NCBI RefSeq assembly: GCF_020921035.1
Contig: NC_063150.1
Coordinates: 6,200,001-6,264,000 of the forward strand
Reading direction: 5' to 3'
Source of the DNA: Rhodamnia argentea
Lineage: Eukaryota; Streptophyta; Magnoliopsida; Myrtales; Myrtaceae
Length of the DNA: 64,000 nt
In this document: piece after piece, positions 1-64,000 of the stretch
How the letters are laid out: each line of letters opens with the position of its first letter
Numbering within the stretch: the first letter of the stretch is position 1
Program-made: the position numbers and the translations under genes
The notes under the pieces: model-generated
What the model was told of the DNA's origin: nothing
What the model saw: only the letters and a program-made list of their open reading frames with translations
Database searches by the model: none

Positions 1-388
1 CTCCCACAATCATCCTGTTCCCACCCGTCGTTGTCCACCACCCGTCGGCATCAGCGCGAGCTCGCCGATAGTTCTTTGGCCGGTCACCGAGGTCCGGAGA
101 CCGGCAGCCACTGGCTAGACGTAGAACAGAACATGGAAGGGGAAGGGCAGGGAAAACAAAAGAAAAATAAAAATAAAAATAAAATAAAATAAAAAATTTT
201 AAAAAATTATTAAAATATTAAGTTTCCGACCGGTCTGCGTCCACGTCAGCGTTGGCCGGCCAAAATTCTCCAGATAGATTGAATTAGCACAATTACAATA
301 AATTTAAAACTAAATCGGCCAAAAAAAAAATTTAAGAATGAATTGACACATTTGCAATAGATTTAACACTTTTTTGATAATTTTCCCC
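1..388. repeat. Right part of a foldback element, cut by the window edge
   Basis: The first 120 bases are GC-rich with several ggccgg/accgg words. An A-rich stretch follows, then cgtccacgtcagcgttgg near 238-255, then an AT-rich arm ending in ttttttgataattttccc at about 388. The same order (GC core, purine- or pyrimidine-rich run, ACGTCAG/CACGTGG word, AT-rich arm ending in a gataattttccc type end) occurs in the elements at 41321-43027, 52664-53431 and 62808-63498. The left half lies outside the window. No coding capacity is seen. Confidence 0.6.
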
Positions 389-910
389 TTGCAGATAATG
401 AGTTGTTGAGACCTCATCAGTACTCGGATTAATTCACCCCAAGGCAAGGATCCAACCGATCGTAATCGGAGAAATGTGCAGTCCGGTACATCAAGTTGCT
501 CACAAACGAAGCTTTGATGTTTTCCTCCACATGCAACGTAATTAATTGTATCGAATTCGAAGGAAGAAAATAATCTTGTCCTAGAAAAGTGATTTGAATC
601 AACCATTTGACACAAAATCACTGAGAAGAATTCTTCCAAATGGAACGCAGGCTCTTTTGCTTGACCTTCTACGTAATGCAAACGAGTCTAATTAAAAAAT
701 CCTCCCCAAAAATATAGTCTACACTCAGATATTTCAACTTATCAACACAGCAATTTCACTACAGAAAAGGTTTTAAAATCCAGAAACCAACAGTGTTCCG
801 AACGCCAGCACAGGTTTTAGGAGAATTGAAGTTGGGGAAAAGTCATTCAAATTCATAATTTACAAGGATTATTAACTACTTACACGGAAAGGTCAGATGA
901 TACATATAGG
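389..910. other. Downstream flank of GUN1
   Basis: No gene is seen between the repeat end and the GUN1 stop codon. The part next to 911 is probably the GUN1 3' untranslated region, because the gene runs on the minus strand. The transcript end cannot be fixed from sequence alone. Confidence 0.4.
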
Positions 911-3900
911 CTACAAGGGAAGCATTTGCAAATCCGAGATTTTATGAATCCCGCCACTTGCGGGATGACTTCTGTCATCCTGAAGTACAAGAACCTTAAG
1001 CGTGCCGGACTCTCTCAGCCAAGCAGCCACTACAGAACCTGTCGATATGAACCTACCTATGTTGCACTTGGCTAACCGAAAGGGTGCGCCCATGCCAGTT
1101 AGGAGGGCCTCAATGGCTCGTCTAAGTGCACCGTCGCCCACTACTTTACTGTGTTTGCCCCATCCTGTCAAAATGCTGCAAAAAAAAAAAAAAGAGGCAA
1201 TTTTTAGGCAGGCAATGGAGAGTGTTCCCAGATATTGTTCTAAAAGCAAGAAAAAAACAACTAACATGTTTTTAAGCTAAAAAGTATGTGCACAGCAGAA
1301 TGTAACATTTAAGGCTTTTCAGAACAATTCAATTTTTACTTGTGGAGTTCATCTGCAAGCAGTTTTCCCAGGTTTTACAGAATCTGCTCAGAAAAAAATG
1401 TCTGATATCATTATCGTGGTGCCCTTCAACACAGAATTTGTCCTTGTAAAGAGTTAGCAAGATATAAAATTTCACTGTTCTCAAAGATCAAAACTGTTCT
1501 TAAATTGGATAAGGATCCTAGACTCATGATCGACTTGCTTACCTCAGCAGCTTAGGCAGTTCATGACCTTCATATACAATAGACCGTATGTTCAGCAACC
1601 ATGCATGAACCATGGCCTGAGCAGCCCCCGAAGACATCAGATGCAAATCTAGGCAAGAATCTGACCAGACATTGTCCCACACTTGGCGACGTTTGCCGTC
1701 AAGTACAACCAATTGGGCACCATGTCTCTGAAAAAAGAAAGACGCAAATTTTAATCGAGTTTCAAAAAGACGTGCGATGAATTTCTTGACTAAGCAAATT
1801 ACGTATCTTAGGGAAAGTGCCGTTCTACATACCTGACCAAAGTGCCAAAGCATATCGGTGAGAGCATTATAGAAGGCAGATGCAGTTGCAGTGTCCATCT
1901 GTCTCACTTCATCAAAAAGGGATTGGGCTTGAACCCAGACAGTCTCCCGGTAGCCCATCAGAAGCCCATGCGCCACACCATAGACTTGATTGTCAAACAT
2001 GCGAAGTTCCTCCAAAAGCATGGAAGCATCTTCAAAGGAATTACATCGGCTGCATCCAAACATTGAAAGTGAGTGAAATGAGTGAAGACTATATGAAGGA
2101 ATTATGAAGGATAGGATCAACTTGTTTACTAGATCAGGAAGGCAAAAATTACTTATTTCCGAATTAAATAGGAAAAGTCCGTGGAAGAAACTAGGGAAAT
2201 TATTCAGACAACTTTGATCAGTTGGCATGGAGCAGAAACTTTTCTAGGAAATGGGTAATATGACTTAAAGAAAGTACAAACAAAACATAAAAAAGTTCTC
2301 ATTTAATGTAGAATTGCCACACTAATAGACAACATAATCTAGATAGATGACTACTATGAACATGTAGCCAAGTAGCAACCCAGGTAATCATAATAGCATC
2401 ATACTTAAGTATCTGCTCTCCCCTTCATTCAGCTAATAAAGTCAACTTGCCTTCAAGAAGCCTGTTCTGCAGTACCATAAAAGAACCATATCTTGATTGG
2501 AAATTTGAATTTGATTGTCAGACCAACTCGACTTTAAATGAAGAGCAGTCAACAGGACGTTCAAGGCAATAAAACCAAACCGTCCTCTTCAAAGGCATCC
2601 CGCCATTAGTCTCACCATATTTAGCAGCTAGACTTAATTTTTGTAGAATGATAAATTATCCAGCACAATATTCCCAGCATGGACAAGATACAGAAACTTA
2701 TAAGAATTTGACAGACGAGAGACAAAGAATACCTGCATGCATTTAAAATAGCAGAAAAAGTGACGACATTGGGTTTGATCTCTAGCTCATGCATCTTCTT
2801 AAACACTCCTAGAATGCAAAGAATTTCCTGCCTGCCTCTGCTGTCTTTCTTCAATGGGCCCACCCTCTCAGATGCCAGCTGCCCAAAATACTTCATGATT
2901 CGGCTATCTCCTTTCCCGTCTGCAGTGTTGTTCTCAGTAAGATCCTCAATAAGCATTGGACATGAAGGTCCATTGCCATCAAAGTCAGCTTCAAAACTCA
3001 TGTATCTACCAAAAGCATCAATTATAGAATTGTAGGTGACAACGTTAGGGCTTATACCCTCCCTTGTCATCTCATGAAGCAAAGAAACAGCAGATTCTAC
3101 CAATGCATTCTTGCACAGGGCATCAATAAGGGCGCTATAAAGGACAACATCAGGTTTCAACCCCGACTGCTTAAGCTCTTTAAAAGCATCCATGGCCTCC
3201 CTGTACAAGCCACCTTTTGAGTACATATCAATCAGGGTCGAGTAGGTCAACAAATTCGGGCACACTTGAGCTGCTTTCATCTCCTTATACACTCTCGTCA
3301 TATCATGATATTTTCCCTGCTTGCCATACCCTCCCAAGAGTGCATTATAAGTTACAACGTCCTTCTCAATGCCACAATCATCCATTTCCTCACAAATATC
3401 CACAACCTCCTGAAAATTACCGAGCTTTGAATATATCGTGAGCAAAGTATTATACGATACCCTATCCAAATCAATACCTAAAAACCTCATATTATTAAAG
3501 ATACTCAATGCCTCATCGCACCTCCCGGCCTTTGCATACCCATCAACCATCGTACTGTAAGTGACTACATTAGGCATGATATTCTTTGTGGGCATCTGTG
3601 ACATGATCTCAAAAGCTGAATCCATTTGACCACCTTTGCACAAAGCATCCAGAAACGTATTATATGTGACAATATCCTGGTCAATCCCTCTATCCACCAT
3701 CTCATTAAACCAATTCTTTGCTGCCTCCCAGAAACCCCCACGACTGCAAACTGCAAGAAGAGAGTTATAAGTTATCCTGTCCGGCTGTACCCCATTCTTC
3801 AACATCTCATCAAAAATCCACAACACCTTGTTAAACTCCACACCCCCTTTACCACATGCATCGATCACTGCATTAAACGTGACCAAATTCGGCTTCAACC

Positions 3901-4675
3901 CATTGTTTTTCATGGTCTCGAAAACCTTAATCGCCTCATTGCAATACCCATTACGGCCATTCGCACTGATCAAAGCGGAATATGCATAAACTGTGTTACC
4001 GTACCCTTCCCTCAAAGCTCTGTCAAAAACACTCCTCGCAAGGTCAACCTTCCCAAGCCTACCAAGAATACTGATCGCAGCACTAGCCAATTTCCCCTGC
4101 TCATTCTTACGCCTCTCTCTCCGCACTGCAAACTCGAAACACTGAACTACCTTCAAATGCTCGCCTCTATTGCCGAATTCCCGCAGCAAGAAAGTATAAT
4201 CATCGGCCCCACACAGCTTAGACTCAAAGGTGAGCAACACATTCTCAAGACCATTCTCATCCTTACCATACTGAATGGCGTGCTGGAGGGCCTCGTCGGC
4301 GACTGAGGTGTGGCGGGCGCTGATGGTAGTCTTGGGGCGGCCGAGGTGCACCTTCGACACAAACCGAGTTGACCGACGGCCCGAGAAATCCCGTCCAAGA
4401 TCCGATTTTGGGGCATTCAAAGGGGACAGGGAGGTAAAGGTAGGGTTTTGAGTGGCGGTGGCGGCAGCAGCGGCAGAGGCCGGGCTAGCCGCGCTGTGCG
4501 GGGACGGCAACGATGGATTGGCAAGGGAGACCTTGTGCGCGGCGGTCCATTTCGGGTTGTTGCGGTGGTGGTGGTGGTGGTTGGGGTTCTGACGGTGGTT
4601 CTTCTGAGGGTAAGGGTGGTTCTGGTAGGGCTTCGACGCCGTGAGGGAGCAGTGTGGTGGCGTTGACGAAGCCAT
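911..4675 (-). CDS. GUN1: GUN1, plastid PPR-SMR protein of retrograde signalling
   Basis: Four exons on the minus strand: 4675-2733, 2049-1833, 1727-1543, 1175-911; 2610 nt, 869 aa. All joins use GT..AG and keep frame. Residues 1-120 are Ser/Pro/His/Asn-rich and resemble a chloroplast transit region containing [14 protein letters not shown]. Residues of roughly 180-645 hold a run of pentatricopeptide repeats with typical words such as [20 protein letters not shown]. The C-terminal SMR domain has LDLH at 746-749 and TGWGKHS at 785-791, on different exons. The overall pattern matches Arabidopsis GUN1 (At2g31400, about 918 aa by memory). In the family it acts in plastid-to-nucleus signalling, plastid protein homeostasis and tetrapyrrole control. 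The ATG at 4675 starts the family's typical MASSTPPH N-terminus. The slightly shorter length lies in the low-complexity N-terminal part. The protein looks intact. Confidence 0.95.
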
Positions 4676-5590
4676 TGGATTGAGCTATCCACAAACAGAT
4701 TGATCTTATCACGTATGCTCTCTCCGCCTGGGCTTGAGATTGCAAGGACAGATTCAACAGCGACTAGAGGAGGGAGAACGAGGGAGAGGGAGAGGAAGAG
4801 GAAGAGAAGGTCAAAGAGGGTTTTGGTGGGGTTTGGCTGAAGGCGAAGAAGGGCGAGGAAGAGGAGGAAGAGGTGGAGGAGACGAAGCAGGAGAGGCCAT
4901 TGGATATGGCGGAGATTATAGAGAGAGAAAGGGAGATGGGATTGGGTGAAATGGCTAGACAATTTCAGCTGAGCAGTACTTGAGTACGCAATTTTATATT
5001 AATTTTTTATTCGAGCTTAAAGAGTAAAATTCAGACATTGGAAGTTACGCCCGACTTTTCATTTTCGCGATTATTAAGGAGGGGGCGGGGGGATTTAATT
5101 CGCTGATTATGTACGGCAAGGCTTTGCTGTGTCCCGCGTCGTTTTGGGCCAAAACGAGTGCGCTAGTGACAAAAGCGGGGCGTCGTTTCGATCTGGTGCT
5201 TCGCGGGACCACCGTCTGCGTTGTGGGCTCCGCGTCACGGGTCGTTGAGATTAGGTGGGACATTGAATTTGGGGATCGTGCGGCGTTCGATGGTCCGTCT
5301 ATAAATGTGGGGGACAGTCAAAGGTGAGCTGTGGTTTCCTCGGTTGTTGGGATAACACGAACGCTTTGTTTGGTAGTGATTAACTTGGGAAGTGGAGGAT
5401 TAGGTTTTGAGGTTTTTCTTGGCGAGCAAGACTCCGTTTCCCCAAAAAGGGGAAATAAAACATAAAAAATATATAAAAAAAAAGGTTCTTTTGTCAGAAA
5501 AAGAAAGAAATCGAGGTTTAATAGGAAATAATTTATGGCTTTAGGATAACAATCCGACGCATCGAGTAATTTATTAATTTCATGATACCA
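4676..5590 (-). promoter_or_regulatory. GUN1 5' untranslated and promoter region
   Basis: This is the upstream side of GUN1. From 4740 to 4960 the plus strand is purine-rich (gagg/aggaag runs), so the transcript strand is CT-rich, as is common in plant leader sequences. A TGGGCC word, like the site II element of plant housekeeping genes, lies at about 5145-5150. Open frames across this tract are low-complexity by-products of the purine bias. No transcription start can be fixed. Confidence 0.4.
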
Positions 5591-5996
5591 ATTTAAGAAG
5601 GGAAAAAGCCACCAAAAATCCTAAACTATGTCCGTTGTGATATATTTACCTCAAACTTTTCTTTGTGACACAAAAAACCCCAAACTTGTATGCATATGAC
5701 ACATTTACCCCAAATTTATGCTCGTGTGACATATTTACCCCAAATTTTTTGTTGTGACACTAAAAACTCCAAACGAGTATAAATTTGGGATTTTTTATGT
5801 CACAAAAAAATATTATAAGGTAAATATGTCACACGGGTATAAATTTATGGTTTTCAATGTCACAAGAAAAAGTTTGGAGTAAATATGTCACATGAGTAAA
5901 AGTTTGGGATTTTTGGTGTCACAAAAAAAATTTTAGGGTAAATGTGTCATAGTTAGCATAGTTCATGGTTTTTGATGATTTTTTCCCATTTAAGAA
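5591..5996. mobile_element. MULE-type foldback element with 9-bp target duplication
   Basis: The element at 5600-5987 (388 bp) is flanked on both sides by the same nine bases, ATTTAAGAA (5591-5599 and 5988-5996). It starts with gggaaaaag and ends with ttttttccc. The two halves are imperfect inverted copies built from words such as ccccaaac and gtgacacatttacc. Nine-base target duplications and G-rich ends are typical of Mutator-like elements. There is no transposase, so it is non-autonomous. Confidence 0.85.
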
Positions 5997-7364
5997 TGCG
6001 TGGTTTTAACATTTTTATATAAACAAAATATAGAGTGCAAAAAAAAAAAAAAACAAGAAGCTCGAATCGTACCACAAGAATGTCGGTAGAATGGCATTCA
6101 AGAATTCGCCGGATGTTTCAATCTGTGAGGTTACAAATCATTGCACGGCACAAATGATAATTGAAAAATATTTAATTTCGTATGATTGGAGAACGACATT
6201 CAAGAATTTGCCATATGTTTGAATATGTGAAGTTATAATTCACGAGATAAATAATGAAAGTGGTGGTGGGGGATTTACTTTACAATTCACGAGATAAATA
6301 ATAAGATGATAAGGGCATTAGTTTTTTTTTTTTGGGCAAGCGAGGCATTGAATCATACCACACATGAACAAGGGAACGACTTAGGCAACGAGGCTAGGAC
6401 AAAACAGGAATACTGAATGGTTGCTCTTTCATGGGTTTTGTTCTCCAATTTTGGTAATTCGGTTGTTTTGTCAACTGGATTTACTGATTAGGAGAAAATA
6501 AATGTTCTAAGAATACGAATATGAACTAAACGAAAACGTGAGAATTTACGAGTTAGTGTAAGAGATTGAGCAATTGGGCTGATTTCCTCCGTGTGTAAAG
6601 AAAGGGCAACCTCGACAAATAAGAAAAAATTCGGAGTCATTTTCTTGAGACTAGCCAATGTGCCCATACGCCTCGTGTGCCAGAAATTAACATTTGAAAG
6701 ATTAAAAAAAAATTCAATTAAAAAAAAGATTAGAAAACAAATAATTCTGCTTGCGCTTATGAAACATCTGAATTTTTTTTTTGTAATAAAAAAATTATTG
6801 ATAAAAGTTCAAAATAAAAAAGAAGTATTAAGATTTACGGAAAGGGAAAAATGTCGTAAGCCTTTTCTCAAATAGAAGGTATCCAAATTTTAATATTGAA
6901 ATGCATGAAAGACAAAATAAAATAACGAATTTACGCATTTGCCGGTAGACATGATATTTGTAAAATAGATAATGAAGGATATTTAGGGGCTAAAACAATT
7001 GAGATACCTTAAAAGTAGGAGATTCACTTTGTTCATATAATAGTATAGATGATTGAAATGGTATTTAGGATTGTCAAATGGGTGGGTCGAAAATGATCCA
7101 ATCCAAATTGACCCATTTAATCTATATTGACCCATTTTTATATAATACAATTTTAGCAACTTAAACCCGACCCATATTACCTAAATATTTAACCATTTTA
7201 AGCTCTTCATAAGAATATGTTACTTTGATAGATGTTATATTAAAAAAATTAACTAAATAAATTTTGTTAGTAAATAAAAGAAAAATTTTTAAAAAATTAA
7301 AGATTAAAATGCACATTAAGAACTAGAAATGGATGCGTGTGTTGTGACAAAGCATATGAGGATA
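5997..7364. other. AT-rich intergenic DNA with small direct repeats
   Basis: No gene is seen. Two diverged direct copies, about 100 bases apart, start near 6089 and 6190 (cattcaagaatt.gcc). The word attcacgagataaataat occurs twice, near 6238 and 6286. A stretch near 7077-7200 is rich in gggtcg/gacccatt words and resembles one at 57940-58310, so it is probably another dispersed repeat. Open frames here are AT-rich and Lys/Phe-biased, and not convincing. Confidence 0.5.
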
Positions 7365-7680
7365 TTATTGGAAAAATTCCAAACCTATTGTAATTGTGCT
7401 GTTGTGCCAACTCAATCATAAAATTTTTAATTTTGCTCATTTTATTCTAAATCAATTGACCATTTGCCAATTTAGTCCTTCATACTAATTATGACTGAAA
7501 ATTATGACATGGATATCGGGCATCCCACATGGCATGGCCACTAATGTGTATAATCTTTATAAAACATCTAAACCATGAATTATTTATATGTTTTATTTTT
7601 CTTCTCTTTTTTCTTTTCTTTTTTTTTCTCTTTAGTTCACCTAGTGGCCAAGGAGGATCGTCGGCCCTCACACATTGGAT
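7365..7680. repeat. Degenerate left half of a foldback repeat
   Basis: The sequence runs from ggaaaaattccaaacctatt through tgtgccaactcaatc, a gacatggat word near 7507, a pyrimidine-rich run at 7590-7634 and a short GC-rich part. This is the order seen in the left halves of the foldback elements at 41321 and 62808. No clean right end is visible, so it appears truncated or joined to another repeat with attaaaattcaag words (7680-7800). Confidence 0.4.
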
Positions 7681-7810
7681 TAAAATTCAAGAACTAATTT
7701 GAATATGTACTAAAAATTTAGCAACTATATTGATTAAATTAAAATTTCAAAAATCATACCGCATGTTAGATTAAAATTCAAGACTATTTAAGTCGTTTTT
7801 CTAAAGAAGT

Positions 7811-8683
7811 GAAAATAGTGGTAAATTATTGAACTTCGGGACTACCCCTTGGCCACCAACCCACTTTGCGGCTAATTGGAACCATTTTCGTTTTTGTCTT
7901 CCGTTAGCCAGAATTGGATACTATTGATAGACAGCATGCGGAAATAAGACTGATAGACCCCACTCGTTGCCTAGCTTTTCGTAGAATGATTGTACCTACA
8001 AGTTATAACTATTGCATAGGAATATTCGTAATTTATTCCTGCATACATAAGGATATTCACTGTTCTTCCCGCCAATCGAGACCTGCCACGTCATGCAAAC
8101 ATCAAGGGACAGTCACAAATCATCCCAATTGGGATTCAACACGTGGACAAAGAATAGCTGCTCGATTGCATGCCCAAGAAAAGGAACAGGAAAAACAAGA
8201 ATGACCATTGCACTAATAAAAGGAGCAATTCCACGGTTGAAACTGAAAGAGAAACAGCAACTGAAAATTTGTAGAGAAGAACGTAAAATCTGTAGACCAA
8301 AATTTCGGATATCTTGAGAATTGGAAAAGCTAGGAAGGAGGATGGCTCGATCGATGTAAAACTCGCGCGAGGACTGAACATGACTACAACATCAGTTCAC
8401 AAAAAAGGCTAGAGGATTAGATCAATGTCAATCTTCAACTTCCAATGTGCGCGGTCCAATTGCACAACTCCCATGGACAGAGTGGCATGTGCACAAAGTA
8501 CAAACTCGAGGCACGTCCCGCACTTTGTTCGTTTGACTTTGCTCTCGAACATGTGTTTTCTTGCAAAGGAGCTTTAAACCGACCGAGTCGAATACGGTGC
8601 TTCTAATGCTGTTAACCCATGGACCATCAGAAGTAGGATGTAATCAGAAGACGGAATCTAGGGGGATGGACAAAAAGAGGTCC
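7811..8683. other. Intergenic DNA and probable NOMO 3' untranslated region
   Basis: No gene is recognised. The few hundred bases next to 8684 are probably the 3' untranslated region of the minus-strand NOMO gene. Plus-strand open frames at 7914-8320 have no family features. Confidence 0.4.
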
Positions 8684-11443
8684 TCAGTATGTCTTCTTTC
8701 TAACTACTGGTTTTCTAACTTCCTTTTTAGCAGCTCCGTTAAATCCCGGTGCTGATGCTCCGACCGTGGTTTCATACAAGTCCTTCAACCTTTACATTTG
8801 AACATATGTATGTAAGAAGATAAGGTCTATTGATGAGAAAAATTAGAGTAAAGAAATGGAGATAGGTAAAAGCATATAACCACTATGCTATTCGAGTTTC
8901 GAATTACCTTGGCATGCTGACAAACAAAGCTATCACGGAGACTCCAGCAATAAGAGGAAAGACAGGTGCAGGAGTTAAATCCTGCAAAGCATCAAACAGA
9001 CTTAGGCATAGAGTAACCACATGCACATGAAGAAACATTATCAAGGGAAAAAGCCATCCGGTGAAATACTTCAGACAGCACTTTAGAGAAAGGTCTTCAC
9101 TGTTTCTATGAGTTTTGGACCACAGTAACTTGTGAAAACATTATCTCCTTTCATTTTGCTTTCATTTTATTTCTTATTTTCCTTGTGGATATCGAGAAGA
9201 ATGGCGGCGAAGTAGCACCAACCTGTTTGTGGTAATTCTCGATAACTCTGTATCTAAGAGGTCCAACATGGATCTGAGATGTCTTTTGTAGGTCAACCTC
9301 AATAACGTCGGACTCAAACTTGTATGAGTTTGTAGCAACTTCAGACCGGATCTGAATGAGGTGCTTGCTCCTAGGCAAATCCTTCACCTGAAAGAAGTTT
9401 GATAGAGGGAGTGGGAAGACTGATTCAATCTTAGATTGGTCAATGGCTGATCTTATTTCGACCAGGAGATTTGAATGCGATTCCCACATTTTTTGTCCTT
9501 CAACATGGCAACTCAGAATGGTTTTTTCTGGCTGTTCAAAGACCACAAAATCCATTCCTTTAATATCCTCAGTTTGGACCTACACATATCAAGCAAAATA
9601 GACAAATCAGAGCCTGCGATGACATCCCTAGTACATCTAACCCCTTACTAATTTCAAGATGCGTTTGCCAAATAAAAGTGCAGCACATTGTTTGTTCGAA
9701 ATGCAAAAAAGACGTGCCTGGAGATTCATGAGTGAAAAAAATCCTCCAGGGGACAAAGATAGCCATAACAAGAAACACACTATCTTAGGACTCGGTCATG
9801 AAGTCAAATTCAGTTAAACAAGAATATGGAGAAAAACATTCAGTATGAAATACACATCCTCAATAATATGCATTAATGATGGAAATACCTGAATAATAAC
9901 AGAATCTGGAGATGCTCGCTCAATCATAGAACTTCCTAGGCCATCCTTCCTTGCTACTCTGATTGTGTATGTTGTGCCAGGGAGAAGTCCTCTCAAACGG
10001 TAAGTTCCAGATGAATCTGTCAATGACTCCTCATACAATCCTGAATCTGAACGTGCTTCAACAGAAACACCTTCTTTTGGCAGGCCAGATAAAAGAGTGA
10101 CAACGCCTGTAGCACTGTACAGAAGTTTAAGATAACTCAGTGACATGTCATGACTAACCAAAATCTTTGCAACACAAATGCTCCTGCAGCAGTCTCAACA
10201 ACTTGACAGTTCTATTTTTAAATTCCCTTCTCTGCTAGCTTAATTAACAGAATGACTATGCAAACAACAGACTGTCATCAAACACAAGTGCTACATTTCG
10301 CAATTTACAGAATATACAGCTTGAATGATGTATTACAAGAGAATTTTAGTAAAGCCTATGACGAACTGCATTTTTTCATTAGTAGCTAAGCAGTTAACAA
10401 TCACATCATGAAGGGGATAGTCCAAAATTCTGGTCCAATTAGGTTTCTAGAAGGATAAGTGGACAACTTTTCAAGCTTTAGGGAAAAGATCCAGAAAATT
10501 AATAATTATTGTCATATTACTTCCAATACAAAAGCTAGAGCGAGTGTGAATATTATAGGACCAAAAATGTATAGTTGAGGGACAACAGGGGAGGCAAAGA
10601 AAAAGTCATCTAAGGACGACACGAAGTTATCTAAGCTAAACAAATCTCAAAAAACATTAAGTTATATGAGACTTCGAAATTTCATCACCGTGCTAAGGGT
10701 GCGCATGACAACACTTCTGGTTCAGAAATAACTTCATAAGCAGAAATTGATTTTTCAACTTCGTCTTCAAAAGCAAAAGTTGATTTTTCTACTTCTATTT
10801 CAGAAATTGGTTTCTGATCAAAAAAAGGCATTTGATAACTGGACAAAATTTCTACGAAAAATTATTAATCCTAACCTAAAATGCATTTTATTCAAGAAAA
10901 GGTAAATGCAAATATTGATAGGTTTTCATGCAAGTCGGAAGACTAATCCTACCAATCGCATTCAATTAAATAAATGCGCAATCAAGTGCATAGATAAAGC
11001 ACATCAATACAAATCAAGGCTTCCCTAAGATAACCCTAAGGGCTTAGAGAATGTGTGATTAGAGTTCATGCATGATTTGGGAGAAATTGGAGACAATTTG
11101 CCAAGAACGGCAAAATCGTCAATTTGGAAAGATCGGGGGTCAAAAAATCCAAAATAGGTCTTGACCAGTTGATTGTGGCCATTTCCTATTTTTTGGGATT
11201 TTTTTGGAATTTTCAAAATTAAGATTTTTTAATTATTTTTTATGATTTTTTTATTTTATTATGATATTTTCAAGAGCTCACGAATTTTTTCTGAATTTTT
11301 TATTACTTTTGCAATTTTTTATGAATTTTTATACTTTTTAATGATTTTTTTTTCGAATTTTCCCTTTTTTATTTTTATTTAAATTTTATTATTAAACTAT
11401 TTTCCAGACCAGGTCAACTCGGCTCGCACCTCTCGGGAGTGAG

Positions 11444-11519
<76 letters not shown>

Positions 11520-14500
11520 ATAAACAGAAGAACTATGAAGAGGGAGGAGTGAAAAGGAAAAAAAATAGCTTTTGATGGTGAGAAGTAAGTTTTTTTTACT
11601 TCTCAAAGTGCCGCAAAAATCACTTCTGAAGTAAAAAGTTGTTTCAGAAGTAGAAATTTAAAGTTGTGAACCAAACGGATTTCTGCTTCAGAAATTGTGT
11701 TACCAAACAGATTTCTGCTTCAGAAGCACTTCTGAAACAGAAATTCTCCTTTTGAAGTGTTATCATGCGCACCCTAAGTCAGCAGTGAGTTTACACAGAC
11801 ACACACACACACACAAATAATAATAATAATAAATAAATAAATAAAACATGCATCATTACATTGAATCAGCTTTTACAAATACATTGAAGCCATAAATATA
11901 AGTGAGCTTTAATGGAGGAAGTACGAACCTGTAAGCAACCCGGGTTGTCTGAAACACAATTTCTCTAGACTCCCCAGAACCAAGTTCTATTGCCTGCGCT
12001 GCAGGTGAGAAGGCATATTCCTGCAAGATATCACACAATTAATCTCTTAGTTGAGGGGTTGAAAATTTATCTTAGCTACATCCAACATTAAAACAAAATT
12101 TTTCACTGTGAATGAGTGCGCAGCCTAGTGGCTGGGCATGGTGGCTGGGGTAAAATAGGTTAGAGGAATCAATGACACTTTAACTTCTGGTTGCTGCAGA
12201 GAAACATCTCCACAGATAAAATACATCTAAAATGCTTGAAAAGCCACATGCTTCACTTCAGATTCCAACGATTCGTGATCAAGCATCCCAAGATAATGAG
12301 ATAAATGAATTTCGCCATGCTTCAAACAAGGTATATAGACGGTAACAATGTCAGAAAAGACTAAAAAAAAGTTCCACATATTGATACCTTAAGAAGAGGA
12401 CGCAAATAGAAACTCCCAGGGAATAAGTTATCAAAGAGGAATGTTCCTCCAGCTCCAGATACTGAGTTGTTTCTGTAACCATCATCACCGCTCAACGACA
12501 GTAGCACAGAAGGGATGGGTTCTTTAGCATCATCTTTGGAATGTACACGAACAAATATTTGACCAAGCTTTTGACAGGAAAATGAATAGTGCCCAACTCT
12601 CTTTAGATGATAACCAGGCTGCATGAGATAATGAATTTAGAGCCAACAAAAGAATTCAGCTATGCAACTACCATTCGCCAAAATAGGAGCCGATAGTGTC
12701 AAACAAAGCTGATATAGATTTCCTCACAGATCAAGACATAAAACAAAGCAAAGAGCAAGAAACGCACCAACATAGTCTCTTCTTACCCTTTCTGGTACTA
12801 GGAAGGCAATGCAGCAAGGAATAAATCAAGCAAAAACATTATGGCCAAATGTTGAATTGATAGCCTAAATTGACTTTTTGTGTTGATTGACTACTGCATC
12901 TTTAGAAAGACAAGAAGAAAGAAATTAAGACAAAATCAACCCTCATGAAGTGGCTGGATGCTCACATGGAAGTGCTCCAAATTGTGCCAGAGTCATTTAA
13001 AGGTTCACTTGTAAAGATCATTCATTAATGCTTTGCTTGGGAGACGGAGACAGGAGATCAATATGTGGACGCGTGTGGTTATGGAATTTCGCCTTTCCCT
13101 CCAATCCCTTCTCACCGAAATTCAAATTTTCTAACCACCTTTCATTTGCTCCCCCTCCCTGCTCTCCCAAACAAAGCATGAGACAATGCCTCTCTCATGT
13201 GATTTCTTTGCAACCATACTCAAAGTTCTTAATTTATTATGTGAGATGTGAGAGCATCAAAACTCATGTTATTTCAGAGTCTTTTATTTGGGAACAGAAA
13301 GTTTAACAAAAGCACAAATGCCGCATCAAGAAGTAAGATTTTTGGGGTCAAAATGCAAATGAGATTCAGAAACATGTTCAGGTAAATTAAATGAGTTCCA
13401 CACATGCCAAGGAAAAAAGATGAGTACAAGGGAGACATACCTTTGAAGCCTCAATAGTGTAAGTTATATCATCATACAGAGGTCCTCCAACAAATGAACC
13501 GTCCGAGCCTGTGGTAGTTCTAAGGGCTACTTCACCTTTCCTTAGTGGAGCATTCTCACTATCTCCCGCAGCTATAACCTTAACATCGACACCAGGAATA
13601 GGGGGCGAGACTGATCCTTCAACGTATAACCCAAGTCGACCAGAGAATGGAGGAACTGAGGATTGACAGCCATCATTTGTTACCAAAATCTATCAAGCAA
13701 GTAGGGAAATCAGTCACTTAGGTTCCAGGGGAAAACTTAAGAAGTACATGAACTATTCGTTAGACATAATTAGAAAGTTCAGAGAGAGGAGTAAAAATGC
13801 AAGAAAGCCCATTGATGATTACCTGATGCTGTCTTGGATAGAACAAGATCTTCTTTTCGCCGTCATCCCTGCAATACATTATAGTTGAAGCATAAACAAT
13901 AATGCCTCAACGAAGGTTAGCAACAATAGAAAGGGAAACAAGCATTCTGGCCATCACCACATAGGCATTCCATTAACAAAACAGTAGATGCCAAAAAAGA
14001 GTGAGGAAAGTAAGCTGTAGCTGCTCGGGTGGATATGATGAAAGTATGATTGGAAGGATGAAATACAGGACAAAAATCATTAGTATGACAAGTTATAGAA
14101 AGCTTCCTACCAAAAGCTCACTGATATGTATCAGCTAGTTTGACAAAAATGAACTCCCTATGAGAGTTTAGAAAGAACCACTACTGATGATAGAAACACA
14201 AATAATGCAATGCTGACATCTATTTCTTTTCTCAATCTCTCTCTAGCTCAGATTATCTATTTCTTTTCTCAATCTCTCTCTAGCTCAGATTATCTATTTC
14301 TTTTCTCAATCTCTCTCTAGCTCAGATCGATTTTAGTCTTCACGTGATCATTTTGTATAGAGAATCTCTCGTCCTGCATACATGCGGAGAGAAGCATGCA
14401 CATGTGCCAGAATCTGTATTTAAATAGATTTTATAGATTATAATCAACATTGACCTCTCTTTTATGTTTAGTGACAACTAAAATCCCCTCTGTATAAAAT

Positions 14501-17500
14501 TTGGAAAATTCCTGGTATCGTATTTCACACTTCAGAAATCATGAGAAACTCAGCCAAACAATCACTATTTCATTCAGGAAACAGAGTAAGCGCAGCCCAT
14601 ATCCCAAACCTTATTGGAATCAAAAAAGGCATTTATGCAAATACTAAAGTAACTGTGAGCTACAGTTCCGGATACTAGAGGAATGGCACATAGCATAAAT
14701 ATTTCCAGAGAGAAGAAAGATTAATATCAACCATTTTGGAAAATGTAAAAGTTTTTTAGTAAAATATTAGACTGCAAAAGAAGTGAAAAGAATGTCGTTC
14801 AAGAAAAAAGATAAAGGGCCAATTAACATGATAAAGGAGAAAAGGATGACCACTTCTGAACAAGGTTTTAAATTGCAGTCATGACCACAGCCGCAATAGT
14901 CGCCGATGCAGGCATAATGGCCACCAAATCGTGGATATTTTCTCAACATACATGACATTCATAAATTGACCTCTGTGTCTGGATTTAACAGTTGTGAAGA
15001 AGAAATATAGACTGCTATTTGGACTCTTTCATCTGCTTTGTGGCAACTTCTATCGTTTTCATTGGCCCACTTAATAATATACTTAACGATAGTTTTGCTA
15101 TAACAGAAAGGAGACAGATAAATAGAGGAACCAATAAAAATAGTGACAGGAGACATCAAGCACGTGGATCAAGAATTTCATTTTTTTCAGTATGGTTGTA
15201 CTACCAACACGCCAAAACACCCAAGCGTTGTCGTCGTCTTTCTCTTCCAAACCAGCAGACAGAGACAGACCAAATCACACAGACAACAGACCAGATTCGC
15301 GCTATCGCCACACTAGCGCCCACAATGAGTGCTATTGCCACAATAGATCTCAGTCTGAACTTGATTCCTACTGGTACCGCTATTTAAATTACCGTTTTTA
15401 AAGAAACAAAAATAACGATAGTGATGTGGACAACACAAAAACCATTAAGCATATATACCTGGAGTCTCGAGGAATGAAGGTTAATTTATCTCCAATGTTC
15501 CCCCACACAGAATACTGGTATGCAGCAGTCTTCGTCTGTTTATCTCCATCAGATAGAAGACTTCCCCTAGTAACCTCCAAAGCATTTCCCTCGCTACTTA
15601 TCACATCCACAGTGATGTCTTCTGGTAATTGAAGCAAGCTTGAATCAATAGTAATAGCTCCTTTGAGAAGATATTTCTCTCCTTTTAGATTAATAGGCTG
15701 CAATATAAATATGCAATCAAATAGTGAAAGTAGGTACTGGAAACCAATTGCTCTTTCCACCAAGATGAGAGAAAGTTATTAAAGTATCATACTGAAGGAT
15801 CTGATGTATCAATCTTGACCGAAGAACTTCCAAAGAATATACACGAGTCCTCAAAGTGTAGTTCATGGATGCCAGGAAATCTCACGCATATACGTTGGGA
15901 ACCTTCCTGCAGTTTCCCAACATGAAAGATGAATTCACTTAGATTTATGTGGCTTTACTTAGACATTATTCAATTCTAAACTATGATTTACAGCAAATGA
16001 CCTTTATTTTCAACTTTAGTGATGAACCATCTGGTTGACTCATAACAGCATTTACATCATGGGTGGATACGACGTTGACCCAATAACCTTTTTGTACAAA
16101 TACAATTCCCTTTACATCCTCAGAACCAATGTCAAGATCAATGAAGCTCTGCTCCCAGCACCAATTATCTTCTCCAGTGTTTGATTTTAGCGAATTATGC
16201 CTCACCTGAATGAAATAAAACAAATGGAGTAAGATTCAGATGGTATTTCTTAACTTACAGTATTCGCTATAGCAACTGCTGAGAAACTAGTCTTCCAATG
16301 TGCTTGCATCAAAACATGACCATATTTTAAGTAGAAAAAAGCGGGAGATTGGTAACTACCTATGGAAGGAGATTAAGGACTAGGCACTTTACCTCAAGCT
16401 TGTACTTCCCAGGGAAGACGTTTGCAAAGAGGAATTCACTGTTATCATCAGTCAAACTAACTGCCTTCTTCTCTTCATCACGTTTACCTGCCATTCTCGT
16501 AAGAGAAATTGAAACAGAGGGGCCACATTTCTCTTTGCATTCAACATGACCGAATACGTTTACCAGTGCCTTAGGTCAGGAATTAAAAGGGGATAAAGGG
16601 TTAGATTCCAAAATCCAAACTAGCAAATGAAGATCCATATACTTGTACATTGACAGAGACAACCTTACAAAATGCACATTTTCAGGCATTATAAAGAGAC
16701 TCCAGGTGAGAAACTTGAAGTAATTTTTGCAAGCTTTTCTTTTAGGTGGAAAAATGAAAAAAGGAAAGATGGCAAAAGACCTTATCAACTCACAATCCAA
16801 ACAACTCCTTATTCAATGGAGTCAACTACTGATTCCAAATCCTTTAAATAAAATTATGGAATTCAAAGAGTCTCAGCAAAGACACAAGAAAACAAGTAAA
16901 ATTAATTGAAAAAGCAGGTTTGGTGATAAGAAATAGTACCTGAGAAAATTCAACATTTAACATTGGACTTTTAACTGCAACATCAGTGTAAGGTGGCACA
17001 AAAAGAAGTCCAGGGGCAGTCTCTGGAGTAGCAGCCAGAGCAGAGAGCCGATAATCACCGGGCGGAACCTAAATGACATTGGAGAAGAGAAAGATGTAGC
17101 TAACAGTGGCGAGGACAAGTGATCTTGGATCAATGCATACGAGAAATTATGAAAAGAGAAAAAACTCAAAAAGCAAAGACAAAAGTCTAACTTAGCTATC
17201 ATCTACTTCTCCATTAGATCAACAGAGGTGCAGATACCAATGGAAAATCAGTACATTTAAACATGAGGCTGATTAAGAGTAGATTGAACTTGGACATCCT
17301 TTTTATTTAAATAGTTCTACATTCCACATGTTTTCAGTATTTCTACTGCTCATCTACATAACTCTGCATCAGGCTAAGAAAATAATAACTTTTAGGCTTA
17401 TTGTCATCCAAAACCAAGCCAATGGAATACCAAGTCACATTGGAAAGATATACGAAAAAGCAACCCAACTTTGGTTCATCCTGCAGCAAATTTCCGGATC

Positions 17501-20500
17501 CATGAATTCAAACAATGGATCAATTTCATTAGGCCAAATGAGGTCTTAGTTTCTAAAATGTGTTTTTGAGAACCACTAACAGAAAAGCAGAGAGAGAGAG
17601 AGCAAGATACCTTAAATTCCATAAACTACACATATTTCTTGGAAAAAATACCCCAAATTACCCAAAAAAACCTTTGAATTAAACAGGCCCCCGACTTGAC
17701 AACTTTTTATTCCGATTCAGGTGCGATTCCAAATACAAGAAATCTATCATACAGTATCATGCAAAGAACAAGTGAATCTACCTCAAAGCAGAAACTTCCG
17801 CTTCCATCTGTCTGCTTCATTTGAGGTTTCACGTTCTCCGGACCATGAGTCAAAGCTACCTGGTGAATGAAACTATAATCATATCAACATCCAGGATAGA
17901 ATCATTCTAAACAAAGAATAAATCGTATCTAATACCTTTGCTTTATGGTTAGAATGGACCATACGAACCACACCACACACGTCATAAGAAATTGCTTTGA
18001 TATCTGCAACTGAAGCCATGTTAGGCAGCACCTGTATGGACATTGAAAGAAAAGAGAATATTAGTTGGTACATATGTTATATTGCTAGCAGTATAAAGGC
18101 CACATACGACATTATCAGTCAAAATGCATTCACAAGTTCAATGATATTGCATACCAAATAATCCTTCAATGTTTTGAACTTGTAATGCTCCTTTACAGCT
18201 TCTATTGTGTAATGATTAGATGTCACCTGCAATAGTTTACAAAAAAAGTTCAATATTCACAGATATTCATCAATTAGAACTACCCTGTCCTAACATACTA
18301 CTAATATTCTGCCATAAAGGTCCTAAATTTGGACACATGAGGAGGAAGTAGGTCAAATTACATAATCAACTCAAGGTTTAAACCGGATATAACATATAAA
18401 AGACAAACCATGCACCCATCACATCAATTACACAAGCTTATTTTATAGTAAAGAACACGATGGAGTCATGATTAATGAATTCTAATGCAGAACAGGAGAA
18501 CAAACTGACACATTGAAAGAAAGAGCTAACCAAGTTTGTGTTCAAGCTACAGTAAATAGATCTACAGGAAGTTAAAGCCATAGGGAAAATCTTACAAGCT
18601 CTATTTCTTGAGGAAAGAGAGTTTTCATCTTAAGCATCAACAATTAAAAACACAAAAGCTTCAGGAGGACTTCAAGCACAAATTAATAGATCCTTGAGAT
18701 CAAGTATAGCATGCACACTGTTTCAGGCCAGCTGTTCACAGACAAAGTCTAGTGACTTGTCCCTAGTACATACTTGTCACATTGCAATGCTAAAAGAATC
18801 TGCAGGCTTGGAAAGCCTGCAGGTGATATAAGCGAACTATATGATCCACTTATTTCAAACTCTTTTTCTTTTACTCATTGGACAGATCCATATGCGTACA
18901 CTTATGAGAGTAGACCTTTAGTCTCTATAGATTCCGAAAGACTATGAGATCACTTAACTGCTAAGCGATATGATACATTCTAACAAGCATTCGCTTATGA
19001 GTTCCCATTGGAATATGTAGAAAATCATCTTGCAAATTCGATACTGGATATGACTTCTAATACATTTTGGAAGCTGGTGTAATCACATATATGAGAAAAT
19101 ACAGTTTAAAGAGCAGGTGGAGAACTTGCTTAGGGTAAATCTTAACCAAGTAGAACCATACACATGCCAGGAAAAGCCCAGTAAGGAAACAATACCTGGT
19201 CAAGCTTGTACCGTCCTTGCTTGTCGGTGATAGACCTTTCATGACCATCAACTATGATCTTAACATCCTCGACTCCAACGTCATTCCCATCAACAACTCG
19301 ACCACCAATAGAAAATCCAGTGACCTAAATTTTATGAGCAATGAATTGTGATAGTAATTATTATCTAATATCGGAAGGAGACATCGTGGCCCAAATCATT
19401 CCACAAGCAGAATTTGCCTACATGTGCACCAAATTATGTCACAAATGTACATTTTGTCATACAATACATACACAAAAGAACTGTTAGAATAATTAAACAT
19501 TAAACCACGCCTTTATCTAACAGCTTAAACTTTTAGAACAGTTAGCGGTGGTCCCAAAAAATCTCACAAGAACAAAAGCTTACTCCTGTCCTGTAGGAAC
19601 TTGAAGAGTGTGACGGAAGAGTCATTTTCAAAGAAAAAACAACTGATCCATACCAATAAGTCGCTAGTGCAACAAGTAGGCATTGGAAAAGACTAGACAA
19701 AGCCTACATCACAAGAATAAGATGATCTAGCAACTGAATCAGAAGCTTAAACATTAATCAGTAAGACTGCATGAAGAATCTATATTTCAATCTCATCGGA
19801 CCATTTACAAGTTGTCAGCCTATCAAAGGAGAACGATATTGATTAAGAAGATATAAAGATGGCATTTAGAACACCCTAAAGCATTAGAACCAATTTCCAG
19901 GAAAAAGCAAACTTAGGCTGTGCATGACAACCATTACGTTCGGGAAAATTGATTCCGATTAAAATGACTTTTTTTTATTCTATTCCTGGATGAATTTTAG
20001 AGAATCAAAACGCGTTTGATAACTGTCTAAGATTTTTGTTCCTGGAATAAAAACGCGTTTGATAAGCGTACAAAATTTCTATTTCGAAAAACTATTTCTC
20101 TCAGTAATTTTTTTCATTTAAGTCAAATAAGTACGTAATTACTTTGTAAAATTTCATCCCAAATTGAAGGCTAATTTCCAATGCACACTAAAATATTTTA
20201 AAATACATTATTTTTTTTAGCATGTCATAAATGAAACACAAATTTTAATACATGAAGTTTGAAGTTCGATTGAAGTATGGGACAGTTCCCATATTAAGAA
20301 CTCATTTTTTTTTTTAAATACTGCAGTGTCCAAAATACATACAAACATAGCGGCCAAATAACCGAATTATCAACCGACAAAAAAAAAATCAAATTATACT
20401 CCTTAATACGAAGTACAAGTCATTCACTATCATTTTGCAGCTTCTATCTTAAATCCGAGTGTTTAGCTCTAGCTCCATGTGGAGATGGTCATATTTTGTG

Positions 20501-23500
20501 ACGCATGACTACAAGTATATATGTTACCATTCACATGTTGGATGCCCACATTTTCTGCAACATTTTTTTCAGAGAGTGAAATCTATGAAATTTAAAAAAT
20601 TTAGGCCCAAATTTATGAAAAAGAGGTCAAACTAGCCTAATCTAAGCTTCTTCTATTTTTAGGGATTTTCTAAATTTTTTTGTGATTTTTTAAAAAATTT
20701 CCAATTTTTTTCGAATTATTTTATTTTTATTTTATTTTTATTAGGTTGAGGGAAAAGCGACGAGAGAATTGAAAGGAAAAAGTGAGATGTGAGACTTCAT
20801 TCTATTTTGTGATTCTCAAAAGTGATTCTTTTTTTCAAAATCAACTTTTTTTTTGTTCTGAATTTTGCTCTAAAACTTATTCTGATTTTCTAAAACCGAT
20901 TCCGAAAACAGAATCGGAATCAAATTTATTTGCGTTACCAAACGCGATTCTCATCCTTTCTTGTTTCCAGAATCAGAATCGGATAATGAGAATGGTTACC
21001 ATGCAGGCCCTTAGAATGCACAGATTACACCAGAGAATAAGCTATCCAAGATCATTATCAAGATCCTCTGAAGACAAAAAGGAAAAGAGGGAGACTGAAT
21101 CTATGCATTACACATTTAAAATTCTTACTATACTTCCACAAATAAGCAATTGGCAGATAATAAAGTATCAAACATTGGCTAAGCAAGCATCTCAAGTGTT
21201 CATGACCATTTATCATAGTAAGGAGAGCACTATAACGAACACACGCACATATATAAGATGACATGTTCGTGCATTAAATGAAATCACATCAATTTATAAG
21301 GAGTTTGATATCTTTATTTTGCAACAGTAGACCCCGAAATTCTCGTCCACATGGTAATAGATAAGATGAGAAGGCTTATCTTGCCTGAAACCTTTTGCAT
21401 AATTATTACCTGAAACTTTTGGGGAATCGTAACATGCTGATGCTCAACAGAAATGGATAAGACTGGAGGTGAAACATCAAATATAGTATTTTCACCCTTG
21501 TAGTAAGGTCTGAGTTCATAAGTTCCTGCAAGATTTTCATAAAGCTGAGCAATTCTGACCAAACATGAACATCACTGACATGCATCAATCTGATCTCCAA
21601 AGGCCCAAGCATCTCCAAGTATGTAAAACTAATGCCTATCCCTAAAACATTGATGGAGGAAGTAAAGCATGGTGTGTGCTCCTATAGGCCTCAATAGTTT
21701 GTCAGTCAAAACTCAAGACTCTGAATGGTGCTCTAAAACCAAGGGAATCAAAATTATAAAACACTATTTCAATCTATCCTTCCAGCTTGAAAGAAAATAT
21801 AGTAGCAAATCCACATCCATAACAAGCAGACTTAACAATGTTTAAATGGTTAATTTACATTGACAACTGCTCTGAAGAAAGAGACAAATTGCAATCACCA
21901 GACCATGAGAGCATGTTCTAATACTTTATGGGGCAAAATTTGGAAATCAGTACAGAACTGATTATAGAAGAAAAGCATGGAGGGAACAAGATCTCATAAC
22001 TCTTGCATCTTTCAAAAGTTCCATCATAAATAAGCAGAACTTGGTATATTTAAGTACAGTCAGTCTCATTTTCAGATATGTCTGCATTATTCTCAGGATG
22101 CATTTAACACCATAACCCTATTTGAAAATTTAGACATTTACATGCCCATGACTGCTGAATTAGCATAGAAAACAACGATGGGACAGAGAGGAGAGACCAA
22201 GAGTGGCGTATTGGGCGAAGGAAAGATATGTCACATCAAAGAACAAAAGCAGTACCACAGGGGATCGATTGAAACATGAATTTTCCATCAGCATCAGATA
22301 TGGTATGACAGAGAGCTTTTCTCTGTACAGGCAGAATCACATCATCATCAACTTGCGGACAGTCCACCTCAACAACATCATCCGAAAACAGGTAAATGTG
22401 TACTCCCAATATTGGATTACCCTGCCAAAACATTAAACAATTATCTCTTATTGTGCGATCGGAACCACTAACAAAATAATAACACCTTAACATGGAGAGG
22501 CCAACTGTAAATACAGACTAACTTAGACAGCCCATGGAAAGAGAAAATAGCATGTGCACTATGTCACCATATACAAGAAAAAGTAGGGTTGGCATAAGTC
22601 TTGCTGGATATATTAACTGGAGCTATTCTATAAATTTCTTGTAAATAAACAATAATGGAATCCTCTATGCCACGTAAATGCAGTCACAAAATAGCACGTG
22701 CACAAGGTGTAAGGTGCAAGTAAAACATGGAAATGAGCTGTGTCATCAAATACATGAAAAAATAGGGTTGGCGTAGGTCTTGCTGTAAATATTAACTGGA
22801 GCTATTCTATAGATCTCTTGTGAATAAACAATTGTTGGAATCCTCTGTGCCCCATAAATACATTCAGCAACTTTAAAAAGGAAAAGAAAAGGACGAACCC
22901 ACAGTTCAGTTATAGAATGACAAGAAGTGCTTTCAAAACAGTGAGAAAGGTAAGACTTTTACCATACAAATAATCTAAGGAGTTCAGTAAAAGCTTTCGT
23001 AGTTCTCGTGTTTTTTCTCCATGAGATATTTCTGATATATGATTCAGCCGTTAGAGAAAGTTTCAAACAAAATGTGGAGGATGCACATTTGCATGCAAGC
23101 CTAATGCACGCCTAAATTTACCTGGGCAACAACAGATCCACGGATGTCATACCCTGGGACAAAAAAAATGTCATTGGCAATGCCATTCCCAAATCCCAGC
23201 TCTATCTGCAGATGGAAAAAATTCAAGTCAATGGTCAGTAAACTAAAAACAGATGTGGACAGGCAGCAACGTATACACGGTAATAAGAAGCACAATATAA
23301 TAATTGGTTTCTAAAACTGATTATTGCTTTGGAGTTTCCTTCAACTGCAATGTATTGGTTTGGATGAGTATAGATCCTTGTAAAGTGTACACAGAGAAAA
23401 AGATTGAACAGAAATACCGAAGTCATCAAATCCAAAAGTATCCAACCTCAGTTGAACCTCTGACTTCAACATTCAAATCTGGATGAGAAGCACGTAAACT

Positions 23501-26500
23501 GTATTTCCCTGTCTTCCAAGAAACACAATTCAAGAAATTTACAATGAGCATGGCATTGACCGTTCATAATGCAGCAAAAATCTAATAAAGTAGTTTTGGT
23601 TGGCAACTGAAATGTTGTAGTGTATCATGTTAAACAAGTACGCATTATGCAGCTCAGAAGTTCATTGTTAAAACTATCTGAACAGGAGTGAAAGATGTTC
23701 GCAAAAGTTGCAAACAAACAAATTAACTCAAATACCGGTTAAACAATACAAGAATCCTTCAACCAGTGAATGAAATTGTCTATACCTGGAGTAACATTTT
23801 TGAACTTGTAGCTTCCCTCAGATGACGTAGAAAGAGAAGAGACAATATCACCAGTAGAAGAAAGAAGGTCAACATTTACATTAGAAGGACCTTCATTCTT
23901 ACGAGAACAGCTCTTCCCACCAACAGCTCCAACAACCCTTCCAGACACTGTGAACCTATCATATGAAGAATTGCACCAACGCGCAACAATCATGAGCAGA
24001 CAGCTCAATGACAAAAACTTTACACGCAATGATGAAATTAAACGATTTGTCAGACAAACCCGGTGAACTGGAAATTAATATCATTGTTGTTGTTGCAACC
24101 AGCACTGTCTATCACAATAGGGACCTTCAACATAAAGAAAAAAGAGGGAAAACATATTTAAGAACACGCATATCTGTCAGAAAGTAGAATTTTTTGCAAA
24201 AGCAGTGGAAAGAAACTAGCAAAACAACAGAGAAACTCTACTTAAACAGCGAAAGTAACTGACCTTAGCTGGAAGCCATGACCATCCTTCAGGTCCACTA
24301 ACTCTGAGTTCAAAAGAACCCTGCAAGTATTCTTAGCTTAGATGACAACAATGCAGGAAAAAGGTAACATGCCCAAAGAACTTACAGTAGAATCAATGCT
24401 TTGTCAAGGATACAAACATCTAGGCATTATAAAGCATCGTCTTGCTCCACAGTAAGTTCTTCAAGTAAAAGAAACGGTCACGAATCTGATTCACTCATAT
24501 GGAGCCTTTCAAAAAATCGCATTGCTAGAAATTGCTTTAACTTGCTTCACCATGGGCAATGCGAGTTATTAGAATATCAAGTAGTGGCCTTTTTTATGCA
24601 AATGAAATTGACCAATCTGCTACTTCAGGGTGAGTTTTGATCAACTCCTCGTTTTCAGCTCTACCTTTTGGGTGTGTGAATCAGAGGATGCTAAAATTGT
24701 TTTGACTTGCTTCGCCATGGGCAATGCTAGTTATTAGACATAAACACCCAATGCATAATTTTGCTCGAAAAAAATGAGAGAAGATCAAAACAAAACCTCA
24801 GTCTATTAAGAAACTTAAGGAATTTTCAAAGACATGACATTGGCTTCAAGTGTTCTCTCATTTTTTCACCTTAACTCTTTCCTTCCGGAACTTTCAGTTT
24901 TGTATGCCTCCCTTTGTGCTACAATTTGACAGAAAATAATAATGAAACCTAGCATGGCATAAACTCTAAATAAATGTGTCAAAGTTAATGAGCCAAAAAC
25001 AAAAGGAAAGCAAAAAAGATTTTCTGAAGCACAAGTATAAATGATATAATCATCATCGAATGGCCACAACTTCAGAAAAATAAAAAGCAAAAGAAAACAA
25101 TACCTTGTCATAAACAGGAATGAAGTAATAACCGTTGGGAGCACATTGAGTTTTGTCTTTTACCAATCCATCTACAGTGCGAAGTTCAACCTGTGATTTA
25201 GTATGACAAAACTTTTGAGCATAAATATTGACGTTTATAGTGCCTTAAACTTAACATAGCACAAAGAGATAGAGTGATCACTTTGGCGCACATAACATCA
25301 TACATTCTCGATGATGATACAGAGAAGCCAATGTATGAACTATTTTCATTGGTCTTAAAGTGAAAACCTTCCTTGTCAAGGTCACTCACCACAACATTGA
25401 CAGTCCATGTCAAGACCCTACAAAAGTTGGTCATGCAAAAAGTTCGTTTTTGTAATTCTAGTCCAGCACCATAGGAATATCCAGGCCAATACACTACTTT
25501 TTCCAGGATAAGTGACTTTTTCATGGGACCAAGGAGATGGGATGTCAAACAAACTAAATGCTGGATACATGAGATTTCGCACAGTGAACTTTGATCTGAC
25601 AGCAGAGATCCTACTTCTAGAAAGCAATGTCGAGACCACAGAGTTCGGTACTCAAACTCGAGTAAAAAAGTCAAGGCTCGATATGTTTCAAGCTAGAGCT
25701 TGAGTCAATCAAGTGGTCAATATACTCGAGCTCTACTCAACTCAGCTTAATTTGCCGAAGTCATTTATCATATAAGCTACAGTGAGGCTAAGACAACAAC
25801 TTGAACCCAAGCTCGAAGTAGCTCAACTCATCTTCAATTGCAACCTAGTCAGCAACATCCCCAGCTCATGGTGCAGAGGAAGCATGGGAGGAAAAGAGCA
25901 TTTTACCGTGTGTAACCACTTAGCTCAAAATAACCATAGCAGCACAGCAAACATCAGATCACCACCGAAATATGTAACGCTTATTTCGACTCGATGTGCA
26001 TAAAAACAGGGGAAGTTCTTGTGAGCTTCAATACCAACCGTCTGGTCTTGCCAGAGTGTCAACTACATCGATTAATCAATCCAAACATCACGAAGCCACT
26101 AACTGCAAAAACCTCTCGTCTTGCTTCATTATTAGGATCATTGCAGAACAGAAAGAAATCAATTGAGAAGAAGAGCAGGCGAAGCAGTTCCATTACCGCG
26201 ATTTCAGAGTAGTCCAACTTCCCGTCGCTCGGCCTCCTCGACTTGATCAAAGACGGACTCGCCTACAAACCACAAGCAGAGATCAGACCGCCAGTCTCAC
26301 TGAGAAGATCGGCTTGACAAGCATAACGCCGGATGAGATGTCACCCCATTCCCGATCCATGATTTCTCTCGCCGGACGAATCAACACGAGAAAACACAGG
26401 AAACAGGACGTCAACCGGGAAGCTCCCGAATCCTACCTCGACGAATCCGCCGCAGCCATGGATGGCGTCACCGAGAGCCGAGGAGACGGAAGAGATGGCG

Positions 26501-26541
26501 ACCAGCAGGCAGAGCAAGGCGCGCATTGCGCGAGACGTCAT
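8684..26541 (-). CDS. NOMO: NOMO-like ER membrane protein with carbohydrate-binding-like folds
   Basis: 27 exons on the minus strand: 26541-26437, 26262-26197, 25190-25104, 24320-24264, 24124-24060, 23955-23786, 23508-23447, 23205-23122, 22421-22256, 21525-21410, 19324-19196, 18226-18155, 18031-17936, 17859-17782, 17068-16940, 16569-16393, 16205-16002, 15906-15793, 15697-15459, 13868-13823, 13689-13441, 12618-12388, 12020-11929, 10114-9889, 9579-9223, 8981-8908, 8789-8684; 3597 nt, 1198 aa. All junctions keep phase. A signal peptide (about residues 1-25) is followed by repeated Ig-like/transthyretin-like beta folds with motifs such as SGSFCFEVPPGDYRL, then one membrane span at about 1145-1162 and a short basic tail. 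The protein ends KKTY, a KKxx-type ER retrieval signal. It corresponds to Arabidopsis At3g62360 (about 1227 aa). Animal NOMO works with nicalin and TMEM147 at the ER translocon; the same role in plants is inferred. Several introns hold MITEs and tandem repeats. Confidence 0.95.
10694..11777. mobile_element. Tourist/PIF-Harbinger-like MITE in a NOMO intron
   Basis: The element at 10697-11774 (1078 bp) is bounded by TAA on both sides (10694-10696 and 11775-11777). It begins gggtgcgcatgacaacac and ends gtgttatcatgcgcaccc, so the ends are near-perfect inverted repeats. The interior repeats cagaaatt/ttctgcttcag words and carries an A/T-rich core and a GA microsatellite. It lies between the exons ending at 11929 and starting at 10114. 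A 3-bp TWA target duplication with GGG ends fits PIF/Harbinger MITEs. No transposase is present. Confidence 0.85.
11447..11516. repeat. (AG)35 microsatellite
   Basis: An uninterrupted dinucleotide tract of 70 bases inside the MITE at 10697-11774. A shorter (CA)n then (TAA/TAAA)n tract follows outside the element at about 11795-11846. Confidence 0.95.
14221..14331. repeat. Three-copy 37-bp minisatellite in a NOMO intron
   Basis: The unit begins tatttcttttctcaatctct and ends agctcagattatc. Copies start at 14221, 14258 and 14295 and look identical apart from the end of the last one. It lies in the intron between the exons ending at 15459 and starting at 13868. Confidence 0.9.
19913..21013. mobile_element. 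Second Tourist/PIF-Harbinger-like MITE in a NOMO intron
   Basis: The element at 19916-21010 (1095 bp) is flanked by TTA on both sides (19913-19915 and 21011-21013). The left end is ggctgtgcatgacaaccatt and the right end reads aatggttaccatgcaggccc, so the ends are imperfect inverted repeats. The interior holds gattccgatt/gaatcggaat words and an accaaacgcgatt motif shared in form with the other two MITEs. It lies in the intron between the exons ending at 21410 and starting at 19324. Confidence 0.8.
22555..22870. repeat. Diverged direct duplication of about 179 bp in a NOMO intron
   Basis: Two direct copies share the word order tagggttggc, gtcttgctg, attaactggagctattcta, aaacaat and ggaatcctct. 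The word tagggttgg starts at 22584 and again at 22763, giving a period of 179. The copies differ by scattered substitutions, so the duplication is not recent. Confidence 0.85.
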
Positions 26542-27423
26542 CGGGGATGAGCGAGTGGGATTTTTGGCGCGATTCTCACACGGGCATGGATCGATCGGAA
26601 AGCGCAGTGCGCATTTGGAATTTGATCTCCTCCCCCCGAACCGATGGAATCGGAGCACGAGCTCGAGCTTCGAGGTGTGATGTTGATTAGATCTAGCGCG
26701 ACCGAGGGTTTATGAATTGACCTTTTTGTGGGTTTAGATGCAGTCGCAGGAAGCTGTGGGACTCGACTTGTCTCTATGCAATACACGGGACAGCGGAGGC
26801 GCGGACGAATCGAGTGCCCCGTGAGGCGAGATACGTCTGCACAGGACAAGGCCAAAACGACTCATTTTGGTCTAAATTTGATTTGTTTTTTTAAATCTGA
26901 ATATAATTTTCGACCGAAATAAATCTAAACATACTTAGAATTAAATTTAATAAAAAAGGTAGGAGTGCAAAAGAGTGCGATCCCGCCGTTGCTCTGAAAG
27001 GGCCGGCCATGGTTAGGGGAGGGTCGGCCGAGGTCGCCGAGCCCTTGTGAGTGGCCGGTGAACACGGGACGATCCTCGCCAAGCAATGGTTCGCAGCAGC
27101 AGTGAGCATCCTTTTGCTGCCCCTTGCTTTTTTTTAAAATTCTTTTAAAATCAGATTTTGACGTTTTGGCTTTATTTTTCATGTTTTAGCCATATCAACC
27201 CTAAGTAAAAAAGAGAAAAAAAAAATCAGATTAGTGTTTTCCGTTAACCAAATTAGAGGAAGTTAATGGTAGTACTTTTTTTCATTATAAGTTAACGGTA
27301 ATATTTGATTGCATCAATTTGATAAGTTTTAAGATTTGATTATACTTTTTAAAAGTTTTGGGACTCAATTTTACTTTTGTAATAAATTTTAGAACTTTCA
27401 ATGCTGTAAAATAATTTAAGAGC
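26542..27423. other. NOMO upstream region and repeat debris
   Basis: The first 200 bases are the NOMO leader and promoter side. From 26940 to 27130 there is a GC-rich stretch with ggccggcc words flanked by A/T-rich DNA, like the cores of the foldback elements. 27200-27420 is AT-rich with no clear ends. No gene is seen. Confidence 0.4.
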
Positions 27424-28304
27424 TGATAGTCGCGGTTGTAGTTGGAACGGGTCAGTTCGGAGGGGGAGGACGTACGAAGGGTTGGACGACCGAGAGCCTT
27501 AAGGGCTTAATCAAGCAAATTTAGTGCCGGGTTCGATAAATACGCCGCCCGATTTAGTAGTTTTGAGGTGCGGGTAGCGACCTCAGGTGGTCCGATCGCC
27601 ACAAAATGGGGAATGGTCTCAAAGTAAACTGTGATTGGAACCACATAAAAGTACAATTGTAATTACTCGAGGACTGCTTGTGGTGTTTGTGGGCTCTAGT
27701 GTTGGTGATCGACTGATATGCTGACCAGTTGGTAGCACCGATGGTTCCCTGCGTGCTCGAGCGCCTTGTGTTCTGATCGTTTGCCTGATTATGTGGCTAA
27801 GTAGACGATTGAGTCGCTTGGTTTACCAATCCATTTGTTGAGTTTTATACTCACTCTTGTGGTTTAGCAGAATGGAACCACGATCATCCTTCTTGGGATA
27901 TAACTGCGGGACGTATCTATAGCATGGTGAGGACGGGCAAGTTGTCGGTGATCATGGATATTAATCGGGTGTAGATTTCTTTTTGTAATCCTCCCAGGGT
28001 ATTTTTGCGTTCGTCTGAATAAAAGAAGATGTAATCGAATGGTTACCTATTATATAAAAGCAGATGTTTTTGCTATGCGTGATTTGAGTGTGCGCTATTC
28101 CTTGGATGTTATGCAGGTTGGTGACCCTTAGCTAATGCCATACCCTTTAGGCGTTATGCCTGCCGTTTTGTATCGCATGCACTTGTGTTTAATTCAGTCT
28201 TCCGCATGCATCCTCTCATAGCTATTAAAGGATTAAAACAGAACGCGTTTAGTAAGGTGACGACTTTGGGACGTCACGGCCCCTTGCAAATTTGGTATCG
28301 AAGC
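27424..28304 (+). mobile_element. Gypsy-like LTR remnant with primer-binding-site-like sequence
   Basis: A probable LTR begins near 27424-27437 (TG) and ends ccccttgca at 28288. It is followed by TGGTATCGAAGC at 28293-28304, which is close to the TGGTATCAGAGC primer-binding site complementary to initiator Met tRNA in many plant retrotransposons. Inside are AATAAA near 28018 and TATATAAAA at 28051-28059. The gggacgtcacggcccc word just before the end is of a type common in plant gypsy LTRs. No gag, protease or polymerase frame follows, so this is a truncated remnant. The left boundary is approximate. Confidence 0.55.
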
Positions 28305-28691
28305 ATGGATTAAGGAGGGGCTCTTAACAAATGCACACCCTTTAAGTACATTATCGAATGTATCCATCAAATTCGATAGAATAAAATGTTGCAAATTATT
28401 GAAACAGCAAATAATGCCGCAATGATCGAAAGGACGTCGGCACTAGCTTGGCTTAATAAGAATTGATAAAAGTATTAGAATACTTGTTAATTTCGAAAAG
28501 AGATGATAATTTATTGTAAAATTTAATATCTTTAACCAGTTGTTAAGGTCCACAAATATATTTATAGTAGCTTAACCCTGCCTGCATTAATGAAAGAGAT
28601 GCTGGATCATATTCGATCTGAGCTGATATGATAAGCATGTGATTAGGGAAACAAACCTCAAAAATATGTTCTTTGGTTTGAGCTCGATCAC

Positions 28692-29097
28692 AAAGGAGGC
28701 AAATGATAATCATTCTCGTATTGGACTCAATTTCTGGCCAAAAATCCCTAGACGAGTTCGGAACATAGATAATCGTTTAATAACGGCACAAAATTTATGT
28801 TCATGGAACAAAAATTCGTCTAATAACGACATAAAATTTCTACGATTGCTAGTCAAGCCTCGGCCTGTGGATCGGAGATCGGTGGGCGGCGATCCGTGGA
28901 GGGTGGCCGGTGACGGTCGGATGGAGACCGGATGCCGGCAATCGGTGAAGGGCGATCGGCGACCGGCAGACAAAGATTGAAGGCCGGCATATGGCGAAGG
29001 GCGAACGAGAGCCGGGGATCGGAGACCGACGGCAACAGCTGGCTAGTGGATGGCGAATAGCAGTAGGGACATGAGAGGGGTGATGGACGCTAGAAAC

Positions 29098-29170
<73 letters not shown>

Positions 29171-29376
29171 ACTAGGAAGAATTCTAATAAAAATAGAAAA
29201 GTAGAAAAATTTTACTTCTTATTTTTATTACAAACCTATTTCCCGGCCAAAAAGTTGCCTCGAAAATAGAAAAATGAAATTAGATTACCAAACGAATTTT
29301 TGTTCCAAACATGTTTCCCGAAACAAAACAAAAATAGAAAAACCTAAAAATAAAACTGTTATCATGCTCGCCCAAA
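28692..29376. mobile_element. Third Tourist-like MITE with (GA)n core
   Basis: The element at 28695-29373 (679 bp) has AAA on both sides. The left end ggaggcaaatgataatcatt and right end aactgttatcatgctcgccc are imperfect inverted repeats related to the MITEs at 10697 and 19916. The interior has a GC-rich cggtg/gccgg part (28855-29030), a GA tract, and a ttaccaaacgaattttt word. Boundaries are less certain than in the other two. Confidence 0.65.
29101..29161. repeat. (GA)30 microsatellite
   Basis: A pure dinucleotide tract inside the MITE at 28695-29373. Confidence 0.95.
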
Positions 29377-30633
29377 GTGATCAAATTTCCACAAAACGAG
29401 TTTTGTGGATCAAATGGAGAAGGGTTTTCGCGAAAGTGTGATGAAAACAGCTACTTCGATCTAATAAATGAGTGGGAAATTAGTCATCGGAAAAGTAAAG
29501 GGCAAATTGGCGAAATTAAGGCTTCGCTTATTTAACGTAAAGTGAGTGATTTGAAACACATTTTCCTAAAAAAGTTGCATGTTTCGTTTGAAATAATTAG
29601 TAAATGAAATATGTTTTCATTACCGACAACAATTTATATCCAAACATTTGTGACGTTCATATATACTGTGAAAATATTTCCCGTCCATTAATTGTTGTAA
29701 ACGGTATAAGCAATCATTTTTTGGAAAATATTTTCTAAATCACTCATTTTTTGCGAAACAAACAAATCTGAAGAAAACTTGAAAAGAAGATGCTGCAATT
29801 AATACTAAAGTGGAGCGAGATGTCTGAAATTCAAAGGAGATGGAAACCATGTTGCTAAAATTAAAGGGAACTAAACTGAAAAAGAAAAAATAAGTAAAAT
29901 TTTTAAAATATATCATAATATTATGAAAAATTATTTGTGTCAATAGGGTGAACAGCTAGTGGATAACCGATGTTCACGTTAGCAATTTTCAGTCAAAATT
30001 GATCGAATGGATTGAATTGACACAAATGCAAAATGTTTTGAATTGAATAGATTTATAACTTTTTGGTAATTTTTCACTCAAGTAAATACATGTACTCTGA
30101 ATTTTAAGTTGGTCGAAATAAACTCAATACATACATATTTCGGTGTGGTTCATATTTCTCATCGATCGGAAAGTACGGAGGTCCCGCTCAATGTTGTGTT
30201 GACTTTTTTTTAATCCTTTCTTTCCTTTACTCTCTACTTCATTCTGTTTGTACATCTCATCCTAACACTACATGTCATATCGAGACCAACAAGCTGAGGT
30301 TTGGCTGAATTAATTCCGATCGATGTTGAACCTGAAAAAACTTGACTCGTGCATTTTATTCCTGCTTCTTGACTTATGCCTTAACTTGAATTTAATCTTA
30401 ACATTTGGGCCGTAAATTACACTACCAACATGTATGCTTAGCATTTTTGCTTCTACGAACTTTTGAATTGGCTATGTCACATGTCCTACACTTTTTATCC
30501 TAAAGCGTTAACGGCCAGCTTATTCGATATAAGAGTAACTTTTGTTCATGATTGTGTCGAAATCGCAAATAGCATTTGCAAACCATGTCGCGTTATTTTT
30601 TTTTTCAAACGAAGGACACAACAAATTAGGGCA
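29374..30633. other. AT-rich intergenic DNA containing a small foldback
   Basis: 29520-29770 is a diverged foldback: gagtgatttgaaac with cattttcct near 29546 is mirrored by ttttctaaatcactc near 29730, and caaacatttgtgacg lies near the middle. A related half occurs at about 31258-31360. The rest of the stretch shows no gene. Confidence 0.5.
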
Positions 30634-31163
30634 AAATAAAAAGGGTTAATACTACGGAAAACCTCAAACTAGTATGCATGTAACAAATTTACCCAAAATT
30701 ATTCTTTTGACCACCAAAAATCTCAAATCGGCACACTTGTGACAAATTTACTCCAAACCGATATACCTGTAACAAATTTACCCTCCGTTAGTTTTCGTTA
30801 AATTTAACCATCAAATTACTAAGTTGAATGGTATGTAGCAGTTCACGGGTGTACTAGTTTAGGATTTTTACCCTCTATTTATTACAAGTTTATCAATTTG
30901 TAATTTTTCATGGTATAAATCAAATTTAACATAGGGTAAAATTGTCATAGGTATACCAATTTGGGGTTTTTCTTGATAAAAAATATTAGTTTAGGGTAAA
31001 CTTGTCACAAAAGTATCAATTTAGGATTTTTGGTGGTCAAAAAAATAGTTTGAGGTAAATTTGTCACAAATATATCGGTTTGGGATTTTTCGTGATAAAA
31101 AAAGGATAAATTTGTTACATGTGTATTAGTTTGGGGTTTTCCGTAATATTGATCAAATAAAAA
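30634..31163. mobile_element. MULE-type foldback element with 9-bp target duplication
   Basis: The element at 30643-31154 (512 bp) is flanked by AAATAAAAA on both sides (30634-30642 and 31155-31163). The left end gggttaatactacggaaaac pairs with the right end gttttccgtaatattgatc. Both halves are built from caaactagtat/gtaacaaatttacc words in inverted order. It belongs to the same broad class as the element at 5600-5987. No coding capacity is seen. Confidence 0.85.
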
Positions 31164-31737
31164 CATATCGTGGTGTTAAGATCATTCTAGAGTTAGAAAA
31201 GATACCACCTGACTCATTATAGATTTAGATTAGACTAATTTATTTCTTGCTTATTTTGGAGACGTTTGTTTCGCGAAAATTAAAAGATTTGAAAAATATT
31301 TTCTTAGAAGTGATGAGTTGTTTCGCTAAAAAACTAAATGAATAAATATTTTATTGGACTAATTATTCAGCGATATAAATGATTATTTTTAAAAATATAT
31401 TTTTAGATTATTTATTTGTCAGCAAAATACATAAACATGTACAGTAACTCATGTAGTTATTTTCCGGGGATAGTAATTGTTGTTGTACTTACATATCCCA
31501 ACATCATTGTACGACAGATCGTACTAATTTCTCTCATCGTAAATAAAATAAAATAAAATAAAACATGATAATGACAAAATAAGTGGAACATCGTTCGTTC
31601 TGTCCTTTCCAATTTGGCGGAAGCCGCGGAACCACCGAGAGCGCAGAGCGAAGTCTAAGCTTTGACTTCCCTTCGATAAGTTCGAGCTCGCGATCGCACG
31701 CCACCTCTCGGGTCCACCAATCATCTTCTTCTCCGCA
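31164..31737 (+). promoter_or_regulatory. Upstream region of the haem-binding-domain gene
   Basis: AT-rich DNA with a half foldback at about 31258-31360 gives way at about 31600 to GC-rich DNA that is probably the 5' untranslated region. The (taaaa)n word at 31540-31560 is a small simple repeat. No reliable TATA box can be chosen. Confidence 0.35.
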
Positions 31738-34700
31738 ATGCCTCGTCCTCTGACGCCCCTCCTTCTCCTCGCCCTCACGTTCGTCGTCGCGCGAGTCAGC
31801 TCGCACGAGGAGCCGGGCGAGTGGAGGTGCGAGTCCGACTCGGCGGAGATCCGGCTACTGGCCGAGTTCCGGCCCGGGATCGTCGCTCTCGACGGCCGCC
31901 CCGACGATTGGGACGCGGTCGACGGGTCCGAGTTCGCGCTCCTCCCCGCTCTCGATCCCGACGCCGACAAGGAGTACAATGGCGGGAAAATGACCGTTAA
32001 GGTGCGCTTTTTCGTGTACGAACTTGGAGAGTTTTCTCTTGAGAACGTAAAGGTTTGTTTTTCGGAGAGGAAGCGTTTGATGCTGCGTAAATACTAAGGG
32101 CCGGCGAAATTGGAATTGTTGCAGGCTCTTCACGACGGCAAAGACGTGTTCTTCTTGTTGCAAGTGGATGGCGACTATGTGTACTCTCCTGGGTAAGCTC
32201 AAGCGCTCGAGCTTGCATTTGTAAATTGAACCGAAATCGAAATGTCGGATGGATTCAATGTGACGTGCTCGACTGATTTAGTGGTTTCTGCGTAAAATGG
32301 TTAAGTTGCCTATTAGGACCGGGTTCTGAATGGAACTGAAGGTGCATTCACTGTGAATCTTACATAGGCTCTATGATGGTTTAGTGGGAGGGCAGTATGC
32401 GGTTGGCATATTCTTTAGTTTGATTTTCATGCTTAAGCTTAAAGTTTGCTCCATTCTTGTCGTTGCTGGTAGAGTTCTATGTAAGTAGATTTTAATCTAG
32501 ATGAGTCACGTCCAGTTGAGCTCGCATTAGTCCTACTCTGCAATTGTATTATGCATATGATTCATTTCTAAACTGGACTGCATCGTTAGTCCCCCTTCTT
32601 AATCATTTAAGGGCCATGAAAGACGGCAAAAATGACGTTATTTTCTTTGTTTTTTCCTTTCTTTATGCAGCAACAGTAACAAATGCCCCTCAGTTGCTCT
32701 CATGTTCCAAATTGGTCGAAGTGCTACCTATCACGATGTAATCTCTCAAACTTTTGGTGCTTTGTTCCTTTGTTTGTTTGCTTTTTTTGGCAGTCGATAG
32801 CATGACGATCAAAGTTTTTGTTTCCTAGTCTCAGAATAATATTTGTTATTAATAGATGGGTGGGTGTAAGGAAGGCACTGGTACTTGCACCAGCAAGACA
32901 TGTAAAGACCATGAAGTTGATATAATGCACTTTTCAATCGGAAATGCCATACCGGGAAGGCTCTATGGTGGAAATCCTATTGATATTGCCAAAGGATATG
33001 GTGGTGACAGGTGAATCATCTCTTTGACCTTCCAGGAATTAGACTGATGTTTGCAATTAGGATACTTTCAAGTTCATATCGCTTGCTAAATTCCATTCTC
33101 ATGTATGAGTTCCTGAAAACAGGTTTGGCCATTTGGTCGATCTTTACGCTTGGACCCCGCACTGCAGATATCTCGATGGAACTGGCCCTTCAGGTATTTT
33201 CATGGTTAATGGAATTCTTTTTCTCCTTTGATATACAGTATCTTTATCAATTTTTGTGCTGAGAGGACGGACCACTAACCATAAACGGGAAAGATGAGGA
33301 TACAGTGCAAAAGAAGCTGATGGCAAAACATATGTGGCACAGAAGTCATAAAGTACATTAAAAATCAATGGTCACATTTTTCTGATGCTCCAATTGTAGT
33401 TGCCGTATTGACAGCGAACGGAAAAATTGTGATCTCCAGATCTTGTGCTTATTCTCTTAGCTGTAATCAAAGACGGGTCTTCTCGTCTATATTGTTCTTT
33501 CTCCAACTCTACTTGATACCTGCGACTTCCCAACTCTACTTGAGAGCAGGCTAGTCCCAGAAAATGTCCTTCCGTTTCTTTTTTAATTGCCAATTGACTT
33601 TACCCAAGTGTATCTGCCAGCCTTTATATAGATCGCAACAGTAATGACAGTTATTACAAATCACATAAACAGAGTGTCTGTTCACTGTTTGCAAGGATTT
33701 TGCCACCTATGACATTTTGATGCAATGCTCTCCGTTGTAGATGCAAAAAAACATATAGACCTTTGATTACTCCTATCTGGGAAAAGTCTGTGATTTATCC
33801 TAGCCAGCAAACAGATTATAGAAGTCTAGCTTTGCTGATTAAAAAGGCAATTGATCATCATAAGAAAACTACAGTATAGAATCTGCATGTCCAAAGTAAT
33901 GGAAAATCCTCATACTTAGTGCTCTTGTCATAAAAAAAATTAGGTGCCTAGCCTCTTGCAGGAAATCAGCTACATGGCTATTTACTTCTTTGTTTTCTGA
34001 CGAGCTGCTTATGATATAATTTGTCAAACTATAATTTATGATTAGGATGATGAATTCCCCATGTCTACCTTGCACTTGCCTGAAATGACAGAATTAGCAT
34101 GGGATGGATTAATAAAAGCTCTGTTTTCTAGACCCATTGAAACTTGGGTTAACTGAGACATTTGTTCAGCTGGCTCCATTTGATAGTTTGTTATGGTACT
34201 GAGTGATGCTCTTTTATAGAGTGAGATATCAATAGGACTTGGAATCCTCCTTGTTTCATGGCTATACCATTAAGTGTTCATACCTTCGAGGTCTGCCCGT
34301 TCCTTCATGCACCCCACTCCGAGATAGACAGTGTGAGAGAGTTAAAGCCCGGATGGAGAGATGGAGTACTAATCATCAATTGCCTGTGTCTCCACTTCAG
34401 GAAATGACTCCAGTGCGCAGAACAACTGGAGAGGTGCATGGTGGCACAGCAGCTTGTCTGTACAGTCTGGTACTTTACTGCTTGCAATCTCATGATAAAG
34501 TTACATCAACATTTTTGCATATGCCTGTGCATGAACATCCTTAATTCTCTGTGCATGCAGTGTATTTTCTGCTTATTCATGTGTTTGGAATGCAAATGTA
34601 ACGGTATATTTAACTATAGGTTGCCCATGTCATGGCTCCTACTAAATGACTGAGCGATAATTCCCTTTTACATAAGATGGAGAGGATATAGGCATATGAA

Positions 34701-36128
34701 GTTTCATGCACCCGGCCTCTGTGACTTAGCTGCTGTATATTGCATTCTTTACCCACCCATGTCATGTCCTCAGCATGGAGTGCTGATTAATTAAAACCTT
34801 TAGCTTTTGTTCTTGGTGCTCTAGTAAGTGACAAATTTATACTTAGTTACATCGGTCCTGTTCTGAGAAGTTGGAGTGGAGAACCCAACTGACACCAGTA
34901 GGTAAAGGCATTTTCGGTTGCCCATGAGTCTTAGGCATAAACAGATTTCCCTATCTCTACCGCAATAGCTGTGATAGAACTATCAACTGTGCTTTGTTTG
35001 CTCAAAATTAATTCATCAATAATAAATTATATATGCATTTGTCAGGTTTTGTCCTAGAAGACAGTCCATATGGATCAGATGGTCAAAAGGGCACATATTA
35101 CTTTGAATTTTCAAGGCCTTTGAGAACGATGGATCGCCTTCAACAGGTTTGGTAGCTTTCGTACTTTTTGCCATACAGTAGAGCATATAGGCTGCAGTGC
35201 AGAGTTCTACAATAACCTGTTAAATCAGAATGGGAATCTTTATTATTTCTACTGTGTTAAAGCAGATGATCAAAATTAGGTAATGTTGTCATAGATGAGG
35301 GAACTTAGGTTCTCATAGCATTATTTAAGGTTAAGAGCAGGTCATCATTGTCGTAGTGAATTTGATAGCATTTTCTACAGCACGTTCCTTCTAATCAGCT
35401 GCTTAAGAAAACAAGACTTGGAATGACTAGAACATAGTTTGTCCTGATTACCAAGTCAGTGCAATGTACCATGATGAGTTTTGAAGTTCAGATTGCCTTC
35501 CTCGTTCTGTTTGTCTTTGCATTTTTAGATATTTTGAATTGGTGAATTGTGACTTTGAGATACTTTGGTCCAGCTAGAGTACGAAGATAGTCATCTCGAA
35601 TGTGTTTTGTTCTTCAATAACAATATCAGTCTATAAATGGGTACAATTTTTGGATTTGTTTTCTAGCAGTGTGTTTAGACCAACGTTAGATGGAAGGCAA
35701 TCTTTTGGTGCCCTTTTGCCCTGTTGTATTATGCATATATGGATTTGTAATTTCCTCTCATGCAAATCAGTTTAATTATGCAGTGAAAAGAAATTTGAAT
35801 GATTTTTGGCATGCGATATCTGCAGGATGTCCAGTTCACAATTGGTGAATCGAGTAAAATATCAGCGGCATTCTGGTATCCTGTCGATGGGACTCCATGG
35901 CATGGATCGGGGCACTTCACCATCAGTTGTGACTGGTTGTCTTTGGATATTACTTCGGGTGGGTCGACGCTCACGAAGTCAACATCGGCAAGTTCCTGGG
36001 ACGTGGCAAGCATGTTCTCCTTCCTATTTTCTGTGATCGCTTTGTGCCTGTCGATTTTTGCCATTTACCGCATTTCTAGACCTAGAAGTTTCCAGTTTTC
36101 TCCCATGGAAGAAGTATCTATGGAATAA
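31738..36128 (+). CDS. Membrane-anchored haem-binding-domain protein (ethylbenzene dehydrogenase/DMSO reductase type)
   Basis: Eight exons: 31738-32001, 32125-32192, 32671-32737, 32856-33010, 33123-33193, 34401-34469, 35046-35146, 35826-36128; 1098 nt, 365 aa, in phase throughout. An N-terminal signal peptide (about 1-22) is followed by a luminal or extracellular domain with the Cys-containing segment GGCKEGTGTCTSKTC, the segments FGHLVDLYAWTPHCRYLDG and NDSSAQNNWRGAWWHSSL, and a C-terminal membrane span at about 326-345. The layout matches Arabidopsis At3g62370, described as haem-binding with a cytochrome c-552/DMSO reductase-like domain. The domain is related to the haem subunit of bacterial ethylbenzene and DMSO dehydrogenases; the substrate in plants is unknown. 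It lies head-to-head with the NOMO gene, as At3g62360/At3g62370 neighbour each other by memory. Haem ligands cannot be assigned with confidence here. Confidence 0.9.
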
Positions 36129-37226
36129 TCATTTGGTTTTAGTGTTGGCGATCGCGTTCGAGGGTCGAGGTCATTAATCCTTCCACAGAATCGAACAGCT
36201 TTGCTTCCATACAAATTTTCGTGTTGACATTTGATATTCAGTTAGTGTTTTCAATGTTCACAATACACAATGTGTCATGTATCCGGTCATCTTGTTGATA
36301 TCAAAGTATATTGTAGCTTGGCTTGGTTGAGACTGCGTCTTCATGTAGTCTTTCAGTATTACTCTCAATATTTAGAAAAAAAAATTTTTTTTTTTTTGGT
36401 GGACTGTATTACTCTTAATGTTTTTTGGTCCTGATTTCCATGTACCAAGGTGCTTGGTTGAGATTGTAATCATCTGTTACCAAAAAAATGTTTTTTTTTC
36501 CTTAAAAAACCTAAAAAAAGGTGTGCTCGACTCGATACCTCACGAGCTGTAGGTCTGGACCAAGCACAAGAAGTTAAGAACAACCCGACCAATTGGCCCA
36601 AACCCCTACACACGCGTTATAATTACCTATAAACGAGAACATTTGTGTTTCCGTCCTCCCATCAGAGGTGGATAAACGAGAGACTTGCTTGTAAATTGGA
36701 AGAATTTGTAGATGCTCTCGATGTTTACGAGCCTAAGCAAATTCTCGACCAGTGAATATTGAACCCTCCGTGAAACCCATGCGATCCAAAAGGATGGGAT
36801 TCCTCGGGCTCGTGTGCAACCGGAGACAAACACAACTTTTCTGAGGATGTTTACACGATTCCAGTAAACAGACCCATTTAAATGACTTGCTATGCTTTCT
36901 GCCGTAGTAACTTTCAAGAAATTCGGCAGTCGCAGGCGAGCTCACTACAGATCAATTCAAATAAATATTCCTTGCATATTCGCCAATTTGAAAGATACTT
37001 TCACATCAAATTGCTCTCTACTAACAGAGTGAGTGCCGATGAGTGGTAGGGCATACATCCCAGTGCCGAATCAACAGAAGATCTCAGCTAATGTTCCAGG
37101 CCATGCATACAGCAAATGAATGCCAGCGACGACTAAGAGCACTAGTGCACTGCGAATTGGGCAACGATTGTCTGATTGTGTACGCCAAACTAACCCATGC
37201 CTACCCTAATGCTCCTGGCGCTGTAG
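36129..37226. other. Convergent intergenic region
   Basis: This stretch lies between the 3' ends of the haem-domain gene (plus) and the PPR gene (minus) and should hold both 3' untranslated regions. Poly-A/T runs occur near 36377-36400 and 36482-36500. No gene is recognised. Confidence 0.45.
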
Positions 37227-40030
37227 TCATGAGGCACACACCTTTTCACACAAATTATATAGCTCGTCATCCATTGTTATGTCATCTCTTTCCAGCATTT
37301 TACGAATCTCTGGAGCTGTTCTGCCAGCTGCTATATAAGTTTTCAGCAACACCTTGACACCCACTTCATTCTTCAAAAGCACGCAGAACTTTTCGGCGGA
37401 GTCAGTGTCTTTAGTTTCCTCGAAGTGCTTCAGGAATGCATTCATGATAACTGCATCAGGATGCCACTTTTCACCTTCTGCTCCAGCAATAACTGCAGCC
37501 AAGTGCTCCATAGCCAAATCTACCTCACCTTTTTTCAAGAAGTAGAGCATAAATACCTCCCTGCCCTTGAAAAATGGTCTATTGCCCCTCCTAATGGCCT
37601 CATCGAATATTCTTGATGCCTCTTCTAGCATGTCGCGCTCTAGGCATGCACTTACCGCGACTTTTGCTAACCTTTGATCGTAACTGCGGCAACCAGACTC
37701 CCACTCGTTGAAACATTTTAGTAAACCCTCTACATCCTTTAGTCTACAAAGCGCCTGAAGCATGATAAGATAGCTGAAGTTGGTCGGCGTTTTAAAAACC
37801 TCCTTTAAGGACTCCCAAACCCGATTCACCTCCTTCAGATTAGAAGTGCCTGCATACAGGCTGATCAGAAAATGGTACGGCTCACAGTTTTGGGGTTTCA
37901 TAAAAGTTTCCAGATTCCTCAGAGCGGACTCAGCTTTCTCAAATAGTCCGGCATTGACATAGATCGAGGCTAGGTTGCTATACACGGTCCAATCGTCACC
38001 CTGACTTGAATCATTCAACATCTCTTGCCACACCATTTCTACTCCCTCAATATCATCTAAACTCGCATAACTCTGCATCCAGATTATGTAGGCAAAATTG
38101 TCCAAGGAAATTTTTTTCTCCTTCATTTTTGCTACAAGGGAAGGGACCATCTCAGGCTTGCCCAATCTCAAGTACAATGTCATAAGATTGCCGAAAGCCA
38201 ACCTAGTGGAGAAGTTCAGTTCATCCATTTTCTTGAAGAGGGCCAATGCCTTGTCTTCATTAGCTTCCTTACAGTAGCAGTTTAAAAGAGTTCCATACGT
38301 AACTAAATTTTTGGCTGATTCAGGGAGGCTATTAAAATAACTCTCAGCTGCATCTATCCCTTTGACCTTTGATATCAGGTCCAAGTTTAGCGCATGATCT
38401 GCATATGCGAAATTGATATTTCTTTTCTCCATCCATTGCATTACCTGCAATTGACGTAGAAAGACATTGATGGAACACAATTACATCAACTTACTCAATT
38501 AAGTTCACCAATGCTTATAAAATGAGTTGATGAAGATTGATCCTCGTGAAATCAACTTGGAACACCAAGTGACACATGCACATCAGAGTCAAATTTATTA
38601 AAAAGAAACATAAGCATTCATGAACCAAGGAGAACAGATGTAGCCCCAATTTACCTGGTACTCAAAGGAATGAAAGTTCAATGGTAAGTTGACCCAACCG
38701 TCACAAGGAAATTCATTTCCCCTAATTATGCAGTGTCACAAGGAAAAATCAAAGGTACAGGACATTTGAACATGGATTTCCTCATGGACGTTGAATTTCA
38801 CCACACAATACGAAAATCTCCCTCTCTGTTATGATTAATTTGTCATTAAATTTTCATCCTTCTTGGCGAAGGCCCCTGTATCAGACTGATTGAAAGGGAA
38901 AACAAAATGAAAAGTAAAGGTGAACATATCAAACTTTAAACCTTCCAAATGCTCTCTCTCAAGATCTTCTACATCTTAGTTCCCTGATGTCGAGCATGTC
39001 ATTAAGTGTAATCCTTGAACTTTGATGGCAAAAGTGAAAATATAAAAGCACATAATCTGAAGGTTGTCAGACTCGCACCCACACAAAAGAAACAAAAACT
39101 ACACACAAACCAGTAGACGATCTTGTTTGTTGAGTATAGATCTACGTATCTATCACCTCAGACAAATTAGCATAGGCCTTGGAAGCTAGAATTAACTCAA
39201 TTGACTCTTAAGATGCAAGGAAGCTAAAGAAAGCTACCAAGCTGAACATGCCTAGAGCAATCGTCTGGATGTCTGGTTCGCTCACTCAGTTAAAAGCTTT
39301 GACAGCACTGTTGAGGCAGTCGTAATTATTCAAGCACAACACTCCGATGCAACGAGAAAATCCCTAAACAGTTTCATCTCTTCTCTCGAACTTATCATTC
39401 GGTTTTTTCCTCCTACATCCCACTCTCGCTCGCTCGCTCTTTGTCTGCCATTTTTTAAAGACTTCGCTGAGAAGCCAAGAATTCTATCAACCCCTGATGA
39501 ACCGCTGATCAAGGGCAACATGATGAACATTGACTGAACTATTGGCCAAAAAAACGAACGGCATGTATACATTATCACTCAAAACAGATACGGAGCATCG
39601 GACATCGCTCGATACGTCTATCTACATCAGAAGCTTTCACTTTCACCAACATCATAACGACTAAAGAGACCAAACTAACCCGCAATACCATCAATGCTCA
39701 GACTTCGACGGAGGGAGGAAATCGTGAGAGGTGCTTATTTATGGGAGCTAGAATCGGACCAACCTCGAGAGCGTGCTCGTAGCGACGGTACTTGCGCAAC
39801 TCCCTGGCGCACCTCACCAGGTCGAGTTTGCTCAGCCTCCGTCCCTCCATGATGTAATCGTTCAACGTCTTCGATACGCTCCCTCCGAAACCTGCCAGAG
39901 GAGACAGCCTCCGGTAAATCCGCACCGGCCTCGCCTCCAACGGCGCCGCCGCAGGCGAGGGAGTCTCCGCCACGGCGGATAGCCGTCTCAGGTGGGTTAA
40001 TCTGGAGGCTATATGTCGGCTAGGGTTCAT
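37227..40030 (-). CDS. P-class pentatricopeptide repeat protein, organelle-targeted
   Basis: Two exons on the minus strand: 40030-39764 (89 codons) and 38444-37227 (405 codons plus stop), joined at phase 0 across a 1319-bp intron; 494 aa. The N-terminus MNPSRHIASRLTHLRRLSAV is rich in Arg/Ser/Ala without acidic residues, as in mitochondrial presequences. A conserved block follows with SKLDLVRCARELRKYRRYEHALEV type sequence split by the intron, then PPR units through to the end. There is no E, DYW or SMR domain. The sequence pattern (LAFGNLMTLYLRLGKPE, SYASLDDIEGVE, LISLYAGTSNLKEV) fits the At1g02370/At4g01990 clade. By family it binds organellar RNA; the target is unknown. A broken copy of its 5' end lies about 1 kb upstream. 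Confidence 0.92.
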
Positions 40031-40229
40031 TTTGTTCGCCGATCAGCGCCCTCGACGGTGGTCAATGACGGGGGCTGTGGTTTAGTGAGGGTTTAGAGAA
40101 CCGAGGGCGGCATTTCGACGCAGAGCTGAGGTAGCACCGTTTCATCTCAAACTGCCAAGCACGTCGTTTAGCGAAGTCTGCGTCGTTTTGTCGTTTTGAA
40201 AGCAAAAAAACTGCACAATATTTGGAAGG
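40031..40229 (-). promoter_or_regulatory. PPR gene leader and proximal promoter
   Basis: GC-richer DNA directly upstream of the PPR start codon. Its first part is matched by diverged sequence at about 41005-41075, next to the gene fragment. The cgtcgttt words at 40160-40195 are repeated. The foldback element begins just beyond. Confidence 0.4.
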
Positions 40230-40862
40230 CCTACTTCTAAAAAAAAAAATTCAATTTTAGGTCCGAGTCTCAAATCTACCTTAATTTTTTTTCCTCATAA
40301 AAAACCCTTAATTTTAGATCTAATCCCAAATTTACCCCCTAACTTTTTTTTGTCTTGAAAAAACCCCCAAATTGTAGACATAGTCCCAATGCCCTGAATT
40401 TTGTTTTGTCTTAAAAAAAATCATAAATTTTCAATGTATTTTCAAATCTATCCCATATTCTGGTCCCAACTTGACGTGGCATTTTCATGTTGATTAAAAA
40501 AAATCCACTCGAGCAATACGTGGCATTTTCACGTGGATATTAAATCTATCATAGTAAAGAATTTCTCCAAAATGAAACCGTTCTAGAATATGAAAATTAA
40601 GGACGATTAACGTCGATTTTTGGATAGAGGGATAACGGAGGAAATTTGAGACTAGAGTAAAAATCAATGATTTTTTCTTAGATAAAAAAATTCGGGATAT
40701 ATTTGGGACTAAAACTAAAGTTTAGGATCTTTTCTAAGACAAAAAAAAAAAAACTCGGGATAGATTTGGGATTGAACCTAAAGTTGAGAATTTTTTCTGA
40801 GACAAAAAAAAGAATTCGGGACAAATTTGGGACTTGAATTAAAGTTTAGGATTTTTATGACT
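40230..40862. repeat. Foldback repeat (ccaaatttacccc type)
   Basis: The left part has repeated aattttaggtc/tctcaaatctacc units at about 30-60 base spacing. The right part has the inverted forms (gggatatatttgggact, aaagtttaggat). The ends cannot be placed exactly and no clean target duplication was seen. It resembles in style the MULE-type foldbacks at 5600 and 30643. Confidence 0.6.
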
Positions 40863-40909
40863 TGATCTAAAGTGCTTGAGGAACGCATCAGCTTCTCCAG
40901 CTCTTAAAT

Positions 40910-41075
40910 TCATAGTATAGACTCGCCTCCTCGGGCCGCCGTCTTGGCCACCGCACATAGCCGCCACAGCTGCGTGAATCCGGAGGCATGTGCCGTCAAG
41001 GGTTCATCTTCTTCACCGACGGATAGCCCCCCCGGCGGTGGTTTAGCGAGGGTTTGTGAGTATGAATCCGAATGT
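40910..41075 (-). pseudogene. Duplicated 5' end of the PPR gene, broken
   Basis: On the minus strand, sequence from the ATG at 41007 resembles the first 25 or so codons of the neighbouring PPR gene (ATGAACCCT, then related words through GTGGCC.AGAC). The upstream 60 bases also match that gene's leader (gcggtggtttagcgagggttt against ggctgtggtttagtgagggt). The copy has a TGA at codon 4 and a one-base length change soon after, so it cannot encode the presequence. It is a partial duplicate in the same orientation, separated from the gene by a foldback repeat. Confidence 0.75.
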
Positions 41076-41320
41076 GGATTCAATTGGCTTAATGTAATTT
41101 CACCAACAACGTCGCTTTCTTTACTTTATTTTAAATTTAAAAAATGATGACGTCAACCGAAACCCAATAAAAGTATCATCCGTGTCCTATCTATTCGGAT
41201 TGTTAATGGCGCAAATAGTGATAATCATGAAATTTTAGAATTAACTGTATCGACGATACGATACGGATTTTTTGAGACTCCAATGAAACCATCGAGTAGG
41301 GTTTGAAAATGAAAAGAAAA

Positions 41321-43027
41321 AGTAAAGTGTCAAAAAAGTCATAAATATATTGTATTGGTACTAATTCAGTCGTAAACATTTTATTAGTGTAAATTTAGTC
41401 ATAAATCTTTTATATTTATTCCAATCGAGTCTATCCACTCAATTTTAGCAGGAAATTACTAACGTGGATGTTGGACGTCCCACGTAATACGATCGGCCAA
41501 CACCGATATGTATATTTTTGAAATTTTTGAAATTTTTTGAATTTTTGAATAATTTTAATATTTTTTTCTTTTCTTTTTTGCCTTTCTTCTTTGTTCTCTT
41601 TTCCGCTTCCCACTTTTGCATTGCAGGTGGTCGGCCACTGTCCGGCCACGCTGGCTTTGTCGGGCCAAGAGCGAGCCTTGCCACGACCAACCCTTGCACA
41701 GGCCAAATCTAGCTACGTTGACCTATATGACCTCCATTGCCGCTACCGACATCAACCTACGACCTTCGCGAATGGTGAAAGACAGAACAGAGAGACGGCA
41801 ATGACAATCTATGTAGCACCGACACTCCTCCTAAGTGAGAGTGTCGTGTCCGACACCGTGTCCGACACCGATACCCATCCGACACCTCCCGACACCCGTG
41901 TCGGTCACGTTGACCGCGTATCGGCATTTCGACGCTTGGTCAATGGGGCCGACACTCTGCCGACACCCGAGTCCGACGTGTCGGACATGTGAAGTTCATT
42001 AAAAAAGAGAAAAAACTTAATAACGACGGTTTGGACTTTGGAACCCTAAATATTGTAGAATTGCGACCCCCGTCGTCGTGTTTCCCTTTCCTTCTCTCTG
42101 AGTTGTGGGACTGACCCATCTTCTAAAAATTTAGCCTTAACTACTCGGCAATGCTAACTTTTAGATCTTTTATGAAAGATAAAACCTTCTAATCTCATTT
42201 GGTATCCTTTTATGGTGCCATGTTTTTAAGTTTTCCGGAATATGATATCTTTCTATTTTTTTACAATTCTTGAGTTTGTCGAATTGTTGACGTAAGTGAA
42301 AGCTCGCCATCTACGATTCGAATCGGTGCATATAATACCTATTTCGGTTTTATTTATTTTTTTATATTTAAAAAAATATTTAATATAACGTGTCCCGGAC
42401 GTGTCAGATTTTTCTATTTTTGAGAAATGACGTATCGGCGTGTCGTGTCGTGTCGCGTGTCGGTGTCCGTGTCGGTATCGGTGCTACTTAGATGACAACT
42501 CAAGTGATTAGGGGGCCGGCGTTTGATGACGGCTGGAGGCGCAATGGCAAAAGCATCGTCGCGGCCTTGACTTGGCGAGGACGACTTCGACCAGGCGAGG
42601 ACAACCTTGACGAGTCTCGTCCTCGCCTGGGCAACACCGGTCAAGGCCACCTTGCCCGGGCAAGGGTCGATCGTCTTGAGGCTAGCCTTCCCGACGTGCG
42701 GCCTATGGCCGGCCACCTGCAATGCAGAAGTGGGAAGTAGGAGAGGGAAGCAGAAAAAAGAATGAAGAAGAAAGGAAAAACAGAAAAAAAAAAAAAAAAT
42801 TAAAAATTTATTGAAAATCATAAAATTATTTTTAAAATGTCCAGTTAGCACAAGTTGTGACACGTGGGACGGTTGGCGCTCACGTCAGCGATTTTCGATC
42901 AAAATTGACAGGATTGACTCAATTTTCATAAATACAAAATGTTTATGACTAAATTATCAAAAATAAAATATTTATGACTGAATTGATACTAATACAATAG
43001 GTTTATGACTTTTTTTTACACTTTTTT
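41321..43027. mobile_element. Long inverted-repeat element with GC-rich arms, split by a nested insertion
   Basis: The left end (gtgtcaaaaaagtcataaat, 41327) pairs with the right end (gtttatgacttttttttaca, near 43001-43020) over at least 45 bases. Further inside, cccacttttgcattgcaggt at 41610-41629 is mirrored by acctgcaatgcagaagtggg at about 42716-42735, so the arms of roughly 480 and 530 bases fold on each other. Arms contain an ACGTGGA/CACGTCAG word, a pyrimidine- or purine-rich run and ggccgg words. The 686-bp element at 41807-42492 sits between the arms. No transposase is present. Confidence 0.75.
41802..42497. mobile_element. Nested terminal-inverted-repeat element with gtgtcgg repeats
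   Basis: The element at 41807-42492 is flanked by TGACA on both sides (41802-41806 and 42493-42497). Its ends are atctatgtagcaccgacac and gtatcggtgctacttaga, inverted copies of each other. Just inside both ends are clusters of gtgtcgg/ccgacac words (41838-41990 and 42434-42482). The centre is AT-rich. The size and lack of coding frames mark it as non-autonomous; the superfamily is not certain. Confidence 0.75.
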
Positions 43028-43310
43028 CACAAAAAAAAAAAAAACCACAAACAATATATATAGTGCATTAGTCACTTTCTGGAAGACAAGGCAGCAATAC
43101 TATTGTCAACTTTGTGTTACGCTATGAACTTGCAATAATCCGACGAATAATCAGGGGTTTTAAATCATCAAATGAAGTTTCTATCTTAGCATAGTTCGTA
43201 ACCTTGTGAAAAGACTTAGGGAAAAAGAGAAAAACGCTTCCTACATTCCGTTGATATAGACATGCTCAGGTCCAAAAAGTTTGGAAAATTTGGAGATTTT
43301 GCCATTGAAG
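43028..43310 (+). promoter_or_regulatory. Short D27 promoter and leader
   Basis: Only about 283 bases separate the foldback element from the D27 start codon. The sequence is AT-rich with tatatata near 43055-43062 as a possible but unproven TATA element. The nearby transposon may therefore lie within the control region. Confidence 0.35.
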
Positions 43311-43441
43311 ATGAAGCCTCTGGTTCTCCTCTCTCCTCTCCCCACGTCTTCGTTCTCTCCCCGCGGTCACGCGCCACGCAGAGCAAGCGCTAGATTCCCC
43401 ACCCGTCTCTCTCTCCACTCCAAGACGGTGCGCTGCTTCAA

Positions 43442-43472
<31 letters not shown>

Positions 43473-45564
43473 TATGAGGCCAATGGGGGTCGTCGTGTTC
43501 ATCAGAGCGTGGCAGATGGTGCGACTCCCAGGGCTGAACACAAGCCTGGCGTGTTCGACGCTCTGTTCCTCAACCTGTTCCGTAGCAAGATGGTCAAGGT
43601 CAGCTCGACTCCCGTATTGAATTGATAGAACTAGAGAAAACGAGACATGATTAGGAATCCCAACAGGTTTTCGTGTCATCTGCCGCCATGGGGGATTGCT
43701 TGTTTGCTGTATGCTATTGCAACGTGTTTGATGTTGCTTCTGCTTTGGGCAAGTCGTGCGATTTTTGGGTATCTTGTTGGCTTTGCGGGGGGTGGGTGGG
43801 TGATGTCCATGTTGTTGCTTTCAAGGGGCTATTAACAGGAGGTTGGATGGGATTCAGAGAAGCCAGGATACGACGGGCTGATCGAAGTCGCGCGCCGCCT
43901 CATGATGAAGGGTTCGAATAACTCCGACACCAGAGATGCGACGGTAAAGCGCCTTTTGTACCTCTTGGTTTTTCTTCTAAAATTCAGCAGAAAATGGACG
44001 GTCGAATGATCTCTCCTGATATATAGGGATCGTTTCTATCAATAAAATGAAAACGGGGTGTGTGTATGTGTCTGAGGACATGCTTAATCTGTGCTTGAAA
44101 GAGCAAATTCTGCATCTTTTTTGAGCTTTACTCTCTCTGTTTTACTCTCTGGTGCCCATGCATTATTCAGTTCCAATGTGTTTTGCGCTATAAGGTACTT
44201 CATATTTCGCCAGTTGATGAGGAGAACAAAATGTCTTTGATGCTGATCATTGATTTCGGGATGTCATCTGTAACTTTTGGTGCTCACAATAGGTTCGGAT
44301 TTTAAGATCGCTGTTCCCTCCGTTCCTGCCGGAGCTTTACCAATTGCTCGTCGCACCGATAGGAGAAGGAAAGGTAGCTGCAGTTATGGTTGGTAAGTCT
44401 TCTTTTCGCGAGTTTCTTGTCTGGCTCCATCTCCCTTCTTGCTTGTGTTGAACAACAGATGCATTTCTGGTGGGTTTTCGAGAGAGAGGGAAGCGTTTCT
44501 TTGGACCTAATGAAGTTCTGTTTCGATGTGCATGTACATTGTCCCTCAAGCAAGAGTGACTGTGCTCACTTGTCAATGGCTCATGGGAAAATGCACGGTC
44601 AATTCTGTCGACCTTCCTGATGGCACCTCTTGTGAAAGTGGGGTAATACACGTTAAATAGTACGCCTTTACCTGTCTCTAAACCATTAAGAATGTCATCT
44701 AGAGCAGTGGCTAGAAATGGACGCTGTAGATCCCCATTTTGATGCCATAATGTGCAGTACAGGTCTTTGTGGAGAGATGCAAGTATTTGGAGGAGAGCAA
44801 GTGTGTCGGGATCTGCGTCAATACTTGTAAGCTTCCGACTCAGGTTAGTGATGTCCCCGAACGAAACAGATGGTTCCTTCAGTAAACACAGATTTAGTTG
44901 ATTCGACCCCAACATGAAAAGCATCAAAATCCGGAGTTCTTGCTATTTTTTGCCCTCTTATCCATAGTAATGTTCTGTTACCTCCGGGAATAAAGCGAGA
45001 TAAAAGAGGTTTGTCTCTTTCAGAGGGTCTTATGGTTTGCCTGGTGTCATTGAACTCTTTCCAGACTTTCTTCAAGGACTACATGGGGGTTCCCTTGCTT
45101 ATGGAGCCGAACTTTGAAGACTACAGCTGCCAGGTATCTGCATATTTAACTCAGTGAAACCTGCTTCGCGTGCCAGCTTTAGTCTTCATGTGTGCGGCGT
45201 TCCCGAGGGAAACTCTTGTTCCACGGGTCCGGCGCTACTCGCATCATTTTCTTCAAAAGGGTCTATAGCTAAATGGGTAGAGAGAGTTACAGGAAAATAG
45301 ACGGGGGCAGGACTGGAGAGGATTGATCGTTGGTGGTTGGGCATTGCGTCATTCATATCGATCGATCTCGTGCAACTTTACTCTCGATTGGTAGTAACTG
45401 ATCAATGATCTCTCCTTCTAATGGCGCAGTTCAAGTTTGGCATTCATCCTCCGCGGCCTCGAGAGGATGCGGCCCTCAAGGAGCCTTGCTTGGAGATTTG
45501 TCCCAACGCTATCCGACGGAGAGAAGTCACGCAGAACACTGAATTAGGATGCCCAAAGGCATGA
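43311..45564 (+). CDS. D27: D27 beta-carotene isomerase, strigolactone biosynthesis
   Basis: Seven exons: 43311-43598, 43839-43943, 44293-44392, 44551-44642, 44763-44843, 45065-45133, 45430-45564; 870 nt, 289 aa, in phase. The first ~70 residues are Ser/Arg/Pro-rich and look like a chloroplast transit peptide. The mature part carries hallmarks of DWARF27: FLNLFRSKMV, GWDSEKPGYDGLIEVA, LTCQWLMGKCTVNSVDLPDG, the Cys cluster CKYLEESKCVGICVNTCK and FFKDYMGVPLLMEPNFEDY, ending in the DUF4033 tail EPCLEICPNA. The enzyme converts all-trans- to 9-cis-beta-carotene in plastids, the first committed step toward carlactone and strigolactones. The ATG at 43311 is the first in frame with a transit-like sequence. 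An unusual feature is a pure CT repeat inside exon 1. The gene appears intact. Confidence 0.95.
43442..43469 (+). repeat. (CT)14 microsatellite inside D27 coding sequence
   Basis: The tract encodes residues 45-53 as alternating Ser and Leu. Because the unit is two bases, a gain or loss of one or two units would shift the reading frame; only changes in steps of three units keep it. The frame downstream is correct in this sequence. Confidence 0.95.
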
Positions 45565-46899
45565 TGATTGCACATATGCAAAAGCAAGCACTGTACATGG
45601 TACTAAAGTGGATTACAATTTATAACTCCGGAAGAATTCTATGCATATGGCGAGATAAAATAGACTGTTAGTTATTCGCAGAGGATTACTTTATTTTTTT
45701 TTTAATGAAAAAAATCAGCAGTTTTTCACAAGATCGATGATTGAATCAGCCAATTTTTTTATGCTTGTGGTAAGACACGATCTTATAAAGTGCACGTAGA
45801 AGATTAGTAACCTCTGGATATTACTTCGTAATAGTGGATATGGAACGAAAGTGTCCTGAATAACTGAAACAAAAACTGAATCGAAAACCGAAACGAATTT
45901 AGCCAAAATTTCGCTCATTTTCAGTTTGATCAATTTTGTTTCGGATATTAGAAAAAATCACTTTTTTTTTTCTGGTTCAGTTTTTTCAATTCGGTTCAGT
46001 TGTCAGTCAACCGAATTGAACTGAATAATTTTCGGTTTGATTCATATTAGGTTCAGGCGAGATTTGATTCGGTTAGAGTGTATAACCTAACGGATCAGTT
46101 CTGTTTTTTTTAAAAAAATGACCCTACTGAATTGTTGTTCTATTGTAGCACTAACCATCCAGCGGACCGAATAACAACTGCGTCATTCTTATCAAGAGCA
46201 AGTTCAAATCACGAATGTAACACATCATCGCAGGTTATTGATAAGTAAATAATGATGTCTATCTAGATATTTCGAACATACAAAAAAATAACCGGCCGAG
46301 ATAGAAACAATTATCCTGCTCCGATGTAGCATAACTACAAAGACAAGCACTATCCGGGACGCAACGCCACGTTCAAGCATCATAAGAGCGATCCCCTATG
46401 GGAATACGAATAACCATAGCAGAGCCAGCCAAAGAATATGTAATTTTGAGCAGGAATCACAGTTTTCAATGGGAGCATCGCATTCAACAGCAACAACACC
46501 GTGATGACTCCCATCAATTCTGAATCGTCCACGCAAAGAGGTACAACTACGCGTAGAATAACAAACCAGGCATGCATTAAACCAGGATCCCCTCAGGCCA
46601 CATCTCCTGGGCAATCCATGAGTTATAAACAAAGAAATCATGCATTTCTTCTGCTTCGATTGGATTCTTTCAAAAGAATTTTCAGAGAAAGAGAAACGCG
46701 GCCTTTCTACAAGAGTAAAAAAACTCATGTACTCCTGCTACATCTGGAGTGGATTTTCGATGCTGTAGATATGAAACATACTTGAACATTAACTTACAGA
46801 TGAGGAACTTACTCAATCTACAAAATTACAGACAAATAACATATTGACTATCCTCAGGGATGAAAAGACTCTGTCAACATAGGTCCAGTTTTCATTAAA
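45565..46899. other. Intergenic region between D27 and RH24
   Basis: The stretch lies between the convergent 3' ends of D27 (plus) and RH24 (minus). 45860-46100 is rich in aaccgaa/ttcggtt words (for example ttcggttcagttgtcag), a dispersed-repeat signature often seen near hAT-type elements. 46380-46899 is probably RH24 3' untranslated region. No further gene is recognised. Confidence 0.45.
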
Positions 46900-47560
46900 T
46901 CAACGGTCCCAGCCAGAGGGGCGGCGCCTTTCCCTTGTTTGATCTCTACTGCTGCAAAATTGGAAACAAACAAAGGTATAGACTCAATGACAGCACATAT
47001 ACCAAAAAATGGACATAGGCAGGAAATGAAGCTAACCTTTCTGAACTTCTATGACCAGCATTCTCTATAGGTCTCTCACCAGTAGGATTTACTCCTGATG
47101 TGGGAGTACTATATGACTTAGTTGTCCGAGCTTTATAATCATCTCCTCCTATAGTACCACCAGATACAAATCCAGTCATCGCCGGTCTCCTGCTTGCATG
47201 CATGTTTGAACTGCTATTTATGCCTTGATTTTGGGAGTTAGAAGCAGCAGCCACGAAGTTACTTTTAAATTGAGCCATCATCCCGGTCTTCAACGAGTTA
47301 ACAGCTGCTGATCGACTTGGAGCATTCTGAGATGATGTACTTGACTCCGGATTATATCCTATACCCAAACCAAAGTCCACTCCACGAACGCCTCTACCAC
47401 CGCCGCCGCCCCCTCTTCCCCGACCCTTTCTCCCACCTGCTTAAAGAATTATATCATGAATAGGAAACATAACAATCAATTAGAAAATAACGCTTTTAAA
47501 ACTTTTTCTTCCATGTTTTATGACAAATCCAGAGATGATTTATCACCATTCTGTGCGCGC

Positions 47561-47651
<91 letters not shown>

Positions 47652-50600
47652 TTGCAAAGTAGGACTTCCAATGTCCAGACAAAAAAAAAAAAATCAAAAC
47701 TGGAGCAAGTTGCCGGACAAGATGAAGCTAAGTATACCTCCTTTTCTTGAGTCGCGTTTGGACCTAAATCTTCCATCCTGATAATTGACAAATAAAATGA
47801 CTGATCAGAACCTAAGACCATCACAAAATGATATCAAGAGAGCTTGAAGGAAGAGCTAACTGAACTTCAAGCCAAAAATGGGACATTTTGAGTCTGAATA
47901 CATCTTCTGGCCAGAAAGTCTCAGTAATTTTGACAAAAAAACAGTCTAATCAAAAGACAAGCCCATATGACATATATATTCAAAGAGTGAAAACGACAGC
48001 ATATGATAAAGGCGCTAAAATTAATAGAATGCAAAGCAAAATAATCATTTGCAAGCTGTCCATCTTAATCATTCCACCATCTTTTCGCTCTCAACTCTTT
48101 CTCATGGATGCCAAAAGTCCCATGTTTTGGAAGATCTGCATTTGCATATTTCATGTAACATAGGCAACAATGCATTTCTTTTTTGTGGGGGAGGGGAAGA
48201 GATGGACGAGAAGAGCGAGGAAGGCAGAAGTCTCTTTATTACATCAAGAAAGCTTCAAACTGTTGCTTAAGCCAATATTTGTCCACATTGCCCATTAATT
48301 CAAGCTAAATATGCAGTGCTAAGGCATCAATTCTCTTCTTATCCCACTTTTCCATCCTTCCTATGTTATAATGACTGCCTACATCTTCTTCCACTGATAG
48401 ACGACATAAACACAAGGGGCCGGCATCATGTAGGCCAGTTGTCAATGCAACATCACTTGTGCGCATTATGAAGTCCCCACTGGGAAGAAAGGGTAACACT
48501 TAAAGTTCGCATTTTTGCACAATTGGAAAACTCAAAAACTATAACAGATGCAACGGGCCATCAGATCACTCAATTGGCTGTATAAATGATGTAATGAATG
48601 TGTAATATCAGAACTAGCACAAGGTTTGAATTTTACCTTCATGGCAAGATCCATGAGCTCCGCTGAAACATTCTGACCAGCGGCTATCAGACTATTAACC
48701 AACTCCCCAGCAAATCGAGCCTCCTTTTGCGTTACAAGAGTATATGCAACCCCGTCTTTGTCACCTGCACGACCTGTTCTACCAATGCGATGGACATGCA
48801 TGTCCATATCACGTGCAATATCAAAGTTCACAACTGACTTAATAGACTTGATGTCGAGACCCCGAGCAGCCACATCTGTCGCAACAAGAACATGATATAT
48901 GCCGGATTTAAATTTTTGAAGAATTTCCATCCGAGAAGCCTGGTCCTTATCACCATGAAGAGCAGCAACTTTGAATCCTCTTTGAGACAACTGTGACTCA
49001 ATCTCATCCACGGCAGCCTTCTTTGAGGCAAATACTAGAACATCTCCCTCATCAATTAGTGCAGGTAGTTTCTCAATAAGCCAAGGCAACTTTTCTGCGT
49101 CAGAAGGAATGACATGAACCACCTGTGTGATATCTTCATTGGCCATTCCCACTTCTCCCACAGTAACTCTTACGGGATCCGAGAGGATTTCTCTGGCTAG
49201 CTTCTCAACTTTTCGAGGCATAGTTGCTGAAAATAGTAATGTCTGACGGTCAGGCCTAATTTGGCCAACGATAGACCTTATTTGCGGCTCAAATCCAAGG
49301 TCAAACATTCTATCAGCCTCATCTAGAACCAAGTAAGTTGCTCTCAACATTGTCAGTGCCTTCATTTTTAGCATGTCTATTAATCTTCCAGGAGTTGCAA
49401 CCACTATTTCACATCCTGCCTTCAATTCCTTAAACTGTTCCAGTTTGGACATTCCACCATAAACGGCAGAGACACGAATGCCATAAGATTTGGAAAATTT
49501 TTTGCACTCTAAATATATTTGGTGTGCTAATTCTCTGGTTGGAGCACATATCACCCCTATAGGGCCCTCTTCTTTCGCCAGTTCAGGTTGATCCATGATA
49601 TGCACTACCATAGGAAGCACAAAAGCAGCGGTTTTACCGGAACCGGTCTTTGCTATACCGATGATGTCTGTTCCTGAGAGCACAATTGGTAAAGCTTGGC
49701 ATTGTATTGAAGTGGGTTTTTCATATCCCTGTTTTGCAATAGCATTCATAAGTTGAGGAGCAAAGCCACAATCATCAAATGCCTTGACCGGCCTTGGGAC
49801 ATCAAATCCTGACACCCGGATAGCCAAACTCTTCCTATAATCAGCGACATCCTGCTCACTCATCCCTAAAAGCAACAATTTTGGGCGTCACACCACATGG
49901 AGCAAAAATAACAAAAGGAAAAATACAAGGAGCTCAACATAATAACCCGCAGTGCATGGAAATCCAGATAGTGTGATGTGGGTATTCTAATCTGAAACTA
50001 ACCAGTGACTTGGAACAGTCAAAACTGATGGAATGGGTGTGTAATTCACCCATGTACTTTCGTACTAAAAACGTTCACATCCCACAATTCCCCAAATTGA
50101 TAATTCCGCTGCTTGGAAACCTAGACAACATCAAAATACTTGTCCCGAGAAATTAAAGAGAGACTGCAGAAACGTTGATGAACATGAACAATCAATAATT
50201 CTACCTATAATAATGACTAGAGTCTAGCTATGCCGAGAAAATTACCACGCAGCAAAAGCAAGATGAAAAATACCAATGAAGCAGATTCTGACCTATCAGC
50301 ATAACTAAATCAGCAAGAGCGTCCGCAACACTCACCTGAAATTGACTCCTTCTCCTCGTAAAAGTCCTTATTGAACGGTTCATAATCAATCTCACTGTGG
50401 TCCAGAGCCGGAATCGGCTCAATCTTCTTTTTATCCAACACAATCGGATTATCGTCCGAATCGTACTCCAACATCCCGGCGTCAATTGCCTTTGCGGCCG
50501 CATAAACCTCCTCATCTGAATCATAACCGGCGTGCAACACGTCCGACGCCAGCGTGAGCCCCACGTCCTTCTTCGCCCGCAAGAAGCTCTCCATCGGATC

Positions 50601-50924
50601 GTCCTCCTCGTCGTCCCTGTACTTCTCCACCTTCTCCTTCGGCTTCGGAGGAGGCGCGGCCTTCATCTCCTCGTGTATCCCCTCCATGAACGCGTCGAGA
50701 GGGTCGATTTCGTCGTTCTCGCCATTCCCGGCGCCGTTCTCCCTCGCGGCGTCTTCGTCTTCGTACTCGATGTTGTCGAGGTCGGTGTCCTCGTAGTTGT
50801 CATGGCCGTGCGCGCGAGAGGAAGGAGGGACGTAGAGACGCTGCGGAGGCTGGGATTGCTCGAAGTTGTAGGTGGCCTGGCGGTTGATTCCAAACCCTTC
50901 GAATCCGAACTTCCTCTTCGACAT
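46900..50924 (-). CDS. RH24: DEAD-box RNA helicase RH24
   Basis: Five exons on the minus strand: 50924-50336, 49865-48637, 47777-47738, 47436-47037, 46951-46900; 2310 nt, 769 aa. Residues 1-196 are acidic and low-complexity after a start MSKRKFGFEGFGINRQ. The helicase core shows the Q motif near 226-256, motif I AKTGSGKT at 268-275, PTREL at 305-309, TPGR at 354-357, DEAD at 378-381, SAT at 409-411, ATDVAARGLD at 525-534 and HRIGRTGR at 555-562. The tail (607-769) has an Arg/Gly-rich stretch and ends RERRRPSGWDR. It matches Arabidopsis RH24 (At2g47330, about 760 aa), of the DDX42-like class. By family it is an ATP-dependent RNA helicase, probably linked to splicing. All motifs are intact. Confidence 0.95.
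47562..47649. repeat. Compound (TG)n(GA)n microsatellite in an RH24 intron
   Basis: About 19 TG/GT units (47562-47600) run directly into about 24 GA units (to 47649). It lies in the intron between the exons 47777-47738 and 47436-47037. Confidence 0.95.
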
Positions 50925-50973
50925 GATTCAAATTCGAGTTTCAGAGCGGCAGAGAAGGAAAGAAGAGAGAAAA

Positions 50974-50982
50974 AAACCCTAA
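50974..50982. promoter_or_regulatory. Telo-box-like AAACCCTAA upstream of RH24
   Basis: The nine-base telo-box word lies 50 bases upstream of the RH24 start codon. Telo-boxes are common near transcription starts of plant genes for RNA and translation functions. Function here is inferred only from sequence and place. Confidence 0.4.
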
Positions 50983-51109
50983 ATCGACTTGCGATTGAGA
51001 AGGTTGGTGACGAAACAGAAGTAGAGAGCTCGAGATTGTGTCGCTGTGTGCGACTGATAGAAGGTTTTCGCATACATGTCCAGCTTTCAGCTTGCTTCTC
51101 TTCGGGTTC

Positions 51110-51202
51110 TTCATTCGACACGAATTTGCTAGTTGGATTGGATCGTCGCCAACTCGGGTCAAATACTAACTTCATTCGACCCGAATTTGCTTCTTGGATT
51201 TT
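51110..51202. repeat. Direct repeat upstream of RH24, 61-bp period
   Basis: The unit ttcattcgacacgaatttgc begins at 51110 and recurs as ttcattcgacccgaatttgc at 51171. Related shorter words (aattgctacttggatt) occur again at about 52124 and 52152, beyond the foldback element. The element may have inserted into an older tandem array. Confidence 0.6.
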
Positions 51203-51207
51203 TTTTT

Positions 51208-52105
51208 GGGAAATTTAAAAAAAGGCCCAAACTCCTCTCATTTTCTCTAATAAAGACATAAAATGAATCTTATTTCAAATAATAACATAAAGTGCCCTCA
51301 TTTTTTTCAAATAATGATATGAATTAAACGTTATTTCAAATAAATGCTTGAAGTAGCCACGAAATTTAAAAAAAAAAAAGGTTGATTTCAAGGGCATTTT
51401 TCGATTTTTTTATATATGATTTTTTTATTTTTATTAAAATTTTATTTTTTCTATATATTTAAAATTTAATTAAAAAAAAACATACGAAGGCCCACTCTGG
51501 CCGCCACCCCACTATTGAGGGGGGTGGTAAAAGCTGGTAGGGTCGTCGGCGACTCGGCGAGGGCCAGCAACCCCCCCGACCAAGGCGAGGGCCAACTAGC
51601 CCTCTCCTATATCCGGGCGAGGGGTCCGCAACCCCCGTCCCGATTAGGGGAGGGCCCGCCCTGGTTAAGGCAAAGGTCGATGATCTTCGCCTAGGGTCCG
51701 GGCGAGGAGTCGCCGGCCATCACCTAGATCCGAGAGAGGGCCGGAGGCCCTTACCTCTAGCAGGTAGGGTCATTGGAGACCCACCAGCCTTTTTCGCCCT
51801 CTCCGACCCCCCCACGGCGGTGGATCGATTACCACGGGTTGTGTGGTAGTTTTTAATTTTTTTTTTAATTTTTTCATTTTTAAAAACCAGAAAAATGAGA
51901 AAATTGAGAAAAATAAACAAAAAGTCAAAATGAGAAAATGATGAAAATACCCTTTAGACCAAGCCATTTTTGAAACTTTATGGCCACCCCATGCCTTTAT
52001 TTGAAATATATTATGTCATTTCAGGCCTTTATTTGAAACAATATTCACTTGAGCCCCTTTTTTGAGAAAATAAGAAGACTTGAGGTCCTGTTTTGGAATT
52101 GTTCC
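51208..52105. repeat. Foldback element with GC-rich core next to RH24 promoter
   Basis: The left arm starts gggaaatttaaaaaaaggcc and has tttcaaataatgaca-type words; the right arm carries inverted forms (tttatttgaaat, aagaagacttgaggtcctg) and ends ggaattgttcc. The core (51490-51830) is GC-rich with gagggcc/ggcgagg words and cccccacggcggtggatcg. T-runs on both sides make any target duplication uninformative. No believable coding frame. Confidence 0.6.
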
Positions 52106-52663
52106 TTTTTTTTTTTTTGCCCAATTGCTACTTGGATTTTTTTTTTCGAATTGCTACTTGGATTGAGTCGCTGCAATTTTTTTTTTTCAGTTGAAAGAAT
52201 CGCGGCGAATTTGAATGGCTCATAAAAATCAACAAACAATAAATATTTTTATTATCCATAAACTATTATTGATAATGATAGTATTTTTTTATTAGTTTAA
52301 TTATTTTAAAAGATACAAACTACCGTTTTATACTTTACCAAAAAAAAAAATCTACCATTTTATAAAAAAAATATTTTTCGTACTATTCATTTTTCACGAA
52401 AATATACTGCTAAGTTTGGAATTGATCAATGTCATCAACAAGTCAACTCATTTATGATACCACACAGGTTATTTGTACACGGATCAATACGATTGATCCG
52501 TCAATGTAAATCGACATGTATATTTACCTTGTTAATACAACGTGATTAGACGTGTTTTATGTGTTCAATACTCATATCCAATGGCTTTTTTTAGGGTTAA
52601 AAATATCACATGTCGTTAAAAACCCTCACTCAATAATTTGCTACAAATGTAACATTAATCAAT
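52106..52663. other. AT-rich intergenic DNA
   Basis: Poly-T runs, short repeats of the RH24 promoter word, and words such as gatcaatacgattgatccg (52484) that look like part of an older dispersed repeat continued after 53440. No gene is seen. Confidence 0.4.
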
Positions 52664-53029
52664 GGGAGAATTTGTCAAAAAAGTCATAAAATTATTGTAC
52701 TTTTGTCAATTCAATCATAAATTTTTGCGTTTGTGCCAATTCGGTCTATCAGGCCAACTTTAACCGACACTAACAGGGTAATTTTTTAAATGATTTTAAT
52801 ATTTTTTTTCAAGTTTTTTTTGTTTTTTCTCTTTCTTTTTTTTGTTCTCCTTCTTCCTCCAGCCGATTGCCGAATCGAGACCGGTTGGAAGAGAGGGCCA
52901 AAGGGCCAATAGAGCCGGCATTGCTAGGCAAGCTCGGCCTCGCCATCGCCGAGCCATGGCGTCGGTGTTACCGTAACCTTTCTCTAACTCGAACCCTTCA
53001 AATCTCTCGTCTCGTTCTCAAGCTAGCCA

Positions 53030-53062
<33 letters not shown>

Positions 53063-53431
53063 CATCTAGAGGTTGCCATGGTTGGGCGATGGCAAGGCCG
53101 GATCTCGCCATGGCATCGTCGTTGTTGTTACCGGGCGACCTCGGCTTGTCATCTGAAGGAAGAAGGAGAATAAAAAACAAAAGAAATAGAAAGAAAAGAG
53201 TCAAAACAAAAAAAAAAAAATGTTGTAAAAAAATTGCCCCGACAACGCCATGTCAATACCGTTAGGCCAAAGTTAGTTGGATAGATTGAATTGGAAAAAA
53301 ATACAAAACATTTATGACAAAAAAAAATGGCATAAATATAAATCATTTATAACCGAATTGGCAAAATTAAAAGGTTTAGGAGTAAATTAGCTAAAGTCCA
53401 ACGGGTTTTTGACTTTTTTGATAATTTTCCC
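52664..53431. mobile_element. Inverted-repeat element with GC-rich core
   Basis: The left end gggagaatttgtcaaaaaag pairs with the right end cttttttgataattttccc. The core has the usual pyrimidine run (52800-52860), GC-rich gagcc/gccatgg words and a (CT)n tract at 53032-53057. Flanks ttaatcaat and ttaaacatc agree at only six of nine bases, so any target duplication is eroded. Same family as 41321-43027 and 62808-63498. Confidence 0.65.
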
Positions 53432-54707
53432 TTAAACATCGTTTAGAAACATTTTGAAATGTATCAAACATGTTGACACAAGGTGTCGTGTAATAGCGTG
53501 CTCTACGTGTTACCATCATAAACGGGTCGATGTATAGTATTGTGTTGGCACCAAATATGATGACGCGTTCGATAATCATGTTAACCGTGTCCTATCGTGT
53601 GACTCACTTTATTAATCGTATCTTGTTCATAACCTTTGCGTTATAATTTTTATTTCCACGTGACACGAATTAAGATTGAACCCTTTTCTCTTTTAATTTC
53701 GGCATCCGAAAATGGGTGTTTGGATGTCTGAATTATGCAATGAATGTTTAAGCCTTTTATCTGTTTTGGTCGGAATTTAAGCCGTTTGAAGTGTGTCAAA
53801 TGGGTAGGTTGTCGGTGTCTTCGGATTATCCTTTTCGAGAGGGGTGAATTTGGGGTGGCTTGTGCTTATGGGCGGGTTCAAGACTTGGAAGACATGTCGG
53901 TTAAAATTACTGAAAACGCCTTTCTCCTTCCACGTATATTTATAATTTCGTTGTAAATTGTATAATGTATCTTATAAACGAATTCTTTATGTTAAATTCT
54001 ATTTCATGAGGTGATTTCACTTGATTTTCAAATGTTGATTTCGTCCGTTCACTTCACGCCACGTGTTGGAGATAATTAGGGATTCTCAGCAATAATTTCT
54101 TATTAGAAATATTTTTACCGATTCTCTGTATCTTTATTTGATTGTGCGTATCTTACTTAATATATTCCCTTAGATATGATTCAATTGTTATTTTTATTAT
54201 GATACTTGAAATAGACAGAAATTCTCCAAATTCTCTTTTCTTTTACTCTATTCTTTAACTCGACACGCGCATAAACGTGGCCGGTTCCGGTTCAAAACCG
54301 CCGGTTCGTAGGCCTAGCAGCCTCTTTTCCCGGGCCTCCTCCTTTAAAAAAAAAAAGGGTCGGAACCGTGGGCCCGATCAACGGGCAGGTTTCGGGCCCA
54401 CGATTCATTTGGCCATGTCTACCTGCGCACACATTAAATGAGTTTTTGTTTATAGCCTATTTAAAGATTAACTAAAATCCAAAAGATTAGTACCCAAATC
54501 ATCCATCCAAAGGTCCCAATTAGACCTAGCTAAAAATACAAAAAATCTGTTAATTAGTTTCGCTACCAAAAATAGCATTGGAAGTTACCAAGTTGACCAG
54601 ATTGACAAACCCTATTTACAGGCATCTCTCCTCCTCTAGGCCAATCTCCGTCAGCCTTCTTCGTCTTTTACTTCCTCTGATCATCTGGAGATCGGAGAGA
54701 GACAACC
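53432..54707. other. Intergenic region upstream of the PMEI gene
   Basis: 53460-53660 carries gtgtcgtgt/acacg words typical of a dispersed repeat. 54280-54415 is rich in ccggttccggttc and gggcccacga words of the kind found at ends of hAT-like elements. The last 100 bases are probably the PMEI leader. No other gene is seen. Confidence 0.4.
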
Positions 54708-55400
54708 ATGGCGACGTCCAAATCTTGCTCGCTGTTCCTCCTCGTCTCCGCCACCTCCGCCTTGCTCCTCTCCTCCGCCATCGTTGACGCCGTCTGTGTG
54801 GCCCGCAAGCCCCTCTCGTTAGAGGCCGTCGCCCACAAGGAACTCCCCATAACTCCCGCCTCCTTCCAGAAGCAGTCGTCCGTCCCTCAGGTCTCGCTCT
54901 TCGCCTCCAATGCCGTGAAGGGGGTCGGCCTCAACCACCTCGACAAGGTGGATCACACGGTGGTCGACATCTGCCACCAGACCGACTACCCCGACGTCTG
55001 CATACCCACCGTCAGCGCCCACCTGAAGGGGACGGCCAACCCGCTCTCGATGCTCACGGCCGAGATCGAGGCCTGCACGGAGAAGACAAAGAGCGCCGCC
55101 GCTGAGGTCGCCAAGATCGCTGCCGACCCTTCCACATCGTCCGCCGAAAAGATGGCCCTCAGCACCTGCAAGGAGAACTACAACTCCGCCCTCGACAGCC
55201 TGAGCAAAGCGGAGAAGGCGGCCGCGGCGCATGACGTGGGCACGCTGAACAGCGAGCTCAGCGCCGTGATCACGTACGCCAGCACCTGTGACGACTCGTT
55301 CATCGAGTTGAGCTTGAAGTCACCGGTGGAAGGGGCCGACCGCATTCTGCAGAAGCTCGGGAGCAATTGCCTCGCCATTGCTGCTCAAGTTCATTTCTGA
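54708..55400 (+). CDS. Secreted pectin methylesterase/invertase inhibitor-domain protein
   Basis: One intronless frame of 230 aa. A signal peptide (about 1-28, SLFLLVSATSALLLSSAIVDA) is followed by a linker of about 55 residues and a PMEI-type four-helix domain from about 83 to the end. The two disulphide pairs of the family can be assigned: C89-C98 in the hairpin (ICHQTDYPDVC) and C154 with C194 (STCKENY, STCDDSF). C123 and C221 are extra. By family it acts in the cell wall or apoplast, blocking pectin methylesterase or acid invertase; which one cannot be told. The third codon position is strongly GC-rich, unlike the surrounding AT-rich DNA but common in intronless plant genes. A broken relative lies just downstream, so the locus probably arose with tandem duplication. 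Confidence 0.9.
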   Translation: MATSKSCSLFLLVSATSALLLSSAIVDAVCVARKPLSLEAVAHKELPITPASFQKQSSVPQVSLFASNAVKGVGLNHLDKVDHTVVDICHQTDYPDVCIPTVSAHLKGTANPLSMLTAEIEACTEKTKSAAAEVAKIAADPSTSSAEKMALSTCKENYNSALDSLSKAEKAAAAHDVGTLNSELSAVITYASTCDDSFIELSLKSPVEGADRILQKLGSNCLAIAAQVHF

Positions 55401-55790
55401 ATGTAGAGCGGATTTATTGATCAATTCGCGGATGTGTTGAAGAGGAAGCGGTGTTGACATGCACACAGATTGAATTTGAATTTTCCCCTTTGGAAACCGA
55501 CTCTAAACAAGGAATTGAATTCTAAAAATTTCATTTACCTGCTCTCTGCACGAGAATTTGCTGTTCCTCGTCTTAAACTCGTGATTGACCTAACATTCAG
55601 CCACAATTCATGAAAGGAAAACGCCATTACATAGCTACAATCTTAGGACCGCTAGACCAACTTCATCTTCGAAATCTACGAGGATGATGATGCAATACTA
55701 CATGGACTGAGATGGTAAACACTTTCAGACAAAACCCTCGTTGCAGATATTCAGAGAAGATTTGACTGGTGTCTTCGGCGGGTCTGGTTC
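55401..55790 (+). other. PMEI 3' untranslated region and spacer
   Basis: No gene is seen. The first part after the stop codon is probably transcribed as the PMEI 3' untranslated region. Confidence 0.4.
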
Positions 55791-56110
55791 ATTCCGAGTA
55801 ACTGTTATGATATGAATGTTCTTGCAAAGGAGACGACCAACGGGCTCCCGAAGGTCGGCGCGGCGATCCAGGCTTGCACGTGAAGATGGAGAGCGCTACC
55901 GTGAAGATCACCGAGAGTGCAGCTGAACCTTCAGCATAGGCCGCTCTTGCCGCCTGCATGGAGCTCTACAGTTTGGCCCTCGAGATAGCCACCCAGAAGG
56001 CCGTCGCGCCACGCGACGAGAGCAAGGTCGGGACGATGCTCGGCGGCCTCGGCCACAAACTGCAGCACTCGCTTTACGATAGACTTAAAAGGAACTCCTC
56101 AAACAATTGA
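55791..56110 (+). pseudogene. PMEI-domain relic
   Basis: Reading plus-strand from about 55797, parts of a PMEI domain can be followed: SNCYDMNVLAKETTNGLPKV, then AAIQACT, then KMESATVKITESA, then ALAACMELYSLALEIATQKA and VGTMLGGLG. The frame shifts after AAIQACT and there is an in-frame TAG between TESAAEPSA and AALAAC. There is no signal peptide and the C-terminal quarter is missing. It is a decayed relative of the intact gene at 54708-55400. Confidence 0.8.
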
Positions 56111-57244
56111 TAAAACCAAAAAAAAAAAGAAAAAGAACTCCTCAAACATGAACTCAAGAAAATACCAAACATGGGAATAAAAGAGATTGTCTGTTACATT
56201 CTGTAGTCTTTATTTCAATATTGTAACGTGAGCTTTTTAAGTCAATGAATCCCTTTTGCGTTGACCGTTAATTAAGAAAGAAGTGCTGATAAAGATGCCC
56301 AAAATATTAGCTACGAAAGGAGAGCCCCCTCTCTCAATCCCTTTCCCCCCTCCCCCCATCTTTAATATCTACCTCTTTGTCTCTCGTCTTCAAAATTTCT
56401 GTTTGATTTCGAAGTATAGGGATCTTCCGTGAGTGTTCAAAACTTTCTTCTTCGCTTGGATTGTGTTCCTTTTTCTCGCCCCCCACCCTGTTCTGGTAGT
56501 TTGTGAAAAATTTTGTGCAGCTGATCTTGGGTGAACGTGAAGACCGGTTCGGCCATCCGTGTTAATCGACAGCTACCAATGAGGATGTTCGTAACGTGAC
56601 CCCATAAAATCTCCGAGATTAGACCGCTCTTCTTCAACACACCGATATTGGTGCTATTATTCGGTAATGGTGATGGGGACATCGAATCTAGACGCACACC
56701 GCAAGTTGTTGCAAATTGGTGCAAGAGTTCTCGATGTGTCCTCATCATTGAATCTAGTGATCGGCCGATGACCGCTGAACTTTTATAGCAACAGATCTAT
56801 TTTTGAAGTATAAGAGTATGGTTTTAGCTGGAGAATATGTTTTGTCATTTGCTTTCTGATATTTATTTTCTTTTATGCATTATTTTGGAGTTATTAGGCT
56901 TGAAAGCATTCTATGTATCTCTTGAGTATTATCCAGATTAATAAATAAAATCTTTCGTTTTGATTAAAAAAAAAATGTCGACCTCACTTGATGTTGAATT
57001 TGTTGCTCCCGTTCGATTTTTTCATCAGACATTGTAATAAGATAATTTGTGCAAGAAAGGCAACCTAATGCTAATATCTCCGGCCAGAAAATCTATAGGC
57101 AAGCCAACTAGCTAGTACGTGCCAAGTCTGAATAAACTATAGGTTCTAGGGTCGAACCGGTCTCATATGCCTTGTTTACAAAAACATATAACGACATGCA
57201 ATTGGGGAGAATAAAACACACCATCTCCTGCTTGATCACTTAAC
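56111..57244. other. Intergenic DNA without a recognised gene
   Basis: AT-rich DNA with a C/T-rich stretch at 56325-56370. A minus-strand open frame at 56437-56748 (103 codons) has no recognised family, membrane span or repeat and is not called. Confidence 0.4.
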
Positions 57245-57836
57245 TATTAACAGTGCCCCAGTTTCACAGAAATTTTCATGAAAAAGAAAATGATTTTCTA
57301 GAAATTACTTTTAAAAAAAATGATTTGTTTTCCTTTGTTTAATGAGATGTGACGGAAAACGTTTTTCGATATTTGGTTCTCATTCAGAAAATGATTTCAA
57401 TGTCATGACTTTATCTTAAGTGAAAAAAAAAATTGTATCATATTTTTTTTGTTTTTTTTCTTTCTTCTTCCTCCATCGCGAAACGTTCCATCGCAACCAA
57501 CCGGCGGCGGCCACGGGGCGAGCCTTGAGCTCACCGGTCGAGCAACGGATGCGTAAAAGAAAAAGAAAAGAAAAGGAAAAGAAAAGGAAAGGAAAGTAAA
57601 AAAATAAAATACATACAATTAAAAAAATTTGAGAGGAGTAATTAAAAAAATTTGAGAGGAGTAATTTTTTCACCAATTTAGATTTAGGAATTTACTTTCA
57701 TAATTTTGTGTATGAATTTTTCATTAACCGGAAAGTGTTTTTCGTTAAACAAGTCATTTTTCGCGAACAAAATGGATGAAAAATCTGGAAAATCATTTCT
57801 CGAAAAACACTTTTACTCAAACAAACGCACCATAAA
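57245..57836. repeat. Foldback repeat of the gaaaatgatttt type
   Basis: Repeated gaaaatgattttc / gaaaaacactttt words in the left part are mirrored in the right part (ggaaaatcatttctcg, gaaaaacacttttactc). A GC-rich core lies at 57476-57550 after a pyrimidine run. The ends cannot be placed exactly. The 29520-29770 foldback has similar words. Confidence 0.5.
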
Positions 57837-58687
57837 ATTATCAGTCATATGTTAAAAAAAACTATTATACTATCAACTATGTAAATTTTTACTAAACAAA
57901 TCAGACTCTGCTTTTAGGTTTTGATGAAATCTATCGAGGTTATAAACCCATTTTTATCTCCATAATTGATGGGTTGAGCATATGAGTTAATTATATTAAG
58001 TAGATGGGTTAAAAATATGTTTAGAATTATAAAGCCCAAAATAATGTATATGTCAATCCATCTCTATAGCTCTCTCTTCACTATCTCTCGCCCTCACTCG
58101 ATCTCTTACTCACTCACTTCGCTCTCTCACTCGGTTCAAAGAAATGAGTTTTTCTAGATTTGATTAAATATGAAATTATATTTGCAAACTTGGTCGGGTC
58201 ATATATGATACATTAAATTTATATAGCATGAAAATAAATCAAAATGGATTACATAGTAAATTCAAGTTGAGTCAACTTTTTATCCGATCTATCTGTTCAA
58301 CGGGTTTAGTTCTAATGTCCAAATGATCCTTCCTGAAATCGATCACCTCTCCGAAACCCTCCCCCCACAAAAAAGTAAAAAAAAAAATCGGTCACCTCCG
58401 TTTAACGGTCACGATTCAATTGGGAACGGCAGGAATGATCTCGGCGAGTCGAGCTCGGACGGGAAGAAGCTACGAGTTGCCATCAAGTTAGTGTAGTTGT
58501 AGGAGCGGTTTCTTGTTCCAGCAATCTTCTTATCACCGCCACAAAAAACCGCCGTCTCCTCCTTTCTTCCTCCTCGACAACCCCACTTCGGATAACTCCA
58601 CTTCCCCCACTCGGCTAATCGTAGCTTCCTCCGCTCGCTCCTGCGCATAGCTCAATCGAAGGGCCGAGACCGAAGCGATAGGAGGAG
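57837..58687 (+). promoter_or_regulatory. CLPP5 upstream region
   Basis: 57940-58310 has gggttg/ggatta words resembling the repeat near 7077-7200. The last 250 bases before the start codon are GC-richer and probably include the CLPP5 promoter and leader. A minus-strand open frame at 58409-58648 is unsupported. Confidence 0.35.
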
Positions 58688-61600
58688 ATGGCGCACGCGT
58701 GTGTGTCGACGGCCTCCTCGCCTCTCAGATTCAGTTCTCTCGCTCCCTCCCCGAACCCTAGCTCCTCGCTCGACTCTCAGAAGCTCGCCCTCGCCTCGGA
58801 GCCGCTTCGTTCCAGGTACTCCGCTTTGGTTTGCCGAGGCAACGCCCGAAGTTGAAGGGTTTTGAGGGTCTTGAGGGGTTTTTTGGGTTTGCCTAATCGT
58901 CATAGTTCGTCGGGCCAGAGAGTTTGCCGAAGCATGAATTGAACCGGAATCGAGTTTGCGGTTAGCTTCAGTAGTAGGTGACCTTGGATTTGGTGCCCGA
59001 TTTTACCGCTCAAAAGTGTCGCTTTTAGAGCTTATTTGTGTTGTAGTTACCTCAGAAAAAAAGTGATGGAAACTCGAGTTGTAGTGTTTACGCGTGATTC
59101 TGATACAATCGAGAGTCCATTTGTAATACATGATTGCAGAAAGCTGACCCGAAACGTTTGGTTGAAATGTGAGTGTAAGAATGCTTTGGGAAATAGGAAT
59201 TTCAAAGGTCTTGTTTGGAAGTGGAAATTTCTGTCGCTCTGCTAATATTTTCATTGCTAGGGTTCTGTTCTCTTTGTCCTAGCATAATGAAGTGTGGTCT
59301 GGAAGACTGTTAGAAGTCTGCTCATAATATGATTCAATGCAATGGGGTATGATGATAGTTCTTTTCTATTACTGATGAAGAAGCATTGACTGTAATATCT
59401 GCAGGAAATTTAACAAGCTTGTTTGCAGCAGAAAGAATCTTCAGCCGGCAAAGGCCGCTTATTCGGGTGAGTTCTGGGCTTCCGAGGGGAGTTCTCTGCA
59501 GGGCATCTGGTCCATAAGGTAGTTGTCAGTTTGAAATTTTTGCAACTTTTGATAAATTCAGGGTATTTGGTGCTTCATGTTTATTGCTTCGTTTTTCTAG
59601 GGATGATTTGCAAATTCCGTCTTCACCATACTTCCCTACTTATGCACAAGGTCAAGGGCCTCCGCCAATGGTACAAGAGCGTTTTCAGAGCGTAATCAGC
59701 CAGCTTTTCCAATATGTGAGTTTCTTTGCTCTAAAATTGGTTTTCACCTATGACTCGACAGTTGTCACATAACTTTAGCTGGCCTTTTAGAATATCATGA
59801 TGGTATCTGGTGGATTGACAGAGAATAATACGCTGTGGTGGTGCTGTTGACGATGACATGGCCAACATTATCGTCGCTCAGCTTCTTTACCTAGATGCTG
59901 TTGATCCAAACAAGGTCCTTCTAGTCTCTTCTTATATCCGGAAAAAACATCTTGTAGAATTGACAATGAGCACGACCATGACACATGCTCATATACTTTC
60001 TCAGACGCTCTGGGCAGTTTGATTGGAAATGCATGTATTGGCATTTTATAGGTCAAAAGCAATTGTATTATGAGCTCTTACACATTTGCTCTATAATTGA
60101 ATAGGATATTGTGATGTACGTGAATTCTCCTGGAGGATCTGTTACAGCTGGTATGTCCTTATTATGGGAGCTTTCTTCTGGTGGTTCATTGTTTTATAGT
60201 TTGGTCTTCGGAGGATGGTTCTTGGTTTGACTTGTTTACCTTTTGTCCCTTAGGTATGGCTATATTTGACACGATGAGGCATATTCGTCCCGATGTCTCC
60301 ACTGTGTGTGTTGGACTTGCAGCTAGGTATCATATTCTTTGACATGGTTCTTTCTTGCTTGATATGCCACAAGAAGGAATGCAATTTGTTGGTCTTTTAT
60401 AAAAGCTTCCAGTCATTGTAGGGTAATACAATGGTAGCCTAGAGGTTTTTGAACGAACTAGGCAATTGTTCTACCTTCATAGAATGTGGATGATTTTAGT
60501 GATTTGAGTTTTCAATTTGAAGGGTTTAAAGATGCTACCAGCTACAGTGTTAATATTTTATACTACCTGTGTAAGAGTGGAGGCAAGTTGTTGGAAGGAT
60601 TTTCAACCCTAAAGTATAAGCTATTAAATGATAAAGAGTGTGCCTGTATATCTGGCTCATGATTTCTCCATGCATTATCTATGAGGAATTTTGAAGACCC
60701 ATCTTAAATCCAAACTGGTAAGAAAAAGCGGGAGTACAAGAATTAACTTGCATGTGTTGCAAACAAGTGTGGGGGTATGATAGGGAATGAGATGAAGGAA
60801 ACCTATTTGAGGTTGTCGGAAATATAATCTACAAAGGCTACAATGAGGAGGTCAAAACTTTTGAAGTGACTCGTATAGATTGTAGCATGCAGGTGGAATT
60901 AATACACAAATCTTGAAATCTGTTGTTTTGTTGTCATTCCCATTGTTTTTGTTCTGTTTATTCAAAAAATTACTCAAACTCTTTTAGCCGGTCTCAGTAT
61001 CTGTTTGTTGATTGATCCGTGTTCTTCTTTGCAGTATGGGGGCTTTCTTGCTAAGTGCCGGGACCAAAGGTAGCTCATTGTCATGAACTATATCCTCACT
61101 GTGTGAAGCTCTATGTGTTTTACGCTTTAGATCCTGACAGTATGTTTCTGACTCGTGGCTTTAGGGAAACGATATAGCTTGCCAAACTCAAGAATAATGA
61201 TACATCAACCTCTTGGTGGAGCACAAGGTGGACAAACTGACATAGATATCCAGGTTTGTCTACGCTCTTCCTACGTGAACATCACTTGCATCAATATGTA
61301 TAGCCATGAGTTTTCATGCGTACACCTATCAGCACCCATGTGCACAGGGCGTGGATGCACATGTATGACAAGCAAAAACAAACTTGTGGGTGTGGGCATG
61401 CACGCGTGCACAAGCACTCACACTAGTAATTGTCGCAATGAAATCCCTGCTCCACTTCATTCACATGCTACATCTGTAGTCTGGATGAATCTCTCAACTT
61501 GAATGAAGTGCTCATCTCCCTTGGGAAATGGCTGGATCTTGTTTCTATAGAATGAAGGTCTTCCTAGTATTGAATCTTCAGTCAGTGAAACTTTCTGCTA

Positions 61601-61843
61601 CGTTTCTGATTATGGGTGGGAATTTGAATTAACTACCAGGCAAATGAAATGCTGCATCATAAGGCAAACCTTAATGGCTATCTCTCTTATCACACGGGTC
61701 AAAGTCTTGAGAAGATCAATGAGGACACAGATCGTGATTTCTTCATGAGTGCCAAGGAAGCCAAAGAGTATGGACTTATTGATGGTGTGATCATGAATCC
61801 TCTCAAAGCTCTTCAGCCCCTGGCAGCTGCGGCAGATTCATGA
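58688..61843 (+). CDS. CLPP5: CLPP5, plastid Clp protease catalytic subunit
   Basis: Nine exons: 58688-58815, 59405-59518, 59601-59715, 59822-59914, 60105-60150, 60254-60326, 61035-61069, 61165-61253, 61640-61843; 897 nt, 298 aa, in phase. Residues 1 to about 100 are a transit peptide and plastid extension ([18 protein letters not shown]). The ClpP fold follows, with the catalytic Ser190 in GLAASMGAF, His215 in MIHQPLGG and the acidic residue in the DTDRD segment at about 260-264. The sequence is close to Arabidopsis CLPP5 (At1g02560, 298 aa by memory), including [20 protein letters not shown] and ALQPLAAAA. It is an active subunit of the stromal ClpPR core that degrades proteins delivered by ClpC. 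The Ser190 codon is split by an intron. The gene is intact. Confidence 0.97.
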
Positions 61844-62807
61844 AGGCACCTCCGTCTCTAAGCTTTCTAGGCGGTTGTTGGAGGGTTGACCATTTTGTCC
61901 TCTTTAAGTGTTCATTTGTGCTAAACAATGGTTGATACCTGCAACACGAATTTAAAATAGGATTGGATCTCATCTTGGCTAGATTTGTTTTTTGGGGAAC
62001 AAGTGAGTTTACTATACAGGTACTTCTCGACTGTGATAAGTTCAATCTCAACTTTACTAATCGTCTCTTTTGGCCTCTCTTTCAAGGCATGGGCTAAAGC
62101 TTTTCATTGCTCTGCGTCATTCTGACCTAGTTGTGATGACGCAGGAGCTAAGTCGTCTTCCTTGGCCCCTTTAATGTGGTCCTTGCCAATCGTCAATTGG
62201 TGTATTTCTTGTAATTTCCAGAGCACTAATTTGTTGAGGATCTACATAATTTGAAGACTCAGAGATGTGCAACTTTCCAGTGCAGTTTGTAGTTTTTTCC
62301 CTTCCTTTCACTTTTTGCACTTCGCCACGGCTCTCCCCCAACTCCGTTCTTTCCTATTATCCAAATGTTAATGAAAGAGTGTAGATATGTCAGTCTACCA
62401 TGAGAACTGGGAACCGCAGGGTTTAGGTTTCAGAAGCCTTGAGTTGCCTTGGCTTGAATTTAGCAGGCAGATCTTGATTTTGTAAAGCAATTTTTGCTGT
62501 TTTGGCTCTCCTGCATCATGCTCTGTTTGGCCGACTGCGATTTGCAATAGAATGCAATGTTGTCAAAATCAAACTCATCTGTGGAAGTTGATTTGCCTCA
62601 GCTCTCTCTCGCTTAATGCTTTCTTAGTTCTCATTCGGAATGGTTCCTCGAAAACGTGTAGACATTGGTAGAATTAGTGGATATGTTTCTTTTCTTTCTT
62701 AGTCGTTCAGAAATTTCGAGCTATTCAAGAATTGTTGGGCTCGTCCACCAATTTAGAGCCTATTATCTTGTCGTACAAGCCCGTGAAGAAGAAACCCAAT
62801 CAGGAAA
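61844..62807 (+). other. CLPP5 3' flank
   Basis: Probable CLPP5 3' untranslated region near the stop codon, then intergenic DNA. No gene or clear repeat is seen. Confidence 0.4.
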
Positions 62808-63498
62808 GAAAATTGCCATAAAGTCCTAAGATTATTGTACTTGTGTCAATTTGGTTTTAAATCTTTTGAAAATTTGTTAATTTAGTCTCTTTTGTCAATT
62901 TTGATCCGAAATTATTGACATGGATGCATGTCATCTTATGTTGTACGACCACCACTAATGTAAATAACTTTAGTGACTTTTTATTGTTTCTATATTTTAT
63001 TTTATTTTCTTCTTTTTCCCTTCTTCCTCTGCAAATTGTAGGGCCTAGGCGATGGCCGACGACGAATGACGATTCGCCTTCTTGGTTTTGGCAAGGGCCG
63101 ACTTCCTCAACCTTGTCAACATGGCGAATCGAGCCTTGCCCGATGCCGACGAGGTCGCCCCTCGCCGGAACTAGTGAAGTGAGCCTCACCCAAAGCGGGC
63201 AAAGGTTGGTCTCTCCAAATCCGGGCGAGGTCGCCTCGCTGGTTGTTGCTGGCCATCATCGAAACCCGACAATTGGTGGAGGAAGAAGGGTAAAAAACAA
63301 AAGATATAAAAATCATAAAAATTGTCTCTGTTGGGCGGCACGACTAGCGTCCACGTGATTGACTTATAGCCAAAATTGGCCGGAACGAGCAAATTGAGAA
63401 ATTATCAAAAGGTTTTGGATTTAATTAGCCAAACCGATAGGTATACGATTGAATTAGCACAAATATAATCGGTTTAAGACTTTTTTGATAATTTTTTC
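62808..63498. mobile_element. Inverted-repeat element with GC-rich core
   Basis: The left arm begins gaaaattgccataaagtcct and the right arm ends gacttttttgataatttttt; the arms pair over about 50 bases (ttattgtacttgtgtcaatt against aattagcacaaatataatcg). Inside are gacatggatgcatgtc on the left and gtccacgtgattgac on the right, a pyrimidine run (62990-63030) and a GC-rich core (63040-63290). No target duplication is certain. Same family as 41321-43027. Confidence 0.65.
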
Positions 63499-63857
63499 TA
63501 CTAAAAAAATTTGATAGAGAGATTAGAAGAAGTACATTTTGTTTGCTTCTGGTGAGACATTTAGGATACGTGCATTATCAGACCATCAAAGGAATCTCTC
63601 AGTTCAAGTAAGGAAGTTTTTGTTCTTGTCTGAACTATCCGAACTTCCTTTGAAGTCTGCTAAAAGTTCTGGCCCCATAACAACCGAAGCAACGCAGGTC
63701 AGTCACTTTTCTACCCACTCAGTTCATTTTGAGCCTACAATTGCAATTCTGTACATAGTTGTAAAACTTCTCCTCGTCCTCCCTTTTTAGTAAACTTTGT
63801 TACAGATGCCGTCTCCCTTTTTAGTGTATATTTTTATAGGGAAAATGACACAAATAG

Positions 63858-64000
63858 TCCTTGAACTTTGACCCAATATGCAATATGGTCTCTGAACTTT
63901 TAATTTGTTCAATGTAATCCTTGAACTTTAACCCAATGTGCAATTTAGTCCCTAAACTTTTGACTTGTTCAATGTAGTCCCTGAATTTTTAGTAAATGTT
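63858..64000. repeat. 60-bp tandem repeat, cut by the window end
   Basis: The unit starts tccttgaactttgacccaat and ends ttgttcaatgtaa. Copies start at 63858 and 63918 and a third begins at 63978. It also has an inner half-unit likeness (agtccctaaacttttgactt). The right limit is outside the window. Confidence 0.8.

Follow-up and report, generated by a model that had tools for sequence, protein, structure and literature searches.

The window analysed here is the whole stretch of 64,000 nucleotides from Rhodamnia argentea, and two DNA transposons, one nested inside the other, were found in it upstream of a seven-exon D27-type gene (Table 1). The exons were spliced by hand from the ATG at 43311, and the predicted protein of 289 amino acids matched the Pfam domain D27-like_C (PF13225, E 1.8e-35). 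Its C-terminal part, as we presume, resembles D27 proper, and a search for relatives of solved structure gave nothing meaningful (best E 0.35). According to one report, the D27 family splits into three clades (PMC4624177); we call the gene D27-type on its domain match, a label that does not choose between the D27 clade and the D27-like clades. A (CT)14 dinucleotide repeat was observed in the coding part of exon 1 (43442-43469), where it reads as Ser-Leu repeats. A one-unit change there would shift the frame, and the repeat may be a hypermutable site. Downstream of the gene, (TG)20 and (GA)24 microsatellites adjoin each other at 47562-47649.

The divergent neighbour of the D27-type gene contains a frame with PPR repeats. 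The open frame taken as its first exon gave no Pfam match of its own, so its place in the PPR gene is assumed. If the PPR gene starts at the ATG at 40030, the two ATGs are 3,280 bp apart, and the outer transposon starts 1,291 bp from the PPR ATG. Of the 2,000 bp preceding the D27 ATG, 1,709 bp belong to the nested pair, as do 720 bp of the nearest 1,000. A motif scan of 40037-43310 found no P1BS phosphate-response sites. An earlier note on this DNA had described two nested transposons directly upstream of D27; our analysis confirmed this arrangement and corrected the boundaries, the duplication, and the class of the elements.

Table 1. Positions in the window of the nested transposons, the adjoining genes, and putative promoter motifs.
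Feature	Position	Strand	Basis
Frame with PPR repeats, divergent neighbour	37227..38480	-	Pfam
Presumed first exon of PPR gene	39698..40030	-	open frame, ATG 40030; link to PPR frame assumed
Possible 9-bp TSD of outer element, left, AAAGAAAAA	41313..41321		8/9, low complexity, weak
Outer non-autonomous MULE-like element	41322..43030		arm alignment, family ends, TSD tests on related copies
Left arm of outer element	41322..41723	+	80% identical to right arm over 368 aligned columns
Inner element TSD, left, ATGACAAT	41801..41808		7/8 match
Inner non-autonomous hAT element, 683 bp	41809..42491		ends set by 18 full-length copies, window's own included
Inner element TSD, right, ATGACAAC	42492..42499		7/8 match
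Right arm of outer element	42639..43030	-	arm alignment
G-box CACGTG in right arm of outer element	42861..42866		motif scan
Possible 9-bp TSD of outer element, right, AAAAAAAAA	43031..43039		8/9 to left, weak
TATATAT, putative TATA box	43055..43061	+	motif scan; consensus match, sole + strand TATAWAW match within 40037-43310
D27-type gene	43311..45564	+	289-aa frame, AG/GT borders, hand-spliced; PF13225 1.8e-35
D27-type gene exons	43311-43598, 43839-43943, 44293-44392, 44551-44642, 44763-44843, 45065-45133, 45430-45564	+	

The ends of the inner element were set by its copies elsewhere in the genome. A search for copies of both elements had been suggested by the earlier note, and for the inner element the genome (346,658,060 bases in 74 contigs) yielded at least 44 matches from the 40 candidates, among 639, that were scored. 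The 25 loci examined account for 30 of the 44 listed matches, including all 18 full-length ones; the other 14 are partial. The inner element had been described as 686 bp long (41807-42492) with a 5-bp TGACA duplication, whereas the copies elsewhere gave 683 bp (41809-42491) and a target duplication (TSD) of 8 bp, ATGACAAT/ATGACAAC, of which TGACA is a part. Among the matches listed, 17 of the 18 full-length ones retain the 8-bp duplication with no more than one mismatch, 13 of them at 8/8 and four, the window's included, at 7/8; at L012 the repeat is 7 bp long and shifted by a single base. Copies of this family start with CTATGTAG or nearly so and finish with TTAG. The TIRs of the window copy are imperfect and about 17 bp long (CTATGTAGCACCGACAC / CTAAGTAGCACCGATAC), and they are near-identical in its relatives.

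A longer relative of the inner element was identified at L025 (303-4656). It is 4.35 kb in length, is flanked by a perfect 8-bp TSD (GCTAGAAT), and has end regions 73% and 82% identical to those of the inner element. Pfam matched it to DUF659 (PF04937, 1.5e-48) and to a piece of the hAT dimerisation domain (PF05699, 2.4e-5, above its cut-off), with zf-BED at 0.029, below its cut-off. The transposase domains lie in separate frames, which may reflect either introns or decay. Since hAT domains occur in a relative whose ends resemble its own, the inner element is a non-autonomous hAT element. High-copy hAT families of grapevine are described with TSDs of 8 bp and TIRs of 8-23 bp (PMC2528002), and the inner element shows all three hAT features, namely an 8-bp TSD, a short TIR, and a hAT transposase in a longer relative.

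We further compared the 18 full-length copies with each other. Their tree was near star-shaped save for the copy at L021, which is 73% identical. The window copy differed by 20 substitutions from the majority consensus of the 17 copies other than L021, a K2P of 0.030 (3.0%) within a range of 0.015-0.056 over the 17 copies, and its nearest copy was at 0.037. Taking 7e-9 changes per site and year, a rate like that of Arabidopsis, 0.030 would correspond to about 4 million years, and to more at the slower rates of trees. The inner insertion is not recent, given its K2P of 0.030 from the family consensus, and segregating empty alleles of it are therefore less likely. Since an inner element that is not fresh is contained in the outer one, we infer that the outer element must be older. 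No match spanning the junction, as an unoccupied paralogue of the inner insertion site would give, was found in the window and the examined loci (about 0.3 Mb). The element ends, sought as text in papers, matched one, a paper on alfalfa TERT.

Without the insert and one copy of its TSD, the outer element is 1,018 bp long. When its arms (41319-41723 versus 43027-42639, inverted) were aligned, 296 identities were found in 368 aligned columns (80%), with a further 58 gap columns. The score of 166.5 far exceeded all 200 dinucleotide shuffles (mean 24.1, S.D. 4.3, maximum 37.5), so the inverted repeat is not due to chance. The alignment gave arms of about 400 nt in place of the roughly 500 bases proposed earlier, while the proposed end of the foldback element, about 280 bases ahead of the D27 ATG, agrees with the end at 43030, 280 bp before 43311. 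Tandem subterminal repeats of about 31 bp are present in the right arm (42915-43010). The possible TSD of this copy (8/9) lies within A-runs and so proves little, and the outermost bases depart from the GGGA of the family. The two longest frames, 41549-41992 (+) and 42414-42884 (-), each run partly in the outer and partly in the inner element; neither matched Pfam, and on these two frames a coding function in either element was rejected.

Further upstream, a second foldback-like structure was observed at 40240-40866, with tandem units of about 60 bp in inverted arms, a G-box at 40530, and a fold z of -9.8. No other copy of it was found in the window and the examined loci (about 0.3 Mb, E 1e-5). 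This structure is flanked on both sides by a decayed direct duplication of the PPR gene's presumed 5' end (39963-40062 and 40941-41042, about 74% over 103 columns), the duplicates being about 980 bp apart.

The outer element was found to belong to a high-copy family whose members have their ends in common. Parts of the element were met again in the window and in the sequence flanking L004, L007, and L008. An end profile of the family (consensus GGGAAAATTGTCAAAAAAGTCCTAAACC...) detected 11 ends in seven of 20 ten-kb stretches, sampled as a grid over ten contigs; provided that this small sample is fair, the family would number some 10^4 elements as an order of magnitude. Further copies were observed in the window at 52665-53431 and 62806-63498, with single ends at 387, 7358, and 30076. 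In all of the sequence examined there were 30 ends, made up of two ends of the window element met a second time in L001, 18 paired ends, and 10 unpaired ends that were set aside. The paired ends form nine pairs, the window's own and eight others. These eight were tested for a 9-bp duplication, each boundary being allowed to move by as much as 3 bp and the same freedom being given to mismatched left-right control pairs. A duplication of at least 7/9 was found in 6/8 related pairs versus 1/56 mismatched pairs, with several of the 7/9 matches needing shifts of 2-3 bp. The best TSDs were at L042 (GTGTAAAAG, 9/9) and L032 (8/9), and the two pairs below 7/9 were L040 (6/9) and window 62806-63498 (5/9). 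A tomato study characterises MULEs by TIRs that are usually 100-500 bp long and by a TSD of 9-11 bp in which no more than two mismatches are allowed (PMC3310237); arms of about 400 nt, as found here, fall within that TIR range. As the arm length fits this description and the paired copies of the family tend to show 9-bp TSDs, though degenerate ones, the most likely reading of the outer element is a non-autonomous MULE.

Whether this reading of the outer element and its presence at D27 could be replaced or extended by other explanations was considered. The outer element could belong to another superfamily or be an inverted duplication. Such an origin would accord with the low-complexity TSD of the window copy, the two of eight related pairs in which the 9-bp duplication is absent, and the fact that no transposase has so far been tied to the family; it is nonetheless very unlikely, given that the element is a member of a repeated family with shared ends in which the 9-bp TSD is enriched over mismatched pairs. 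Another explanation concerns the effect of the insertion. The earlier note had proposed that the long arms could pair, and folding bore this out. When the insert is left out, the outer element has a folding energy of -412.7 kcal/mol (z -17.9, 40 shuffles). Its two arms then share 282 base pairs on the + strand and 271 on the - strand, and the longest perfect helix is 33 bp (+) or 15 bp (-). Most of these pairs survive with the insert present (274 and 271, respectively). A read-through hairpin might thus be diced to small RNAs, with the D27 promoter methylated, D27 lowered, and branching increased. However, all eight of the other family copies tested also fold below their shuffles, at z -6.5 to -23.1. 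Hairpin formation is thus a property of the family and nothing special to D27; these eight were chosen by pairing inverted ends, a choice that favours a hairpin result. Moreover, the 80% identity of the arms would give an imperfect duplex, and no known RNA was matched by Rfam in 36000-48000 up to E 0.1. On balance we regard the small-RNA route as unlikely, and, as it concerns the effect of the insertion, it can hold together with the transposon origin of the pair.

The insertion might alternatively have rewired D27, by pushing the ancestral proximal promoter about 1.7 kb away and substituting for it an arm that carries the G-box and another ACGTG. The outer element ends 24 bp ahead of the TATATAT at 43055, a putative TATA box by its match to the consensus. 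We examined the ACGTG core in 23 family ends, namely the 28 distinct ends less those at L012, L014, L038, window 7358, and window 30076. The core was recurrent, being present within the first 260 nt of 13/23 ends versus 13.6% of 5,000 random stretches of the sample, and at positions 131-200 in 11/23 ends versus 4.1%; the family ends are related, so these counts are not independent and their binomial significance is overstated. The site lies mostly 140-185 nt from the end. In Medicago, an upstream D27 fragment of about 1 kb served as a reporter tried under different phosphate regimes (PMC4624177), and here 720 bp of the corresponding 1,000 bp is transposon. On the other hand, the full CACGTG was found in only 2/23 ends, the window outer element's included. 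Taken together, such a promoter substitution is doubtful, although marginally less so than the small-RNA route. The strongest version, in which a MULE took the place of the proximal promoter by landing 24 bp ahead of the TATA box, its G-box and ACGTG sites drive or tune D27 in this lineage, and a high-copy family spreading ACGTG cores rewired strigolactone supply, is the least probable of all the readings considered. MITEs were reported to favour promoters and to be associated with higher expression on average but with lower expression in single cases (PMC12550479). Since both outcomes are reported, the direction of any effect on D27 should not be assumed.

We consider it very probable that a non-autonomous MULE-like element inserted upstream of the D27-type gene and was later split by the 683-bp non-autonomous hAT element. 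According to this model, the MULE-like element, whose long arms carry subterminal tandem repeats, would have inserted just ahead of where the core promoter of the gene probably lies, and the hAT element would then have landed mid-way in the MULE-like element. Both elements were presumably mobilised by transposases acting in trans, and for the hAT family a DUF659-type transposase is encoded elsewhere. Most likely the nested pair is now an insertion that the promoter tolerates. A transcript of its arms could fold, the pair may supply or displace regulatory sites, and D27 expression or branching might be changed as a result. Both elements are known kinds of plant DNA transposon and their arrangement is ordinary, over a third of the candidate coding MULEs of maize and rice containing nested transposons (PMC3903597). 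Our limited literature search met no report of a transposon in the promoter of D27, and such reports may exist. Should D27 be under the control of the element, a common family of plant transposons would be linked to a gene governing strigolactone supply, and branching and mycorrhiza might be affected. For the present, the locus is a case of DNA transposons nested in a promoter that has been resolved in detail, and its boundaries and duplications are precise enough to allow empty-site PCR, deletions, and reporter tests.

Likenesses to known systems were found for each element and for the pair. The outer element shares with the non-autonomous long-TIR MULEs of tomato (PMC3310237) TIRs in the 100-500-bp range and a tendency to 9-bp TSDs in related copies; in contrast to these, the TSDs of the outer family are degenerate, its arms are just 80% identical, and it is tied to no transposase partner. 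The inner element shares with the hATs of grapevine (PMC2528002) an 8-bp TSD, a TIR of about 17 bp, and, in its longer relative at L025, transposase domains, although these domains are in separate frames, the ends of L025 are 73-82% like those of the insert, and the family could be assigned to no named one. Compared with the known case of a transposon inside a MULE, the nesting is alike, whereas the host MULE here is without a recognised coding sequence. In the promoter of the Fortunella FhiS2-RNase gene, deletion of a 786-bp hAT-like MITE restored expression (PMC12550479). The hAT element described here differs from it in lying inside another transposon, and the two are alike as hAT-like promoter inserts of similar size.
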